Origin: Scytonema millei VB511283
Lineage (GTDB): Bacteria; Cyanobacteriota; Cyanobacteriia; Cyanobacteriales; Chroococcidiopsidaceae
DNA: 64,000 nt
Direction of reading: 5' to 3'
Assembly: GCF_000817735.3 (NCBI RefSeq)
Contig: NZ_JTJC03000003.1
Location: forward strand, 186,001-250,000
This document shows, one piece after another, positions 1 through 64,000 of this stretch. Positions within the stretch are counted from its first letter, which is position 1; each line of letters starts with the position of its first letter. The notes beneath the pieces are model-generated. The model did not search any database. It worked only from the letters and a program-made list of their open reading frames with translations, and had not been told where the DNA came from. The translations under genes and the position numbers were made by a program.

Positions 1-307
1 CTCGTTGGTTCAAGGACTGAAGGGCGACCCCACTTACTTGATCGTAGAAAGCAAAGGCGCGGTCGGTGAATATGGCTTAAATGCCGTGTGTACCCACTTA
101 GGCTGTGTCGTGCCTTGGAACACAGCAGAAAACAAGTTTAAGTGTCCTTGTCACGGCTCCCAATACGATAATACGGGTAAAGTCGTGCGCGGTCCCGCCC
201 CCCTATCGCTGGCACTGGTTCACACCGCAGTCCAAGATGACAAAGTCGTGTTAACGCCTTGGACGGAAACCGATTTTCGCACTGGGGAAGATCCTTGGTG
301 GGCTTAG
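1..307 (+). CDS. petC: Cytochrome b6f Rieske iron-sulfur subunit PetC (3' part)
   Basis: This is the C-terminal part of the Rieske 2Fe-2S subunit of the thylakoid cytochrome b6f complex, which passes electrons from plastoquinol to cytochrome f. The gene enters from the left edge in frame 2 and stops at 305-307. The cluster ligands are visible as CTHLGC and CPCHGSQYD (the two Cys-His pairs), with the following GPAPLSLAL segment typical of the b6f type. The N-terminal membrane anchor lies outside the window. petA follows at 453 on the same strand, the usual cyanobacterial petC-petA order. Confidence 0.97.
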
Positions 308-344
308 ATCTGCCGCGATTTGTAGCGTATGAGTTTTGATGATT

Positions 345-415
345 AGGGAGTCGGGAGTCGGGAGTCGGGAGTTGGGAAATTTTGACTTTTGACTTTTGAC
401 TTTTGACTTTTCCCT
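345..415. repeat. Heptamer tracts between petC and petA
   Basis: Tandem GGGAGTC units (345-375) are followed by tandem TTTGACT units (380-415). They lie in the petC-petA gap and create a spurious in-frame N-terminal extension of petA. Related tracts recur throughout the window. Confidence 0.8.
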
Positions 416-452
416 TTACCCCTTACTCCTAGTTTTAATTAGTTGTCTGCCG

Positions 453-1454
453 ATGAAAAGAGTTTCGATCCGAGCAAGATGGTCTTGCAGTGCTAGAGCG
501 ATCGCCAAGATGGTGCTGGTGGCGATCGCTACAGTAGCCTTTTTCTTCTCTAGCGATTTTGCCCTGCCACAAGCGGCTGCTGCCTATCCTTTCTGGGCGC
601 AGCAATCTTATCCTGAAAGCCCTAGAGAAGCAACCGGACGTATTGTCTGTGCTAACTGCCACCTAGCGGCAAAACCAACAGAAGTAGAAATACCGCAATC
701 GGTATTGCCCGATAGCGTGTTTGAAGCAGTCGTAAAAATTCCCTACGACACTAACGTTCAACAAGTTGTTGCCGATGGCTCCAAAGGTGGACTTCAGGTT
801 GGTGCGGTTTTGATGTTACCAGAAGGCTTCAAAATTGCTCCCCCCGAACGCATCTCTGAGGAAATGAAGGAGAAAGTTGGCGATCTTTATTTCCAACCCT
901 ACAGCGAAGACCAAGAAAATGTGGTCATCGTCGGACCCCTCCCTGGCGAACAATATCAAGAAATTGTCTTCCCAGTCCTTTCGCCCGACCCAGCTAAAGA
1001 CAAGAGCGTTCATTTTGGGAAATACCCCGTTCACGTCGGTGGTAACAGAGGGCGCGGTCAAGTCTACCCCACTGGCGAAAAGAGCAATAACGCCGCTTAT
1101 ACTGCTTCTGCTGCTGGCACGATTTCCAAAATTGCCAAAGTGGAAGATGAATTTGGTAATGCTAAATACGAAGTTAGCATCCAGACTGAATCTGGAGAGA
1201 CAAAAGTTGACACCGTTCCGGCTGGACCTGCTTTTATCGTCTCTGAAGGACAAACAGTTGCAGCTGGTGATGCTTTGACCGATAACCCCAATGTAGGTGG
1301 CTTCGGTCAAGATGACGGAGAAATCGTGCTACAAAGTTCTACCAGAGTACAGTGGTTGTTGGCATTCTTGGCAGCAATTATGTTGTGTCAAGTTCTACTA
1401 GTACTGAAGAAAAAGCAGGTAGAAAAAGTTCAAGCAGCTGAAATGAATTTCTAA
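453..1454 (+). CDS. petA: Apocytochrome f PetA
   Basis: Cytochrome f is the c-type haem subunit of the b6f complex, anchored in the thylakoid membrane and reducing plastocyanin or cytochrome c6 in the lumen. The ATG at 453 gives 333 aa, the normal family length; an upstream in-frame start at 396 would translate repeat DNA and is rejected. A signal peptide ends near AAAAYPFW, where the mature Tyr supplies the haem axial ligand. CANCH is the haem-binding motif. A single C-terminal membrane helix ([20 protein letters not shown]) is followed by a basic stromal tail. It is downstream of petC and probably cotranscribed, with strong terminator-like hairpins after it. Confidence 0.97.
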
Positions 1455-1497
1455 GTCAAGGTATCATCCGGCAGAACCGGAATTACTTTTGTGTAGG

Positions 1498-1518
1498 ACA
1501 AGCATTTTGCTTGTTTTC
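1498..1518 (+). terminator. Hairpin after petA (first)
   Basis: A perfect 7-bp stem (ACAAGCA 1498-1504 with TGCTTGT 1508-1514) and a 3-nt loop are followed by a short T-rich stretch. It lies 44 nt past the petA stop and may be part of a double terminator. Confidence 0.5.
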
Positions 1519-1529
1519 TATAACTGATA

Positions 1530-1557
1530 AGACAGGCATCATGTCTGTCTTTTTTTG
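1530..1557 (+). terminator. Rho-independent-type terminator of petC-petA
   Basis: AGACAG (1530-1535) pairs with CTGTCT (1545-1550), and the stem continues inward through a G-U and a C-G pair. A run of seven T follows. Position and structure suit termination of the petCA transcript. Confidence 0.7.
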
Positions 1558-1632
1558 TGGCAACAGACATACAGATTGCGATCGCTGCACTATAGTAGTT
1601 CTCAGTCGATCGCAATACAATCGCAATACATT

Positions 1633-1682
1633 TGTAGGGGCGCACAGCTGTGCGCCCCTACAGATTCTGTATTTCATCCAAT
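1633..1682. repeat. Palindromic repeat with side box (copy 1)
   Basis: A perfect 30-bp palindrome (1633-1662, core GGGGCGCACAGCTGTG) is followed, after its 28-bp core and a 6-nt spacer, by the box TGTATTTCATCCAAT (1668-1682). In reverse orientation the box reads ATTGGATGAAATACA. Other copies of the palindrome lie at 15835, 32255, 49386, 51772 and 61046. It sits in the 609-bp petA-to-2064 gap, in which no gene is seen; the rest of that gap is AT-rich with no recognised RNA. Confidence 0.85.
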
Positions 1683-2063
1683 CGAGAACTGCACTAAGCA
1701 AGCTCGAAAACTATAATTTTTTGCAAAATAGCTCACAAAAAAGAGAACGCTTAGATTTAGTAGCACCAGAAATTAAACTTTAATACCGTTAGAACAAAAT
1801 CTATTGAATTTATAGCAGAGAGCGGATAGATTAGGACATTTTAATTGTTTACAAGCAAGATTAGCCAAGTTTTTTTCCTCTGCTCCCTGCTCCCTGCTAT
1901 AACTAATTCATCGAACGATTAAAGTTTTGGAACTTTAATAAAAGTTAAATATTTGTCATATAAATATTTTCACTCCACTCAAAACTTATAATGCGCTACT
2001 ATTCTCATTTTGGTGAAAAGTAGTTGACAATTGACAGGATGAGTTTGAGAATTTTGAAACAGT

Positions 2064-2315
2064 ATGCCTAGAAATCCAAGCGAATATGCGGTACACATTT
2101 TAATGGAAGGCGGACACCGAGAAGAAATTCGGTTTACAGACGTGCAAGATTTCCAGAAGTGGTTTGGTAACGAGCTGTCACCGAAAGCCTCTTCTAATGA
2201 CTTTATCAGCGTCCCGATTAAAAACATTCAGGGTGAGTACATGGTGGTGCGCCCATCGCGCATCTTGGCAATTCGAGTAGAACCGATGTTTAGTTCTAGT
2301 GTAGAAAGATTTTAG
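2064..2315 (+). CDS. Conserved small protein of unknown function
   Basis: An 83-aa acidic/amphipathic protein starting MPRNPSEYAVHILMEGG. It has no signal peptide, membrane segment or recognised catalytic motif. The predicted alternation of short strands (HREEIRFTDVQDFQKWF; DFISVPIKNIQGEYMVVRPSRILAIRVEP) suggests a small beta-rich domain. I believe similar proteins are widespread in cyanobacteria but cannot name a function. It ends 8 nt before mltA on the same strand, so the two are probably cotranscribed. Confidence 0.75.
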   Translation: MPRNPSEYAVHILMEGGHREEIRFTDVQDFQKWFGNELSPKASSNDFISVPIKNIQGEYMVVRPSRILAIRVEPMFSSSVERF

Positions 2316-2323
2316 TCAGAGGC

Positions 2324-3505
2324 ATGAGAAAGAAGATAGCTTCAATTGCCCTTGGTGTGGGGGTTGCAATTCTTACTACTAGCGTGTCACCCGTCGCCCG
2401 TGCAGTACCGCGTTTGTTGAGCGTGACACAGCAAAAAAATGTCGAATGCTGTCAGCCGGAACTGTTGGGATTAGACGAGCAAATCTGGGGTGAAAACGGG
2501 CAAGCAGGAGACTGGCGATCGCTACTACGATCGATCGACCATAGTTTGAAGTATATTCAATCGCCAGCAGCGGCGAGGGCATATCGTAAGTATCCAATTA
2601 AAGGGATTACCCGCGATCGCGTTTGGCGCAGTTTAGTGCGCTTTCGGCAATTAGTCGTGAAATCTCGTACTCCCGCCGAACTACAAGCCGCAGTCAGGCG
2701 CGAATTTGATTTCTATCAATCTTCTGGGCGCAATGGCAGGGGAGAAGTCTTATTTACGGCATATTACGAACCGATATATTTAGCTAGTCGCGTTCCCACC
2801 GCAGAATTCCGCTATCCCCTTTATCGTTTACCTCCTAATTTTGATAAATTCCAACGTTTAACTCGGTGGCAATTAGAAGGTAAAGATGGCTTGTCAGGAT
2901 CGAAAAATCGGTTGCGAGGGCTAGAAATTGTCTGGTTGCGCGATCGCCTAGAAGCACTCCTAGTCCAAATTCAAGGATCTGCCCGTTTGCTGCTTCCAGA
3001 TGGCAAGATGATAACTCTCGGTTACGCTGGCAAAACAGCCCATCCCTATGTCAGTTTGGGCAAGGAACTTGCAAAAGACGGCAAATTGCCTTTAAGCGGT
3101 TTAACCTTACCCGTAATGATCGATTATTTCCGCAGGCATCCAGAGGAACTGAGTAACTATATCCCCCGCGTGCGCGGTTTCGTGTTCTTTCGCGAAACTC
3201 ATGGCGCACCTGCAACTGGTAGTTTGGGAGTACCAGTAACAGCAGAACGTTCGATCGCGACGGATAAATCTCTGATGCCTCCTGGTGCATTAGCATTGAT
3301 GCAAACCGCATTGCCCTTCGCCAGTAATTTCGGTCAGTTAGAGTATCGAAACGTTAGCCGCTACGTATTAGATCAGGACACTGGTAGCGCCATCAAGGGA
3401 GCAGGTAGGGTAGATTATTTCATGGGTACGGGGCAACATGCAGGCGATCGCGCTGGGGTGACGGGTAGTCGGGGAAACCTCTACTATTTGTTGCTGAAAC
3501 AGTAA
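2324..3505 (+). CDS. mltA: Membrane-bound lytic murein transglycosylase MltA
   Basis: MltA cleaves peptidoglycan glycan strands, forming 1,6-anhydromuropeptides in the periplasm. The 393-aa product starts with a Sec signal (MRKKIASIALGVGVAILTTS...ARA). The MltA domain (about residues 120-270) includes FTAYYEPIY and VQIQGSARLLLPDG. The C-terminal 3D domain carries the family's aspartates (YVLDQDTGSAIKG, GRVDYFMGTG). No lipobox Cys is evident, so it may be soluble in the periplasm rather than a lipoprotein. The AGAGG just before ATG 2324 supports the start. The upstream 83-aa gene is 8 nt away. Confidence 0.93.
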   Translation: MRKKIASIALGVGVAILTTSVSPVARAVPRLLSVTQQKNVECCQPELLGLDEQIWGENGQAGDWRSLLRSIDHSLKYIQSPAAARAYRKYPIKGITRDRVWRSLVRFRQLVVKSRTPAELQAAVRREFDFYQSSGRNGRGEVLFTAYYEPIYLASRVPTAEFRYPLYRLPPNFDKFQRLTRWQLEGKDGLSGSKNRLRGLEIVWLRDRLEALLVQIQGSARLLLPDGKMITLGYAGKTAHPYVSLGKELAKDGKLPLSGLTLPVMIDYFRRHPEELSNYIPRVRGFVFFRETHGAPATGSLGVPVTAERSIATDKSLMPPGALALMQTALPFASNFGQLEYRNVSRYVLDQDTGSAIKGAGRVDYFMGTGQHAGDRAGVTGSRGNLYYLLLKQ

Positions 3506-3557
3506 GAGAGAAGAGGTAGGGCGATCGTGGTTTTATGGATCTTCGAGCGATCGCTCC

Positions 3558-6500
3558 CTAAGCCCGATCGTGCCGCACCTGAAATTCTTTTTTCTCGCGA
3601 TCGTTCCAGCCACCCCATCTCAGACAAGTATCGCCAGCGCCTTTATCTTTAACGAGTACGGGATGTTCGCGCAGTTGGTTACATGCTATTTTAAGCAACT
3701 GTTCGACCTTAAGCTCTCGATCCCACAACCGCAAAGTGTTGTCCTGACTACCACTGACAATGTACCTACCATTGGGACTGAAGGCGACTGAGAATATTGT
3801 ATTCTCATGTCCTTGAAGAATGCTCATGAGTTGCCCTTGCAAATCCCACAACCGCAAGGTGTTGTCCCGACTACCACTGACAATCGACTTGCCATCGGGA
3901 CTAAAGGCAACTGAGAAAACAGAATCCGTATGTCCTACCAATGGTTTACCAATCGGCTGCCCTTGCAAATTCCACAAGCGCACGCTGTTGTCATCGCTGC
4001 CACTGACAATCAACTTGCCATTGGGACTAAAGGCGACTGACCAGACAGAATTTGTATGTCCGATAAACGGTTTACCGAGCGGTCTTCCTTGCAGATCCCA
4101 TAAACGCACGCTGTTGTCATCACTACCACTGACAATAAACTTGCCGTCAGGACTAAAGGCGACTGACAAAACATAATTTGTATGTCCGACAAACGGTTTG
4201 CCAATCGCTTTTCCTTGTAAATTCCACAAACGTAGGGTGTTGTCACCACTACCACTGACAATCAACTTGCCATCGGGACTGAAAGTGACTGAATTAACAT
4301 AATTTGTATGTCCGACAAACGGTTTGCCGATGGGTTTTCCTTGCAAATTCCACAAACGTAGGGTGTTGTCATTACTACCACTAGCAATGTGCCTGCCATC
4401 AGGACTAAAGGCAACTGACCAGACAGAATTTGTGTGTCCGACAAACGGTTTGCCGATCGCTTGTCCTTGCAAATTCCACAAGCGCACGCTATTGTCACCA
4501 CTACCACTAGCAATGTGCCTGCCATCAGGACTAAAGGCAACTGACCAGACAGAATTGGTATGTGCGACAAAAGATTTGCCGATCGCTTGTCCTTGCAGAT
4601 CCCACAAGCGCACGCTGTTGTCGTCGCTGCCACTGACAATCGACTTGCCATCGGGGCTAAAGGCAACTGAGTAGACACGCTGTGTATGCCCGACAAGCGG
4701 TTCGCCAATTGGTTGTCCTTGTAAATCCCATAAGCGTACGCTGTTGTCGTCACTACCACTGACAATCGACTTGCCATCGGGACTAAAGGCAACTGACAAA
4801 ACATAATTTGTATGTCCGACAAACGGTTCGCCAATTGGTTGTCCTTGCAAATTCCACAAGCGCAGGGTGTTGTCACCACTGCCACTAACAATAGATTTAC
4901 CATCGGGACTAAAGCCGACTGACTGGACAAAATTTCTATGTCCGACAAACGGTTCGCCAATTGGTTGTCCTTGCAGATCCCATAAGCGCACGCTGCTGTC
5001 ACCACTGCCACTAACAATAGATTTACCATCGGGACTAAAGCCGACTGAGTAGACAAAACCCTTATGCCCTTCAAACGGTTTGCCGATCGCTTGTCCTTGC
5101 AGATCCCATAAGCGCACGCTGCTGTCACCACTACCACTGACAATCGACTTGCCGTCGGGACTAAAAGCAACTGAGTAGACAAAACCCGTATGTCCTTCAA
5201 ACGGTTTGCCGATCGCTTGTCCTTGCAGATCCCATAAGCGCACGCTGCTGTCCCTACTACCACTGACAATCGACTTGCCATCGGGACTAAAAGCGACCGA
5301 CTGGACAGAATCTGTATGTCCGACAAAAGGTTTGCCGATCGCTTGTCCTTTACGATCCCATAATTGTAAATTCCCGTCTGAGCTACCTGTAACAATTGTC
5401 GCGCCATCGGGACTAATAGCAGTAGCCCAACCCGAACTTAACCGATTTCGTTCTCTGATGTCGGTTTGGACAACTTGCAATAAACTAGATTCAACGGCAG
5501 CCGTTACTCTGTTCAGCTCTGATAAACTTTGACCAGTAGCTTGAATGGCGAGAACTAATCGCTCTACAGGCTTTGTCGCTAGTAAATTATCTATTGTGGT
5601 AACTTTTTCACCTAATTCGGCATTGGTTGCCTGCCTCTTAGCATTCTGCCAAAAAACCATACTACTTCCTGCGGCAACTACAGCTAATACAGATACAACT
5701 CCCAAACCAACTGCCCTACTCCGAAGCTTTTTATTGGTCTTAGCTTGTTCTTCTGCACGTTCTTCTGCTTGTTGACGTGCCTCTTTTTGGAATTGTGCTA
5801 GTTGTCGTGCTGTTTCTAATTCTCGCCGTCTGCTTTCTTTCTCTTGTTGATGTAGGCGATCGCGTAGTTTTTGACTTTCCTCAATATACTCCTCTGCTAT
5901 CCCATCCAACATCCCCAAACTGCCGTACCTGATTAAATACTCCTCTGCTAAACCTAATCTTGTTTCTTGAAGCAAATATTCAGGTTTGCGATCGTTCTCC
6001 TGCCATTCCTGTGCAGAGGCTTCAATTCTGCGTTCGATCGCGATCGCGTTTTGATATTCTCTTTTCCACTCATTTAACTGCGTCCAGTGGCGGAGCAAAG
6101 CTTCATGGACAACATCTAAAATCACATCATGGGATTCATCATCATCCGTTTTTGTAATTAACCGTGCATCTTTATCGGCTAACTTCTCGCTAACTTGTTG
6201 CAGCAGTTCGAGGGAATGATGGGAATTAGCCATCTCGTGTAAACGCACGCGCCGCCGCGTATCCGTCGTTTCTCCCATCTGAGTCAATTCTAGAAAAATT
6301 CGCCGCGCCACAGTTTTTTCTTCAGCTAAAAGACTGTTGTAGATTTCATCTGCACGTTTTTGTAACGTTCCCTCAATTCCACCTAAACCCTCATAAGTTT
6401 TTAGATAAAGAAACTTTTCTCCTTGCTGTCTCGACTCGCGCCATAATTCTGTCAGGGTATATTGCAGCAGGGGCAAACTTCCAGGGTAATCCTCAACATC

Positions 6501-7928
6501 GTCAATCAGTTTGCGTTTTAACTCTCCTTCTATGCCTACTCCTACCAAATCGGCAGGTTTAGTAATAGCTGCTTCAATTTCCTGGGAGTTCAAATGTTCG
6601 ACAATGAAATGTTTATCGAGCTTTTCAGCTACTTGGGGATATTCTCGCAGTCTTGCCCGAAAATCCGATCGCATCCCCATTAAAATACAAATTGTATCTA
6701 CACTATCAATTAATTCTCTCAAATATTTAAAGAATTCTTTCTGCTTGCTTTCATTGCACATGGTAAAGCATTCTTCAAATTGATCGATAATCAAGACGGT
6801 AGGTGTATTTAGTACTTTTAACTTCTCCACCGTCTGATGAAAAATATTTACCGTTGCATTTCGAGACAAAGAAAGGTCGGGAAACGAGCGCGAAAAAGCA
6901 GCCAGTAAATTTTTAAGAGGAGTTTCTTTAGGGGTAAAGGGAGTAATATATATCCAGCGATCGCTCCCTGGAATTTCCTGTCCTAGCTTCAGTCCATAGA
7001 GTAATCCAGCCCGGAGTAAAGATGATTTTCCACTACCAGAAGCTCCTAATACAGTGATTAAGCGCTGTTTATTTCCTACCTTTTGAATTAACTGCTTTGT
7101 CAATGCTTCCCGTCCGTAAAACACCTCTGCATCTTCTTTATTCTCGCTAAAATACGACAGAGAACGATAAGGACATTTATCCTGAAAGCTTTTTTTAGGT
7201 AATCTAGTCGTTAGCAAAATTGCTCGTTGAGAATTAGCAATTAAGGGACGCTGGCTTGTTTGCGCCATTCGCTTTTCGATAGAATCTGCTAATTTGTGGC
7301 TATTTACAATCCCATCTGGATCGTTTTGGGGATTTAATCCTTCAAGTAACGCTTGTGTCAACAATCCCTGTTCGTGAGGAATTTCCACTCCAGTTTCATA
7401 GGAACGAGTGGCAGTAATTAAACAGTAATCTTTGTCTGTGGGAATATATCCGAGCAATTCACCACTATAGCAGCAATCCAGCCAAACAATGACTCGCTTA
7501 ACTTGGCTTTTTTGCAATTGCTTTCCCAACCAACTTAAGGATATACCATAGATGTTTCTTTCAGGTAATGCATCACTAGTAGCTAAAAAAACTTCTTTCT
7601 TTCCATTAATAGTTTGATACCACCCATGTCCTGAAAAGAAGAATAATGCTGTTTCTGGAATTGGATTTGGCTGAGGAGGATTGAAAAGATTGACGATCGC
7701 TTCTCGCAACTCTTTCATGTTTACCATCCCTTGAGGATCGATTTTACTCTCTCCCTTCTGATTCGAGGTTCCTGGTAAACGCTGAACGCGAAAAGTACTA
7801 TAACCGTATTGTTCTAATTGTTGAGCAATTTTTTCTGCATCCTCTGCTGTTGCTGTTAGAGGCGATAGAGTAGTGTAATTTGGATAGTCTTTAATCCCAA
7901 TGACTTGAGCTGCCCATTCTAATGCCAT
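3558..7928 (-). CDS. Caspase-like protease / STAND NTPase / 14x WD40 protein
   Basis: A 1456-aa multidomain protein. Residues 1-240 form a peptidase C14 (caspase/metacaspase-like) domain with His101 in FFFSGHG and Cys153 in DCCYSG. Residues 255-640 form a novel-STAND-type NTPase with Walker A GASGSGKS (295-302) and a Walker B-like VLIIDQFEEC. A charged coiled coil leads into one membrane helix (about 738-760). Residues about 828-1405 carry 14 WD40 repeats, enough for two seven-bladed propellers, many nearly identical (FSPDGKSIVSGS, SVRLWDLQGQ). Family knowledge: such proteins are cyanobacterial signalling or conflict proteins in which STAND oligomerisation activates the protease; the target here is unknown. 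TAGGAAA upstream supports ATG at 7928. It is divergent from the 8461/8948 pair. Confidence 0.93.
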   Translation of the reverse strand: MALEWAAQVIGIKDYPNYTTLSPLTATAEDAEKIAQQLEQYGYSTFRVQRLPGTSNQKGESKIDPQGMVNMKELREAIVNLFNPPQPNPIPETALFFFSGHGWYQTINGKKEVFLATSDALPERNIYGISLSWLGKQLQKSQVKRVIVWLDCCYSGELLGYIPTDKDYCLITATRSYETGVEIPHEQGLLTQALLEGLNPQNDPDGIVNSHKLADSIEKRMAQTSQRPLIANSQRAILLTTRLPKKSFQDKCPYRSLSYFSENKEDAEVFYGREALTKQLIQKVGNKQRLITVLGASGSGKSSLLRAGLLYGLKLGQEIPGSDRWIYITPFTPKETPLKNLLAAFSRSFPDLSLSRNATVNIFHQTVEKLKVLNTPTVLIIDQFEECFTMCNESKQKEFFKYLRELIDSVDTICILMGMRSDFRARLREYPQVAEKLDKHFIVEHLNSQEIEAAITKPADLVGVGIEGELKRKLIDDVEDYPGSLPLLQYTLTELWRESRQQGEKFLYLKTYEGLGGIEGTLQKRADEIYNSLLAEEKTVARRIFLELTQMGETTDTRRRVRLHEMANSHHSLELLQQVSEKLADKDARLITKTDDDESHDVILDVVHEALLRHWTQLNEWKREYQNAIAIERRIEASAQEWQENDRKPEYLLQETRLGLAEEYLIRYGSLGMLDGIAEEYIEESQKLRDRLHQQEKESRRRELETARQLAQFQKEARQQAEERAEEQAKTNKKLRSRAVGLGVVSVLAVVAAGSSMVFWQNAKRQATNAELGEKVTTIDNLLATKPVERLVLAIQATGQSLSELNRVTAAVESSLLQVVQTDIRERNRLSSGWATAISPDGATIVTGSSDGNLQLWDRKGQAIGKPFVGHTDSVQSVAFSPDGKSIVSGSRDSSVRLWDLQGQAIGKPFEGHTGFVYSVAFSPDGKSIVSGSGDSSVRLWDLQGQAIGKPFEGHKGFVYSVGFSPDGKSIVSGSGDSSVRLWDLQGQPIGEPFVGHRNFVQSVGFSPDGKSIVSGSGDNTLRLWNLQGQPIGEPFVGHTNYVLSVAFSPDGKSIVSGSDDNSVRLWDLQGQPIGEPLVGHTQRVYSVAFSPDGKSIVSGSDDNSVRLWDLQGQAIGKSFVAHTNSVWSVAFSPDGRHIASGSGDNSVRLWNLQGQAIGKPFVGHTNSVWSVAFSPDGRHIASGSNDNTLRLWNLQGKPIGKPFVGHTNYVNSVTFSPDGKLIVSGSGDNTLRLWNLQGKAIGKPFVGHTNYVLSVAFSPDGKFIVSGSDDNSVRLWDLQGRPLGKPFIGHTNSVWSVAFSPNGKLIVSGSDDNSVRLWNLQGQPIGKPLVGHTDSVFSVAFSPDGKSIVSGSRDNTLRLWDLQGQLMSILQGHENTIFSVAFSPNGRYIVSGSQDNTLRLWDRELKVEQLLKIACNQLREHPVLVKDKGAGDTCLRWGGWNDREKKEFQVRHDRA
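3715..5445 (-). repeat. Internal ~126-bp WD40 DNA repeats
   Basis: Fourteen tandem coding units of about 42 codons. The nucleotide identity between neighbours is high (for example the repeated TCCGACAAACGGTTTGCC and ATCGACTTGCCATCGGGA blocks), implying recent amplification or gene conversion. Long antisense open frames here are by-products of the repeat. Confidence 0.9.
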
Positions 7929-8460
7929 TTTCCTACCGTAATAACGCTTAGGATTTTTAGATTAAACTGCGGGCAATCCACAGGTTATAGTTATTCTTCA
8001 GCATCTGCTTTCATTTTTACGGAAAAGCTATCTATAAATACTACAATTTTAGATTAAAAATATTAAAGTCTGTCACAAGCGTAAATCGTATAATTTTTTA
8101 CTTTAATTTATGCAAGAAAGTGGTATTTTACCCCCTTTCATTTCTTGATTTTTTATCTTCATTCTAGTTGTGTTAAATCAAGAACTTAAAATCGAGTATA
8201 TTATTAACTTTAGCACAACGTGTAAATACTGAGCTTAGTAAAAATGTTAGTAACAAGTAAAAATTTTAATCCCACTTACCCAATTGTGGAGTAGGCATCT
8301 TGCTGACTCAAAAACAACTTCCATAGTTAAAAAATATACAATACCAAAGCTACAAAATGCTTTGATCAACTTTCTTAAGATTTCTTAACAAGCTGGCTTC
8401 GGTAATCGCGTAGCTTTTCTACGTTTATACTAAGCAGTAGTAATTTTGAGGTCGAAACTT
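7929..8460. other. AT-rich divergent intergenic region
   Basis: A 532-bp gap between the caspase/WD40 gene (minus strand) and the two-gene plus-strand module. It is strongly AT-rich, with no tRNA, ORF or HIP1 site seen. It should contain promoters for both directions, but no promoter can be placed with confidence. Confidence 0.6.
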
Positions 8461-8910
8461 ATGAATATAAAAATTGACAACACTATGATGGCTTTTCTCC
8501 TAGCGTTCCAAGACTTAAAAAGTTCCCTAAACGAACTAGAAAAACAGCAACTCAAGGAAGTTGCCAAGCAATTAAACACTCAACCGAAAGCTTGGAAAAA
8601 CTATACTAAAAAACTTCTATTAGAGATGATTGCTGCTAATTGTGAATTAAATCGTTTATATCAATTTTATAAGACTCGCTTGGAGAATTTAGAAGAAATT
8701 CCGCAAGACTTACTTCCTACCGAAGCTGAAACTAACAAGCTAATTGTTCGCGATTCTGTTATGACTAAAGGCTATAAACCCAAATCCGAAGCTAGCGGCT
8801 ACGAAAACCAACTCAATAATGTTGTCATCGTTGTTGGCAGTTCTGAAACCCCAGAGGAAACAGTTAAAAAAGCAACTTTTTTGGAGAAAGTAAAGGAATT
8901 TTTACTTTGA
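8461..8910 (+). CDS. Small helical protein of unknown function
   Basis: 149 aa starting MNIKIDNTMMAFLLAF; ATG 8461 is preferred over a TTG at 8446 because GAGG sits just upstream. The first ~90 residues look mainly helical (SSLNELEKQQLKEVAKQL, WKNYTKKLLLEMIAANCELN); the C-terminal part has a hydrophobic strand (NNVVIVVGSS) and a final charged helix. No catalytic motif or membrane segment is seen. It is followed 37 nt later by the 428-aa membrane-anchored protein, so they are probably one operon. Codon use is visibly more AT-rich than most of the window, suggesting transfer. An adaptor or effector-associated role with the neighbouring caspase protein is inference only. Confidence 0.7.
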   Translation: MNIKIDNTMMAFLLAFQDLKSSLNELEKQQLKEVAKQLNTQPKAWKNYTKKLLLEMIAANCELNRLYQFYKTRLENLEEIPQDLLPTEAETNKLIVRDSVMTKGYKPKSEASGYENQLNNVVIVVGSSETPEETVKKATFLEKVKEFLL

Positions 8911-8947
8911 GCTATCCAATTAAACAATTTTAGATTCTGACCAGCTT

Positions 8948-10234
8948 ATGAGCAACCTAATCTATCCCACTCTCGATCTATTTCTATATGCCTTAAAAAG
9001 TCCTCTTAACGCAACTCAGGAAGAAATAGACAAGAATCAAGAAAACTTTTTGTCTCAACTACCAGATGGTACTCAAATCGAGGAATGTGATGGTGAAACT
9101 GAGTATAAAGAACTTACAAAACCCGCTCAAATTGACTTCAAGCCAAACGATGATTTAGAAGGATACTACTATCCTGTCAGATTGAACGATACTTATGGCT
9201 TGCAAATTGATTGTTCTGTTAAAAATCAAACCGATCCTCAACCATCTGAATGTTTTAAACTTCTCAAAACTGAAATTGAAAGCCAACTAAATCGAGAACT
9301 AGCAATAATTGGACAAACCTGGATACTTTCTGGTTTTCTACCAGAAGATTCATTTCAAAATCCTGAAGATATTGCCCAAGATTGTTATCACGCTTTGTTT
9401 AACGATAAGAATTTGCAACAAAAAGGTAAAGGTACTTTTCTAGGTGGCAGTATTTTTGAATTTTGGCGACCGCGGAATCTGGCTCAAAATGAAAGTAGCG
9501 ATCGCCATATTGTAATTGCTATTTATCCTAATCAAGAGAGTGGCGAAAAAGCTGCAAACTTTTATACAGATTGGATGGGATTATTTTGTTATCGAAATAA
9601 AATTATCTGGGCTTATTGGCAAAGTCGTCTAGTCAAAGAATCTTTGATTCATCATTATAAAAAGATTGAAGAGAATCGAAAAATCATTGATAGAGATAAC
9701 TATTGGCACAATAAGCAAAATTTTACCACTTCTCGAAAAATTGTAAATAATATTAACGATATTCTTCAACAGTATACTGTTGACTTACTAAAACTTTCTT
9801 TTCAAAAACAAGTCATTGAAATTAATTTATCTGACTATCAAACTCGCTTGACTTTTATTAAAGAAAAGGTAGGTAAAGATAATCAATTAGATTTATTTGA
9901 AGATTTTATTAATCTAGCCAATCGAAAATACTTACTGCAAATTAATAAAGATATCGAAAATATGCAACTCGGCTTGCAACTTTTAAAAGATACAATTAAC
10001 GCTATCCGCAGTCATATAGAAGTCGAAAAAGCCGCACGCGATCGCAACTTTCAAGAGATTGTCGCTGTTGTAGGTGCTGGTGTAGCAACTGTATCTTTAC
10101 TAAAAGAGCCTGTAAAAGATTGCAAGGATATTTTTAGTAAAACTGACATCTGCGAATACCCTTTCAGTTTCAGTCTTGCAATTGGTGTCCTCGTTGGTTT
10201 TGTATTTTGGTTGTTGAGAAAACGACTCTTATAG
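8948..10234 (+). CDS. Coiled-coil protein with two C-terminal membrane helices, unknown function
   Basis: 428 aa. The first ~230 residues form an acidic alpha/beta globular region without a recognised motif (YYYPVRLNDTYGLQIDCS, HIVIAIYPN). Residues ~230-365 are long and helical/coiled-coil-like (IENMQLGLQLLKDTINAIRSHIEVEKAARDRNF). Two hydrophobic segments end the protein (EIVAVVGAGVATVSLL at ~370-388 and FSLAIGVLVGFVFWLL at ~406-424), then RKRLL. The topology resembles CorA-like membrane effectors (soluble N-terminus, helical stalk, two terminal helices), but the GMN motif of CorA is absent. AT-rich; in a likely operon with the 149-aa gene. Confidence 0.7.
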   Translation: MSNLIYPTLDLFLYALKSPLNATQEEIDKNQENFLSQLPDGTQIEECDGETEYKELTKPAQIDFKPNDDLEGYYYPVRLNDTYGLQIDCSVKNQTDPQPSECFKLLKTEIESQLNRELAIIGQTWILSGFLPEDSFQNPEDIAQDCYHALFNDKNLQQKGKGTFLGGSIFEFWRPRNLAQNESSDRHIVIAIYPNQESGEKAANFYTDWMGLFCYRNKIIWAYWQSRLVKESLIHHYKKIEENRKIIDRDNYWHNKQNFTTSRKIVNNINDILQQYTVDLLKLSFQKQVIEINLSDYQTRLTFIKEKVGKDNQLDLFEDFINLANRKYLLQINKDIENMQLGLQLLKDTINAIRSHIEVEKAARDRNFQEIVAVVGAGVATVSLLKEPVKDCKDIFSKTDICEYPFSFSLAIGVLVGFVFWLLRKRLL

Positions 10235-10326
10235 TAGAAAACTCAGAATCTTGTCCGCGAAATAACCGTGACAGAACGGATGCGATCGCAAGAGTAGAAA
10301 GCCATATTGTTAATTGCCATTAGCCA

Positions 10327-11661
10327 TTAGCCGTTAGCTCTAGCGATAGTATTTTGATTTCCAGGTTCTCTAGAATCAACGTAATCTTGATTGACTCTCA
10401 ATGCCCGAATTTTTTGTCTGCCTGGAATTTCTCTAGTAATCGGATCGGTAATGTAATCAATTTCTCTGCGATCGCGAGCGTGATTAACAGAGAATTGTAA
10501 ACGTTGCTCTTCCCCTAAAGCGATTCCCAACTTACCGAGAACATTGAGACGTTCCGATCCTGCAAAAGTAGAATTTTCTTGGCGAATAATATCTCCTTGG
10601 GGATCGTAAAATTGATTGTTGAATTGGGTTGCCAAATTAAGGTTGTAGTCAAAAATACCTTCTGTGCCAGCAATGCCGTAACCCAACTCGTAGGCAAAGC
10701 TATCCCCTTCCAAATTTCCTAAAGCAGCAGAAACACCTAATCTAGCTGTTGATTCAAACCCTTCTACTGGTCGGCGGGTAATAATATTAACGACACCGCC
10801 ACTACCACCAGCACCATAAATTCCCGTCGCACCGTTGACTACTTCGATTCGTTCGACAGTGCTAGGGTCGATGCTTGTCAAGCCTGTGATGTTAGAAATA
10901 TTAGAACCTAGCGGCACTCCATCTACTAAAATCTGCGGAGTTCGACCTCTTAAATTGGCATTAAATCGATCTGTATAATCAGGTGCGCCGTACCCTGGAA
11001 CGGTATAGTTGAGAATATCCTGCAAACTGTTAGTGCCTTTAGCTTGTTCTTCAATCTCTGCTCGGTCAATTACTGTTACTGTACGAGGTAAATCTTCAAC
11101 TCGTTCTTCCGTGCGGGTAGCGGTAACGACAACTTCCATTTCTAATTCTTCGGTTTGAGCGGTTGCTTGAGGGCTGACACTCAACACCAAATCTTGTCTA
11201 CTAGGAATTACCTCGGCATTCGGTGCTTGTTTTGCTCCAGTAATTGTTACTCGAATACTGTTAGCACTCAAAGGTGTGACTTTTACCTGTGCAATCTCTG
11301 CGGTTGAATTAGTTGCCGTAAATTCTTGTTTATCTGGTAGAGCCAAGACTGCATTTGGTACCTCAATAACTAAATTGTTTCCTTCTGGCGCAATTGACGA
11401 TCGCAATTTTTGCCCTTCTGGAGTGACGAGAATGACTTGTAACCCTTTGTCAGTGGGATTGAGTTTCACCCCCGTTACTTGAGCGATCGTACTATTTTCT
11501 TCCTCTTGAGCCAAAAGCTCTTTAGCACTCAAAGACACAGGTGGTAATTCTGCAATCGTTCTCACTTGAGCAAAAACAGGTTCGCTCCATAACGGTACGA
11601 CAGCAGCTAAACTAACCCAAAAAGCGATCGCTTTCCAGTTCCTCACCTTCACACTCCTCAT
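10327..11661 (-). CDS. TonB-dependent siderophore receptor, AMIN + plug only (truncated)
   Basis: Outer-membrane receptors of this class import ferric siderophores using TonB energy. The 444-aa product has a signal peptide ending EPVFAQ, an AMIN domain (~residues 55-165, TGVKLNPTDKGLQVIL), a TonB-box-like VVVTATRTEERVEDLP, and the plug domain (IDRAEIEEQ...VERIEVVNGATGIYGAGGSGGVVNIITRRP). Only the first ~115 barrel residues remain, where a complete receptor needs about 600 after the plug. The frame ends in a TTAGCCATTAGCCGTTAGC repeat directly beside the AT-rich 8461-10234 module, so the missing barrel was deleted or displaced, not frameshifted. It probably cannot form a pore. An AraC/PchR-type regulator lies upstream. 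Confidence 0.9.
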   Translation of the reverse strand: MRSVKVRNWKAIAFWVSLAAVVPLWSEPVFAQVRTIAELPPVSLSAKELLAQEEENSTIAQVTGVKLNPTDKGLQVILVTPEGQKLRSSIAPEGNNLVIEVPNAVLALPDKQEFTATNSTAEIAQVKVTPLSANSIRVTITGAKQAPNAEVIPSRQDLVLSVSPQATAQTEELEMEVVVTATRTEERVEDLPRTVTVIDRAEIEEQAKGTNSLQDILNYTVPGYGAPDYTDRFNANLRGRTPQILVDGVPLGSNISNITGLTSIDPSTVERIEVVNGATGIYGAGGSGGVVNIITRRPVEGFESTARLGVSAALGNLEGDSFAYELGYGIAGTEGIFDYNLNLATQFNNQFYDPQGDIIRQENSTFAGSERLNVLGKLGIALGEEQRLQFSVNHARDRREIDYITDPITREIPGRQKIRALRVNQDYVDSREPGNQNTIARANG

Positions 11662-11746
11662 CGACTCACACTAAACAAAGCTTATAGAGAAATATTGGCA
11701 ACTATCTCCAGTGAAGATAGTCTAGGTGAATTGGAGGGGTTCGTCT

Positions 11747-11780
11747 ATCCCTAGAGGAGCAATTTCGATCCCTACAGGAG
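11747..11780. promoter_or_regulatory. Phased direct repeat, putative AraC/PchR operator
   Basis: Two copies of ATCCCTANAGGAG (11747-11759 and 11768-11780) start exactly 21 bp apart, two DNA turns, about 85-120 bp upstream of the TonB receptor start. Each has a TCCCT/AGGAG inverted character. AraC-family activators bind such same-face direct repeats, and one is encoded at 12475-13365. The operator role is inference. Confidence 0.55.
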
Positions 11781-11888
11781 GAGTTTTATAGGAGTTGGGC
11801 GATCGCTACCTATTTGATTTGACGTAATTTAGAGTCTGCTATCCATACGCTAGAATTGAGCGTAAAGCGAATCCTTGAGATCGATGAA

Positions 11889-12467
11889 ATGACCACAACG
11901 GCTCGGCAGTTCACATTAGCGGAATATCTGACCTACAGTGACGGCACAGATAAGCGTTATGAGTTGGTGAATGGGGAACTAGTTGAGATGCCGTCAGAGA
12001 GTGACTTGAACAATGCGATCGCCATTTTTTTGTTGTTGGCATTTGCTCAACTGATTCCAGGACGATTGCTGCGTCGGGGAACAGAAATTGTAGTCAGTGG
12101 TTTCCGTGCCACATCGCGAGTGCCAGATTTGATGGTGCTAACGGAGGATTTAGCTGCTGCCCTCGCTGGGACTGCTCGTAGTATTATTATGCCCGACATG
12201 CCGCCGCCAGCTTTGGTAGTGGAAGTAGTATCACCAGGTAAAGAAAACGAAGACCGAGACTACCGCTACAAGCGATCGGAATATGCAGCGCGAGGTATTA
12301 CTGAATATTGGATTGTCGATCCCCAAGGCGATCGCGTTGTGGTGCTAACCTTGGTAGATGGGTTATATGAAGAAGCAATTTATCAGGGCGATGAACGTCT
12401 CGTTTCCCAAACTTTTTCTTTGCTAGAGTTATCTGCCAAGCAAATTCTCCAGGCAGGTGAAGCATAA
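11889..12467 (+). CDS. Uma2 family (DUF820) endonuclease-like protein
   Basis: 192 aa of the Uma2/DUF820 family, PD-(D/E)XK-fold proteins hugely expanded in cyanobacteria; the cellular role is unproven. Family hallmarks are MTTTARQFTLAEYLTYSDGTDKRYELVNGELVEM, the Asp of RVPDLMV, the metal-site segment ALVVEVVSPG (Glu), and the YRYKRSEYAARGITEYWIVDP block. All expected acidic/Lys positions (D, E and K/R) are present. ATG 11889 is chosen over a TTG at 11856 because family members begin with this MT..TLAEYL pattern. It is divergent from the TonB receptor and convergent with the AraC gene. Confidence 0.88.
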   Translation: MTTTARQFTLAEYLTYSDGTDKRYELVNGELVEMPSESDLNNAIAIFLLLAFAQLIPGRLLRRGTEIVVSGFRATSRVPDLMVLTEDLAAALAGTARSIIMPDMPPPALVVEVVSPGKENEDRDYRYKRSEYAARGITEYWIVDPQGDRVVVLTLVDGLYEEAIYQGDERLVSQTFSLLELSAKQILQAGEA

Positions 12468-12474
12468 TTTCTTT

Positions 12475-13365
12475 TTAACTACACATACGCTCACCCAAAC
12501 GACACTCTGTCGGCGTAATGCCAAACTTGTCTTGAAAAGCTTTGGCAAAATGCCCCAGATGAGAGTAACCGACTTCGTTAGCTACTGCTGCCACGCTTAA
12601 TTTACCTTCTTGCAATAACAATCGTGCTTGTTCTAAGCGATATGTATGCAAGTAAGCAAAGGGTGTTGTGCCAAAAACTTGCCGAAAACCTCGCTTCAAC
12701 TTCATATGCTCTAGTCCTACCTGTCGGGCTAAATCGAGAACAGATGGAGGGTTAGCGCAGTTTTGTCGTAGAATATCTCTGGCTTGATAAATCCGCTCTA
12801 CCGTGCTGCGCTTGAGCAGACGCTCTCGGACTGCAGCTCGTTCCCGTCGTAGCGGTTCCATCCCAAGTGCCAATAGCTCCAGCACTTTCCCTTGCAGATA
12901 GATCTGTTTTGTCAGTCCTTGATAAGGACAAGTTTGAATTTGCCGCACGATGGCGTGCATCACAGGAGCGATGAGGCGATCGCGCCAACATTGTTGCCAA
13001 TCGTTCGATTTAATTAGTATTTGTAGTTCTGATGGTAGCTCGCCGGAGCTATTACCATACAGCAGCTTGAGCAGATCGGGTTCAAAACCAACAGATAGAA
13101 ATATTCCCTCTTCATTCGCAGGAGATTCCCAGACTTCCTTTGGTGCAATGCCACTGCCAAACAAGGTGTAATGGCTATTCTGACGGCGAGTTGGAATCCA
13201 TAGAGTCATTTCTACTTCATGCTGCCGTTCTTCACAGGCAATACTACAGGCGTTGGGTTTTTTCCAAGTATCGATTCCTAGCCCGATCCCTTCACACAAA
13301 TCGATTTCCCAGAAACTACCGTTACCCAACAACTGGGGGGCTTTACCCGTCACTTCGTAAAACAT
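12475..13365 (-). CDS. AraC family regulator, PchR-like
   Basis: 296 aa. The C-terminal ~100 residues form the double helix-turn-helix of AraC/XylS proteins (SVLDLARQVGLEHMKLKRGFRQVFGTTPFAYLHTYRLEQARLLL and VAAVANEVGYSHLGHFAKAFQDKFGITPTECR). The N-terminal region is a ligand-sensing domain of the PchR type. PchR-like regulators activate siderophore uptake genes in response to ferric siderophore, and this gene lies upstream of a (now truncated) siderophore receptor with a phased direct repeat in its promoter. Its last codon is 8 nt from the convergent Uma2 gene. Whether it controls other genes is not visible here. Confidence 0.88.
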   Translation of the reverse strand: MFYEVTGKAPQLLGNGSFWEIDLCEGIGLGIDTWKKPNACSIACEERQHEVEMTLWIPTRRQNSHYTLFGSGIAPKEVWESPANEEGIFLSVGFEPDLLKLLYGNSSGELPSELQILIKSNDWQQCWRDRLIAPVMHAIVRQIQTCPYQGLTKQIYLQGKVLELLALGMEPLRRERAAVRERLLKRSTVERIYQARDILRQNCANPPSVLDLARQVGLEHMKLKRGFRQVFGTTPFAYLHTYRLEQARLLLQEGKLSVAAVANEVGYSHLGHFAKAFQDKFGITPTECRLGERMCS

Positions 13366-13633
13366 CGTCAGAAAGTTCTGTTTCTACAAAATCAGTAGTT
13401 TCATATAGTTCCCAAATATCTGATTGGGCGAGGGTGATGGTCATAGAATTTTCGAGCTACTGATATTTGCCATACAACTCACACAGGCAAAACATTTTGC
13501 AATTTCTAGCGATCGCCTTACCATTATCAATATGTATCTTCAAAAACCATACAGTAATTGCTAATTTATATCAACTGGATGAAGTATTTTAAGCATCGAA
13601 TTTTCTTCTTTAAAGTATTATGCCTACTCCTCA

Positions 13634-13948
13634 ATGCCTATCCCCTACTCTATGAGAGCAAAAATTGAAGATACGATTTTATTTCTCCACCGCGAAGACG
13701 TACCGACTTATAAAAAAGGTGGTTCTGTGGTTCGGAACAGCTATTTCTGGGCGCTGCGTTCCATTGCTGGTAGATCGGTGCGCGATCGCGATTGGGAATA
13801 TGAATCAGAAGTTTGGTTTGCTCTGGCGCGAATGCTACTATCCTTCAGTGAATCGGGTTATCTGGGTTTGCGAGAAACTATCCTCGAATTTCCCCCGACT
13901 CAAGAAAAAATTCCTGAGATCCTACGTCCTGTTGCGACTTGGGAGTAA
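13634..13948 (+). CDS. Hypothetical protein, 104 aa
   Basis: MPIPYSMRAKIEDTILFLHREDVPTYKKGG begins a small soluble protein with no recognised domain, signal or membrane segment. The start could instead be ATG 13652 (MRAKIEDT). The sequence is Trp/Arg-rich (SYFWALRSIAGRSVRDRDWEYESEVWFALARM) and looks like a real folded protein. Downstream DNA (13955-14045) consists of TTAACAG and TTACGAC heptamers. The 268-bp gap upstream to the AraC gene shows nothing recognisable. Confidence 0.55.
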   Translation: MPIPYSMRAKIEDTILFLHREDVPTYKKGGSVVRNSYFWALRSIAGRSVRDRDWEYESEVWFALARMLLSFSESGYLGLRETILEFPPTQEKIPEILRPVATWE

Positions 13949-14049
13949 GCGGTTAGTCAGTTGTCAGTTAACAGTTAACAGTTATCAGTTAACAGCGATC
14001 GGGGAGCGCCCGAGCAGTTAATTCCGACTTACGACTTACGACTTGTAAA

Positions 14050-14973
14050 TCAGTCTGTTGCTGACTCGTAGCTGATTTGGTCGGATTGACAATTGTGTGG
14101 TTCGACGCGGATGGCGACTCTAACCGATCCGTATCGTTCTCGCATCCGTGCTTCTACTTCTTCGGCTATGTAGTGGGCGGTTTCAATGTCAGACGAGTAG
14201 ATGACTAAATGCATTTCAATAAAAACTTGCCGACCGACTACGCCACGGGAGGCGATATCGTGACAGTTGATGACTCCTGGTACGGACATGGCGATCGCGT
14301 GAATTTCTTCAGGTGCGATCGCGATTTCATCGACTAGCCAAGGTAAATTATCTTTCAAAACTTCCCAGCTACTGCTAAATACTAAAAAAGCGACGGGAAA
14401 AGCCAAAATTACATCAAGCCACGGTAGTAAAGGAATACCCGATTCCTGTCCTTGCCAAACGCCAATTAATCCCGTCAATACCGTGAGCGTAATCCACCCA
14501 TCGCTCATCGTATGTTTGGCATCAGCAATCAAAATCGGACTGCCTAATCGTTGCCCTTCGCCATCCTCGTAATAGGCAAGAAAAATATTCACGCCCAATA
14601 CGATCAGCAACAACCACAATTCTGGTGCAGAAACCTTAACTAGCTCTGTACCTTTAAGCATTCGCTCTATAGCTGTTTGTAAAATTTCAAAACCTGCAAT
14701 GCTAATAAAACCCGCGATTCCCAAAGCTCCTATCGCTTCAAATTTTTGATGTCCGTAAGGATGATCGCGATCCGGTTCTGGAGAAGATAGGTTATTGGCA
14801 ACTAGCCCCAAAATGTTGTTGCTACTATCTGTCACGCTATGTAAAGCATCCGAAAACAAGCTGAGAGAACCAGTCCACCAAGCCAGGATTGCTTTGAGTA
14901 TTGTCACGCTCAAATTCAGCAGTAGGGTAATGAGCAATACCTTCCGCACTGCTATACGGTTATCATTTCCCAT
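14050..14973 (-). CDS. Cation diffusion facilitator family transporter
   Basis: A CDF-family metal/proton antiporter (Zn, Fe, Co or Mn export) of 307 aa. About five or six membrane helices occupy residues 10-215. The transport-site motif appears as DALHSVTDSSNN in helix 2 and ADAKHTMSDGW in helix 5, each giving the His/Asp pairs typical of the family, and YGHQKFEAIGAL follows helix 2. The C-terminal ~80 residues form the cytoplasmic ferredoxin-like dimerisation domain (VPGVINCHDIASRGVVGRQVFIEMHLVI). Metal specificity cannot be read from the sequence. No co-directional neighbour. Confidence 0.93.
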   Translation of the reverse strand: MGNDNRIAVRKVLLITLLLNLSVTILKAILAWWTGSLSLFSDALHSVTDSSNNILGLVANNLSSPEPDRDHPYGHQKFEAIGALGIAGFISIAGFEILQTAIERMLKGTELVKVSAPELWLLLIVLGVNIFLAYYEDGEGQRLGSPILIADAKHTMSDGWITLTVLTGLIGVWQGQESGIPLLPWLDVILAFPVAFLVFSSSWEVLKDNLPWLVDEIAIAPEEIHAIAMSVPGVINCHDIASRGVVGRQVFIEMHLVIYSSDIETAHYIAEEVEARMRERYGSVRVAIRVEPHNCQSDQISYESATD

Positions 14974-15638
14974 ACCATTCCATCTTACTTGCTCTTAAGT
15001 AGTTGTTTTTTGTGGTCTTAATTGACACAGCGGCATACAAAATTACTAGATAATAAAAGACTGCTATTGTCTAGTTTTACTTATTAGCTCAAATCACCTG
15101 TTTTTAACCTACGATACGTTGTTATTCCATAAATTGAATCATATGGTTTAAATTCTCTTAGGGTAAAGTCAAGTTTTACATACTATTACAAGAATCAGTT
15201 CGTCTTATTGAAAAAGATTATTGTTTAGCTTGGATTCTAAGGCTAAATTTAACGGCGATCGCACCGCTTTAATAAGTAGAGCTTTTCAAAATCGTGAATT
15301 AAATCCAATTACGATAATTGGCTGTAATCGTTGTTAGTAATTTGTGAGTGGCTAGTGGCTAGTAGTAGATAGGGTGTGGGGTGTGGGGTGTGGGGTGTGG
15401 GGTGTGGGGTGTAGTGGATTGTTAACTGGTCAGGAGTCACTGATAACTGATAACTGATAACTGATAACTGATAACTGATAACTGAATATATCTATCGTGG
15501 GAGAGATTTATTCAGGGTGGCTGTCTCCCTTAAGTTAAGTTTTAGAGGGAGCGTGTTTCTGTCAGCGTTGGAGTGAGAAGAAATGGTGACACTGTTTTGG
15601 CATAGCAAGCGATCGCTTTCAACCTGAAACAGAAACAT
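14974..15638. repeat. 665-bp intergenic region with tandem repeats
   Basis: No gene seen. It contains a GTGTGGG-type tract (15371-15413) and TAACTGA heptamers (15439-15485), nearest the sensor kinase gene. The remainder is AT-rich and should hold the promoters of the divergent CDF gene and the kinase operon. Confidence 0.75.
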
Positions 15639-18600
15639 ATGGCTAACTTGCGTCACAGTCAATTGTTGGTGAGGGTCGCTAGCGCGATCGCGGTTGGTGT
15701 TGGCTGTCTGACTTTGATTGGCTGGATATTTGATATTGCTATTTTCAAAAGCGTAATTCCAGGCACAGCCACGATGAAAGCGAATGCAGCCGTGGCTTTT
15801 ATTTTAGCTGGCGTGTCTTTGTTTATTGGCAATGGTAGGGGCGCACAGCTGTGCGCCCCTACTAGAATAACGACTCCCGACTCCCCAATTGCCAAAATTT
15901 GTGCTGCTACTGTCGCTTTAATTGGTTTGCTTACTCTATGCCAATACGTCTTTAATTGGAATTTGGGGATTGATGAGTTGCTGTTTCGAGATCTACCTAA
16001 GTCTCCAGCAAATCCTTATCCTGGGCGCATGGCGGATAATACTGCCTTGAATTTTATCCTGTTGGGCGGCGTGCTGTGGCTGTTGCGATCCCCCCAACCC
16101 CCCTTAACAAGGGGGGCAAATCAATCCTCCTTCCCAGGGGAGACAAACCCATCTCTTTCATCCTCTTTAAACAGGGGGGCAAGTCAGTCTGTTTCATCTC
16201 CCTTATCAGGGGAGACAAGCCCACCTCTTTCACCCCCCTTTTTAAGGGGAGCAGGAGGGGAGCGCGTTTTCTTGACTCAAGCTTTAAGTCTTGCTGTGAT
16301 TTTAATTGCCTTACTCGCTCTTATAGGATATGCCTATGGCGTAGAAGTGTTTTATCAGTTTATTGTCTACTCCACATCAATGAGTCTGCTCACGGCAATA
16401 ACTTTTCTCTTGCTTGGTGCAGGTACGTTGTTGGTATATCCCGATCGCGGTTTTATGGCAGTTGTCACAAGCGAATTGAATGGGGGCATAGTTGCACGTC
16501 GTCTGACTCCTAGCGCGATCGCAATTCCAATAATTTTAGGTTGGCTGGTTTTGCAGGGATACCGATGGCAACTTTACGATCCAGGTTTTGCAATCGCCCT
16601 GCTAGTAATATTGTTAATTGCGGTCTATATCAGTGTAATTTGGCACAATGCCAGATCTTTGAACCGAATAGATCGCGATCGCCAACGTGCAGCAACAACT
16701 TTACAGGAAAGCGAAGCCAAGTTCAGACAGATCGTAGAATCAAACATCATTGGCATCTACTTTGGTGACTTTAGCGGGCGAATTTTTGAAGCCAACGATG
16801 CTTTTCTCTCCATGATGGGATACACCCGTACTGAGTTGGCAGCAGGAAAGCTGTATTGGAATCGCATGACACCACCAGAGTATGAAGCATTAGATCGACA
16901 GAGAGTCGCAGAGATTCAAGCATATGGTGCTTGTTCTCCGTTTGAAAAAGAATATATTCGTAAAGACGGGACTCGCGTGCCGATCCTGCTTGGAATTACT
17001 CAAATTGAGGGTGGAGACAATGGCTATAGTGCTTGCTTTGTTATCGACTTGACAGAATGCAAACAAGCTGAAATTGCTTTACGCGAGAGTGAAGAACGTT
17101 TTCGCCGTGCTGTTATCAACGCACCATTTCCGATCGTTATCCATGCCGAAGATGGCGAAGTCGTGCAAATTAGCCAAGCTTGGACGGAATTATCCGGTTA
17201 CACTGCTGATGAAATTCCCACAATTGCTGCTTGGACGGAAAAAGCTTATGGAGAAGCGAAAAATACAGCTAGAGCAGCTATAGAGCGCTTATACAGCCTA
17301 GATAGAAGGTTAAAAGAAGGAGAATTCATAATTACTACCAAGCAGGGAGAAAAGAGGACTTGGGATTTTAGTTCTGCTCCCTTGGGTCGTTTGGCAGATG
17401 GTAGACGAATGGTTATCAGCATGGCAGCTGATGTGAGCGATCGCAAGTTGACTGAAAACGCCTTGCGTCAGAGTGAAGCTAGGCTAAGACTTTTTGTCGA
17501 ATCGGATGTCATCGGCATTTTATACGGAGACATTCATGGAGGAATAAATTATGCCAATGATGCCTTTTTGCACATTATTGGCTACACCCGTGCCGATTTA
17601 GAGGCGGGTAGGGTGCGCTGGGACGATTTATCTCCTCCAGAATATTCAGCCTTGGATGCCGAGAAAATTGCCGAAGCACGAGCTAAGGGAACTTGTACGC
17701 CCTATGAAAAAGAGTATATTCGCAAAGATGGGGCGCGGGTTTTTGTGATGCTGGGTTACGCCTTGCTGGGGGAAAATCGGGAACAGTCAGTCGCATTTAT
17801 TTTAGATATTAGCGATCGCAAACATGCTGAAATCGAACGCGATCGGTTTTTTACACTTTCCTTAGACATGCTGTGTATCGCTGGGTTAGATGGCTATTTT
17901 AAGCGGATCAATCCTGCTTTTGAAACCATTCTCGGCTTTACTCAAAAGGAAATTCTTCAGACACCATACATCGATTTGATTCATCCAGAAGATCGGGAAA
18001 AATCTCTCGCTGAAGTTGAAAAACTCTCGACTGGAATTATTACTGTCAACTTTGAAAATCGTTTTTTGTGTAAAGATGGTTCTTACAAATGGCTGATTTG
18101 GAGTTCTGTACCCGACGTTGAATCAAAACTGTTATATGCAGTGGGACACGATGTCACCCAACGCAAACATTTAGAACACAAACTGCGCAAACAAGCAGAA
18201 ATTTTGCATAAACTGAACGCAACTTTAGAAGAAAGAGTTGGACAGCGCACAGCGCAACTTGAAGCTGCCAACCAAGAATTAGAATCTTTCTCCTACTCAG
18301 TCTCCCACGATCTCCGCGCTCCGTTGCGTCACATTGCTGGATTTGTCGATCTACTGCAAAAGCGAATTAAATCCAACACCACATTAGATGAAACGAGTCA
18401 GCGCTACCTCAATATCATTGTGGAAACGACTCAATTAGCTGGGAAGTTGATCGATGACTTATTATCCTTCTCTCGAATGGGACGCATAGAAATGCGCTTC
18501 ACCAATATTGATATGAATTTACTGGTGCAGGAAATATTGCAAGAACTAGAGATAGAAACTAAGAAACGCCAAATTTCCTGGCAGATTAAAGCCTTACTGA

Positions 18601-18971
18601 GCGTCCAGGGCGATCCGTCAATGTTACGGTTAGTATGGCGAAATCTTATTGAAAATGCGCTTAAATATACTAAGTTAAACTCGCAGACAGAAATTACTAT
18701 TGGGAGTCAAATTTTATCAGAGTCTCAGGAGGTGGTATTTTTCGTAAGAGACAACGGTATCGGTTTTGATATGCAGTACGTAAATAAATTGTTTGGAGTG
18801 TTTCAACGCCTACACAGCGACCCCAACTTTCAAGGTACGGGAGTAGGATTAGCTAATGTCCAGCGCATCATACACCGTCATGGTGGGCGAGTGTGGGCAG
18901 AAGGAGAAATAGATAAAGGAGCAACGTTCTTCTTCTCGTTACCAAGACTGGGAGTGAGGGGTGGAGAGTAG
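15639..18971 (+). CDS. Membrane sensor histidine kinase with four PAS domains
   Basis: 1110 aa. An N-terminal membrane sensor of about 7-8 helices spans residues 10-335. Four PAS/PAC modules follow (starting near 358, 485, 610 and 737). The kinase has HisKA with SYSVSHDLRAPLRH (His near 889) and a HATPase with NLIENALKYT, DNGIGFD and GTGVGLANV. This kinase class (phytochrome-like HisKA/HATPase) commonly pairs with Rcp1-like regulators, and such a regulator follows immediately. Two membrane-domain loops contain repeat-derived peptides: residues ~66-82 (RGAQLCAPT, from the palindromic repeat) and ~150-208 (from CCCCCCTT hairpin repeats). PAS1 and PAS3 are close duplicates (AFL..IGYTR..L.AG). 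The sensed signal is unknown. Confidence 0.93.
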   Translation: MANLRHSQLLVRVASAIAVGVGCLTLIGWIFDIAIFKSVIPGTATMKANAAVAFILAGVSLFIGNGRGAQLCAPTRITTPDSPIAKICAATVALIGLLTLCQYVFNWNLGIDELLFRDLPKSPANPYPGRMADNTALNFILLGGVLWLLRSPQPPLTRGANQSSFPGETNPSLSSSLNRGASQSVSSPLSGETSPPLSPPFLRGAGGERVFLTQALSLAVILIALLALIGYAYGVEVFYQFIVYSTSMSLLTAITFLLLGAGTLLVYPDRGFMAVVTSELNGGIVARRLTPSAIAIPIILGWLVLQGYRWQLYDPGFAIALLVILLIAVYISVIWHNARSLNRIDRDRQRAATTLQESEAKFRQIVESNIIGIYFGDFSGRIFEANDAFLSMMGYTRTELAAGKLYWNRMTPPEYEALDRQRVAEIQAYGACSPFEKEYIRKDGTRVPILLGITQIEGGDNGYSACFVIDLTECKQAEIALRESEERFRRAVINAPFPIVIHAEDGEVVQISQAWTELSGYTADEIPTIAAWTEKAYGEAKNTARAAIERLYSLDRRLKEGEFIITTKQGEKRTWDFSSAPLGRLADGRRMVISMAADVSDRKLTENALRQSEARLRLFVESDVIGILYGDIHGGINYANDAFLHIIGYTRADLEAGRVRWDDLSPPEYSALDAEKIAEARAKGTCTPYEKEYIRKDGARVFVMLGYALLGENREQSVAFILDISDRKHAEIERDRFFTLSLDMLCIAGLDGYFKRINPAFETILGFTQKEILQTPYIDLIHPEDREKSLAEVEKLSTGIITVNFENRFLCKDGSYKWLIWSSVPDVESKLLYAVGHDVTQRKHLEHKLRKQAEILHKLNATLEERVGQRTAQLEAANQELESFSYSVSHDLRAPLRHIAGFVDLLQKRIKSNTTLDETSQRYLNIIVETTQLAGKLIDDLLSFSRMGRIEMRFTNIDMNLLVQEILQELEIETKKRQISWQIKALLSVQGDPSMLRLVWRNLIENALKYTKLNSQTEITIGSQILSESQEVVFFVRDNGIGFDMQYVNKLFGVFQRLHSDPNFQGTGVGLANVQRIIHRHGGRVWAEGEIDKGATFFFSLPRLGVRGGE
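15835..15862. repeat. Palindromic repeat (copy 2), inside kinase gene
   Basis: A perfect 28-bp palindrome of the GGGGCGCACAGCTGTG family, in frame in the loop between two membrane helices, and followed by ACTCCCGACTCCCC. It adds about 17 residues. Confidence 0.85.
16087..16262. repeat. CCCCCTT/AAGGGGG hairpin repeats inside kinase gene
   Basis: Four or five related units (CCCCCCTTAACAAGGGGGGC and degenerate versions), in frame, encode a Ser/Pro/Gly-rich loop between membrane helices. The same repeat family forms the perfect hairpin at 26294-26337. Confidence 0.75.
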
Positions 18972-18981
18972 AGAGCGAACA

Positions 18982-19461
18982 ATGGAATTAAAGCGCATTC
19001 TCCTGGTGGAGGACAGCATTAACGACGTAGAGTTAATCCTGACTGCCCTAGCAGAAAACCATTTAGGTAACGAAGTCGTCGTTGTCCGCGATGGCGAAGA
19101 AGCTTTAGATTATTTGTACCGCCGAGGCGTGTATCGATTGCGTCGCGAAGGCAATCCCGTTGTGGTGCTACTCGATCTAAAACTACCTAAAATTGATGGG
19201 ATAGAAGTTCTAGGGCAATTGAAAGCAGATAGAGATCTGAGAACCGTGCCTGTAGTGATTTTGACTTCTTCCCGCGAAGAACGAGACTTAACTCGCTGTT
19301 ATGAATTAGGGACAAACGCTTATGTAGTTAAACCAATTGATTTTCATGAATTTGTGGGTGCGATTCAAGGTTTAGGGCTGTTTTGGGCAATTATTAACGA
19401 GCCACCACCTGGCTCGCTATCTAACGCTCGTAGCGATCGACCAAATCAAGGAATAGAATGA
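18982..19461 (+). CDS. Response regulator, Rcp1-like single REC domain
   Basis: 159 aa from ATG 18982 (a GTG at 18961 overlaps the kinase stop and is less likely). A stand-alone receiver domain: LLVEDSINDVELI supplies the acidic pocket, VVLLDLKLPKIDG the phospho-acceptor Asp, LTSSREERD the Thr/Ser, and VVKPIDF the conserved Lys. The insertion YLYRRGVYR is typical of the Rcp1/CheY-like regulators that partner cyanobacterial phytochromes. It has no output domain, so it probably relays phosphate or binds a partner. It is sandwiched between the PAS kinase and the hybrid kinase, and its stop overlaps the next start (ATGA). Confidence 0.92.
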   Translation: MELKRILLVEDSINDVELILTALAENHLGNEVVVVRDGEEALDYLYRRGVYRLRREGNPVVVLLDLKLPKIDGIEVLGQLKADRDLRTVPVVILTSSREERDLTRCYELGTNAYVVKPIDFHEFVGAIQGLGLFWAIINEPPPGSLSNARSDRPNQGIE

Positions 19462-21731
19462 TGTCACTCAAGTTTCTGATTCTAGAAGACAGCATACTGG
19501 ATGCAGAACTGATTACTGCGTTACTCGCAGAAAGTGAGATTGAGTGCGAATCGATTCAAGTGAAGACCCGTTCGGAGTTTCAAGCGGCACTCGAACGGGG
19601 TGGGTTTGACTTGATTCTGTCTGACTATTCCTTACCTGGTTTTGATGGCATTTCTGCCCTGGTTATGGCTCGACAGCTTTGCCCAGACGTGCCATTCATT
19701 TTCGTCACAGCCACAATGGGCGAAGAAGTCGCAATTGAAACCCTCAAAGGGGGTGCAACTGACTACGTACTCAAACAACGCTTAAAGCGCCTAATTCCTG
19801 CCGTAGAGCGATCGCTACGCGAAGCAGCAGAACGCCGCGCCCGTGTAATTGCCGAAGCAGAACTCAACCGTCGCGAAGAAGAATTTCGGGCATTGGTGGA
19901 AAATTCTCCCGATATTATTGCTCGATTCGACCGAGATTTGCGTCATCTGTATGTAAATCCGGTAGTCGAACGAGCTACAGGCTTGCCACCCGAAATGTAT
20001 GTTGGGAAAACTCATGCTGAAGTGGGTGTATCAGCAGAAATTTGTACGCTTTGGCAATCGAGTTTGCGCCAAGTATTTGCCACTCAACAAGCAGACTTTT
20101 TTGAATACGATTTTCCCGCATCGGGCAATGGCATTCGTTATTACCAAACGCGAGTCGTACCAGAATTTGATTTAGACGGTACGGTGCAAACTTTACTAGC
20201 AATCACCCGCGACATCACCCAGTCTAAACTTGCAGAACAAGCATTACGAGCGCGAGAAGCTCAACTGCGACAGCAAGCCGAGGAACTCAAACGGGCAAAT
20301 CAAGTTAAAGACGAGTTTTTAGCCGTACTTTCCCACGAATTGCGATCGCCCCTCAATGCAATCTTGGGGTGGGCGAAATTATTACGAACTCGTAAATTCA
20401 GCCCTGAGATTTTTAACCGCGCCCTGGAAACGATCGAACGCAACGCCCAATTGCAAACTCGCTTGATTGAAGATTTGTTAGATATCTCGCGCATCATTCG
20501 CGGCAAACTCACCCTCAACCCCCAACCTGTCAATTTAGCAACAGTCATTACCAATGCTTTAGAAACCGTTGGTCTCTCAGCTCAAACTAAGTGTATCGAA
20601 TTAGTTTTTGAGGGAGCAGGGAGCAGGGAGCAGGGAGTCGGGAGTCCAGAAGAGAGACAGGGAGAACAAGGGGGACAAGGAAGCAATTCTAGCCACCAGC
20701 CACCAGCCACTAGCCACTACCAACTACCAACTACCAACTACCAACTACCAATAGTCTTAGGAGATCCGAGTCGGTTGCAGCAGATTGTTTGGAATCTCCT
20801 TTCCAATGCAATCAAATTCACTCCATCCGGCGGGCGCGTAACAGTAGAATTACAATTATCAAATAGGGAGCAGGGAGCAGGGAGCAGGGGGGAGAAGAGA
20901 GCTGAGGGAGCTGTAGGGCGAAGCCCTTCTCGAAGAATGGGAGCTGAGGGAGCAAAAAACAACTGTCAACCGTCTTCACGTAGTGTAGCGCCAGCGTTTA
21001 CCATCAACTGTCAACCGTCAACCAACTACGCCCAAATCTCAGTCACAGACACCGGAATTGGCATTAGTACCGAATTTCTGCCCCATATATTCGATTACTT
21101 TCGGCAAGCAGATGCGTCGATTACGCGCAGTTATGGCGGTTTAGGTTTGGGTTTAGCAATAGTACGTCACTTGGTAGAACTGCATGGGGGAACAGTCTGC
21201 GCCGAAAGTCTAGGAGTCGGACAGGGAGCGACATTTAGAGTTATGTTACCCCTGCTGGAGAATTCAGAATTCGGAATTCGGAATTCGGAATGCGAAATTC
21301 GTAACTCCCGTACGGGCGGGTTTTCAAACCCGCCCCTACCGATTCCCGACTCCCGACTCAATAACATCCGAGTCCTAGTCGTAGAAGACGATCGCGACAT
21401 GCGAGAATTTTTAGTGCTGACTCTAGAAGAATATGGGGCGCGGTTAATCGTAGTTGATTCGGCAGTAGCAGCACTAGAAGCGCTGGAAAAATCGCTACCA
21501 GATATCCTAGTCAGCGATATTGGAATGCCAGCTACAGACGGCTATACATTGATCCAGAAAGTTAGGGCATTACCTCCAGAACAAGGCGGACAAATTCCCG
21601 CGATCGCCCTCACAGCATATGCTAGAGAACAAGACCGCGATCGCGCCATAACAGCAGGTTTCCAAATTCATCTTGCCAAACCAGTCGTTCCCGATAAATT
21701 AGTAGAGGCGATCGGGCAATTAATCAGTTAA
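19458..21731 (+). CDS. Hybrid histidine kinase REC-PAS-HisKA-HATPase-REC
   Basis: 757 aa; the start overlaps the preceding stop. An N-terminal receiver (FLILEDSILDAELIT, Asp in LILSDYSLPGFDG, Lys in YVLKQRL) is followed by a PAS domain (~145-265), HisKA (FLAVLSHELRSPLNAIL, His near 293), HATPase (NLLSNAIKFTPSG, DTGIGIS, GLGLGLAIVRHL), and a C-terminal receiver (VLVVEDDRDMREF, Asp in ILVSDIGMPATDG, KPVVPDKL). Three in-frame repeat-derived inserts are visible: about residues 384-432 and 469-522 flanking the N box inside the ATPase, and 600-634 between ATPase and receiver. The core motifs are intact, so the enzyme may still work. It is presumably part of a three-gene phosphorelay. Confidence 0.92.
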   Translation: MMSLKFLILEDSILDAELITALLAESEIECESIQVKTRSEFQAALERGGFDLILSDYSLPGFDGISALVMARQLCPDVPFIFVTATMGEEVAIETLKGGATDYVLKQRLKRLIPAVERSLREAAERRARVIAEAELNRREEEFRALVENSPDIIARFDRDLRHLYVNPVVERATGLPPEMYVGKTHAEVGVSAEICTLWQSSLRQVFATQQADFFEYDFPASGNGIRYYQTRVVPEFDLDGTVQTLLAITRDITQSKLAEQALRAREAQLRQQAEELKRANQVKDEFLAVLSHELRSPLNAILGWAKLLRTRKFSPEIFNRALETIERNAQLQTRLIEDLLDISRIIRGKLTLNPQPVNLATVITNALETVGLSAQTKCIELVFEGAGSREQGVGSPEERQGEQGGQGSNSSHQPPATSHYQLPTTNYQLPIVLGDPSRLQQIVWNLLSNAIKFTPSGGRVTVELQLSNREQGAGSRGEKRAEGAVGRSPSRRMGAEGAKNNCQPSSRSVAPAFTINCQPSTNYAQISVTDTGIGISTEFLPHIFDYFRQADASITRSYGGLGLGLAIVRHLVELHGGTVCAESLGVGQGATFRVMLPLLENSEFGIRNSECEIRNSRTGGFSNPPLPIPDSRLNNIRVLVVEDDRDMREFLVLTLEEYGARLIVVDSAVAALEALEKSLPDILVSDIGMPATDGYTLIQKVRALPPEQGGQIPAIALTAYAREQDRDRAITAGFQIHLAKPVVPDKLVEAIGQLIS
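20607..20755. repeat. In-frame repeat insert 1 in hybrid kinase
   Basis: GGGAGCA/GGGAGTC units, then AGCCACC and CAACTAC heptamers, encode a Gly/Gln/Ser-rich linker within the HATPase domain before the N box. Confidence 0.85.
20861..21030. repeat. In-frame repeat insert 2 in hybrid kinase
   Basis: GGGAGCA units, a GGGCGAAGCCCTTC hairpin and TCAACCG heptamers, inserted after the N box (VTVELQLS) and before DTGIGIS. Confidence 0.85.
21256..21360. repeat. In-frame repeat insert 3 in hybrid kinase
   Basis: GAATTCG units, a short GTACGGGCGGGTT...CCCTAC hairpin (21310-21339) and CGACTCC units form the linker between the ATPase and the second receiver. Confidence 0.85.
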
Positions 21732-22015
21732 CAGTTAACAGTTATCAGTCATCAGTTATCAGTTATCAGTTATCAGTCAACCGTCTTCACGTAGCTTGCT
21801 TCCCCGAAGGGGTAGTGTAGCGCAGCGTCAACCGTCAACCGTCAACCATCAACCGTCAACCGTCAACTGTCAACCGTCAACTGTCAACCGTCAACCGTCA
21901 ACCATCAACCATCAACCATCAACCGTCAACCATCAACCGTCAACCATCAACCATCAACCGTCAACTGTCAACCGTCAACCATCAACCGTCAACCATCAAC
22001 CAACAACCAACAACA
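21727..22015. repeat. Long heptamer array upstream of purL
   Basis: TTATCAG/TTAACAG units (21727-21778), a short block with CCCCGAAGGGG, then about 25 near-tandem 7-bp units TCAACCG, TCAACCA and TCAACTG (about 21830-22010). It fills the gap between the kinase operon and purL; no gene is present. Unit variants are interspersed, as expected from slippage. Confidence 0.9.
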
Positions 22016-22061
22016 AATATAGAGATAGAATAATTTTCTGTTCTCTTTGCGCAACGTCCTT

Positions 22062-24485
22062 ATGTCTGCCATTCCTGCCGCACCTTTTTCCATTGAAGAA
22101 ATCGCTGCTGAAGGCATTAAGCCGGAAGAATACGAAGAAATTGTCAAAAGACTGGGACGACACCCTAATAAAGCAGAGTTAGGCATGTTTGGTGTGATGT
22201 GGTCGGAACATTGCTGTTACAAAAATTCTCGACCGCTATTAAAACAGTTTCCTACCACTGGTAAACGCATCCTGGTAGGACCAGGTGAAAATGCAGGTGT
22301 TGTCGATTTGGGTGATGGGCTGCAACTGGCTTTTAAAATTGAATCGCACAATCACCCCTCAGCCGTGGAACCATTTCAAGGGGCTGCAACTGGAGTCGGA
22401 GGCATTCTAAGAGATATTTTTACGATGGGGGCGCGTCCCATTGCCTTGCTTAACTCTCTGCGTTTTGGTTCCTTAGATGATGCTCGTACTAGACAGCTAT
22501 TCAATGGTGTGGTAGCAGGAATTTCTCATTACGGTAACTGTGTGGGAGTCCCCACAGTCGGGGGAGAAGTCTATTTCGACCCGGCATACTCTGGTAATCC
22601 CTTGGTCAATGTGATGGCATTAGGATTGATGGAAACGCCGGAAATCGTCAAATCGGGAGCATCTGGTACTGGTAACCCAGTTTTATATGTTGGTTCCACC
22701 ACAGGACGCGATGGGATGAAAGGGGCGAGTTTCGCTAGTGCAGAATTGAGCGAAGAGTCAGAACAAGATCGTCCCGCCGTGCAAGTGGGCGATCCGTTTT
22801 TAGAAAAATCTTTAATTGAAGCTTGTTTAGAAGCATTTAAAACTGGAATTGTCGTTGCAGCCCAAGATATGGGTGCAGCAGGGATTACCTGTTCGACATC
22901 CGAAATGGCAGCTAAAGGCGGGGTAGGAATTGAATTCGATCTCGATAAAATTCCCGTGCGCGAGACGGGTATGGTTCCCTATGAATATCTGCTCTCGGAA
23001 TCTCAGGAACGGATGTTATTTGTCGCCCATAAGGGTAGAGAACAGGAATTAATCGAAATTTTCCATCGTTGGGGACTTCATGCTGTCGTAGCTGGTACGG
23101 TAATTGAGGAGCCAATTATCAGAATCTTATTTAAAGGCAAGGTAGCTGCTGAAATTCCTGCTAACGCATTGGCAGAAAACACACCCCTCTACCAGCGAGA
23201 ATTATTGAGCGAACCACCAGAATACGCTCGTAAAGCTTGGGAGTGGAAGGCTGAATCTCTACCAACCTGTACCATTTCTGGAATTGAAATTCAAGGTCAC
23301 AGCCAAACTTGGAACCAGATATTGCTAACTTTACTCGATACCCCAACGATCGCCTCTAAACGTTGGGTCTATCGTCAGTACGACCACCAAGTACAAAACA
23401 ACACAGTCGTATTTCCTGGTGGTGCAGATGCCGCAGTTGTCAGATTGCGCCCATTAGAAGAATTCAAAAGTCAAAAGTTAAAAGTCAAAAATAATTCCGA
23501 ATTCCGAACTCCGAATTCCGAATTCTCCAAAGGCGTAGCCGCCACAGTCGATTGCAACCCTCGCTACGTCTACCTCGACCCTTATGAAGGTGCAAAGGCA
23601 GTTGTTGCAGAAGCCGCCCGTAATTTAAGCTGTGTGGGGGCGGAACCAGTTGCGGTGACAGACAACCTCAATTTTGGTAGCCCTGAAAAACCAATTGGTT
23701 ATTGGCAACTTGCAGAAGCTTGTCGCGGTTTAGCAGAAGCCTGCCAAGAATTTCAAACCCCCGTGACTGGTGGTAATGTCTCCCTGTACAACGAAACCTT
23801 CGACTCCGAAGGCAAGCCACAACCAATCTACCCTACTCCCGTTGTCGGGATGGTGGGCTTAATTCCAAACTTATCGAAAACCCGCACTCAAGGCTGGCAA
23901 ACCGAAGGAGATTTGATCTATCTGCTAGGATTGCCGATCGCATTCCAAATTTCAAATCCCAAATCCCAAATCGGACTTGGTGCATCCGAATATCTCGCTA
24001 CAATTCACGGCATAGTCGCCGGAAAGCCACCCCAAGTAGACTTTGACCTCGAACGGCGCGTTCAAGCTACCTGTCGAGAAGGCATTCAACAAAGTTGGGT
24101 CAACTCAGCGCACGACGTTGCTGAAGGTGGGTTGACAGTCGCCCTTGCCGAAGCCTGCATCAGTACTGGATTAGGTGCTGAAATTAACCTGGGGTTAACC
24201 GAAGATTTACCGCAACGCTGGGATGAAATTTTATTTGGTGAAGGTGGGGCGCGAATTTTGGTTTCCGTCTCACCACAACATCAACCAGCATGGGAATCTT
24301 ATTTAACAGAGCAACTCGGAGATAACTGGCAAAAACTCGGTCGTGTCGGCAGTCCTACTCAAGAATTGCAGGTTTTCACAACCGACAGACAGATGATTAT
24401 AACCGCTACGATTGAGATGATGCGCGATCGCTTTTTCAACGCTATAGAACGGCGGCTATCTGACTCAGCTACCCTGCCTAGCTAA
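22062..24485 (+). CDS. purL: Phosphoribosylformylglycinamidine synthase subunit PurL
   Basis: PurL converts FGAR to FGAM with ATP in purine synthesis, receiving ammonia from PurQ through the PurSQL complex. ATG 22062 gives 807 aa, slightly longer than usual. Motifs include [38 protein letters not shown], the second-half [16 protein letters not shown] equivalent ([19 protein letters not shown]) and [10 protein letters not shown]. The extra length comes from repeat-derived inserts near residues 466-490 (SQKLKVKNN, then EFRTPNSEF) and 628-638 (QISNPKSQI). purQ and purS are not adjacent. purF follows on the same strand. Confidence 0.96.
23460..23530. repeat. In-frame repeat insert in purL
   Basis: AAAAGTC and GAATTCC units, identical in type to intergenic tracts, encode about 24 extra residues at the boundary between the two PurL halves. 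A smaller AATCCCA tract lies at 23943-23973. Confidence 0.85.
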
Positions 24486-24669
24486 GTGACAAAAAAATAA
24501 TTGACCAAAATCTTGCTCTTAACAAAATTTATGACGATACTGTTGTATGTATCTTGATTAACATTTTTTTAAGTATTAGTTAATGTTTCCAAACTCATTA
24601 GTTTGGATTATCTCGTTTGCTAAGTCAATTCCACAAAGTCAACTCGCCGCTCAGGAGCAACACTGTAGC

Positions 24670-26175
24670 ATGGATCTCTACCAGCCCACTTCAGGAAGTA
24701 TGCAGGATGTAAGTCACAGTATGGACGTGCGATCGCTTCATCCCTCAGAACCCTCTGACAAGCAAGAAGAAGCTTGCGGCGTTTTCGGCATTTACGCACC
24801 CGCAGAGGACGTTGCCAAACTAACTTACTTCGGTCTGTACGCCCTACAACACCGAGGGCAGGAGTCAGCCGGAATTGCAACGTTTGACGGCACGACAATA
24901 CACCTACACAAAGAAATGGGGCTGGTTTCCCAAGTCTTCAACGAGTCGATTCTGCAACAAATGCCTGGTAGGATGGCAGTCGGTCACACCCGTTACTCTA
25001 CTACTGGTTCTAGTCGGGTGGTGAACGCCCAGCCTGCGGTGGTCGAAACTCGCTTGGGTAGTCTTGCTTTAGCACATAACGGCAATTTAGTCAACACTAA
25101 AGCTCTGCGCGAAGAATTACTTCAGCGGCAGTGTAACTTTAATACGACGACAGACTCAGAAGCGATCGCCTTTGCGATCGCCGAAGCAGTTAACGATGGC
25201 AAAGATTGGTTAGATGGCGCAATTACCGCTTTTAAACGCTGCCACGGCGCTTTTAGTTTAGTGGTTGGGACGACCGCAGGACTAATGGGAGTGCGCGACT
25301 CGAACGGCATTCGTCCGCTTGTCATCGGCACGTTGGGTAGCAATCCCCATCGCTACGTTCTCGCTTCTGAAACCTGCGGGTTAGATATTATTGGTGCAGA
25401 ATACCTGCGAGATGTAGAACCAGGCGAACTGGTATGGATTACTGAGGCAGGCATAGCCTCCTATCACTGGGCGCAACAACCCCAGCGCAAACTATGCATC
25501 TTTGAGATGATTTACTTTGCCCGTCCAGATAGCGTCATGCACAACGAAAGCTTGTACACCTATCGCTTGCGGTTGGGCAGACAACTGGCAAAAGAGTCTT
25601 TTGTAGAAGCAGATATGGTCATGGGCGTACCTGATTCTGGTATCCCCGCCGCAATTGGCTTTTCTCAAGCCTCTGGGATTCCCTATGCCGAAGGGTTGAT
25701 TAAAAATCGCTATGTTGGTCGCACCTTCATCCAACCAACCCAAATGATGCGCGAGTCAGGCATCAAAATGAAACTGAATCCCCTCAAAGATGTCCTAGCT
25801 GGAAAACGAGTCATCATCGTCGATGATTCCATCGTGCGCGGTACAACCAGCCGCAAACTCGTCAAGACACTACGCGAGGCGGGTGCAACAGAAGTGCATA
25901 TGCGAATTTCTTCCCCTCCCGTAACCCATCCCTGTTTCTACGGTATTGACACGGATAATCAAGACCAGTTGATTGCCGCGACGAAATCAGTCGAAGACAT
26001 TGCCAAACAAATTGAAGTCGATTCCCTTGCCTACCTCAGTTGGGAAGGAATGCTGTTAGCCACAGGAGAAGACCCTAACAGTTTCTGTTCGGCTTGTTTT
26101 ACAGGCGATTATCCCGTCGCCGTACCCGAACCCCTGAAGCGTTCTAAGTTGATGCTAGAAAAATCGTCGGTTTGA
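24670..26175 (+). CDS. purF: Amidophosphoribosyltransferase PurF
   Basis: PurF catalyses the first committed step of purine synthesis: PRPP + glutamine to 5-phosphoribosylamine. 501 aa from ATG 24670; an in-frame ATG at 24583 would add 29 atypical residues. The Ntn glutaminase domain has the nucleophile Cys in EEACGVFG (exposed after propeptide removal), HRGQESAG and GHTRYSTTG. The PRPP site is VIIVDDSIVRGTTS. Three cysteines that could form the known 4Fe-4S cluster are visible (KLCIFEMIYFARPDS, FCSACF region). Located 184 bp after purL, with a terminator-like hairpin downstream. Confidence 0.96.
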   Translation: MDLYQPTSGSMQDVSHSMDVRSLHPSEPSDKQEEACGVFGIYAPAEDVAKLTYFGLYALQHRGQESAGIATFDGTTIHLHKEMGLVSQVFNESILQQMPGRMAVGHTRYSTTGSSRVVNAQPAVVETRLGSLALAHNGNLVNTKALREELLQRQCNFNTTTDSEAIAFAIAEAVNDGKDWLDGAITAFKRCHGAFSLVVGTTAGLMGVRDSNGIRPLVIGTLGSNPHRYVLASETCGLDIIGAEYLRDVEPGELVWITEAGIASYHWAQQPQRKLCIFEMIYFARPDSVMHNESLYTYRLRLGRQLAKESFVEADMVMGVPDSGIPAAIGFSQASGIPYAEGLIKNRYVGRTFIQPTQMMRESGIKMKLNPLKDVLAGKRVIIVDDSIVRGTTSRKLVKTLREAGATEVHMRISSPPVTHPCFYGIDTDNQDQLIAATKSVEDIAKQIEVDSLAYLSWEGMLLATGEDPNSFCSACFTGDYPVAVPEPLKRSKLMLEKSSV

Positions 26176-26185
26176 TCCAAAGGCA

Positions 26186-26222
26186 GTAGAGATATTTCAC
26201 AAAATATTTCTACTATCTTTTC
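26186..26222 (+). terminator. Terminator hairpin after purF
   Basis: GTAGAGATATTT (26186-26197) pairs with AAATATTTCTAC (26202-26213) with one G-U, followed by TATCTTTT. It starts 11 nt past the purF stop. Confidence 0.6.
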
Positions 26223-26293
26223 GCAATTTTATGCACTGTCAAATTTCCGAATATGACACAATACAGTTCAGTTAAAAGTATTAGATCCTCAAA

Positions 26294-26337
26294 GATCCCC
26301 CCTAGCCCCCCTTGAGAAAGGGGGGCTAGGGGGGATC
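26294..26337. repeat. Perfect 18-bp-stem hairpin repeat
   Basis: GATCCCCCCTAGCCCCCC is followed by an 8-nt loop and its exact complement. It lies between convergent purF and the alpha/beta hydrolase, and is the same family as the in-frame copies at 16087-16262. The remainder of the 26223-26490 gap contains TCAACTG heptamers and no gene. Confidence 0.85.
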
Positions 26338-26490
26338 GTCTTATCTGAACCGTATTGCTACCAAATCCTGAATCAAAAAATCGTTTTTTGTCAGGGGTAG
26401 TTGGTAATTGGCTTGGAAAACCAAATTCTTGTTTCAGTCTAGCCACAAGCCACCAGCCACTGATAACTATCAACTGTCAACTGTCAACTG

Positions 26491-27375
26491 TTAACTATTA
26501 AGCCATTCTAAGATTTGTTTGTTGACCAATTCTGGAACTTCATCGTGAGGACAATGACCAGCATTAGGAATGGGAACAATCTCAACATTGTGTCCCTTCT
26601 CCTTTACTTGTTGAAAAATCTTAGCACCAGTAATTGGTGTCCAAGGATCGTCCGCACCCCAAATCACCAAGAGAGGATGCTGGACATTCGGTAAAAGTTC
26701 TGCAATGGTTGGACCAGGAGGCGCAGCCAAAATAGAAGCAAATACTTGTTGCGCTCCCGGGTCACAGGAAGGCGCATGTAAAATATCTACGAGTTCATCT
26801 GTTACGGCTTCTCGGTTGCGGTAAACCTGAAGTAAAGTCCGGCGAATCTGGGGTTTTTGGCGAACCCGATTGAAAATGATTTTTCCTGTAATTTGAGAAC
26901 GCACCAAGCGATTAAACGCCGACATCACCACTCGTAAAGGTGGATTGAGTTCGTGGGGACGGTGAGACAACCCCCCCGCACAGTTAATTAAAATTCCCCC
27001 AGCAGCTATTTCTGGATGGTTGGCAACTGTCATCAAGCTTAGCAGCGCCCCAATGGAGTTACCGACAAATACTGTAGGCTTTTGAATGTGTTCCGTCCAA
27101 AAATCTTTTAGTAGTTCTTGCCATACTTCCATCGTGTAATTCAAAGCTGGCTTATCAGAACCACCAAAACCGAGTAAGTCGATCGCAAAAACTCGATAAC
27201 CCCCTGCCGCTAATGCAGGGATATTCTTGCGCCAGTGACCAATCGAAGCACCGAAGCCATGTACGAGCATCAAGGGATTACCCTCGCCCATAACGGTATA
27301 TTGAATCTTATAGCCTTGCCAGTGCCAAATCTGTTTCTCGATAGATGCCGTCGATGCTAGCTGCGGAGTAATCAC
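26491..27375 (-). CDS. Alpha/beta fold hydrolase
   Basis: 294 aa alpha/beta hydrolase. The oxyanion segment LVHGFGASIGHW, nucleophile elbow VGNSIGALL (Ser), the acid in VIWGADDPWTP and the His in IPNAGHCPHDE form a complete triad. It resembles the cyanobacterial/plastid group that includes haloperoxidase-like and pheophytinase-like hydrolases (GNSIG elbow), but the substrate cannot be assigned. No signal peptide, so it is probably cytosolic. It is divergent from the Tat-exported dienelactone hydrolase at 27580. Confidence 0.88.
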   Translation of the reverse strand: MITPQLASTASIEKQIWHWQGYKIQYTVMGEGNPLMLVHGFGASIGHWRKNIPALAAGGYRVFAIDLLGFGGSDKPALNYTMEVWQELLKDFWTEHIQKPTVFVGNSIGALLSLMTVANHPEIAAGGILINCAGGLSHRPHELNPPLRVVMSAFNRLVRSQITGKIIFNRVRQKPQIRRTLLQVYRNREAVTDELVDILHAPSCDPGAQQVFASILAAPPGPTIAELLPNVQHPLLVIWGADDPWTPITGAKIFQQVKEKGHNVEIVPIPNAGHCPHDEVPELVNKQILEWLNS

Positions 27376-27579
27376 GAGGGGATATGAAGATTTATGAATG
27401 GTTGTCTTTATAGATCGTACATATTTTTGCTAGAAGTGCCAGAGTCGAGAGTCGATCGTGGGGAGTCGCGTCAAGTGGAAGCAAATGTTTCCGTAAAATA
27501 ATAACCGTTTACGGGGATGCACGCTCGGATTAAGCTGAATAGCTGAATCCCAATAATCATTTTTTATTTGCCGAACCTC

Positions 27580-28380
27580 ATGAACAGACGCGATTTATTG
27601 ATTTTATCTGCTGGTGTCGCTACTACACCTCTACTGGTACAAACAGGAACGGGAAATGCTCAAACCAAACCTACAGCCAAAGGCGAAACGGTTACTTTAG
27701 GTAAAGATTTACAGGGATATTACGTTCGTCCCCAAGGCAGCGGCACTTTTCCCGCCATCATGGTTTTTATGGAAGCATTTGGCTTAAACCCGAATATTAA
27801 AAATGTCTGCGATCGCTTCGCCCAAGCTGGCTATGTTGCCCTTGCCCCAGACTTCTATCATGGCGATGTTTTCGACTATAAAGATTTACAAGGAGCAGTA
27901 GCCAAACTGAAATCTTTAAACGACGATACTGTCATGGCTGAAGTCGGACAGGGATTAGACTTCTTAGCCAAGCGCAAAGAGGTAGCTGCCGATCGCATTG
28001 GCGTGACAGGTTTTTGTATGGGAGGCAGATACACGTTTCTCGCGAATGCCGTACATGCCGATCGCTTTCAAGCAGCAGTCAGTTTTTATGGTAGCGGCAT
28101 CGGTGTAGCAAAAATAGGACGCAAGCCCCTACTAGATCGAGTCCCAGCCATGCGATCCCCTATTATGTTAGTTTACGGTGCGGATGATGAGATGATCGCC
28201 GCCGACGAACACGCCCGCATTACCGAAGCCCTTTCCCAAGCGAAAAAACGTTACATCCTCACCGTTTTTCCCAATGCCGGACATGGCTTTTTAAGCGATC
28301 GCCGCGATAGCTACGCCGCCGCCCCAGCCAAAGAAGCATGGGAAATGACTATGAATTTCTTTCAACGATATTTGAAATGA
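27580..28380 (+). CDS. Dienelactone hydrolase family protein, Tat-type signal
   Basis: 266 aa from ATG 27580 (MNRRDLLILSAG). The N-terminus carries a twin-arginine signal (NRRDLL, hydrophobic stretch, then GNAQTK), so the enzyme is likely exported folded. The dienelactone hydrolase fold shows the Cys nucleophile in GVTGFCMGGRYTF, the Asp in YGADDEMI and the His in FPNAGHGF. Family members hydrolyse dienelactone or related esters; the natural substrate in cyanobacteria is unknown. Spacer to the next gene is low-complexity repeats. Confidence 0.9.
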   Translation: MNRRDLLILSAGVATTPLLVQTGTGNAQTKPTAKGETVTLGKDLQGYYVRPQGSGTFPAIMVFMEAFGLNPNIKNVCDRFAQAGYVALAPDFYHGDVFDYKDLQGAVAKLKSLNDDTVMAEVGQGLDFLAKRKEVAADRIGVTGFCMGGRYTFLANAVHADRFQAAVSFYGSGIGVAKIGRKPLLDRVPAMRSPIMLVYGADDEMIAADEHARITEALSQAKKRYILTVFPNAGHGFLSDRRDSYAAAPAKEAWEMTMNFFQRYLK

Positions 28381-28650
28381 TATTTGGTAGTTGGTAGTTG
28401 GTATTTGGTAGTTGACGGTAAACGCTGGCGCTACGCTGCGTGAAGACGGTTGACAGTTGTTTTTTGCTCCCTCAGCCCCCTCAGCCCCCTCAGCCCCCTC
28501 AGCCCCCTCAGCTCCCTTCTCAGCTCCCTCAGCTCCCTCAGCTCTCTTCTCAGCCCCCTCAGCCCCTCAGCTCTCTTCTCAGCCCCCTCAGCTCCCTTCC
28601 CCCGACTCCCGACTCCCGACTCCCGACTCCCCCTTTTCTACAAGTATGTA
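28381..28650. repeat. Heptamer and CCCCTCAG tracts
   Basis: TTGGTAG units, an inverted copy of the CTTCACGTAG...TAGCG block seen at 20969 and 21783, then long CCCCTCAG/CTCCCTCAG and CCCGACT tracts. Small open frames in all three phases encode Ser/Pro/Leu repeats and are not genes. Confidence 0.85.
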
Positions 28651-28719
28651 GTTTAACTAGTTGCACACTATGCTGTTGCTCCGCTAGCCTAACTAAATTA
28701 GTCTAGCTGTCCGATTTAT

Positions 28720-29592
28720 ATGGAAGTAATACACCCTTACTGTGCGGGTTTGGATGTCCAGAAAAAAGCTGTACTGGCGTGCTGTATTACCTCAAACTCA
28801 AAAGGAGAGAGGGTAAGTCAGACGCACAGCTTCAACAATAAAGTGCCGGACTTACTAGCTTTATCTGATTGGCTAGGAAGCAATGGCGTGACTCATATCG
28901 CATTGGATATTACTGGTGAAGACTGGAAAACGGTTTATCACATTCTGGAAGCTAATTTTAGCGTTTTAGTTGTCAATGCCCAGCGGATCAAAGATGTGCC
29001 AGGGCGTAATACCGATACGCCGGATTTTGAATGGCTAGCCGAATTGCTACGTCATGGTTTGATCCGCAACAGTTTTATTCACCCCGTACCGCAAAGAGAC
29101 TTACGAGACTTGATGCGCCAGCGTCATTTCTTAGTCAAAGAACGCCTGCATGTGGTCGATCGCCTTTACAAAGTTTTGGAATCAGCCAATGTTAAACTCG
29201 TATCTATGGTTAGCGATATCATGCATATCTCTGCCCGTGCTTTACTAGTAGCGATCGCCGAAGGAGAAACGAATACTTCTAATGTCAGCGATATTGCGAT
29301 CGATCTACGCCAGCAGCAGCCGCAGGATTCCTATTTTCAACCCGTGCGATCGCACCATCGGTTCCTAATTGCCAATCACCTAAATCACATTGATTTTCTC
29401 GATCGGCAGATTGGCATTTTTAATGACAAAATTGCTGAATACGTGCAAAAGCGGATCGTTCGCATCACAACTTCTGGCACGAACCAAGTACAACCATCCA
29501 CACATGCTACTGCTAACTCCGTGCAAACTGCCAAACTCATACCCAGTTGGGAAGAGGCTTTAGCAGCTTTCTTGAATGGAGGTAGAATCTAG
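28720..29592 (+). CDS. IS110-family transposase remnant (C-terminally truncated)
   Basis: 290 aa with the N-terminal DEDD/RuvC-like domain of IS110 transposases (GLDVQKKAVLACC, ITGEDWKTVYHILE, GRNTDTPDFEWLAELLRHGL) and the following coiled coil (NHLNHIDFLDRQI). The C-terminal IS116/IS110 domain with the catalytic Ser is absent; the protein ends shortly after the coiled coil with AAFLNGGRI. The acidic residue usually Glu in the second motif is Asp63 (ALDITG), and GLDVHK is GLDVQK. It is probably an inactive or repurposed remnant. Element ends cannot be defined; repeats border both sides. Confidence 0.85.
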   Translation: MEVIHPYCAGLDVQKKAVLACCITSNSKGERVSQTHSFNNKVPDLLALSDWLGSNGVTHIALDITGEDWKTVYHILEANFSVLVVNAQRIKDVPGRNTDTPDFEWLAELLRHGLIRNSFIHPVPQRDLRDLMRQRHFLVKERLHVVDRLYKVLESANVKLVSMVSDIMHISARALLVAIAEGETNTSNVSDIAIDLRQQQPQDSYFQPVRSHHRFLIANHLNHIDFLDRQIGIFNDKIAEYVQKRIVRITTSGTNQVQPSTHATANSVQTAKLIPSWEEALAAFLNGGRI

Positions 29593-29745
29593 AAATTTCG
29601 GATTTGAGATTTTGGATTATAGTCTGAGCAATGGCGTTCACTTCAAAGTTTGCTATTGAGGATGCTTGCTGTCGATCGGCAATCCACAATATCTGCTGAA
29701 ATAATTTCTCAATACCTTCAGTTCCAACATCTTGTCACCATTTGA

Positions 29746-29800
29746 CCAATTCAAAATTCAAAATTCACGCATTCAAAATTAACTTTGAATTTTGAATTGG
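29746..29800. repeat. 17-bp perfect inverted repeat
   Basis: CCAATTCAAAATTCAAA (29746-29762) and its exact complement (29784-29800) surround a 21-nt loop. It lies in the 312-bp gap between the IS110 remnant and the next gene. No gene is seen there. Confidence 0.75.
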
Positions 29801-29904
29801 AGCGAAGCGACTTGACTGGGGGTGAGTGCAGAATTTTTCAAAGACACTGAATAAAGGTTTGGCTATTATAGTATCGACCATTACCCAGGTGAGGGGTGAT
29901 TGCT

Positions 29905-30267
29905 ATGGCTCGCTATACTTGTTCGTTTACAGTTGCAACAGTTGCAGATGATGTAGAGTTTTTGCGCCAATTATTGAATCAAGTTTTGCACTCGTGCCAT
30001 TTAGATATTCAACACGATGAAAGCGATTACATGATGGCGCGAGAACGTCTCGGTCAAGTCTCGTTTTCAAAGCTAGTCAAGGTGGAAGCACTCATCGATA
30101 AAACTAACGCTACCAACTCAGCAACACGGGTAAATTTGATTGTAAAAAATGAAGAACTACCAGTTCAAATAGATAATCACTGCTACCAAATGTTTAATTT
30201 AGTCAAGCAGGCGATCGTAGATAATTGTCAATGGCAGTTAGTAGAAACTGCGGTTGAGTCGATTTAG
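29905..30267 (+). CDS. Conserved hypothetical protein, 120 aa
   Basis: Starts MARYTCSFTVATVADDVEFLRQLLNQVLHSCHLDIQ from ATG 29905 (TTG-type starts just upstream are less likely; GGTGAGGGGTG precedes it). A small alpha/beta protein with no membrane segment or recognised motif; two Cys/His-containing segments (LHSCHLD and NHCYQMF) are notable. I think similar proteins occur in other cyanobacteria, but no function is known to me. Convergent with the FHA gene. Confidence 0.7.
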   Translation: MARYTCSFTVATVADDVEFLRQLLNQVLHSCHLDIQHDESDYMMARERLGQVSFSKLVKVEALIDKTNATNSATRVNLIVKNEELPVQIDNHCYQMFNLVKQAIVDNCQWQLVETAVESI

Positions 30268-30334
30268 ATCGAAGCCTTCTACTTTCTGCCTTCCTGGACT
30301 AGTTTGCATCCAGTTTATAGTTTCGCAAACCGAT

Positions 30335-30757
30335 CTAATCGTCAAAATCTGGCATCATATTGGGTCCAATCAGCGTCACATCATATTCATCCAGTGGCGC
30401 TGAGGGAATAGTATCGCGTTTGAGGAGATAGTAGATTGCCCGTACCCTCGGACCAAACACAACTTCGTCCTCGTCTTGAAGATCGTGGACTTGAAGCTTG
30501 CGACCGTTAATTAATAATCCATTAGCACTCGGCTTGCCCTTAGCATCACCGTCTACAATTCGATAGAAGGAACTGCCATCCTCCTGTGGCAATCGAACTA
30601 AAGTAGCATGGCGGCGAGATACAAACTGTGAAAACAGCCGAATATCGCAGCGGGAGTCTCTACCAATAGAATAAACAGGACCGTCTAAAACAAACTCTTT
30701 GCGCCCCTGATCGTCTTCTATAATTAGTAGATGGTTCTGATTGGGTTGTGAAGGCAT
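30335..30757 (-). CDS. FHA domain protein
   Basis: 140 aa, essentially one forkhead-associated domain, which binds phosphothreonine peptides. The key residues are in YSIGRDSRCDIRLF (Gly-Arg) and SQFVSRRHATLVR (Ser-xx-His), followed by SANGLLINGRKL (Asn-Gly). The acidic C-terminal tail (DEYDVTLIGPNMMPDFDD) contains a Thr that could itself be phosphorylated. It presumably acts as an adaptor in Ser/Thr kinase signalling; no kinase gene is nearby. Confidence 0.93.
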   Translation of the reverse strand: MPSQPNQNHLLIIEDDQGRKEFVLDGPVYSIGRDSRCDIRLFSQFVSRRHATLVRLPQEDGSSFYRIVDGDAKGKPSANGLLINGRKLQVHDLQDEDEVVFGPRVRAIYYLLKRDTIPSAPLDEYDVTLIGPNMMPDFDD

Positions 30758-30873
30758 TGAAAGCGGGTTGTGATTTATTGTAGGTTTTGACTCTCTAGAA
30801 TATGTAACCTTTTGAGTTATCCATTACTCAACCACACTCTTGAGTAATCATTCTTGACCTAGTTTAACCTCGA

Positions 30874-33561
<2,688 letters not shown>

Positions 33562-33842
33562 AGGACAACTAGAGTGACTTGCAAAAAAGGCTCAGTAACC
33601 ACTCTAGCGTTATTGCCACCAGTAAAGAAGATTTGTCAGCTACAGCCGCTGGTTTTGAAGCAGAGCTAAAGCTTTTTCCCAGACTTGCGGGCTAAGCTAA
33701 ATAATATTTTGACCGAATTTTCCTGACGAATACTCTTACAGCTTGCACTAAATATTAGATTTTGAGTATTTGCCAAGCTAAAGCGATCGCCTATATTCTC
33801 TGCCCCAAAGTTTTGACTTTTGACTTTTAACTTTTGACTTTC

Positions 33843-35492
33843 TCAAGTAGCCCCACTTCCCAAAATATATAGACTCAACAACGTCCCGCTATTCCAAAGA
33901 CTGTGCAACAACATCGGTGCTAAAAGATTGCGCGATCGCGTGTAAACTATCCCTAAAATTATTCCCAACGTCATTAGCGGTAAAATTTCTGAAAGACTGA
34001 GGTGAGCTAAGGCAAACAAGAAAGCACTCAAAATAATTGCCCACCAAACAGAGATATATCTGGTAAGAGAAGGTAACAGAAAACCGCGAAACAAAAATTC
34101 TTCAAATAAAGGAGCAGCGATCGCGGCAGTGAAAAAGAATATACTCAAAGCTACACTATCTCTTGCTTCCAAAGCTAACGATAACAGTGGATTGCTACCT
34201 CCTTGCCCTTGCCACAATTGTTGATTGATAATTGACACGATCAATACCAAAGGCAAAGCAACGCAATACCCACCAACCCCCCATAATATCCAGTTACTTC
34301 GCCAGTTAAAACGAAACCAGCCTTCAGGTAAGGGAAAAAACGATTTAATCGATAGATATAAAACTCCCAACCCTCCCGCAGCTAGTAATAAGTAATTCAC
34401 TAAAACGTAGAAAGCCTGAATTCTAATTTGTCCGCCTACGGGCTTGACACCAAGGAACGAAAGTGTTAGGGGAATTAACACTTGTCCCATCAGGAAAAAG
34501 CCGACAATAAATACTTGCCAAACTATTTCCCCAGTCCAAGGCGTAACCCAAACTAGATCTTCGTTTCGAGATAGGATAGACTCTTTGCCCTTTCTCGCTC
34601 TCTGAGCTATCAAAAAAATTAGTAACCCTAAGCCAGTCACGCCTGCAAGCCAGGGTAGGCTACCAATAATCGCTAGCTTGACAATTGCTTGTTCGGCGAT
34701 TTCTTGTTGCGCCGCTTGTAGTTGTGCAAATGCATCCTGTCGTTGCTGGAGTTCGTAGAGACGCAACAAAGCGCGATCGCGAAACCATCCATCTAAATTA
34801 GTTTGAATTAACTGCTGCGCGTCAGGCAACAACCGCGCCGGATTGCTCCACAGTCCGATGAGGGCGTTAGCTGTTTCAATAATTGGGGTGTGGGGTGTGG
34901 GGTGTAGGGTGTGGGGTGTCGTAAGTGAAAGACTCTCCCCTTGTCCCCCTTGTCCCCCTTGTCCTCCTTGTCCCCCTTTCAAACTCTCCCAAGTCTTTAT
35001 CGCCTCCGCCGTCTTCCCTTGCTGTGCTTTCAGGATTCCCAAGCGTAAGGTGAGTTCGGCGTTGAGTTTTTCTAGTCGGTCGAGCGATCGCTGTAGGATA
35101 TTCTCTTGGTTAGAACGAGATGTTTCTGTCACTGGTGGAGTGGCAGATTCAGGCTGAGGAGTAGCTGGTGCGGATTCAGGTAGCGATCGCGTTTGTTTGA
35201 GTTGTGCTAAAGCTTTCTGAATGTTTTTCTGGGTTGAAGTCTTAGCTTCCTGATATTGCTCGATTGCCGTTTCTATAGGCTTATCTCCCAACAAAGCTTT
35301 ACGAGCATTAGTCAGATCTTTACCCCTACTATCTTGGGGTTGCCACTCGGCAGCACGCAAGAGCAGATTGGTTTCGTAGAGTTCCAAGCGACTTTGAAAT
35401 TGGGGCTGCTGCCAACTTTGCCATAAAGATGCTCCAGCCAGTAAAACTGTTAAAACCGTCAACGCACTTAAAACTACCCGCTTAATTGTCAT
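33843..35492 (-). CDS. CPBP family intramembrane metalloprotease
   Basis: 549 aa from ATG 35492 (MTIKRVVLSALTVLTVLLAG; longer starts lack a ribosome site). A signal anchor is followed by a soluble helical region (~30-260) and about eight membrane helices. The C-terminal CPBP/Abi domain carries EEFLFRGFLLP (EExxxR), FALAHLSL and HSLWNSG (catalytic His/Asn). CPBP members cleave prenylated or membrane proteins; the substrate is unknown. Residues ~171-204 (GGQGGQGGQ, then TTPHTLHPTPHTP) are encoded by CCCTTGT and GTGTGGG heptamers, again an in-frame repeat insert. It is divergent from the phosphatase gene at 35639. Confidence 0.9.
   Translation of the reverse strand: MTIKRVVLSALTVLTVLLAGASLWQSWQQPQFQSRLELYETNLLLRAAEWQPQDSRGKDLTNARKALLGDKPIETAIEQYQEAKTSTQKNIQKALAQLKQTRSLPESAPATPQPESATPPVTETSRSNQENILQRSLDRLEKLNAELTLRLGILKAQQGKTAEAIKTWESLKGGQGGQGGQGGQGESLSLTTPHTLHPTPHTPIIETANALIGLWSNPARLLPDAQQLIQTNLDGWFRDRALLRLYELQQRQDAFAQLQAAQQEIAEQAIVKLAIIGSLPWLAGVTGLGLLIFLIAQRARKGKESILSRNEDLVWVTPWTGEIVWQVFIVGFFLMGQVLIPLTLSFLGVKPVGGQIRIQAFYVLVNYLLLAAGGLGVLYLSIKSFFPLPEGWFRFNWRSNWILWGVGGYCVALPLVLIVSIINQQLWQGQGGSNPLLSLALEARDSVALSIFFFTAAIAAPLFEEFLFRGFLLPSLTRYISVWWAIILSAFLFALAHLSLSEILPLMTLGIILGIVYTRSRNLLAPMLLHSLWNSGTLLSLYILGSGAT
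34879..34980. repeat. In-frame heptamer insert in CPBP protease gene
   Basis: GGGTGTG units followed by TGTCCCCCT units within the soluble domain of the gene. Confidence 0.85.
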
Positions 35493-35638
35493 GCCACACT
35501 CTAGAATGCGATCGCCCTTCTTGAGCATTATGGCAAGAAACAGCCAGAGGGAAAAATTTTTCCCTAGCGATGGCGATCGCTGCAAGTTAAAATGACCCTG
35601 GCAATAAATTTGAATTCTAAACCTTAGCTCTTATCTAA

Positions 35639-37006
35639 ATGACCACTCGTGTTGTAATCGTGCGCCACGGACAAAGCAGCTATAACGCCGAACGTCGCAT
35701 CCAAGGACGTAGCGATGTTTCAGTCTTAACAGAACGAGGGCGTGAAGATGCCCTCAAAGTCGGCGCAGCCCTTAACAATCTCAACTTTGCCGCTATCTAC
35801 TCCAGCCCGCTGCAACGTGCCAGACAAACAGCAGAAATCGTTCGCAACTGTTTCGCCACAACAACACCTCTAACAGTTACAGAACAGTTATTAGAAATTG
35901 ACCTACCCCTATGGGAAAAGCTCACAGTCCATGAAGTCAAGGAGAAATTTCCCGCAGATTATCGCTTGTGGCACGAGTTTCCTCACGAATTCAAAATGGA
36001 GCTACAAACGCCTCAAGGCACAAAAGAGCATTTTCCCGTCCTCGCCCTGTACCAACAGGCACGGCAATTTTGGCAAGATCTTCTCTCCCGCCATGCTGGG
36101 GAAACTATCCTGATTGTCGGACACAACGGCATTAACCGCGCCCTCCTCAGTACCGCAATTGGCATTTCTCCCAGCCGCTATCATTCCATTCAACAGTCAA
36201 ATTGTGGAATTAGCGTCTTAAATTTTAAACCCCCCTTCCCACCTGCTGAAAGTCAAGGTCAAGGCGGTTCCGTACAGCTTGAATCGATGAATCAACTCGC
36301 CCATTTGGGAAGAGATGTTTTACCATCTTTCCGACCAAACCACCAAGGACAAAGAATCTTACTGATTCGGCATGGCGAAACTGAGTGGAATCGCCAGACC
36401 AAATTTCAAGGGCAAATTGACGTTCCCCTCAATGACAATGGCAGAGAACAAGCCCGTAAAGCAGCAGAATTTCTCAAAACTGTAAAACTCGATTTTGCCT
36501 TCAGCAGTCCGATGCTGCGTCCCAAGGAAACAGCCGAAATTATTTTGCAGCATCACCCCGAAACTCAACTGAAGTTATACGACGGACTCAGAGAAATCGG
36601 TCACGGACTTTGGGAAGGAAAATTAGAAGCAGAAATCGAGCAAACATTTCCAGGGGAATTAGAACGGTGGCGGACAGTACCAGGTGAGGTACAAATGCCA
36701 GAAGGAGAAAATTTACAGCAAGTCTGGGAACGCAGCGTTGTTGATTGGCAGAAGATGCTAGCTTCGGTAGCAGATCGCCCTCAGACAGGTATAGTGGTGG
36801 CACACGATGCCACAAACAAAGTTTTGCTGTGCCATGTTTTAGGCTTATCCACCGCTCAGTTTTGGAACTTCCGCCAAGGTAACGGAGCCGTGACAGTCAT
36901 CGATTATCCTCAAGGCTTAAATGGTTTACCCGTGTTGCAAGCAATGAATATTACCACCCACTTAGGCGGGGGCGTACTCGATAAGACAGCAGCTGGGGCG
37001 TTGTAA
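35639..37006 (+). CDS. Tandem histidine phosphatase (phosphoglycerate mutase-like) protein
   Basis: 455 aa made of two histidine phosphatase superfamily domains. Domain 1 (~1-200) has the catalytic His in VVIVRHGQSSYN and a second His in IVGHNGINRALL. Domain 2 (~235-440) has LLIRHGETEWNRQTKFQGQ and VVAHDATNKVLL. Both active sites look complete. Family members are cofactor-dependent phosphoglycerate mutases or broad phosphatases; the double-domain form is, to my knowledge, frequent in cyanobacteria, but the substrate is not established from sequence. A short Pro/Gln linker (PPAESQGQGG) separates the domains. Confidence 0.9.
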   Translation: MTTRVVIVRHGQSSYNAERRIQGRSDVSVLTERGREDALKVGAALNNLNFAAIYSSPLQRARQTAEIVRNCFATTTPLTVTEQLLEIDLPLWEKLTVHEVKEKFPADYRLWHEFPHEFKMELQTPQGTKEHFPVLALYQQARQFWQDLLSRHAGETILIVGHNGINRALLSTAIGISPSRYHSIQQSNCGISVLNFKPPFPPAESQGQGGSVQLESMNQLAHLGRDVLPSFRPNHQGQRILLIRHGETEWNRQTKFQGQIDVPLNDNGREQARKAAEFLKTVKLDFAFSSPMLRPKETAEIILQHHPETQLKLYDGLREIGHGLWEGKLEAEIEQTFPGELERWRTVPGEVQMPEGENLQQVWERSVVDWQKMLASVADRPQTGIVVAHDATNKVLLCHVLGLSTAQFWNFRQGNGAVTVIDYPQGLNGLPVLQAMNITTHLGGGVLDKTAAGAL

Positions 37007-37017
37007 AGATCGTTGGT

Positions 37018-37130
37018 CATGAAAAAGTCAAAAGTCAAAAGTCAAAAGTCAAAACCAAGAACAACTAACCACGATTTATTACAAATGACATAGGGCGAAG
37101 CCCTTCCCGTAGGGTATGACAAATGACAAA
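37018..37130. repeat. Heptamer tracts before the dihydroorotase-like gene
   Basis: AAAAGTC units, a GGGCGAAGCCCTTCCC hairpin-type block, and AAATGAC units that provide several in-frame ATGs just upstream of 37136. Confidence 0.8.
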
Positions 37131-37135
37131 TGACA

Positions 37136-38476
37136 ATGAGTGAATTACTACGACAAGTACGGGTTATCGATCCGGTGACGGGGAGCGATCGCCAAGCATG
37201 TGACGTGTTAATTGTAGATGGTGCGATCGCGGCAATAGGATCGCAATTGACTGATTATCCGGCTGATACTCAAGTTAAAGACTGTCAAGGCTTGGTATTA
37301 GGCACGGGGCTGGTAGATCTCTACAGCCATTCGGGAGAACCAGGATTTGAAGAACGGGAGACGCTGGCAACTCTTGCAGCTGCGGCTGCTGCTGGCGGCT
37401 TCACGCGCGTCAATTTGTTACCCGATACCATTCCGCCTGTGGATAACTCGGCTGTGGTGTCTAGGCTAATTCAGCAGGAAGCAGGGGGGAGAAGAGAGTT
37501 GAGGGAGCAATTCAAGTCACAAGTCACAAGTCACAACTCGCAATTAATTCCGAATTCCGAATTCCGAATTCCAAATTCTCCTCAGCTCTCTTTCTGGGGT
37601 GCGCTCACAACCGGAGTCCAGGGACAGCAAATGACGGAGTTAGCAGAACTGGGGGCGGCGGGAATTGTGGGCTTTGCTGACGGTCAGCCAATTGAAAATT
37701 GGGGGCTGTTGCGGCGGATGTTGGAATATCTCAAACCTTTAGATAAGCCAGTAGCGCTCTACGCTTGTCACCGTGGTCTGGTTGGCAATGGAGTGGTGCG
37801 AGAGGGTGTTGACTCCATGCGATCCGGCTTACCTGGCAATCCGGCGAGCGCAGAAACAACTGCTCTGGCTGCTCTGTTAGAGTTAATTGCCGCGATTGGT
37901 ACTCCCGTGCATCTGATGCGGGTTTCTACTGCCCGTAGCGTTGAGTTAATCGCAACAGCAAAAGAACGTGGTTTACCAATTAGCGCTAGCACGACTTGGA
38001 TGCATTTATTGCTCGATACCAAAGCCTTGAGCAGTTACAATCCTGCTTTACGGTTAGAACCACCTTTAGGCAATCCCGAAGATGTTTTAGCCCTATGCCA
38101 AGGCGTGCGGACGGGAGTTATAGACGCGATCGCGATCGACCACACGCCCTATACCTACGAAGAAAAAACGGTTGCCTTTGCGGAAGCACCTGCTGGGGCA
38201 ATTGGCTTAGAACTCGCTTTACCCCTACTGTGGGAAAATCTTGTAGCAACTGGAGAATTCTCCGCCTTAGAATTGTGGCAAGCGTTAAGTCACCGTCCAG
38301 CTGGGTGCTTGCAACAGAATGTAGGCGCGATCGCTCCCAACTCGCCAGCTGAATTGATTCTCTTCGACCCCCAACACACTTGGACTGTGACGCAGCAGAC
38401 TTTAAAATCTCGCTCTCACAATACCCCTTGGCTGGGTCAACAAGTCAACGGTCGTGTTGTCAAAATCTGGCTGTAG
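37136..38476 (+). CDS. Dihydroorotase-like protein, probably non-catalytic
   Basis: 446-aa amidohydrolase of the dihydroorotase family (pyrimidine synthesis). The usual metal motif DxHxH is DLYSHSGEPG here: the first His is Tyr and the substrate-binding Arg after the second His is Gly. The other family positions ACHRG, HLMRVSTARS and AIDHTPYTYEEK remain. This pattern is known from inactive PyrC homologues that serve as structural partners of aspartate transcarbamoylase, so a scaffold or altered role is inferred. Residues ~114-149 are an in-frame repeat insert (AGGRRELREQFKSQVTSHNS...). It is convergent with lepB, 8 nt apart. A second homologue lies at 39336. Confidence 0.88.
   Translation: MSELLRQVRVIDPVTGSDRQACDVLIVDGAIAAIGSQLTDYPADTQVKDCQGLVLGTGLVDLYSHSGEPGFEERETLATLAAAAAAGGFTRVNLLPDTIPPVDNSAVVSRLIQQEAGGRRELREQFKSQVTSHNSQLIPNSEFRIPNSPQLSFWGALTTGVQGQQMTELAELGAAGIVGFADGQPIENWGLLRRMLEYLKPLDKPVALYACHRGLVGNGVVREGVDSMRSGLPGNPASAETTALAALLELIAAIGTPVHLMRVSTARSVELIATAKERGLPISASTTWMHLLLDTKALSSYNPALRLEPPLGNPEDVLALCQGVRTGVIDAIAIDHTPYTYEEKTVAFAEAPAGAIGLELALPLLWENLVATGEFSALELWQALSHRPAGCLQQNVGAIAPNSPAELILFDPQHTWTVTQQTLKSRSHNTPWLGQQVNGRVVKIWL
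37479..37582. repeat. In-frame repeat insert in dihydroorotase-like gene
   Basis: AGCAGGG, AGTCACA and GAATTCC units encode a ~35-residue loop early in the barrel, absent from ordinary family members. Confidence 0.85.
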
Positions 38477-38484
38477 ACTCTAAT

Positions 38485-39063
38485 TTAATTCAACTCTCCA
38501 ATTCGGTTGAGAGGCCAAAACCGGACAATTGCCCGACCAATGATATTATCTCTAGGGACAAATCCCCAAAAATGACTGTCATAACTGTTATTGCGGTTAT
38601 CGCCTAAAACTAGGTAAGAATTCGGTGGTACGGTGACGGGTCCGTACTGGTACTGTGGCGGAGCTTCAATATACTTTTCCTGTAAGGGGCGATCGTTGAT
38701 ATAGACTCGCTCCCCTTTGACCTCTACTTTATCCCCTGGTAGTCCAACAATACGCTTAATAAAAGCATCTTTCAGGTTAGGATTATCTTTTTTAATTGTC
38801 TCTGTAGGTGAAAATACGACAATATCCCCCCGTTCTGGCTCGACAAAATGATAGCTGACTTTATCGACAATCAGCTTGTCATACTTTTGGAGTGTCGGAA
38901 CCATTGACTCTGAAGGAATCCAGCGGGCTTCAGCCACAAAGGTACGAATACCCAAAGCCAAAATTACACTCAAGATAATCGTTCTGCCTAGTTCTCCAAT
39001 CCACGATCCTTGGTTGTCTTGAGGAGAATTCTGCTCTGGCACTTGATTTTGGACTCGCGACAT
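38485..39063 (-). CDS. lepB: Signal peptidase I LepB
   Basis: Signal peptidase I removes Sec and Tat signal peptides at the outer face of the plasma/thylakoid membrane. 192 aa with a cytosolic N-tail, one membrane helix ([16 protein letters not shown]), the nucleophile Ser in PSESMVPTL, the general-base Lys in [12 protein letters not shown], and [16 protein letters not shown] (box E). Length is typical of cyanobacterial LepB. It is the only gene on this strand between the two dihydroorotase homologues, so it has its own promoter in the repeat-containing 39064-39335 gap. Confidence 0.96.
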
Positions 39064-39160
39064 AGATGCTAAATCTTTTGTTTAGGGGGTAGTAGATTAG
39101 AAAAACGTAAAGTGAAAAATGTTGCTTGTTAATCGGATCTATAGAAATTGTATTCTCTCT

Positions 39161-39330
39161 ATTATCAGTTATCAGTTATCAGTGAAGAAAGGGTGTGGGG
39201 TGTGGGGTGTGGGGTGTAGTGAGTGGTGCGTGAGTCATTAATTCGTCCTCTGCTCCCCTGCTCCCCTGCTCCTCTGCACCTGAAGCTTTCTTCTCCCCAA
39301 CTCCCGACTTACGACTTACGACTTACCACT
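39161..39330. repeat. Heptamer tracts between lepB and pyrC
   Basis: TTATCAG, GTGTGGG, CTCCCCTG and TTACGAC tandem units. No gene; the promoters of the divergent lepB and pyrC should lie here. Confidence 0.8.
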
Positions 39331-39335
39331 TCTAT

Positions 39336-40664
39336 ATGTCATCTACTTCTAGCTTACTCATTCGCCGCGCTCGTATTCTGTTGCCTTCTGGAGAATTTCT
39401 CTTGGGAGATCTTCTGACGCGCGATCGCCAGATCGTTGAAATTGCCCCAAATATTCCTACTCCCAGCGACGCAGCCGTGACGGAAATTGACGCAACGGGT
39501 TTAACTTTGCTACCAGGGGCGATCGATCCGCAAGTCCACTTTCGCGAACCAGGACTAGAACATAAAGAAGATTTATTCACCGCTAGCTGTGCTTGTGCTA
39601 AGGGTGGAGTCACTTCGTTTCTGGAAATGCCTAACACTCGTCCGCTGACGACGACTCAACAAACTCTAGATGACAAGCTACAACGAGCTGCCCAAAAGTG
39701 TTTAGTTAATTATGGCTTTTTTATCGGTGCAACTGCTGAAAATCTCCCCGACTTGTTGACGGCTCAACCTACACCAGGGATCAAGATTTTTATGGGTTCG
39801 ATGCACGGGGCATTATTGGTAGATGGAGAAGCGTATTTAGAAGCAATTTTTGCGCGGGGCGATCGCTTAATTGCCGTTCATGCCGAAGATCAAGCCCGCA
39901 TTAATCAACGACGACAAGAATTTGCTGGCATTCACGATCCGGCAATTCACTCGCAAATTCAAGACAATCAAGCCGCGCTTCTAGCTACGCAATTAGCGCT
40001 CAAACTATCGAAAAAGTACCAACGTCGCTTGCATATTCTCCATATGTCTACAGCTGAAGAAGCTGAGTTATTGCGGCAAGACAAACCGAGTTGGGTAACG
40101 GCGGAAGTTACACCGCAGCACTTGTTACTCAATACCAGTGCTTACGAAACAATTGGAACTTGGGCGCAGATGAATCCACCACTGCGATCGCCTCACGACA
40201 ATGAAGTTCTCTGGCAAGCTTTACTCGATGGTGTCATCGATTTTATCGCTACCGACCACGCACCACACACCTTAGAAGAGAAAGCCCAGCAATATCCCAA
40301 TACACCTTCTGGGATGCCAGGGGTAGAAACATCTTTGCCTCTAATGCTGACACAGGCAATGCAAGGGCGCTGTACCGTTGCCCAGGTATCTCATTGGATG
40401 TCTACATCTGTAGCCAAAGCTTACAAGATTCCTAATAAAGGGGCGATCGCCCCTGGTTATGATGCCGATCTCGTCCTCGTCGATTTGAATAACTACCGTC
40501 CCGTCAGACGAGAAGAATTACAGACGAAATGTGGCTGGAGTCCCTTTGAAGGTTGGAATTTAACTGGTTGGTCTGCCTACACCATTGTCGGTGGTCAAAT
40601 CGTCTACGATCGCGGCAAGTTAAATACTCAGGTTAGAGGGCAAGCTTTGAGTTTTGGCGAGTAG
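39336..40664 (+). CDS. pyrC: Dihydroorotase PyrC
   Basis: 442 aa. Catalyses reversible cyclisation of carbamoyl aspartate to dihydroorotate. The metal site reads DPQVHFREPG, a known subgroup in which the first His is Gln while the second His and the substrate Arg are kept. The metal-bridging Lys is probably in GIKIFMGSMHG; further ligands are VHAEDQ, LHILHMSTAEE and ATDHAPHTLEEK (Asp). The gene is complete and free of repeat inserts, so it is the better candidate for the active enzyme of the two homologues in the window. ATG 39336 is just after a TTACGACTTACCACTT repeat tract. Confidence 0.9.
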   Translation: MSSTSSLLIRRARILLPSGEFLLGDLLTRDRQIVEIAPNIPTPSDAAVTEIDATGLTLLPGAIDPQVHFREPGLEHKEDLFTASCACAKGGVTSFLEMPNTRPLTTTQQTLDDKLQRAAQKCLVNYGFFIGATAENLPDLLTAQPTPGIKIFMGSMHGALLVDGEAYLEAIFARGDRLIAVHAEDQARINQRRQEFAGIHDPAIHSQIQDNQAALLATQLALKLSKKYQRRLHILHMSTAEEAELLRQDKPSWVTAEVTPQHLLLNTSAYETIGTWAQMNPPLRSPHDNEVLWQALLDGVIDFIATDHAPHTLEEKAQQYPNTPSGMPGVETSLPLMLTQAMQGRCTVAQVSHWMSTSVAKAYKIPNKGAIAPGYDADLVLVDLNNYRPVRREELQTKCGWSPFEGWNLTGWSAYTIVGGQIVYDRGKLNTQVRGQALSFGE

Positions 40665-41246
40665 TTGTTGACAGTTATCAGTGAAGAAAGGGTGTAGGGT
40701 GTGGGGTGTGGAGATTTTAAATTTCTTTCTCCGCGACTCTCCGCGACTCTCCCTGATAACCGCTTCAGCAAATTTACGGATATATAGCGAGCCTAAATGA
40801 TTTGTGAATCTGGGATATTGCTGGTTGACGGTTGACGGTTAACGGTTAACTGTTAACCGTCAACCACCACAACGATCGGTTCATGACTCAAATAGAATCG
40901 CTATATTTCTTTAAATAGCTAAATATTAATAAATTCTAAAACTCATATCAAATAATATAATACCGCGAACCTACTGAGGACTTAAAAATAGGGAATGTTA
41001 AGAGTTTCCGACATCAGTAAATTTACGGTGGTAGCTCTATAGAGCTTTATGATTTCCTAAGAATGTTATTCACCTCGACGGGTTAACAATCCTCATTAGT
41101 AGCAGACGATCGCTTTTTTGATTTACTTTTTTAAGTTTAAATTATTGAAGGCGAGAGCTGTGTTGAATTTACTTTTAGCCGTGCTGCAATTATGGGGTTT
41201 GGAAACTTCCTTATTAAAGCGTTTAAGGGTTAGCAAAGTCAAACCC
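40665..41246. other. Intergenic region before the GGDEF gene
   Basis: 582 bp without a gene. It contains GTGTGGG units, two 10-bp CTCCGCGACT units (also at 54808) and the 125-bp inverted-repeat element described separately. The region 40910-41246 is AT-rich and includes an open frame in phase with the cyclase, from a TTG at 41118, that is probably not translated. Confidence 0.6.
40782..40906. mobile_element. MITE-like 125-bp inverted-repeat element
   Basis: The ends ATATAGCGAGCCTAAATGAT (40782-) and, reversed from 40906, ATATAGCGATTCTATTTGAG are about 70% alike over ~29 bp. The interior (about 40822-40866) is itself an inverted array of GTTGACGG and CCGTCAAC heptamers. It has no coding capacity. 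Calling it a MITE is inference. Confidence 0.5.
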
Positions 41247-43481
41247 ATGAGACTACGCCAAAAAATACTGCCAATTGTCGGAACTACTCTAGTTAGCCTG
41301 GTTACAGTTCTTTACACCACCTCGTCTACCGTTTTACTTGGTAGCTTTATCCAGTTAGAGCAACAGGAGACTCGCGCTCGGGTTGAGCGAGTCCAAAAAG
41401 CTTTGGATGAAGAAATTTTTCAAGTCAATCTGATGGCTACAGATTGGGCTGAATGGGACGAAACTTACGTGTTCTTTGACAACTCGAATCAAAGCTATAT
41501 TGACAATACTATAGACGATCGGAGTCTCGCTAACATCCAGCTAAACTTAGCAGCTTTTGTCAATTCATCGGGGGAAGTTGTTTACGGAAAATTTTCCGAT
41601 CCAACTTGTCAAAAATGCTTACCCGTTGATGGCGATCTTCAGCAACATTTGGCTAGCAAGGGACTGTTGCGGCGGGGAGATCGTGCGATCGCCGGATTAA
41701 TTCTGCTCCAACGTACCCCAATATTAATTGCTGTCAGACCGATTCGTAAAACAGATCGGCGCAAATCGAGTCAAGCAGCCTTAATTCTCGGTCGCTATCT
41801 CAACCGCGATGCGATCGCCCGCATAGCCGAACGCACTCATCTCGATTTTGCTCTACACGCAGTTAATGACGATCGCCTACCTGCCGATCTCCAAGCAGCA
41901 AGAACTGCTTTATTGCAGCAGCAAGTTTTGGTGCGTCCTCTCAACGAACAAACTATTGCCGGATACACTCTGATTGAAGATATTTACGGGCAACCTGCTC
42001 TCATTGTGAGCGTTAAAATGCCCAGAAATATCTACCATCAAGGACAAGCTAGCATTCGCTACTTATTTTTATGCCTACTGGTCGTTAGTTTAGTTGTAAG
42101 CGCGAGCGTACTGCTGCTACTCGATCGATTAGTTTTTTCAAGGCTTTCTAGCCTCAGCAGCGATGTTCGCAGCCTCAGCACGGGAGATACCGTTTCCCAA
42201 AACGGATCGGCAAATAAAGATGAGTTATCGAGCCTAGCAGATGCAATCAACCATATGCTGCAAGCCTTAGCAGATTCTCAATGCCAGCAGCGAGCGAGGG
42301 AAGAACGCTATTACAAATACAGCAAAATTTTAACCGAGTTAGCCAAGCGACAAACGGCAGAAAATAGCGACCTCAACGCTCGTTTACGTGAAATTACGGC
42401 AGCAGCAGCCGATACTCTAGAGGTGGAATATGCCAGCGTGTGGGTGTACAGTCCTGGGGGCAGAAAATTGCAGTGTGCGGCTCTATATCAGTGCAGTACT
42501 GCTGGGTATACAACAGGGATGGAGTGGCAAGCGTCAGATTATCCTGCATACTTTAAAGCCTTGCGTCAAGAACGGGCATTAGCAACAGCAGATGTACGCA
42601 CTGAACCCAAAACCAAAAAAATGGCAGAGCGATTTTTGGCAAAACTTGGAATTGGCGCAATGGTCAACGCACCAATTTACCTCAATGGTAGGATTGTGGG
42701 TATTGTCTGCCACGGACACAAGAAAACATCACGCCATTGGTTAATTGAAGAACAAAACTTTACAGCTTCGATCGCGAATTTAGTTGCTTTAGCATTATCA
42801 GCTTGGGAACGACAGCGATCGCAAGTTGCCTTACAGTCAGCCTACGACGAAGTAGAAAATAAAATTCGCGAACGGACTGGAGAATTAGCAGAAGTCAATC
42901 AGCAACTTCGCGCCGAAATTCTCGCATGTCACATCACCGAGAAAAAGTTGATTCATCAAGCTTCGCACGATCCTTTAACTGGGTTGGCTAACCGTACTTT
43001 ATTCATGCAACGTTTAGATAGCGCGCTCGATCGCACTCAACAAGAACACTCTTTATTAGCTGTTTTATTTGTTGATTTGGATCGGTTTAAATCAGTTAAC
43101 GATACTCTCGGACATGCAATTGGCGATCGCTTATTAATCGCAATTTCACATCGTCTACAAGCTTGTCTGCGCCCAGACGACTTAGTAGCCAGGTTAGGAG
43201 GAGACGAATTTACTATCTTACTAGAAAATATTAAAAATACGAATGATGCCGTACATGTTGCCGAGCGCATTCAACGAGAATTAAATTTACCTTTTCACTT
43301 CGGCGGACATACGATCGACACTAGCGCTAGTATTGGTATTGCCTTTAATCTTACAGGTTACGAACGACCAGAAGATTTGTTACACAAGGCTGACCTCACT
43401 ATGTATCGGGCAAAAACTACTGGTAAAGGACGTTATGAAATTTGCGATCGCAATCCGGTCGAGCAGTCGTCGCGGCGATAA
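41247..43481 (+). CDS. Membrane diguanylate cyclase, CHASE4-HAMP-GAF-GGDEF
   Basis: 744 aa from ATG 41247 (MRLRQKILPIVGTTL). The N-terminal helix and a periplasmic CHASE4-type sensor (~45-255; LMATDWAEWDETYVFF is typical) precede a second helix, HAMP (~285-340), a GAF domain (~375-530) and a coiled coil. The C-terminal GGDEF domain is intact: FVDLDRFKSVNDTLGH and RLGGDEFTILLE. An allosteric I-site RPDD lies exactly five residues before GGDEF, so product inhibition by c-di-GMP is expected. No EAL domain. The signal is unknown. It is convergent with the LysE gene. Confidence 0.92.
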   Translation: MRLRQKILPIVGTTLVSLVTVLYTTSSTVLLGSFIQLEQQETRARVERVQKALDEEIFQVNLMATDWAEWDETYVFFDNSNQSYIDNTIDDRSLANIQLNLAAFVNSSGEVVYGKFSDPTCQKCLPVDGDLQQHLASKGLLRRGDRAIAGLILLQRTPILIAVRPIRKTDRRKSSQAALILGRYLNRDAIARIAERTHLDFALHAVNDDRLPADLQAARTALLQQQVLVRPLNEQTIAGYTLIEDIYGQPALIVSVKMPRNIYHQGQASIRYLFLCLLVVSLVVSASVLLLLDRLVFSRLSSLSSDVRSLSTGDTVSQNGSANKDELSSLADAINHMLQALADSQCQQRAREERYYKYSKILTELAKRQTAENSDLNARLREITAAAADTLEVEYASVWVYSPGGRKLQCAALYQCSTAGYTTGMEWQASDYPAYFKALRQERALATADVRTEPKTKKMAERFLAKLGIGAMVNAPIYLNGRIVGIVCHGHKKTSRHWLIEEQNFTASIANLVALALSAWERQRSQVALQSAYDEVENKIRERTGELAEVNQQLRAEILACHITEKKLIHQASHDPLTGLANRTLFMQRLDSALDRTQQEHSLLAVLFVDLDRFKSVNDTLGHAIGDRLLIAISHRLQACLRPDDLVARLGGDEFTILLENIKNTNDAVHVAERIQRELNLPFHFGGHTIDTSASIGIAFNLTGYERPEDLLHKADLTMYRAKTTGKGRYEICDRNPVEQSSRR

Positions 43482-43482
43482 T

Positions 43483-44124
43483 TTATTTTTCTACTCCCGA
43501 TAAAGCAACTCTTATTCCCAGAAGAATTAAAACTGCTCCCATTGCCTTTTCTAAATAATGAGTCACGGAAAACAATTTTCCTTTAAGTATGGGGTGAGAC
43601 ATAACGACTGCCACTAATGTATACCAAGCAAAAGTCATCATTCCCATCTGCAAACCGTACCAAATTTGAATCGGTATGGGTGTAAGCGGATTAATGACTT
43701 GAGTAAATAAGCTTAAAAAGAATAAAGTCACTTTGGGATTGAGAATATTGTTAATAAAACCCATTCTGACGGCTGCTAGTTTACTAAGATCTTGACTAGC
43801 CTGCGAGCGTCTAGCTTGCTCTTCTAGTTGCCGTCTTGGTTTCGCTATGAGTGACTTATAACCAAGGTAAATTAAATAAGCCGCACCTAAATACTTAATT
43901 AAAGCAAATAAAACAATCGATCGCGAGATAATAAAACCAATCCCAATTAAAGAATAACTAGCATGAACCAAAATTCCCAAAGTTAAACCCAGAGCAGAAT
44001 AAATTCCCGTTCGCCGCGAATAAACTAAACTGTTACGACAAATCACCACAAAATCTGCTCCAGGTACAATAATCACTAGAAATTGTAAGATAGCTACGGC
44101 AATTAGTTCAGGTAATAAAGGCAT
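43483..44124 (-). CDS. LysE/RhtB family amino-acid exporter
   Basis: 213 aa with six predicted membrane helices. The family hallmark appears early as VPGADFVVICRNSLVYSRRTGIYSALGLTLGILVH, and NPKVTLFFLSLF marks helix 4. RhtB/LysE proteins export amino acids such as threonine, homoserine or lysine; specificity is not inferable. It overlaps the end of tsaE by 17 bp and is therefore translated from the same transcript. Its stop is adjacent to the convergent cyclase gene (1 nt apart). Confidence 0.92.
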   Translation of the reverse strand: MPLLPELIAVAILQFLVIIVPGADFVVICRNSLVYSRRTGIYSALGLTLGILVHASYSLIGIGFIISRSIVLFALIKYLGAAYLIYLGYKSLIAKPRRQLEEQARRSQASQDLSKLAAVRMGFINNILNPKVTLFFLSLFTQVINPLTPIPIQIWYGLQMGMMTFAWYTLVAVVMSHPILKGKLFSVTHYLEKAMGAVLILLGIRVALSGVEK

Positions 44125-44575
44125 AATCTAATTGAAAATTTCCAATGCATGTAAGTTCAGCTATGCGATCGCGATCGCCTTGATGCATCAGTCGAATCAA
44201 GAGATAATCTAAAGGCTTGTAATCTAACTTTTCTGCCCATTCAATTGCAACAATTCCAGGGGCAAACTCTATTCCTTCCCAATAAATTTCTGGTTGTAAT
44301 CCGGTAATTTCTGTTGGTTCTAAACGATACAAATCGAAATGATATAGAGGGATACGCCCTTCTAAATACTCACTAATTAACGTAAAAGTAGGACTCTGGA
44401 TCGGCTCGGTAATACCCAAACCCGCACCAATCCCCTGCACCAAAGTTGTTTTCCCACTACCGAGATCGCCTTCTAACAAAATCGTACTACCAGCAGGCAA
44501 ACAGCGCCCTAAATTCACACCAAGCGATCGCGTTGCTGCTGCATTTGTTAACGGAAGTACAATTGGCTCTCTCAT
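44108..44575 (-). CDS. tsaE: tRNA threonylcarbamoyladenosine biosynthesis ATPase TsaE
   Basis: 155 aa. TsaE is the ATPase that, with TsaB and TsaD, installs t6A37 on ANN-decoding tRNAs. Walker A is LEGDLGSGKTTLVQGIG, with SPTFTLISEY and YHFDLYRLE characteristic of the family, and VAIEWAEKL near the C-terminus. Length is normal. The 3' end overlaps the LysE gene. Upstream (44585-44706) is a TTATCAG/TTTTGAC heptamer tract. Confidence 0.95.
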   Translation of the reverse strand: MREPIVLPLTNAAATRSLGVNLGRCLPAGSTILLEGDLGSGKTTLVQGIGAGLGITEPIQSPTFTLISEYLEGRIPLYHFDLYRLEPTEITGLQPEIYWEGIEFAPGIVAIEWAEKLDYKPLDYLLIRLMHQGDRDRIAELTCIGNFQLDYAFIT

Positions 44576-44584
44576 TATTAGAGT

Positions 44585-44706
44585 GAGTGGTTATCAGTTA
44601 TCAGTTATCAGTTATCAGTTATCAGTTATCAGTTATCAGTTACTACTGGTTAGTCATAACTTCTTTCTCCTGACTCCTGACTTTTGACTTTTGACTTTTG
44701 ACTTTT
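44585..44706. repeat. TTATCAG and TTTTGAC heptamer tracts
   Basis: Six to seven TTATCAG units followed by TTTTGACT units fill the tsaE to YvcK-like gap. No gene. Confidence 0.85.
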
Positions 44707-44710
44707 AACC

Positions 44711-46099
44711 TCATCCTCTCATCTTACTCGCCCGACTGTACCAGCGAAATAGGACTCCTGCCAAGCGCTGCGGATCGTGGCGTACCAAACCTTGTTCGTC
44801 TTCATCCATGACGTTAGCAAGGATAATGCGTCGCTTTAATTGTGCTACTTCTTCGCGATCGAGAAAAACAGGATGAGAATTTTCTTGAGCATAGCGGATT
44901 AAGCTAGTTTCTGAAGGAGATTGCTTTTGTACCAGTACAGCACTAAATAAATGTCGCCCGCAAGCGCGATCGATCGCGCGAATGTGATCTGCAACAGAAT
45001 AGCCTTGAGTTTCACCAGGTTGAGTCATGATATTGCAGACGTAGATACAGGGAATCGGAGGACTGCCCTTTTGACACCGTTTGGCGATCGCAGCGGCGAT
45101 TTCTGGTACTAACAAATTGGGAATGATACTCGTGTAAAGACTGCCAGGACCAATCACAATAAAGTCTGCTTCCTCGATCGCTTGCAAGGCTTTGGGTAGT
45201 GCTGGGGGATTGGTAGGAGTGCAACCGAGTCTGATAATACTACCCTTAGCATGAGTGATATTAGACTCCCCTTCTATCCGGCGACCGTCCGCTAATTCTG
45301 CCCACAAACGCATATCGCTGAGAGTTGCTGGCAACACTTGACCTCTGACAGCAAGAACGTTGGAACTTGCCGCGATCGCCTGTTCCAAATCTCCAGTAAT
45401 ATCGCTCATAGCGGTCAAAAATAAATTGCCAAAACTGTGTCCGACTAATCCATCTCCAGCTTTGAAGCGATACTGAAATAGTTCTGTCAATAATTTTTCT
45501 TCTGATGCTAGCGCGGCTAGGCAACTACGAATATCTCCTGGGGGTAAAACGCCGATTTCGCGACGCAACCTTCCAGAGGAACCGCCATCATCCGCTACAG
45601 TGACAACAGCAGTAATGTTAGCACTGTATGTTTTCAATCCCCTTAATAGCGTTGATAGTCCCGTACCACCACCCACAACCACAATTTTTGGTCCTCGGTT
45701 TAAGCGGCGATAGTTCAATAGTAAATCGATTAGTTCTTCATCGCCATCTGTGCGGAATACCTCAGTAATTGAACCTACGGTTCGAGATTGCCCCCAGAGA
45801 ATTAACAAAAAGCCCAATAACAAAACTAAAGGACCGCTAATATAGCTAGGTAAAATAGTTGTAACCTTATTTAGGAACCCTTCAACTAATTGAATTGCAT
45901 AAAAAATTGGTGTTAGTTTAATCCAGATTGCCAAACCTAAACCAACAAAACAGACTCCACTAGCACTAATTAATAACCAGCGCTTGATTGATAAACCAGG
46001 AGATAACCACTTAAACCATTGGTTGACACGATAGGGAGTGACAGCGCGGGAGTCCTGCCGAAAATACTTGAGAATTCGTTTAGGAGTATTAAAAGGCAT
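44711..46099 (-). CDS. YvcK/CofD-like (gluconeogenesis factor family) protein
   Basis: 462 aa from ATG 46099 ([13 protein letters not shown]); a longer start would add 28 residues from repetitive DNA. Two N-terminal membrane helices (~45-70 and ~95-115) precede the CofD/YvcK domain: [57 protein letters not shown] and [14 protein letters not shown]. YvcK proteins bind UDP-sugars and are needed for growth on gluconeogenic carbon and cell-wall homeostasis in Bacillus; a function in cyanobacteria is not established. The membrane anchors suggest envelope association. Confidence 0.9.
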
Positions 46100-46274
46100 A
46101 ACTGGATACGTGGCAGGTGGACATAACGCAGGTGAATATGATGCAGGTAGAGATATGACAATGTATATCAGACGATCGACCAACTAGAGACTAACTCACT
46201 TTAGAAAACTTGCTGGAGAGAAGTTGCGAAACAATGATAGCAATCTAGACATGGGAATGAGGTAAAAGGGTTCA

Positions 46275-46850
46275 GTGGGATCGAAACAACCAATCGAACA
46301 TCATCTGGAAAAACGCCTAGAAAAACGGATTCTGGGATTAGATCCCGGGCTAGCAATTTTAGGCTTCGGTGCTATTTGTACGCCAGTAGGAGATCCGATC
46401 GCAACAGCAACTTCATTAAAGTCTGCCCCAATTCCGACCCCAGCGATCGCCACTTCGGTCAAGTTGCTCGACTTTGGCATAATTCAAACTGCTGCTAAAA
46501 ACGAGATCGGCAGCCGACTTTGTACGATTTATGAAGATTTACATACCATACTTCAAGAATGGCAACCGGACTTAGTGGCAATTGAAAAGCTGTTCTTTTA
46601 CCGTATGGCTAGTACTATTTCCGTAGCTCAAGCACGGGGAGTTTTAATGCTTGTCCTAGCCCAGCACAACATCCCCTACATCGAGTTTACTCCCGCCCAA
46701 ATTAAGCAAGCGCTGACGGGGTGGGGCAATGCCGATAAACGCGATGTCCAACTCGCAGTAGCCCGCGAATTAAATCTAGACTACATCCCTCAGCCAGACG
46801 ACGCTGCCGATGCTTTAGCAGTAGCCTTAACTGCATGGTTTCAAGTGTAG
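46275..46850 (+). CDS. ruvC: Holliday junction resolvase RuvC
   Basis: 191 aa from GTG 46275 preceded by AGGTAAAAGG. RuvC cleaves Holliday junctions during recombination repair. The four acidic residues are in ILGLDPG, AIEKLFF and [12 protein letters not shown]. The segment between the first two strands ([20 protein letters not shown]) is longer than in other RuvC proteins; a variable loop at this place is common in cyanobacteria. The gene is divergent from the YvcK-like gene. The basic N-terminal extension [11 protein letters not shown] is unusual and may mean the true start is slightly downstream. Confidence 0.93.
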
Positions 46851-47050
46851 GGATGGGGAGCGAGGAGCGAGGAGTGAGGGAAAGACAAGGGGGAGAAGTC
46901 GCGCCTGAGCAATTCAAAATTTCCTGACTCCTGTACGGGCGGGTTCACCTAGAATCTCTGCTTAGTACGGAGTTTTTTAGTAAACCCGCCCCTACGACTT
47001 CTGACTCCTTACAAATGACAAATGACGCATGACAAATGACAAATAACAAA
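46851..47050. repeat. GGGCGGGTT hairpin element and heptamers
   Basis: A 63-bp element (46933-46995) has ends GTACGGGCGGGTT and AACCCGCCCCTAC, flanked by GGAGCGA and AAATGAC heptamers. The remaining bases up to devC show no gene. Confidence 0.85.
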
Positions 47051-47115
47051 CTGTCTACTGTCAGAAAAACAAAAGTTGCTGCTCGGTAAGATATTCCTAT
47101 ACACGCTCTTGTCTT

Positions 47116-48357
47116 ATGGTTTCACTCGCTCGTAAAAACCTGCTGGAAGATATTCCTCGCTTTTTGGTAGCGCAAGCAGGAATTATGTTCGCCGTGAGCC
47201 TGGTAACAATTCAAACAGGGATATTCAATGGATTTACGCGATCGGCGGCACAGTTAATATATAATGCCAATGCTGATATTTGGGTAACTTCTGATACATT
47301 AGTTCAGCCAGAACTCAGCTTGCCGCTACCAGCAACAACATTAGACCAAGCTCAGGGAGTAGCAGGAGTAGCACGCGCTGAAGCACTGATTTTTAAGAGT
47401 GCTGTTTGGCGACATTCCAGCAGCGATATCAATTTGGTACGGGTGATTGGTTTCGATCCGCAAGGACAACTATTTAACCCCGACAATTTGATTCAGGGTA
47501 GTAGGCAAGCTTTGCAACAACCTTACACCGCGATCGCCGACACTAGCACGTTGCGATCGCTAAACGTGAGCAAAGTTGGCGATCTGGCAGAACTCGGTTC
47601 TCTACCAGTACGTTTGGTAGGCTTAACTCAAGGCAACCGCTCAATTACTTCCAATCCATTTGTTTTCACGTCTTTAGAGAATGCCAATGCTTATGCAACT
47701 GGCGGTCAGAACGCTAGGTTGTCCTGTAAGTTGCAGACTGGTTCGGAAGACATTCAGTGTACGAGTATACCGACAAATCAGAAGCAGAGTCCTCAAGCGA
47801 AACCGCGCCAGCTAGCAGCTTCAGACACGATTTCTTTTATTTTAATTCGCGCTCAATCTGGGCAAGACCTGCAACAGCTCAAGCAGAGATTAGAAGCAGC
47901 TATACCCAATACCACTGCATATACTCAAGCTGAGTTGATTAAGAAAACACAGCAGTTTTGGCAGCGACGAACGGGGGTTGGTTTTATTTTGGGGTTGGGT
48001 GCAACCGTAGGCATTATCGTAGGGGGCATTATTGTAGGTCAAATTCTCTATTCTTCCGTATCTGACCATTTGCGGGAGTTTGGCACGCTTAAAGCAATGG
48101 GGGCATCCGATTGGACTATCTATGGCGTAATTATCGAACAATCACTTTGGATGGCAGTTTTAGGGTATATCCCTGGTATAGTTCTTTGCTTTGGAGTTGG
48201 TGCATGGACTTTTGCAACGCAAGGTATAACGATCTTGATTACCCCTGCTACGGCAATCGCCGTGTTTGGCATTACGGTAGCAATTTGTGTCGGTTCGGCA
48301 ATCTTTGCCATTCAAAAGGTAACGCGGGTCGATCCGGCAATCGTCTTCAAGGCATAA
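47116..48357 (+). CDS. devC: DevC-type ABC exporter permease
   Basis: 413 aa with an N-terminal membrane helix, a large periplasmic MacB-PCD-like domain (~45-290) and three C-terminal FtsX-type helices (GVGFILGLGATVGIIVGGIIVGQILY, SLWMAVLGYIPGIVLCFG, TPATAIAVFGITVAICVG). The start MVSLARKNLLEDIPRFLVAQAGIMFAV is typical of DevC, the permease of the DevBCA glycolipid/efflux exporter family. The ATPase gene follows 204 bp later. No HlyD-like DevB gene is next to it, so the adaptor must be encoded elsewhere or be unnecessary. The exported substrate is unknown. Confidence 0.88.
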   Translation: MVSLARKNLLEDIPRFLVAQAGIMFAVSLVTIQTGIFNGFTRSAAQLIYNANADIWVTSDTLVQPELSLPLPATTLDQAQGVAGVARAEALIFKSAVWRHSSSDINLVRVIGFDPQGQLFNPDNLIQGSRQALQQPYTAIADTSTLRSLNVSKVGDLAELGSLPVRLVGLTQGNRSITSNPFVFTSLENANAYATGGQNARLSCKLQTGSEDIQCTSIPTNQKQSPQAKPRQLAASDTISFILIRAQSGQDLQQLKQRLEAAIPNTTAYTQAELIKKTQQFWQRRTGVGFILGLGATVGIIVGGIIVGQILYSSVSDHLREFGTLKAMGASDWTIYGVIIEQSLWMAVLGYIPGIVLCFGVGAWTFATQGITILITPATAIAVFGITVAICVGSAIFAIQKVTRVDPAIVFKA

Positions 48358-48561
48358 TTTCCTTCTTCCCAGGGAGAGAAAAAAACTATTTACAATATCT
48401 ATATACAACTTCATAAATGCTTCATTTATTCCGAAAGCTATATAGGGAGAAATAAATAAGGTAAGTAGAATACATTCATGCATTACAAAGATTAATATTT
48501 TTTTCCTGGCTACTCCAAATTTTCGTGAAGTTAAAACCATATCGATTCAATATTTGCAATA

Positions 48562-49335
48562 ATGACAGCCTCTTTAATCAATTTCGCCACTGCAATTAAG
48601 CCTTCAGTCAAGCACCGCAAAAGATCGGCGGAATCGAACTGTGGTGCAAATATCCCAGAATCGTCAGCCATTGTCGCCAAAGGGATAGAGATGGCATTTC
48701 AGTCAGGACAACAGCAGTATCCCGTGCTGAAGGGAATCGACCTTGAAATTCGAGCTGGTGATATTCAATTACTGATGGGACCATCCGGTTCGGGTAAGAC
48801 AACCTTACTCTCAATTTTGGCAGGATTGCTTACGCCAACAGAAGGATGTGTTTACTTGCTTGGCAAAGAAATTACTAGAATGTCCCGTGAAAAGCTGGCA
48901 AAATTTAGATTACATAATATTGGTTTTATCTTCCAAGGTTTTAACTTATTTCCGGCGCTAACGGCAGCAGAAAATGTCGAGTTAGTGCTGAACTATAAGG
49001 GGCTTAATGGTGCGATCGCCCAAAAACAAGCGCGAACTTTGCTAGAACAAGTAGGATTGGGGGCGCAGGTGAACCAAAAACCCAGCGATCTATCCGGCGG
49101 ACAAAAACAGCGAGTGGCGATCGCCCGTGCTTTGGCTGGTAATCCCAAATTGATTATGGCAGACGAACCAACGGCAGCTTTAGACTCTCAAAGCGGTCAC
49201 AACGTGATTCAGTTACTTCGCAATTTGGCGAAAGAGCAAGGTTGCACTGTTTTAATGGTGACACACGACCCCAGGATTATTGACGTTGCCGATCGCGTCA
49301 GTTATTTAGAAGATGGGATGTTAAAGCAACATTAG
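48562..49335 (+). CDS. devA: DevA-type ABC exporter ATPase
   Basis: 257 aa ABC ATPase of the LolD/MacB/DevA group. Walker A is MGPSGSGKTTLLSIL, Q-loop FIFQGFNLFPAL, signature LSGGQKQRVAIARAL, Walker B LIMADEPTAALD, and H-loop MVTHDPR. The first ~40 residues are a variable tail before the ATPase core begins at AKGIEMAFQSGQQQYPVLKGIDL. It pairs with the DevC-type permease directly upstream. An inverted repeat after the stop (49340-49369) may act as terminator. Confidence 0.9.
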   Translation: MTASLINFATAIKPSVKHRKRSAESNCGANIPESSAIVAKGIEMAFQSGQQQYPVLKGIDLEIRAGDIQLLMGPSGSGKTTLLSILAGLLTPTEGCVYLLGKEITRMSREKLAKFRLHNIGFIFQGFNLFPALTAAENVELVLNYKGLNGAIAQKQARTLLEQVGLGAQVNQKPSDLSGGQKQRVAIARALAGNPKLIMADEPTAALDSQSGHNVIQLLRNLAKEQGCTVLMVTHDPRIIDVADRVSYLEDGMLKQH

Positions 49336-49339
49336 AAAT

Positions 49340-49369
49340 CGTAGGGTGCGTTAGATAACGCACCCTACG
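49340..49369. repeat. GTAGGGTGCGTT inverted repeat after devA
   Basis: A 13-bp perfect stem (CGTAGGGTGCGTT with AACGCACCCTACG) and a 4-nt loop. This is a familiar type of cyanobacterial intergenic repeat and could double as a terminator, though no U-run follows. Confidence 0.8.
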
Positions 49370-49385
49370 AGAAATTTCGATCTGG

Positions 49386-49413
49386 GTAGGGGCGCACAGC
49401 TGTGCGCCCCTAC
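49386..49413. repeat. Palindromic repeat (copy 4)
   Basis: A perfect 28-bp GGGGCGCACAGCTGTG-family palindrome between devA and the epimerase-like gene (convergent). The 15-nt side box is absent from this copy. Confidence 0.85.
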
Positions 49414-49447
49414 ACGTCGTAATGTAAAGATACGAAATTTTGCGTCT

Positions 49448-50410
49448 TTAGGTTAATTCTTTCACAATTTGACGCAATACCTCTTCCACCGATCGCGGTT
49501 GCCAGCCTAACTCTTTTCTCGCCTTGGTAGCGTCAACCCGCACGCAGCGATCGTAGACGTAATGAACTCGTTCGCGGCTGAGGGGTGGTTGCCATTTCAA
49601 CAATCTGCCGATTGGATCGAGAATATTACTGACAAGCTTTACCAGAGATTTGGGTGCTTCCTTGGGAACGGGAATTCCTGACTCTTGGGAGATAATTTGA
49701 AACATTTCCTTCGTGGGCAAATCTCCGGCAGAGATAATGAAATGTTCGCCAGTTTTGCCTTTTTCAGCAGCTAAAAGCATCGCTTGTACCAAGTCATCAA
49801 CGTGGACGATCCCCGTAATGCGATCGCCTCCAGCCCATACTTTTAGTCCGCCTTTGAGAAATTGTTTCAGTACGGGTCCAAAATGGGGATCGTCAGAACC
49901 AAAAATTCCCGAAGGCATGACGCTAACTATAGGTAAACCTTGGGCAGCGAATTGGTCGGCTAACTTTTGTGCTTTGTATTTAGTCACGTCATAAGCAGAA
50001 GAAAAATCAGTTTGAGTGCGATTAAAAGTTTCGTCAATAACTTTTCCTTGAGTATCACCGTAAATTCCGACAGTGCTACAATAAACAACTTTTTCTACTT
50101 TTAATTCTTGGGCGACATCTAAAACGGCGTGGGTTCCTTCGACATTGACCCGTTCCATCTTGGCTGCATCGACTATGCCTAATTCCACATAAGCCGCCGT
50201 GTGAAATACCACGTCTACACCAGCCATAGCAGTGCGGAGGACAGAGCGATCGCTAATATCGCCGTAAACTAACTCTGTGGGGCAGTCAGCTAGACGGGAA
50301 AGGTCGCTAGACTTGCGTACCAAACCAACAACAGTATCTCCTCGTTGGGTTAAAGCACGGACTAAATGAGAACCTGTAAAACCGTTAGCTCCAGTAACTA
50401 GTGCTTTCAT
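49448..50410 (-). CDS. NAD(P)-dependent epimerase/reductase, candidate CerR-like ketosphinganine reductase
   Basis: 320 aa extended SDR from ATG 50410. Longer frames read into GGTTGAC repeats and are rejected. The Rossmann motif is VTGANGFTGSH; the catalytic set is CSTVGIYG (Ser), and AYDVTKYKAQ (Tyr-xxx-Lys). The substrate half includes GRLLKWQPPLSRERV. General annotation would be NAD-dependent epimerase or dihydroflavonol-reductase-like. In bacterial sphingolipid loci an epimerase-type SDR, CerR, reduces 3-ketosphinganine, and this gene follows an alpha-oxoamine synthase and a GNAT acyltransferase in the same orientation, so that role is proposed. Alternative: an HpnA-like sugar epimerase. 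Confidence 0.85.
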   Translation of the reverse strand: MKALVTGANGFTGSHLVRALTQRGDTVVGLVRKSSDLSRLADCPTELVYGDISDRSVLRTAMAGVDVVFHTAAYVELGIVDAAKMERVNVEGTHAVLDVAQELKVEKVVYCSTVGIYGDTQGKVIDETFNRTQTDFSSAYDVTKYKAQKLADQFAAQGLPIVSVMPSGIFGSDDPHFGPVLKQFLKGGLKVWAGGDRITGIVHVDDLVQAMLLAAEKGKTGEHFIISAGDLPTKEMFQIISQESGIPVPKEAPKSLVKLVSNILDPIGRLLKWQPPLSRERVHYVYDRCVRVDATKARKELGWQPRSVEEVLRQIVKELT

Positions 50411-50530
50411 GAAGGTAGTTGGTAGTTGGTAGTTGGTGGTTGACGGTTGACGGTTGACGGTTGACGGTTGACGGTTGACAGTTGTTGCCCCTCTGCTCCC
50501 CTGCTCCCCTGCTCCCCTGCTCCCTTGTCT
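50411..50530. repeat. Heptamer tracts between SDR and GNAT genes
   Basis: TTGGTAG, GGTTGAC and CTCCCCTG tandem units. They separate two genes of the candidate operon. Confidence 0.85.
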
Positions 50531-50565
50531 CCCTTGTCCTTCTTCAGCCAAGACATTTGAACCGC

Positions 50566-51702
50566 TTACAAAGCTTTCTCGTAAATCCGGTAGGTTTTGT
50601 GAATTTTACCGCCAGCAGCCTCTACTAGCTTGCGAGAAGGGGAGTTATCTTCGTAAATGTGTCCTAATTCTGCCCGTTTGTAAGGCTTGCCTTTTTTGAT
50701 TCCGCCTTGCATTCCCAAATAAATCAGAGCTAAAGAAACCATTTTGCGGCGATATTCAGGAAGGGAGCAAATGTAAATGACTCGCCCTTGGTCAATTTGG
50801 CGGCGATACCACAAGAATTTTAACGTGCCGAGCCAATCGAGTTTGCCACCTAGATGCTTGAGGGCGATATTATAGTCGGGTAGTCCCATCCACATCCCTA
50901 CCATTTCACCGTTATATTCAGCGATGGGAAAAACATCAGGGTCGATCAGAGATTGAAACGATCGCGCTTTATCTAAAAACTCTGCTGGGGTTTGCGGTGA
51001 ATAACTGTAGTTGTCGGTAAACATGCGCACGAGGAGATCGTAAACTTTCAGGGCATCTGCCTCAAATGCCTCGCCCTTGGTTCTAATGGGACGAAAAGTT
51101 ATGCCAGCTTTACAAGCGATACGATAAGCCTTTTCAAATTCCGTTGGTAAAGGTTTATCTAGGGGAAAGTTATATGTGTAAGCATCTTTACCTTTGTACC
51201 AACCATCCCGTTCGATGAACTCCGGGTAATAAGGTGGATTGTAAGGCATCAAAATCATTGGCGGGGAGTCAAAGCCATCGACTAAAAATAAACAGCCGTT
51301 GTGAGTTGAAAAATCGATTGGTCCCCTAACTACAGTCATGCCTTGTTCTCGCAGCCAATCACAAGCAGTCTGGAGGAGGGCTTGAGCCACATCAAAATCG
51401 GAGATACATTCAAAAAAGCCGAAGACTCCGACTTTCTGACCTTCTTTCTCTATTAACCGTCGATTCACAGCAGCAACAATTCTGCCGATTGGTTCTCCTG
51501 ATTCGGATAGAGCGATAAATTGTTGTGCCTTACCGTACTCGAAGAAAGTATTGCTAGGCAAGAATTGCTTGGCTTCACTGCTGCGGATGGGGGGAACCCA
51601 GTAGGGATCGTTCGCATAAACCCTAGCAGGAACATCGAGAAAAAGTTCTTGTTCTGCTGGAGTTGTGACAGGCTTAATTTGAAACTTTGTAATCGTTTGC
51701 AT
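50566..51702 (-). CDS. Large GNAT-fold acyltransferase, candidate bacterial ceramide synthase
   Basis: 378 aa with an acyl-CoA N-acyltransferase fold. The N-terminal part has FLDVPARVYANDPYWVPPI, GRIVAAVNRRL, VGVFGFFECISDFDVAQALL and VVRGPIDFSTHNGCLFLVDGF; the C-terminal half repeats a GNAT-like core (RVIYICSLPEYRRKMVSLALIYLGMQG, ELGHIYEDNSPSRKLVEAAGGK). No membrane helix. The family is broad and often of unknown function. Bacterial ceramide synthase (bCerS), which N-acylates the long-chain base, is reported as a GNAT-type protein; the position between an alpha-oxoamine synthase and an SDR favours that reading. The assignment is inference from class and context. Confidence 0.82.
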   Translation of the reverse strand: MQTITKFQIKPVTTPAEQELFLDVPARVYANDPYWVPPIRSSEAKQFLPSNTFFEYGKAQQFIALSESGEPIGRIVAAVNRRLIEKEGQKVGVFGFFECISDFDVAQALLQTACDWLREQGMTVVRGPIDFSTHNGCLFLVDGFDSPPMILMPYNPPYYPEFIERDGWYKGKDAYTYNFPLDKPLPTEFEKAYRIACKAGITFRPIRTKGEAFEADALKVYDLLVRMFTDNYSYSPQTPAEFLDKARSFQSLIDPDVFPIAEYNGEMVGMWMGLPDYNIALKHLGGKLDWLGTLKFLWYRRQIDQGRVIYICSLPEYRRKMVSLALIYLGMQGGIKKGKPYKRAELGHIYEDNSPSRKLVEAAGGKIHKTYRIYEKAL

Positions 51703-51750
51703 GATTTACACAGCAGTGTCAAAAAAATTGTGCGATCGCTCTTGTTTGTA

Positions 51751-51799
51751 ATTGGATGAAATACACGCTCCGTAGGGGCGCACAGCCGTGCGCCCCTAT
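51751..51799. repeat. Palindromic repeat with side box (copy 5)
   Basis: The box ATTGGATGAAATACA (51751-51765), a 6-nt spacer, and an imperfect palindrome GTAGGGGCGCACAGCCGTGC... (51772-51799). It lies between the synthase and GNAT genes. Confidence 0.85.
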
Positions 51800-51926
51800 A
51801 AATGTTATGGACGCAAGCGAAAATTATGTTTAAAAAAACGATTAAGACCAAAATACAGCAATGCATCCTGGTCTTAAAAAATTATCTAAGTTTTTAATAA
51901 TTGAATTTGGAATTTAGCTCGTTTCG

Positions 51927-53207
51927 CTAGGCGCTGATCATGGGTTTGTAGATCGTATCCCGAATTGCTACCATTCCTTCTACTAACCGATCCATATCCT
52001 CTTCGGTGTGCAAGGCATTCACGGTGATCCGCAAACGTGGCTTAGCAATATACCAAATTGCCGATGCCCAGATGCCGTGTTCTTGCATTAATTGACGGGC
52101 AAAGTATTTCGGATTGCATTCAGTCGGTAACACGACGGGGACGACGTTGGTTTCGCCCAAAGCTTCAAAATCATGCTTAGCCAAACGCGATCGCAAATAT
52201 TTGGTTTTTGCTTGCAGTTGTTGTACCAGTTCGGGATGTTGGCGCACTTGGCGAATGCTCTCCAAAGCAGCAGCAGCAGTAGGTGCAGGTAAAGAAACCG
52301 TTCCGATGGAGGTGGGAGAGAAATTCATCAACGGGATCAATTCAGCCACAGGACTGCTAATTGCTGCCCCAGCCGAAGCCGCAAACTTAGAAAATGTGGT
52401 CATAATCAACGGCACGATCCCCCGCGCGATCGCATTTTGAGGAGTTATTCCAAAATATTCGTAAATCCCCCTTCCCGTGGCTCCAATCGCACCGCTAGCG
52501 TGTGCCTCATCCATGACCAGCACGCTACCTTCATAGTTTTGCAACACGTCAAGCATATCTGGTAGAGGGGCGATGTCACCATCCATCGAGAAGACAGCAT
52601 CGGAAACCACCATAATTCTGTCGTCGGGACGGGCATAGCGATATAGTTTTCGCTCCAAGTCTTCAGTATCGCAGTGACGATAGGCTTTGACGCGGACGCG
52701 GGGGCTGTGGCTGAAGACTTTGCCAGAGCGAGTTCCGGCATTGACAACAGCCGAGACAATACAGCCGTGGTTGAGTACGTCAGTTAGGATCAGAGTCTCT
52801 CTCGTATTTTGAAATCCTGGTACGGGAATGGCGAGATGACAGAAAGCATCCATCAAGGCTTGCATTGCCATCCAAGCATTCAAAAATAGCTGGGTGTGGG
52901 GCAGATGCTTAAAAGCAGAAATCTCTGCTTCTAGTTGACGGTGTAAGTCAATGCGACCGTTTAAAACTGAAGTTCCACTATTAGAAGTACCGTACTGCAA
53001 AATCGCATCAATTGCCGCTTGCTGCACGGCTTCATTCTGTACTAGTCCTAATACATCATTGGTGCAGAATGTCAAGACATTTTGCCGCTTGCCCGTTGCT
53101 CCTTCTTCGATTTCAACTAAATTACCCTGACGGCGATGACAAATGAACTCGTCGGGGGCTAGCCCGCTGTCATATAAGCGCTGAACGTACTCTTTGACTA
53201 CTTGCAC
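51927..53207 (-). CDS. PLP-dependent alpha-oxoamine synthase, candidate serine palmitoyltransferase
   Basis: 426 aa from GTG 53207 with GAGGGGAG ~10 nt upstream. Fold-type I alpha-oxoamine synthase (relatives: BioF, KBL, ALAS, SPT), which condenses an amino acid with an acyl-CoA or acyl-ACP. Visible: FCTNDVLGL, YGTSNSGTSVLNG, NHGCI (ring-stacking His147), DEAHASGAIG (Asp233 to the pyridine N, His236), and Schiff-base Lys274 in TTFSKFAASAG. The lysine segment lacks the usual GTLSKA and GG, and LNAWMAMQAL replaces GYxAN, so it is divergent from BioF. It sits in a row with Rieske, GNAT and SDR genes. SPT is the favoured proposal; other acyl/amino-acid pairs are possible. Confidence 0.88.
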   Translation of the reverse strand: MQVVKEYVQRLYDSGLAPDEFICHRRQGNLVEIEEGATGKRQNVLTFCTNDVLGLVQNEAVQQAAIDAILQYGTSNSGTSVLNGRIDLHRQLEAEISAFKHLPHTQLFLNAWMAMQALMDAFCHLAIPVPGFQNTRETLILTDVLNHGCIVSAVVNAGTRSGKVFSHSPRVRVKAYRHCDTEDLERKLYRYARPDDRIMVVSDAVFSMDGDIAPLPDMLDVLQNYEGSVLVMDEAHASGAIGATGRGIYEYFGITPQNAIARGIVPLIMTTFSKFAASAGAAISSPVAELIPLMNFSPTSIGTVSLPAPTAAAALESIRQVRQHPELVQQLQAKTKYLRSRLAKHDFEALGETNVVPVVLPTECNPKYFARQLMQEHGIWASAIWYIAKPRLRITVNALHTEEDMDRLVEGMVAIRDTIYKPMISA

Positions 53208-53450
53208 GAATTTACTCCCCTCACCTGAAATTCCCAGATAGCTTTGTGCGTCTGGCTAAACATTATTAATATTTTCCCTGGTTAGGTATTTTTAGACTAT
53301 CCAGGCTCTTATTTCCTGCCGGAGGGCAGCTTAATTGAGTCTATGAATAAGACATTGTGACAGAAATATACCATCTCATCGCGATCGAGCTAGCGATCGC
53401 TGGCATGAATTGTCGATCCGAGATAATTGCTTCATGCGATTGGTGATGAA

Positions 53451-54584
53451 TTAGCTTGACTCTACTCGACCGGAGGAAATTGCTTCAGATAAAGACAGCG
53501 ATTCCTCCTGCTGGTTCCCTGAAAGTTGGGAAGACAGGGTTTTGCGGCGATATTGCTCGTATTGCCGCATCATGACTTTTTGCAGGGCAATGATTGCCGG
53601 ATTAATTTCTACATAGCGCCGTTGGGGGTTGTTTGAATAAGTGCGTTGCTCGCTCTCCATCATTTCGATATCTTGATCGAGAAACTTGGAAAATAGAAAG
53701 CGCCAGACATAAGCAGAAATCAGAGGTTTGAACGGCTGCACCAACCATTTAGGTAAATTCAGCCGCAGAAACATCAAGGTAAACGATTTGGTTTCCGCTG
53801 CTCCCATAGGCGATCGCATCAGGTACAAAGAGGAAACCCCCTCTAGAGAACTGTGGTAGTGGGGATATTGGTAATGGAGCGAGACAGTACGGGTTGTCAC
53901 CTCATCACCGCGATCGCTCAAACCCAGAATTTTCGTCATGACTCCCTTGTAAGACACTCGATAATCGGCATGAACCGATGATTCTGTCGTTTTCAAGCTA
54001 GTCAGCACGGGGTCAAACCAACCTTGGAGGTTTTTGTGTAAAAACCCGTGAAACACATCCATCGTGTTTTCGTTGCAGATGGTGAAATGCGCCTGGAAAT
54101 GAGCCGGAATTGGAACCATCAGACAATCTGGATCGTCGAATTCCGGTACTTCTGGTAAGGGAATGCTAGTTGCCAAACTCGCATCGCCAGGAAAAACCCA
54201 GATCAGATTGTATTTTTCGCAGACTGGATAACTGCGAACTTGAGCGCATGGTAGCTTGTGTGTCTCAGGGAGATATGGGATTTTGACGCATTGACCTGCA
54301 CCATTAAATTCCCAACCATGATAGGGACATAATAAATGTTTCCCCTGAATTTGCCCTTTATGGAGAGCTACACCCTTATGCGCGCAAGCATCCTCTAAAG
54401 CATGAAGTTTTCCGCCCGTGTCGCGGAAAACAGCGATTGCTTGTTTCCAGATCGTTACGGGCATAATATGACCAGGTTGCAGTTTATTTGCCCACCCAAC
54501 CGGATACCAGTAATCTGGATTAATCCCGATCTCGCGGATAGCATTCTGAACTGTCTGACTTGTTAAGGTCGTAGCCAGTTCCAT
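53451..54584 (-). CDS. Rieske non-haem iron oxygenase (aromatic-ring-hydroxylating type)
   Basis: 377 aa. The Rieske 2Fe-2S ligands are Cys67, His69, Cys86 and His89 (CAHKG...CPYHGW). The mononuclear iron site is NENTMDVFHGFLHK (His179, His183). The C-terminal part has a hydrophobic stretch (LPKWLVQPFKPLISAYVWRFLFSKFL) that may be a membrane-associated helix, as in the PAO/TIC55-like and choline-monooxygenase-like groups. It is the first gene of the minus-strand row 54584-49448. It could hydroxylate or desaturate the product of the downstream enzymes, but the substrate is unknown. A partner reductase is not encoded nearby. Confidence 0.9.
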   Translation of the reverse strand: MELATTLTSQTVQNAIREIGINPDYWYPVGWANKLQPGHIMPVTIWKQAIAVFRDTGGKLHALEDACAHKGVALHKGQIQGKHLLCPYHGWEFNGAGQCVKIPYLPETHKLPCAQVRSYPVCEKYNLIWVFPGDASLATSIPLPEVPEFDDPDCLMVPIPAHFQAHFTICNENTMDVFHGFLHKNLQGWFDPVLTSLKTTESSVHADYRVSYKGVMTKILGLSDRGDEVTTRTVSLHYQYPHYHSSLEGVSSLYLMRSPMGAAETKSFTLMFLRLNLPKWLVQPFKPLISAYVWRFLFSKFLDQDIEMMESEQRTYSNNPQRRYVEINPAIIALQKVMMRQYEQYRRKTLSSQLSGNQQEESLSLSEAISSGRVESS

Positions 54585-54708
54585 GAATCGTTCCTCTCTT
54601 GCCTGATTCTGACGATATTTAGCTTTCTAGTGTCCCTTAATTCGGCAAAATTGTCAGCATAATTCCTGACAGCACGCCAACTGTCCACTCATACTACAGT
54701 TGTCAGTT

Positions 54709-54905
54709 ATCAGCGATCAGTTGTCAGTGCAGAATGGGGTGTGGGGTGTGGGGTGTAGGGTGTAGGGTGTAGGGTGTGGGGTGTCAAGATTGTAAATTTC
54801 TTTCTCCGCGACTCTCCGCGACTCTCCGCGACTCTCCGCGACTCTCCGCGACTCTCCCTCAGCTCTCTTTCCCCGACTCCCGACTCCCGATTCCCGACTC
54901 CCGAC
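54709..54905. repeat. Tandem repeats in divergent Rieske/MFS region
   Basis: TTATCAG and GTGTGGG/GTAGGGT units, then five to six copies of a 10-bp unit GCGACTCTCC (about 54808-54857), then CCCGACT units ending 10 bp before the MFS start. The order GTGTGGG, then AAATTTCTTTCTCCGCG, also occurs at 40690-40753. Confidence 0.9.
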
Positions 54906-54914
54906 TTCCTCAAC

Positions 54915-56138
54915 ATGCGCAAATTATCACTATCGCCAACAGTAGCTTTTGCCGCGATCGCCCGTAACCCTCAGTTAATGGTGCTGATGGCGGCTGGCTC
55001 CCTAACTACGATGACTGGAGCAGTTTTTAACCCTGCCTTGGGGGAGATCAAACACCAGCTTCAGCTTGCTCCAGAGATTGGCGGTTATTTAGCAGCCGCT
55101 CATGTTTGGGCGCTGGGTCTTTTTAGTCTTCCCCTGGGAATTCTCTCCGATCGCGTGGGGCGAGTAAAGGTACTCGTTGTTTCCTTGCTTTGTTATGCCG
55201 TCTTTGGTGCGGCTGGAGTCACAGTAGACGATTTTCTCCCCTTAATCGCGTTACGAGGATGTTTGGGAATCGCTACAGCAGGCATTACATCCGCTAGCTT
55301 AGGTCTGCTCACGAGTATGTATGAGGGTGAGGAACGAGCCAAAGCATTAGGTTACGCCACGGGGACGCTGACGCTAGCGGGGATCGTCTTTCCATTGTTG
55401 GGGGGTGGAGTCGGCTATTTCTTCCACTGGCGATACATTTTCTGTCTGTACGCGATCGGGCTACCATTAGCAGTATTGACAGCCAAGATTTTGCCACAGC
55501 CACCCGAACGCACTTCAGTCAAAACAGAGCAAGAGCGACCTAAGCATAAACTGTGGCAAGTTTTAGGACGCTACCAAACAATTTGGTTATTGCTAACTCT
55601 GAGCTTGACATCAATCGTGATGTACTCAGTTGTCTTCTATACCCCGCAGTATTTCAAAGATACGATTAATGCCAACACGTTGACTAATAGCCTCGTCTTA
55701 GCTTCTCGTGCCTTGGGTGCAGCGATTATCTCTGCTTTTGGAGCCAGAAAGCTATCTCAGTCGTTGGGTTTGTATAAAGCCACGGCTGTCGGCTTCATCT
55801 TAATGGCGCTGACACTCAGCACGATCCCATTTTTACGAGAGATTAGTTTAATTATGTTAGCTGCGGTCGGTTTTGGTGCTGGATTTGGTCTGATCCTACC
55901 CAACCTTTACGATGCTCTGGCGGGTCTTGCGCCTTCCCAGTTGCGATCGAGCGTGCTATCAGCGGGGGCTGGAGCGGGCTTCATCGGGCAGTCTTTCTGT
56001 CCAATTGTGTTGGGCTTTGTCGTCAAAAATCACGGTATAGAAGCTGCTTTTTTTACGGCTGCAAGTGCTTCGATTGTCGTTGGGATGTTGTTGCTCTTGT
56101 TTGGGAGCAGGGAGCAGGGAGCAGGGAGCAGGCAGTAG
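54915..56138 (+). CDS. Major facilitator superfamily transporter
   Basis: 407 aa from ATG 54915; a longer frame reading through the 10-bp repeats is rejected. Twelve membrane helices are predicted. The DHA-type motif A is GILSDRVGRVKV after helix 2, and ALRGCLGIATAGITSA resembles motif B in helix 4; the central loop is basic (PERTSVKTEQERPKHK). It resembles drug/metabolite exporters. It is divergent from the Rieske operon and could export its product; inference only. The last ~10 residues (GSREQGAGSRQ) are read from GGGAGCA repeats, so a repeat now supplies the stop codon. Confidence 0.9.
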   Translation: MRKLSLSPTVAFAAIARNPQLMVLMAAGSLTTMTGAVFNPALGEIKHQLQLAPEIGGYLAAAHVWALGLFSLPLGILSDRVGRVKVLVVSLLCYAVFGAAGVTVDDFLPLIALRGCLGIATAGITSASLGLLTSMYEGEERAKALGYATGTLTLAGIVFPLLGGGVGYFFHWRYIFCLYAIGLPLAVLTAKILPQPPERTSVKTEQERPKHKLWQVLGRYQTIWLLLTLSLTSIVMYSVVFYTPQYFKDTINANTLTNSLVLASRALGAAIISAFGARKLSQSLGLYKATAVGFILMALTLSTIPFLREISLIMLAAVGFGAGFGLILPNLYDALAGLAPSQLRSSVLSAGAGAGFIGQSFCPIVLGFVVKNHGIEAAFFTAASASIVVGMLLLLFGSREQGAGSRQ

Positions 56139-56250
56139 GGGAAAGACAGCTGAGGGAGCTGAGGGAGCAAAACAATTCAAAATTCTTACACCCTACACCC
56201 CACACCCCACACCCCACACCCTACACCCTATCTACTACTAGCCACCAGCC
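56100..56250. repeat. Heptamer tracts between MFS and GH3 genes
   Basis: GGGAGCA units (including the MFS 3' codons), AGCTGAGGG units, ACACCCC units and AGCCACC units between the convergent MFS and GH3 genes. Confidence 0.85.
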
Positions 56251-56251
56251 A

Positions 56252-57943
56252 CTAGCCACTGTCCCTATCTTCTGGTAACCTCACCTCTTGCTGTACCTGC
56301 AAGCCAGATAAGAAATTGCGGTCTTCGCTGATGTGGGGAAACTTGAGTTGAGAATCGGGAACTCCCCGTTCTATTTGACGTTGGCGGAGGAGCGCAAAGC
56401 TACCAGGGGCTAAAATGCGCAGTCGCGGGGGTGGAATGGGGTCTTTACGACTGATTTCGTAGTGGGTATTTGCTGCTTGTAATTTGCGATCGCATTCGTT
56501 TAAAAAAGCTTGGGGATCTTCAAGCGTATAACCATGAGCTAACTCAATATTGATTAAATAACGGGCGGGAAAATCATTTTCCGATAAAGTTATACAAAAA
56601 TCTTCTAGTAATAAGCTAAATTCCTGCTGTACGGCTTGCATCACGTGAGTCGCATGGGCTTCCGTCGTCTTTTCTGTTGTAGAAGAAATCAATCCTCCCA
56701 GGCGGTGGCGAAATACGATTAACGGTGTTTGTTCGTAGAATCCGACGACTTCGATCGCATCGCCAATATCGTAGCGATAAAATCCGTTATAACTTGTAGT
56801 CAGAATGCGATACCGTTCTCCTGGCTTAACTTCGGTAGCGAGTAATGTTTTCGGTTGTTCTGCTTGCCACTGGTCTTGAGGGATAAATTCAAAAAAACCG
56901 CTTTCCAGGGCTAAAATGCTGCTGTCGTTGTCGAGTTCGTGATAGATACTAAACATCCCTTCGGCAGAAGAAAATACTGCACCGAAAATTGGTGTGTTGC
57001 CGAAATAGGTAGGGAATCGCTGAAAGTAAAAGTCGGACGTACCCCCACGGGCGCAGGCGACAAAAGACAAATTTGACCAGGCGAGATGAGGGGTGAGCTT
57101 ACCTTCCGACTGGATAATTTCCCGTAATTTATTGGCTCGAAATGGATTGGCTGATAAGCGCTGCTCTAGATTCAGCCGTAGTTCCGGTTCTACTTCTAAC
57201 CAATTGGCAATGGTTCCTGTTTCGATATCTTGAATTAGGTCTTCAGCAAATTTTTCTAAGTAGTTGCAGGTACGGAGGATGAGCATCGGAAAGTTAGCCA
57301 ACATGCCTCGCATTAAAGGATCTTGTAAGGCAAATAATAAGGCGAGGTAATGACGGGCAGAACTATCTGCAACTTGGAGCGTCTCGTAAGGCTGGGCAAA
57401 AAATTGCTCGTACAGCCATTTATCCATGCTGAGGACACCCGCACTAGCAGGTCCGTAGGGAATACCAGCACTGGTACGTCCCCATTGTTGAGTAGAATTT
57501 GTCAGGAGAATTTTGCCAAACTGTTGCCCTCTAGAACGTAAGGCGGCGGTTAGAAAACCCATACTGGTTAGGGTAGCTTGACGAGTGATATTCTGCGATC
57601 GCCTCGTTGTCGGAATCATTTTCTTTTTCCCCGTCGAACCACTCGTCAGCGTCAAGTACACCACCGGATCGGCTGTTAAAATATTTTCTTCGCCCCCAGC
57701 AATGCGTTCTAGATAAGGTTCGTAACTGCAATACGGTAAAATTGGCACTCGTTCGCGAAAGCGATTGACTGTTTTAATCTCACCGAGCTGATATTTCTTA
57801 CCAAATTCTGTATCGCGATGAGCTTGTAATAAGCGCAACAAAAACCGTTCTTGTACTTCTGCCGTTCGGCGAGTTTTTTTGATAAAGTTTGCCTTTGTCA
57901 AACCTGTAACAGCATTTAAAGCGGACAGAACGAGATTGACCAT
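56252..57943 (-). CDS. GH3-family acyl-adenylating protein (copy A)
   Basis: 563 aa. The GH3 family, best known from plants, adenylates a carboxylate (jasmonate, auxin, salicylate) and couples it to an amino acid. Signature features: TLTSGSTGKKKMIP (ATP-binding Ser/Thr-rich loop), SAGIPYGPASAG, FSSAEG (second adenylate motif) and YNGFYRYDIGDAIEVVGFY. The N-terminus (TGLTKANFIKKTRRTAEVQERFLLRLLQAH) is typical of bacterial GH3 proteins. Substrate unknown. A paralogue of identical length lies just upstream (58082-59773), 138 bp away, pointing to tandem duplication. Confidence 0.92.
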   Translation of the reverse strand: MVNLVLSALNAVTGLTKANFIKKTRRTAEVQERFLLRLLQAHRDTEFGKKYQLGEIKTVNRFRERVPILPYCSYEPYLERIAGGEENILTADPVVYLTLTSGSTGKKKMIPTTRRSQNITRQATLTSMGFLTAALRSRGQQFGKILLTNSTQQWGRTSAGIPYGPASAGVLSMDKWLYEQFFAQPYETLQVADSSARHYLALLFALQDPLMRGMLANFPMLILRTCNYLEKFAEDLIQDIETGTIANWLEVEPELRLNLEQRLSANPFRANKLREIIQSEGKLTPHLAWSNLSFVACARGGTSDFYFQRFPTYFGNTPIFGAVFSSAEGMFSIYHELDNDSSILALESGFFEFIPQDQWQAEQPKTLLATEVKPGERYRILTTSYNGFYRYDIGDAIEVVGFYEQTPLIVFRHRLGGLISSTTEKTTEAHATHVMQAVQQEFSLLLEDFCITLSENDFPARYLINIELAHGYTLEDPQAFLNECDRKLQAANTHYEISRKDPIPPPRLRILAPGSFALLRQRQIERGVPDSQLKFPHISEDRNFLSGLQVQQEVRLPEDRDSG

Positions 57944-58081
57944 TCAGCTTTCTCAACTCATCAAATACTGATTCAAGCAGATTAATTGTGTTTAGAATAT
58001 GACAATTTGGTGGTGAGTGGGGAGTGGCTAGTGGCTGGTGGCTAGTAGTTGGTGAGTGGACTCTTTTCTAGCCACTAATCA

Positions 58082-59773
58082 CTAGTCACTAGTCACTAAT
58101 AACTGCACTTCCCGTTCCACTTGTAAGCCAGCTAGGAAATTGCGGTCTTCGCTGATGTGGGGAAATTTTAGCTGGGAATCTGGTACTCCTTTCTCTAATT
58201 GTCTTTGCCGGACGATCGCAAAGCTACCAGGGGCAAGAATTCGCAATCTTGGTGGGGGAATTTGATCGTTGTTAATCCGCTTGACGGCGTAGGACGTGTG
58301 AATTGCACTGAGCTGACGGTCAAAGCGATCGAGAAATTGCTGCGGATTTTCTAATATTTTCCCAGGCGCAAGCTCGATATTCACCAAATAATAAGCGGGA
58401 ATGACATCATCAGATAAAGTAATACAAAAATCTTCTAGAGGTAAGTCAAATTCTTGTTGTAATACCTGCATGACTTGAGTGACATGAAATTCAGTAGTTT
58501 TTTCTGAGGTTGAAGACAGCAAGCCACCGCGCCGATGGCGGAATACAATCAGTGGCGCTTGTTCGTAAAATCCTACTACTTCCATGACATCGCCAATATC
58601 ATAGCGATAGAAACCACTGTAGTTACTCATTAAAATTCGATAGTAGTTTCCAGGTTTGACTTCGCTAGGCAGTAGTGTTTTTGGTTGTTCTACATCCCAC
58701 TGATCTTGAGGAATAAACTCAAAAAATGCACTTTCGATCGCTAAAATACTGGCATCAGAATTCAGCTCTGGGTAAATGCCAAACGCGCCTTCTGACGAAC
58801 AACAAACCGCGCCAAAACCTGGTGTCTTGCTAAAGTAAGCAGGAAAGCGCTCGAAGTAAAAATCTGAAGTTCCGCCTCTGGCTGCGACTGTAAAGGCAAG
58901 ATTCGACCATACTGCTTCGGGGGTGAGTCTACCTTCTGCTTGCAAGATTTCTTGTAGTTGTTTGGCACGGTTGGGGTTAGCGACTATTTGCCGTTCTAGT
59001 TTTAACCGCAATTCTGGTTCTAGTTGCAACCAAGGTGCAAGCATTCCTTTGTCAATGTCGCGAATAAAGTCTTCTGCATATTGTTCTAAATAGCCGCAGG
59101 TGCGGAGGATCAGCATGGGAAAGTTGGCGGCTATTCCCCTTGTATCGGGTTGTTGTAGCGCAAATAGCAGACACAGATAATGGCGCGTCAGGCTATCGGC
59201 TGCTTGCAGTGTCTCAAAGGGATGAGCAAATATTTGCTCGCAGAGAAACTTTCCCATCCGCAGGACTCCAACGCTAGCGGGACCGTATGGAATTCCACCA
59301 CTGGTACGTCCCATCAGTTGAGTTGAGTTAGTGGCGATAACTTTACCAAATTTAGAACCCCGTTGTCTTAATGCCGAGCTGAGAAAGCCAATACTAGTTA
59401 AGTTGGGACGGCGCAAGGAGTTTTGAAAGCGTTTGGTAACTGGGATGAGCTTGTGCGCTCCTGTAGAACCACTCGACAGGTTAAAAAAAACAACGGGATC
59501 GGGGGTGAGAATGTTCTGTTCCCCTTGGGCGATGCGATCGCAGTAGGGTAAATAGCTACTGTAGGATGATACGGGAATACGCTGGCGAAATTGCTCGGCA
59601 GTTCTAATATCTCTAAATCCATACTTTTGCCCTAGCTCTGTCGCCTGATAAGCTCGTAGTAAATCTCGCAGAAATCGCTCTTGTACTGCCTCAACTTGGC
59701 GCGTTTTTTTAACAAAGTTATCCTTTGTATGCTCGGCAACAGTTTGCAACAGTGGCAGCAATAAATTCGTCAT
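58082..59773 (-). CDS. GH3-family acyl-adenylating protein (copy B)
   Basis: 563 aa, clearly homologous to copy A along its whole length, with FNLSSGSTGAHKLIP, TSGGIPYGPASVG, CCSSEGAFGIY and YSGFYRYDIGDVMEVVGFY. The two ends share HISEDRNFL.GLQV. Differences cluster in the putative acyl-pocket regions, so substrates may differ. In the plant family the product is an acyl-amino-acid amide; bacterial members are little characterised. It is divergent from the JmjC-like gene at 59977. The spacer to copy A contains GTGGCTA heptamers (58014-58060). Confidence 0.92.
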   Translation of the reverse strand: MTNLLLPLLQTVAEHTKDNFVKKTRQVEAVQERFLRDLLRAYQATELGQKYGFRDIRTAEQFRQRIPVSSYSSYLPYCDRIAQGEQNILTPDPVVFFNLSSGSTGAHKLIPVTKRFQNSLRRPNLTSIGFLSSALRQRGSKFGKVIATNSTQLMGRTSGGIPYGPASVGVLRMGKFLCEQIFAHPFETLQAADSLTRHYLCLLFALQQPDTRGIAANFPMLILRTCGYLEQYAEDFIRDIDKGMLAPWLQLEPELRLKLERQIVANPNRAKQLQEILQAEGRLTPEAVWSNLAFTVAARGGTSDFYFERFPAYFSKTPGFGAVCCSSEGAFGIYPELNSDASILAIESAFFEFIPQDQWDVEQPKTLLPSEVKPGNYYRILMSNYSGFYRYDIGDVMEVVGFYEQAPLIVFRHRRGGLLSSTSEKTTEFHVTQVMQVLQQEFDLPLEDFCITLSDDVIPAYYLVNIELAPGKILENPQQFLDRFDRQLSAIHTSYAVKRINNDQIPPPRLRILAPGSFAIVRQRQLEKGVPDSQLKFPHISEDRNFLAGLQVEREVQLLVTSD

Positions 59774-59976
59774 TGGCTCCTCGCACCTTTTGTCTGCGTT
59801 ATTATAAATAATAATTGCAATATTTAATTATTTCGAGTGCGTTTTGTGTTGCAGTCGTATACATTTTTGCTTTTTTTACACAACACAAAAAGATTAATAC
59901 ATATTTAAACTATCTTAAAAAAGTATTTTTTCTTGCTGCGATGGGTAAGTTATAGAAAGTACATCTTAAAATCTAT
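59774..59976. promoter_or_regulatory. AT-rich divergent promoter region (GH3 B / JmjC-like)
   Basis: 203 bp, strongly AT-rich, free of the repeats common elsewhere. It must hold promoters in both directions; no specific element is assigned. Confidence 0.4.
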
Positions 59977-60945
59977 ATGCGTTTAACTAGTGGCAATGTT
60001 GCTGACAGCATAGCTGATAACACAACATTCTCAATTACACGAAGAGATCTATCGTCGATCTCGCCAGATTTATTTTTTGAAAAATATCAGAAAATGGGAA
60101 TTCCAGTCATTATTACTGGATTAAAAGTAGATGACTGGAATCTAGATTACCTCTGCGAAAAGTTAGGTCAGCAAGAATTTCTCTTTCGCTATTACGGACA
60201 GGAAAGATATCAACAAGATAAACGAACTTGGCAAAACATTGGTAGTGGTGTTCCGCTCAAAACAATGTCATTTAACGAATATGCAAAGTTGTTGTACAGT
60301 CATGAGGCGCACGAAAAAGATATTTATTTGGCTAAATGTTCGCTGAAAAACATAAAGTTGGTAGACAACAATTCTTTAACTAGTATTGGCGAACAAATAG
60401 GTTTAACAAAAGCTATAGGCAATCTCAATCTTTGGGTAGCACCTGGGGGGCATTTAGAGTGCCTACACTACGATACGTTGGATGGCACTTTGATTCAGAT
60501 GCATGGAGCAAAAAAAGTCTTATTATTTCCACCAAGTCAGACCTATAATTTATATCCATTTTCAGTATTCGTCCACTTACTACGCGGTTTAGAACTGCGA
60601 GCTTGGTTTAGTACAGTATATCCAGAAAATCCAGATTTCGTAGCATTTCCCAAACTCAAAAGAGCCTTAGAACACAAACAAGAAATCGTATTAGAACCAG
60701 GAGAAATGCTGTATATCCCTATGGGATGGTGGCATGAAGTCACGGCATTAGGTAACGACATGGTGTGTTCTGTCAATCAATTTTGGGGGGTGTACCCCAC
60801 CTCAAGAGCAATTTTTTCTTGGTGTCGGTGGCGAGTAATTTTTAGCAATATGTTGGCAATACCTTATTTATTAGTCAAATTCGCGATCGCTTTTCTGAGT
60901 CAGAGGAGACAGCAGCAGATAAAACAGATATTTTATCGGTTTTGA
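59977..60945 (+). CDS. Cupin_8/JmjC-like Fe(II)/2-oxoglutarate oxygenase
   Basis: 322 aa. The cupin-like JmjC fold has the metal facial triad in LHYDTLDG (His, Asp; ~163-167) and GWWHEVTAL (distal His ~252), with LIQMHGAKKVLLFPPSQ and LEPGEMLYIPMGWWHEV typical of the factor-inhibiting-HIF-like group that hydroxylates proteins or small peptides. A hydrophobic C-terminal stretch (ILFSNMLAIPYLLVKFAIAFLS-like, residues ~285-310) suggests membrane attachment. AT-rich relative to neighbours. The context with GH3 genes hints at modification of an acyl-amino-acid product; not provable here. Confidence 0.85.
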   Translation: MRLTSGNVADSIADNTTFSITRRDLSSISPDLFFEKYQKMGIPVIITGLKVDDWNLDYLCEKLGQQEFLFRYYGQERYQQDKRTWQNIGSGVPLKTMSFNEYAKLLYSHEAHEKDIYLAKCSLKNIKLVDNNSLTSIGEQIGLTKAIGNLNLWVAPGGHLECLHYDTLDGTLIQMHGAKKVLLFPPSQTYNLYPFSVFVHLLRGLELRAWFSTVYPENPDFVAFPKLKRALEHKQEIVLEPGEMLYIPMGWWHEVTALGNDMVCSVNQFWGVYPTSRAIFSWCRWRVIFSNMLAIPYLLVKFAIAFLSQRRQQQIKQIFYRF

Positions 60946-61027
60946 AGCCTCAATTGTAGTAGAGTGCGTTAATTAAAGCCCCCTACGGCGATCGCAATTG
61001 CAAATATATTATTGATAGCGGTTTTCA

Positions 61028-61079
61028 ATTGGGTGAAATATATGATTGGTAGGGGCGCACAGCTGTGCGTCCCTACCAA
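61028..61079. repeat. Palindromic repeat with side box (copy 6)
   Basis: The box ATTGGGTGAAATATA (61028-61042), a 6-nt spacer, then the palindrome with core GGGGCGCACAGCTGTG; the outermost pairing extends over 61046-61079. It lies just after the JmjC-like gene and touches the end of the CPBP gene. Confidence 0.85.
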
Positions 61080-61081
61080 CG

Positions 61082-61969
61082 TCATCTACGCAATCGAGAA
61101 TTGCTATGAGATGTATTAGTAAAATAAGGTAATAATAATTGCTGTTTGTACCAATTTTTATAGACAAAACGAAGCACAAAAGGAGCTGAAATCACTATCA
61201 GTACGATTCCCCATTGGAAATATTCAGAAAAATTATAATTTGTCGTTATCTGTTGACTGGGGAAGAAAAATTCTAGAACAATTGTGGCAGCATTATTCAT
61301 GGCATGAGCGATCGCAGGTACAATTAACGAGCGAGTTTTGAAATAAAGCAGTGTCATCAAAAGTCCAAAAACTGCTGCACCGAAGGGAACAATATGACCT
61401 AAACCAAAAATGATTGCAGAAACTAACATTGCTGGCGATATTCCCCATTTTATTGCCCACCGATGTACGAGTATGCCTCGGAAAATAAATTCTTCCGTAA
61501 TAGGAGCAACTACAACTAAAGAAATGATATTTAATAAGTAAGCAAGAATTGGTAAAGCCGAAGTACTAGCAGGAGGATCGTACAATAAATTAACTAGACT
61601 TACAGTTAACGAAGGAGAAAATAAAGATAAGCTGTAAAAGAACAGTAGATCGATTCCCCAGGTAAATAGGCAGATAGCAACGGCAATTCCACATAAAGAT
61701 AGCCAGCGATCGCGACTTGGTAATTTGCCAATTAAATATTTAGGGTGAATAGATAATTGATGCAATCTGTGTAAAATCCAGCTAAAAAGTACAATAGCAA
61801 TCAAATAGTACATCAGATGGTAAAATATCGGCTCGTCACTATTCCAGTTAAAAAAGAGTAAGACAAAATCAGAAATCAAAACAAGTTCAACAACAAGAAT
61901 AAAAAATAAAATAAAGATATTTCGAGTTTTAAATTTTAAAAAGGGATCGATCGCTGGTAAGTTAAGCAT
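61082..61969 (-). CDS. CPBP family intramembrane metalloprotease
   Basis: 295 aa, about eight membrane helices. The CPBP motif set is EEFIFRGILVHRW, FGLGHIVPFG and IAHAMNNAATIV. It lacks the long soluble N-terminal domain of the other CPBP protein in this window (33843-35492). Substrate unknown; bacterial members process peptides or act in stress responses. It is divergent from coaR, with 91 bp between starts, so shared regulation is possible. Its stop abuts the palindromic repeat (copy 6). Confidence 0.9.
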   Translation of the reverse strand: MLNLPAIDPFLKFKTRNIFILFFILVVELVLISDFVLLFFNWNSDEPIFYHLMYYLIAIVLFSWILHRLHQLSIHPKYLIGKLPSRDRWLSLCGIAVAICLFTWGIDLLFFYSLSLFSPSLTVSLVNLLYDPPASTSALPILAYLLNIISLVVVAPITEEFIFRGILVHRWAIKWGISPAMLVSAIIFGLGHIVPFGAAVFGLLMTLLYFKTRSLIVPAIAHAMNNAATIVLEFFFPSQQITTNYNFSEYFQWGIVLIVISAPFVLRFVYKNWYKQQLLLPYFTNTSHSNSRLRR

Positions 61970-62060
61970 AGGACTCGATTTGATATGGTGGAGTTAATCT
62001 AGAATTGTTTGACGTAATTAACTTTTAGATTTGCGATCGCATCAAATCCCCTGGAGAAAC

Positions 62061-63182
62061 ATGATAGCCGCACGTTTAACCATCAAAGAACTTACCGAAG
62101 CAGTGGGGGGAAATTGTACTCCTCGGATGGTACGACACTATCACCAACTCGGCATTTTGCCACCCCCAGAGCGATCGCGTAGCAATTATCGCCTCTATAC
62201 TCAGGAAAACGTGCAACAGTTGCGGCGGATTGTGGCACTCAAACAGCAAGGCTTTCAACTTTCCCACATTCGCGAACTCCTCAAAAGCGATGCTGCTAGC
62301 GAAGTAAAAAATTTAACACATCAGTTACAACAACAATACCACTCAGTTATGCAACAAATGGCGCGATTGCGGCAGACAGCGACGGCACTAGAAGGACTAC
62401 TCGGACGCGATCGCTCTTGCCAAACCCTGCAAGCAGAGGCGATTGCCCAGTTACGCTTATTAGAAGTGGAAAGCCAAGATGGATTGGGACAGTTAGAACA
62501 ACTGTGGGAAAATTGGGATGCAGCGACTCACGCTCACCCAGAAGAATTTCAGGAATCATTGCAACAATTGTTACCAGATCTCTCCAATCGTTCGGAGATT
62601 GAAGTTGATTTGTTGTCTAAACTGGTGCTAGCTTGCGGCGATGTTAGTTTAGTTAATTTTATCCGCGTGGGTAAAGGGGCGATCGCGGCGGCGCGTCATG
62701 CCCTCACTCAAAGCTGTCAGATTGTCGGCGATGTTGCCCCTGTAATTGTGGCTTGCGATCGCACCCGTTTGTCTCATTTAGGTTGTACAGTCACTACTTT
62801 AATCGCCGATCCCCACGTTAGCAGTGTTGTGGAAGCCGAGCAAGCCTTTTGGCATCAAAGCCAATGGCAAGAACAGCTACAACAGTTACCAGCAGGCTGT
62901 ATTTTTATGGTGGGATACGCCCCATCAGTACTCATTGCTGCTTGCGATGCTATTGCCAAGGGAAATTTTCAACCCGCTTTAATCATCGGAATGCCGATTG
63001 GTTTCAGCCATGCCCCAGCTGCCAAACGTCGCTTGATGCGTTCTGGTATTCCCTATATTACTGTCGAGGGAACAATGGGTGGCGGATTATTAGCGGCAGT
63101 AGCCCTGAATACTTTAGTTGAATCAACAATTGAGAAACCGGATTGTCATTGTTATTTGAGGGAGTCGGTAGGGGCGGGTTGA
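62061..63182 (+). CDS. coaR: CoaR-type MerR regulator with precorrin isomerase-like domain
   Basis: 373 aa from ATG 62061, with GGAG 7 nt upstream. The N-terminal MerR DNA-binding domain reads TIKELTEAVGGNCTPRMVRHYHQLGILPPPERSRSNYRLY. The C-terminal half (~175-360) is CobH/CbiC-like (precorrin-8X methylmutase), including PALIIGMPIGFSHAPAAKRRLMRSGIPYI. It ends with the Cys-His-Cys metal motif DCHCYL. This architecture is that of CoaR of Synechocystis, which activates the cobalt exporter gene coaT. Here no coaT is adjacent; the divergent gene is a CPBP protease. The last codons and stop (VGAG*) lie in a GGGCGGGTT repeat. Confidence 0.92.
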   Translation: MIAARLTIKELTEAVGGNCTPRMVRHYHQLGILPPPERSRSNYRLYTQENVQQLRRIVALKQQGFQLSHIRELLKSDAASEVKNLTHQLQQQYHSVMQQMARLRQTATALEGLLGRDRSCQTLQAEAIAQLRLLEVESQDGLGQLEQLWENWDAATHAHPEEFQESLQQLLPDLSNRSEIEVDLLSKLVLACGDVSLVNFIRVGKGAIAAARHALTQSCQIVGDVAPVIVACDRTRLSHLGCTVTTLIADPHVSSVVEAEQAFWHQSQWQEQLQQLPAGCIFMVGYAPSVLIAACDAIAKGNFQPALIIGMPIGFSHAPAAKRRLMRSGIPYITVEGTMGGGLLAAVALNTLVESTIEKPDCHCYLRESVGAG

Positions 63183-63318
63183 GCAAAAATCTCTGTCAAA
63201 ACGAAGTTGTCTGGTGAACCCGCCCGTACGGGAGTTGGCAAAGGGAGTCGTGTAGGGGCGGGTTGAGCCCGAAATTCACAGCCACAGCAAGAAATCTTGC
63301 CTCAAAACCCGCCCTTCC
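63168..63318. repeat. Two GGGCGGGTT...AACCCGCCC hairpin elements
   Basis: Elements at 63168-63229 and 63252-63318, both with ends GTAGGGGCGGGTTGAGC and a complementary right arm. The first supplies the coaR stop codon. No gene lies between coaR and glk (63183-63386). Confidence 0.85.
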
Positions 63319-63386
63319 AGAGGTCATAGCGAATTGCGTAGCTTGCGAGTATCGTAGGGGTATTGCGAATTGCGAATTGTCTCCAT

Positions 63387-64000
63387 CTACAAACGATCTG
63401 CGGCGATCGCAGCACCAACTAGCCCAATGTCCGATCGCAGGACGATATGTACGGGAACGTTTTCTAATAGAGGTCGCATCCGTCCTTTACTGGTGAAGGC
63501 GCGGATAAAAGTACCTTCTTGCATCAGGGGGAGAATTTTCGCGGCGATGCCACCAGCAATGTATAACCCTGCATATGGTAGGAGTTTGAGGGCGAGGTTT
63601 CCTGCTTCTGCGCCGTAAGCCTCAACAAAAATCTGCATTACCCGTTCTGACAGGCGATCGCTTTTTTCTAGGGCGGCTTGGGAAATTGCGGCGGCTGGAT
63701 CGACGGTTTTTTCTTTCTTGCCAGCTTGTTTTTCCCAAGCTTCTACAACTTGGGCAATTTCTGGCGATTCTTTCACGTTTTGGCGATCGCGTAAAAATTC
63801 GTAGATGGCGACAATTCCTTGTCCCGATACTACTCGTTCTACTGAAACTCGTTGGATGTCGTGCTTGTCTAATAGATATTTCAACAGGTGAAAGTCTAAC
63901 TCGGAACGAGGTGCGAAATCAGCGTGTCCGCCTTCAGAACTAAAGACTTGGTAGGTATCCCCCTGTTGAATCAAAAATCCCTGTCCTAATCCCGTTCCTG
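63387..64000 (-). CDS. glk: Glucokinase (C-terminal part)
   Basis: ROK-unrelated, hexokinase-fold bacterial glucokinase: phosphorylates glucose with ATP. The gene runs off the right edge; the visible C-terminal ~204 residues include GTGLGQGFL (phosphate-binding region, in frame up to the edge), SSEGGHADFAPR (glucose-binding Glu and His), VSVERVVSGQGIVAIYEFL, and the helix LALKLLPYAGLYIAGGIAAKILP. The C-terminus (VPVHIVLRSDIGLVGAAIAADRL) is typical of the family. No operon partner is visible. Confidence 0.93.
   Translation of the reverse strand, partial: GTGLGQGFLIQQGDTYQVFSSEGGHADFAPRSELDFHLLKYLLDKHDIQRVSVERVVSGQGIVAIYEFLRDRQNVKESPEIAQVVEAWEKQAGKKEKTVDPAAAISQAALEKSDRLSERVMQIFVEAYGAEAGNLALKLLPYAGLYIAGGIAAKILPLMQEGTFIRAFTSKGRMRPLLENVPVHIVLRSDIGLVGAAIAADRL

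Follow-up and report, generated by a model that had tools for sequence, protein, structure and literature searches.

The genes at 49448-54584 of the Scytonema millei VB511283 DNA analyzed here (a stretch of 64,000 nucleotides, referred to as the window) probably encode a pathway that produces lipids much as bacterial ceramide synthesis does, with a condensing enzyme that is divergent and tailoring steps that are optional. An alpha-oxoamine synthase (AONS) would condense an amino acid with a long-chain acyl thioester to yield a 3-keto long-chain amine and CO2, a tandem GNAT protein of the bCerS family would attach a second acyl chain to the amine, and an SDR would reduce the ketone. The product would be an N-acyl 2-amino-3-hydroxy lipid, i.e., a ceramide-like compound. 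A Rieske enzyme might then oxygenate this product, and a GH3 enzyme with an MFS partner might conjugate it through an amide or ester bond, both steps being optional and dependent on the species. We infer every chemical step as well as the order of steps; conservation and clustering alone do not identify the product. The initial annotation had proposed a ceramide/sphingolipid-type operon, a proposal upheld by the bCerS-family acyltransferase and the gene clustering, but not as regards the identification of an SPT and a CerR.

The bacterial ceramide pathway composed of SPT, bCerS, and CerR, as in Caulobacter and in a five-gene rhodobacterial version that adds AcpR and AasR, employs the same three enzyme classes. 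The window GNAT is in the same family as its bCerS, and the genes are often clustered in both cases. However, the window AONS is placed outside the SPT clade, its SDR cannot be assigned specifically to CerR, and the window carries genes for a Rieske enzyme, GH3 proteins, and an MFS transporter in addition. The E. coli and Pseudomonas clusters also include a gene for a dedicated ACP or an acyl-ACP synthetase, whereas none was noticed beside the window genes.

Gene content of the locus

Four consecutive open reading frames on the minus strand were confirmed at 49448-54584, and the enzyme classes initially assigned to them are backed by Pfam. The original coordinates hold for the Rieske, AONS, and GNAT genes, but the SDR start (49448-50551) had been placed too far upstream: since the first 47 residues of the called protein correspond to translated intergenic repeats and the orthologs align from MKALVTG onward, the gene spans approximately 49448-50410. 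The gene set extends beyond these four genes, as the MFS and GH3 genes show the same distribution pattern. The features are the following.

47116..49335, plus strand: DevC-like permease and DevA-family ATPase (ABC exporter; TIGR01185, TIGR02982); link uncertain
49448..50410 (start corrected), minus strand: extended SDR, HpnA-like (Pfam Epimerase, 2.1e-42); predicted ketone reduction
50566..51702, minus strand: tandem-GNAT N-acyltransferase, bCerS/YghO family (Acetyltransf_1, 4.3e-07); predicted N-acylation step
51927..53207, minus strand: alpha-oxoamine synthase, divergent (PF00155, Aminotran_1_2, 5.3e-33); predicted condensing enzyme
53451..54584, minus strand: Rieske non-heme iron oxygenase, SdmA-like (PF00355, 1.3e-23; VanA_C, 5e-08); predicted tailoring
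54774..56138, plus strand: MFS transporter (PF07690, 9.3e-52); candidate for transport of the lipid or of an intermediate
56252..57943, minus strand: GH3-type acyl-adenylating amide synthetase, copy a (PF03321, 5.2e-89)
58082..59773, minus strand: GH3-type acyl-adenylating amide synthetase, copy b (PF03321, 1.9e-85)

A hairpin with a T run is present between the AONS and GNAT genes of the window and counts against the proposed pathway; such sites are no commoner than in shuffled sequences.

Co-inheritance and gene order

Close orthologs of the AONS, GNAT, and SDR were found together in the same 22 of 292 genomes of the phylum, and all 22 carriers possess the complete set, with identities to the window proteins of 71-81% for the AONS, 55-76% for the GNAT, and 61-76% for the SDR. 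This joint presence and the recurring gene order exceed chance. In a second sample of 60 relatives, overlapping with the first, the GNAT was detected in 32 genomes and the AONS in 33, the lone mismatch being G301, which is 73% complete. The best 80 named relatives, which share 63-75% identity, are spread over about ten orders, and 22 of these 80 loci, some on short contigs, have the order AONS-GNAT-SDR within 4 kb. The gene-order survey proposed at the outset thus finds clustering kept among cyanobacteria. Among the named loci listed, the GNAT-SDR gap is at most 30 nt, often a 4-nt overlap, in 36 of the 59 same-strand cases. The distances of the three proteins correlate over 31 loci (r 0.64-0.78; none of 2,000 permutations reached any of these values), a correlation that strain relatedness by itself would also yield.

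No pair of the three genes lies within 10 kb in 6 of the 22 carriers. Separation in draft carrier genomes may reflect contig breakage, but two of the six (G011 and G286) consist of one contig each and still have the three genes far apart. The carriers G002 and G066, likewise single-contig, have the SDR gene more than 1 Mb away from the AONS and GNAT genes.

Consecutive AONS-GNAT-SDR genes, in the same order as in the window, also occur on Streptomyces and Rubrobacter plasmids, where the AONS falls into the SPT clade. Flanks of 8-9 kb were inspected for seven plasmid GNAT matches picked from 44; an AONS gene is near six of the seven, and none was found within these flanks of the Diaphorobacter match.

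The acyltransferase

The GNAT protein, initially described as bCerS-type, does belong to the bCerS/YghO family, and this relationship predicts an N-acylation role. It has full-length homology (26-34% identity) to E. coli YghO and to Pseudomonas, Sphingomonas, Rubrobacter, and Streptomyces proteins, including 30% identity (E 5e-53) to the Sphingomonas protein and 26% (E 2e-42) to YghO, in a comparison set that does not contain the Caulobacter protein. E. coli yghO is listed beside CC_1154 as an N-acyltransferase of dihydroceramide synthesis in PMC9386255. The cyanobacterial proteins form their own clade (support 100/100), and a split with 100/100 support separates this clade and the bCerS group jointly from seven further homologs. 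Taken without this clade, the bCerS group has a support of 96/97 and includes one distant cyanobacterial GNAT (G278). The AlphaFold model (pLDDT 79.5) matches the tandem GNAT structures 2wpw and 7q3a. The family is broad, with homologs of at most 33% identity in 18 further genomes of the 292, and in four genomes with such distant homologs the AONS groups with KBL; family membership is therefore no proof of ceramide synthesis.

A divergent synthase

As judged from the alignments, the AONS appears to have retained its PLP chemistry and to have an altered substrate pocket. The PLP lysine Lys274 as well as Asp233, His236, His147, Thr271, and Arg393 are kept in all 14 cyanobacterial alignment rows and are invariant across 34 aligned orthologs; Lys274, Asp233, His236, His147, and Arg393 are also present in the aligned BioF, KBL, and ALAS rows. 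SPT (PDB 3A2B, 8GUH; NF047600) shares the fold class and the PLP Lys, Asp, His, His, and Arg, whereas the window AONS differs from it in having three inserts specific to its clade, in lacking four residues of a loop, and in the changes Gly-aromatic to Ala-Trp, Tyr to Val/Ile, and Ser to Phe after the lysine. At Tyr75, which is changed to Val/Ile, the 13 reference rows all have the same residue, and the other changed positions are nearly single-residue in these rows; the pocket changes are clade-wide in the cyanobacterial rows. The string TTFSKFAASAG, initially singled out as unusual active-site surroundings, is real and nearly constant across the 34 orthologs. Because the pocket is changed, a non-standard substrate is a little more likely than the classical serine and palmitoyl thioester, and the early doubt over the amino acid or acyl donor was well placed. 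Candidate amino acids are serine, alanine, glycine, or another; candidate acyl donors are acyl-ACP or acyl-CoA.

The AONS scored below every NCBIfam cut-off among the models used (bits/cut-off): SPT models NF047600 (SPT-CFB) 170.1/640, NF047599 165/500, and NF047603 108.5/670; bioF 235.6/426.45; KBL 184.3/460 and 162.6/493; and ALAS 163.9/338.55. For the AONS of Rubrobacter, Streptomyces, and Aureispira, an SPT model gives the best score, yet these proteins too stay under its cut-off, so the SPT cut-offs are strict. A role as the biotin enzyme was ruled out, since the source genome encodes a separate BioF that exceeds its cut-off (461 bits).

The phylogeny that had been suggested as a check, with SPT or BioF/KBL as expected outcomes, places the AONS in neither group. 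It forms its own long branch outside the SPT clade (support 99/95) and outside the BioF/KBL/ALAS group (93/97), and the AU test rejects joining it with neither SPT (p 0.28) nor BioF/KBL/ALAS (p 0.32).

The AONS might nevertheless be a fast-evolved SPT, and the locus a classical route to ordinary dihydroceramide via SPT, bCerS, and CerR, as the AU result would allow; we regard this as rather unlikely. The gene order of the Streptomyces and Rubrobacter triads is in line with it, as are the best solved-structure matches, since Sphingobacterium SPT is the top PDB match both by sequence (9.6e-38; 28.5% identity and 150 bits to 3A2B) and for the predicted model, which is poor (pLDDT 62). Ceramides have been reported for Scytonema julianum and Moorea producens (PMC8895605; Moorea also in PMC6272925), and an uncultured Scytonema MAG (L079) has a GNAT-SDR pair, with the AONS absent within the 21-kb stretch. 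However, the Moorea sample was hand-collected from the sea, so its ceramide could stem from other organisms. Moreover, the window AONS scores lower on SPT-CFB than on bioF, unlike the AONS of Streptomyces, Rubrobacter, and Aureispira, and its pocket changes extend over the whole clade.

A more specific form of the ceramide-like pathway is put forward tentatively, as a possibility of somewhat less than even weight: the locus may make a new class of ceramide-like lipid, based on a new long-chain AONS branch that uses a non-serine amino acid, and finished by the Rieske enzyme in some species and by a GH3-derived head group in others. If true, the membranes or envelopes of many cyanobacterial orders would contain a lipid that SPT-based surveys have missed.

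Transport and GH3 genes

MFS matches (E ≤1e-60) are present in 18 of the 292 genomes and orthologs of GH3 copy b (at least 48% identity) in 16, every one among the 22 carriers. The two GH3 copies of the source genome share 66% identity. The sole NCBIfam model that matches either is OlsH, the GH3-type lyso-ornithine lipid synthetase of Singulisphaera, at 94.1 and 83.5 bits (cut-off 620); the window proteins have the family in common with OlsH but differ in being tied to the AONS pathway. The exporter genes, convergent with the SDR gene, match TIGR01185 with 143.7 bits (cut-off 290) and TIGR02982 with 262.5 bits (cut-off 295.8); among the best 80 named loci, a homolog of the ATPase is found in 24 and of the permease in 21.

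These transporters, one confined to carrier genomes and the other adjoining the genes, would also suit a diffusible specialized metabolite, in which an amino-ketone made by the AONS receives a short or medium acyl group from the GNAT and is exported by the MFS and DevCA-like proteins. The patchy distribution (22 of 292 genomes) points in the same direction, as does the structure that the GNAT model matches best in fold, 2wpw, a tandem GNAT from the clavulanic acid pathway. We consider such a product improbable, as the GNAT sequence family is that of bCerS, the GH3 relative with known function yields an acyl amino lipid (PMC12493201), and the high identity of the best 80 named relatives over about ten orders suits a core function better.

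The SDR and the Rieske oxygenase

The SDR, initially proposed to be a CerR, is confirmed as an extended SDR but not as a member of the CerR group. It shares 22-29% identity over near-full length with proteins in the CerR position (22-25% with three of them), and 31% over 187 aa with that of Rubrobacter. The tree separates the cyanobacterial SDRs from the CerR-position group, but the support is not strong (82/82), and the AU test does not reject joining the two (p 0.28). Another SDR from the source genome is nearer to the CerR-position group (86/69).

Rieske orthologs (at least 56% identity) were identified in 15 of the 292 genomes, all of them carriers. The protein contains CAH and CPYH, which we take to be the Rieske ligands, and NTMDVFHGFLH, presumably the iron site. 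Its best NCBIfam model is the 4beta-methylsterol monooxygenase SdmA, the Rieske C-4 sterol demethylation oxygenase of Methylococcus, matched over residues 13-348 with 229.1 bits (cut-off 600), and that of the SDR is the hopanoid epimerase HpnA, with 213.2 bits (cut-off 367.65). That the genes are adjacent for unrelated reasons, with an HpnA-type SDR that forms an SdmA/SdmB-like sterol or triterpenoid pair with the Rieske enzyme, is suggested by these best models but is very improbable, given that both scores are far under their cut-offs, that HpnA is likewise the best model for the other SDRs from AONS-GNAT loci that were scanned (five), and that the SDR is tied to the AONS and GNAT while 7 of the 22 carriers lack the Rieske ortholog.

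Relevance for cyanobacterial sphingolipids

Ceramides shape bacterial envelopes and signal between bacteria and eukaryotes, and such roles could matter for cyanobacteria, which have many symbiotic and crust-forming members. The gene set described here supplies candidate genes for ceramide-like lipids in this phylum. PMC8895605, a genetic study of Nostoc punctiforme, found a BioF-like AONS only and sphingolipids to be absent, and states that a genetic basis of cyanobacterial sphingolipids had not been reported before; the initial statement that no cyanobacterial sphingolipid pathway has been characterized agrees with this source, which names the two reported ceramides. A Black Sea survey applied a threshold of E ≤1e-70 to known SPT (PMC11334938), which the window AONS, with its 150 bits to 3A2B, would therefore be expected to miss, suggesting that SPT-centered searches may overlook such a pathway. 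All three genes occur together in non-MAG strain records, for instance those of Gloeocapsopsis crepidinum LEGE 06123, Phormidesmis priestleyi, Nostoc sp. FACHB-152, and Myxacorys almedinensis A, so that, with the candidate genes, the question of cyanobacterial sphingolipids becomes directly testable.

Organization of the locus

The initial annotation had placed four consecutive genes on the minus strand at 49448-54584, and these are present in the window as described, with the Rieske oxygenase, alpha-oxoamine synthase (AONS), GNAT acyltransferase, and SDR classes all matched by Pfam. The four ORF coordinates stood except for the start of the SDR, whose true start is near 50410: the first 47 residues of the original ORF are low-complexity intergenic repeats, and the alignment of orthologs begins at MKALVTG. 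Short repeats of the GTCAACC and GGAGCAGG types lie at 50411-50560, between the GNAT and SDR genes, and artificially lengthen the SDR frame. The locus and its flanks comprise the following features.

47116-49335, plus strand, ABC pair, convergent with the SDR gene, of a DevC-like permease and a DevA-family ATPase
49339-49370, minus strand, hairpin with a T-rich tail, after the SDR gene
49448-50410, minus strand, SDR gene
50566-51702, minus strand, GNAT gene
51842-51877, minus strand, hairpin with a T-rich tail, between the AONS and GNAT genes
51927-53207, minus strand, AONS gene
53451-54584, minus strand, Rieske gene
54774-56138, plus strand, MFS gene, divergent to the Rieske gene
56252-59773, minus strand, two tandem GH3-type synthetases with 66% identity to each other, beyond the MFS gene

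In this strain, the hairpin and T run between the AONS and GNAT genes may divide the transcript; hairpin/T-run sites in the region are no more numerous than in shuffles.

Conservation of the gene set in cyanobacteria

The gene set is real and conserved. Among 292 genomes drawn from the phylum, orthologs of the GNAT protein (at least 55% identity), the AONS (71-81%), and the SDR (61-76%) were each found in 22, and the three lists name the same 22 genomes; these are raw counts that ignore the kinship of the genomes. Carriers and non-carriers are intermingled within the order. At E 1e-5 the GNAT search gave matches in 40 genomes, 18 of which contain only distant matches of at most 33% identity and were set aside; one carrier (G011) has a second, weak match besides its ortholog. 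The AONS, SDR, and MFS searches covered matches at E 1e-90, 1e-60, and 1e-60 or better, respectively. A second sample, of 60 relatives, overlaps the first; in it, GNAT was present in 32 genomes and AONS in 33, the single mismatch being a genome of 73% completeness, and AONS was found in 18 of the 19 same-family genomes of that sample, the remaining one being 65% complete. Both other genomes of the genus possess GNAT and AONS; one of them (G292) carries GNAT twice, the additional copy (74% identity to the query) lying on a different contig (contig 3, 73129-74259).

All three core genes lie within 10 kb of each other in 10 of the 22 carriers, and in six carriers no two of them do. Contig breaks can explain some of these six cases; two of the six genomes (G011 and G286) are single contigs in which all three genes lie apart. 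In two further single-contig genomes, G002 and G066, the SDR gene is more than 1 Mb distant.

A total of 163 relatives of the GNAT protein were found in genome contigs, of which the best 80 (63-75% identity) were kept. Of these best 80, 79 belong to Cyanobacteriota and one is without placement; the orders represented include Leptolyngbyales (22), Nostocales (12), Oscillatoriales (6), Oculatellales (6), Coleofasciculales (5), Chroococcales (4), and Chroococcidiopsidales (3). Around the GNAT gene, the best 80 loci, some of them on short contigs, contain SDR in 60, AONS in 41, Rieske in 37, and MFS in 21 cases. AONS, GNAT, and SDR follow each other in this order within 4 kb in 22 of the best 80, a survey result that bears out the expected conservation of clustering in cyanobacteria, and the order Rieske-AONS-GNAT-SDR is found in 20 of them. 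The gap between GNAT and SDR is at most 30 nt in 36 of the 59 same-strand loci among these 80, a 4-nt overlap being frequent, and the pair is also present in a Scytonema MAG of the same set. Homologs of the DevC-like permease and of the ATPase occur in 21 and 24 of the best 80 loci, respectively; this pair is possibly an exporter of the product, or else reflects old synteny.

The GNAT protein and its relation to bacterial ceramide synthases

No model matched the GNAT protein in the NCBIfam scan. Full-length alignments, at identities of 26-34%, were obtained with a Sphingomonas parapaucimobilis GNAT protein and with YghO of E. coli. The former is encoded at a plasmid locus together with a serine palmitoyltransferase (SPT) above the curated cut-off, an ACP, and a gene in the position of CerR, the ketone-reducing SDR; the gene for YghO likewise adjoins an SPT above the cut-off and an ACP, together with an epimerase and a fatty acyl-AMP ligase. 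One study describes yghO and CC_1154 as N-acyltransferases of dihydroceramide synthesis (PMC9386255). In the tree, the cyanobacterial proteins form a clade of their own (branch supports 100/100), which is split jointly with the group of bacterial ceramide synthases (bCerS) from seven other homologs (100/100). The AlphaFold model (pLDDT 79.5) matches tandem GNAT structures.

A canonical acyl-CoA motif of GNAT proteins is RxxGxA. At this position Streptomyces has RARGLA, and RRKMV stands there in 90% or more of 30 rows from cyanobacteria, which hints at a possibly altered acyl donor site. Some genomes with GNAT homologs have AONS that group with KBL. A 988-aa ORF from a distant phylum member (L060, 9493-12459) has a C-terminal GNAT domain of the bCerS family, the rest of it matching no Pfam family at E 0.01.

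The AONS and the SDR

The catalytic set of the AONS is kept (PLP Lys274, Asp233, His236, His147, Thr271, and Arg393) and is invariant across 34 rows. The pocket, compared between 14 cyanobacterial rows and 8 SPT-clade plus 5 other rows, is altered throughout the clade (Sphingomonas numbering): Tyr75 is replaced by Val or Ile, Gly134-Tyr135 by Ala-Trp, Ala160-Ser161 by Gly-Cys, Ser266 by Phe, and Gly272 by Ala, all at positions that are constant or almost so in the other rows compared. Furthermore, four loop residues are absent and there are three inserts, at HLAIPVPGFQNTR, NAGTRSGKVFSHSPR, and TPQNAIARGIVP.

The enzyme misses every curated NCBIfam cut-off and passed none of the SPT-specific tests made, and the AU topology test rejects neither a union with SPT (p 0.28) nor one with the BioF/KBL/ALAS group (p 0.32). 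In a 43-row tree, for which the bootstrap was unsettled and several rows are long, the cyanobacterial AONS cluster with 100/100 support at the end of a branch of 2.56; neither the SPT clade (99/95) nor the BioF/KBL/ALAS group (93/97) includes them. For another tree, the program flagged E. coli BioF and the clade of the window's AONS as long branches that meet. Being below the cut-offs and outside the SPT clade, the AONS cannot be assigned with certainty as an SPT. It is not the BioF of this genome, because a separate BioF above the cut-off is encoded elsewhere in the 5.97 Mb and 17 contigs searched. A structure model based on 34 orthologs reached a pLDDT of 62.2, with values below 50 in the inserts and active-site stretches, so that the regions concerned in the acyl tunnel are too low in confidence to read; a fold search with this poor model agrees with the fold class and nothing beyond.

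The SDR contains TGANGFTG and YDVTK, read by eye, which we take to be the motifs of an extended SDR. Its best NCBIfam model is HpnA, at 213 bits; this score is below the cut-off and the assignment was rejected. The five further SDRs scanned, all from AONS-GNAT loci, likewise had HpnA as their best model. In the SDR tree, calculated without the Acidisoma row, the group in the CerR position (82/82) does not include the cyanobacterial SDRs (100/98), and a union of the two is not rejected (AU p 0.28). The evidence for the role of the SDR is co-inheritance, not homology.

Predicted pathway and possible finishing modules

By analogy with the bacterial pathway, the core chemistry of the trio is most likely condensation, N-acylation, and ketone reduction, which would give a ceramide-like lipid. 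The gene set thus most likely functions like ceramide synthesis, with a predicted condensing enzyme outside the known types. It is apparently undescribed within the open-licence literature searched, where no cyanobacterial SPT/bCerS pathway was among the matches listed. Several observations speak against the ceramide-like reading: the AONS passed none of the SPT-specific tests made, GNAT homologs occur alongside AONS that group with KBL in other genomes, one of seven plasmid loci with a GNAT gene has no AONS nearby, and the hairpin may divide the transcript. The 2022 study that first described bCerS reportedly gives nine phyla, cyanobacteria possibly among them. In the bacterial pathway, SPT and bCerS are cytoplasmic and CerR is periplasmic, the order of steps being debated (PMC11087976). 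For Nostoc punctiforme, another paper describes an absence of sphingolipids and, as the sole AONS, a BioF-like one; it also mentions ceramides from two cyanobacteria, Scytonema julianum and Moorea producens, without genes (PMC8895605). Further studies report that SPT-like proteins occur in 38 Black Sea phyla (PMC11334938) and mention cyanobacterial homologs of human ceramide kinase (PMC10331486).

Rieske orthologs (56-67%) occur in 15 of the 22 carriers and in none of the 270 other genomes; the search at 1e-60 matched 42 of the 292 genomes, 27 of which have only paralogs of 34-39%, two of these (G054 and G121) being carriers. GH3 orthologs (at least 48%) were counted in 16 carriers among 22 of 292 genomes matched at 1e-40, six other genomes with relatives of 27-31% being left uncounted. 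MFS matches (38-57%) were found in 18 genomes, all carriers and including all 16 with GH3; the match in G005, of the same family, has one stop codon inside. Each of the 22 carriers has Rieske and/or GH3 (both in nine, GH3 only in seven, Rieske only in six), and the two resemble finishing modules that either replace or complement each other. OlsH, a GH3 relative whose function is known, uses ATP to make N-acyl ornithine (PMC12493201), and SdmA, a Rieske relative, oxidizes a methyl group three times (PMC6385002). An assignment of the Rieske protein as SdmA was rejected, the score being below the cut-off. A carboxyl group made by the Rieske enzyme could be conjugated by GH3; given the six Rieske-only and seven GH3-only carriers, this cannot be the general route.

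Related gene pairs in other genomes

In the 43-row tree, the SPT clade includes one fused AONS from a cyanobacterium (G211). In two cyanobacterial genomes, AONS domains are located within long open frames of 2746 and 1130 aa (L199 and L197); one groups with the Acidisoma AONS, and the other, itself a long branch, lies in the SPT clade. The Acidisoma AONS, which adjoins a GNAT gene, is outside the SPT clade, and such pairs are therefore not unique to cyanobacteria. The Acidisoma SDR gave no match to that of the window. For the AONS of Streptomyces, Rubrobacter, and Aureispira encoded beside GNAT genes, an SPT model scores highest, yet below its cut-off. The plasmid reference loci were hand-picked rather than random, and at one of the seven AONS is absent from the stretch near the GNAT gene. 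The Acidisoma plasmid has AONS, SDR, and GNAT genes side by side (L073, 5813-9146). AONS-GNAT-SDR triads are found on plasmids of Streptomyces sp. NBC_01001 (L074, 6757-10039), followed by a condensation-domain protein, and of Rubrobacter radiotolerans (L077, 6701-10068), followed by an LTA-synthase-family protein.
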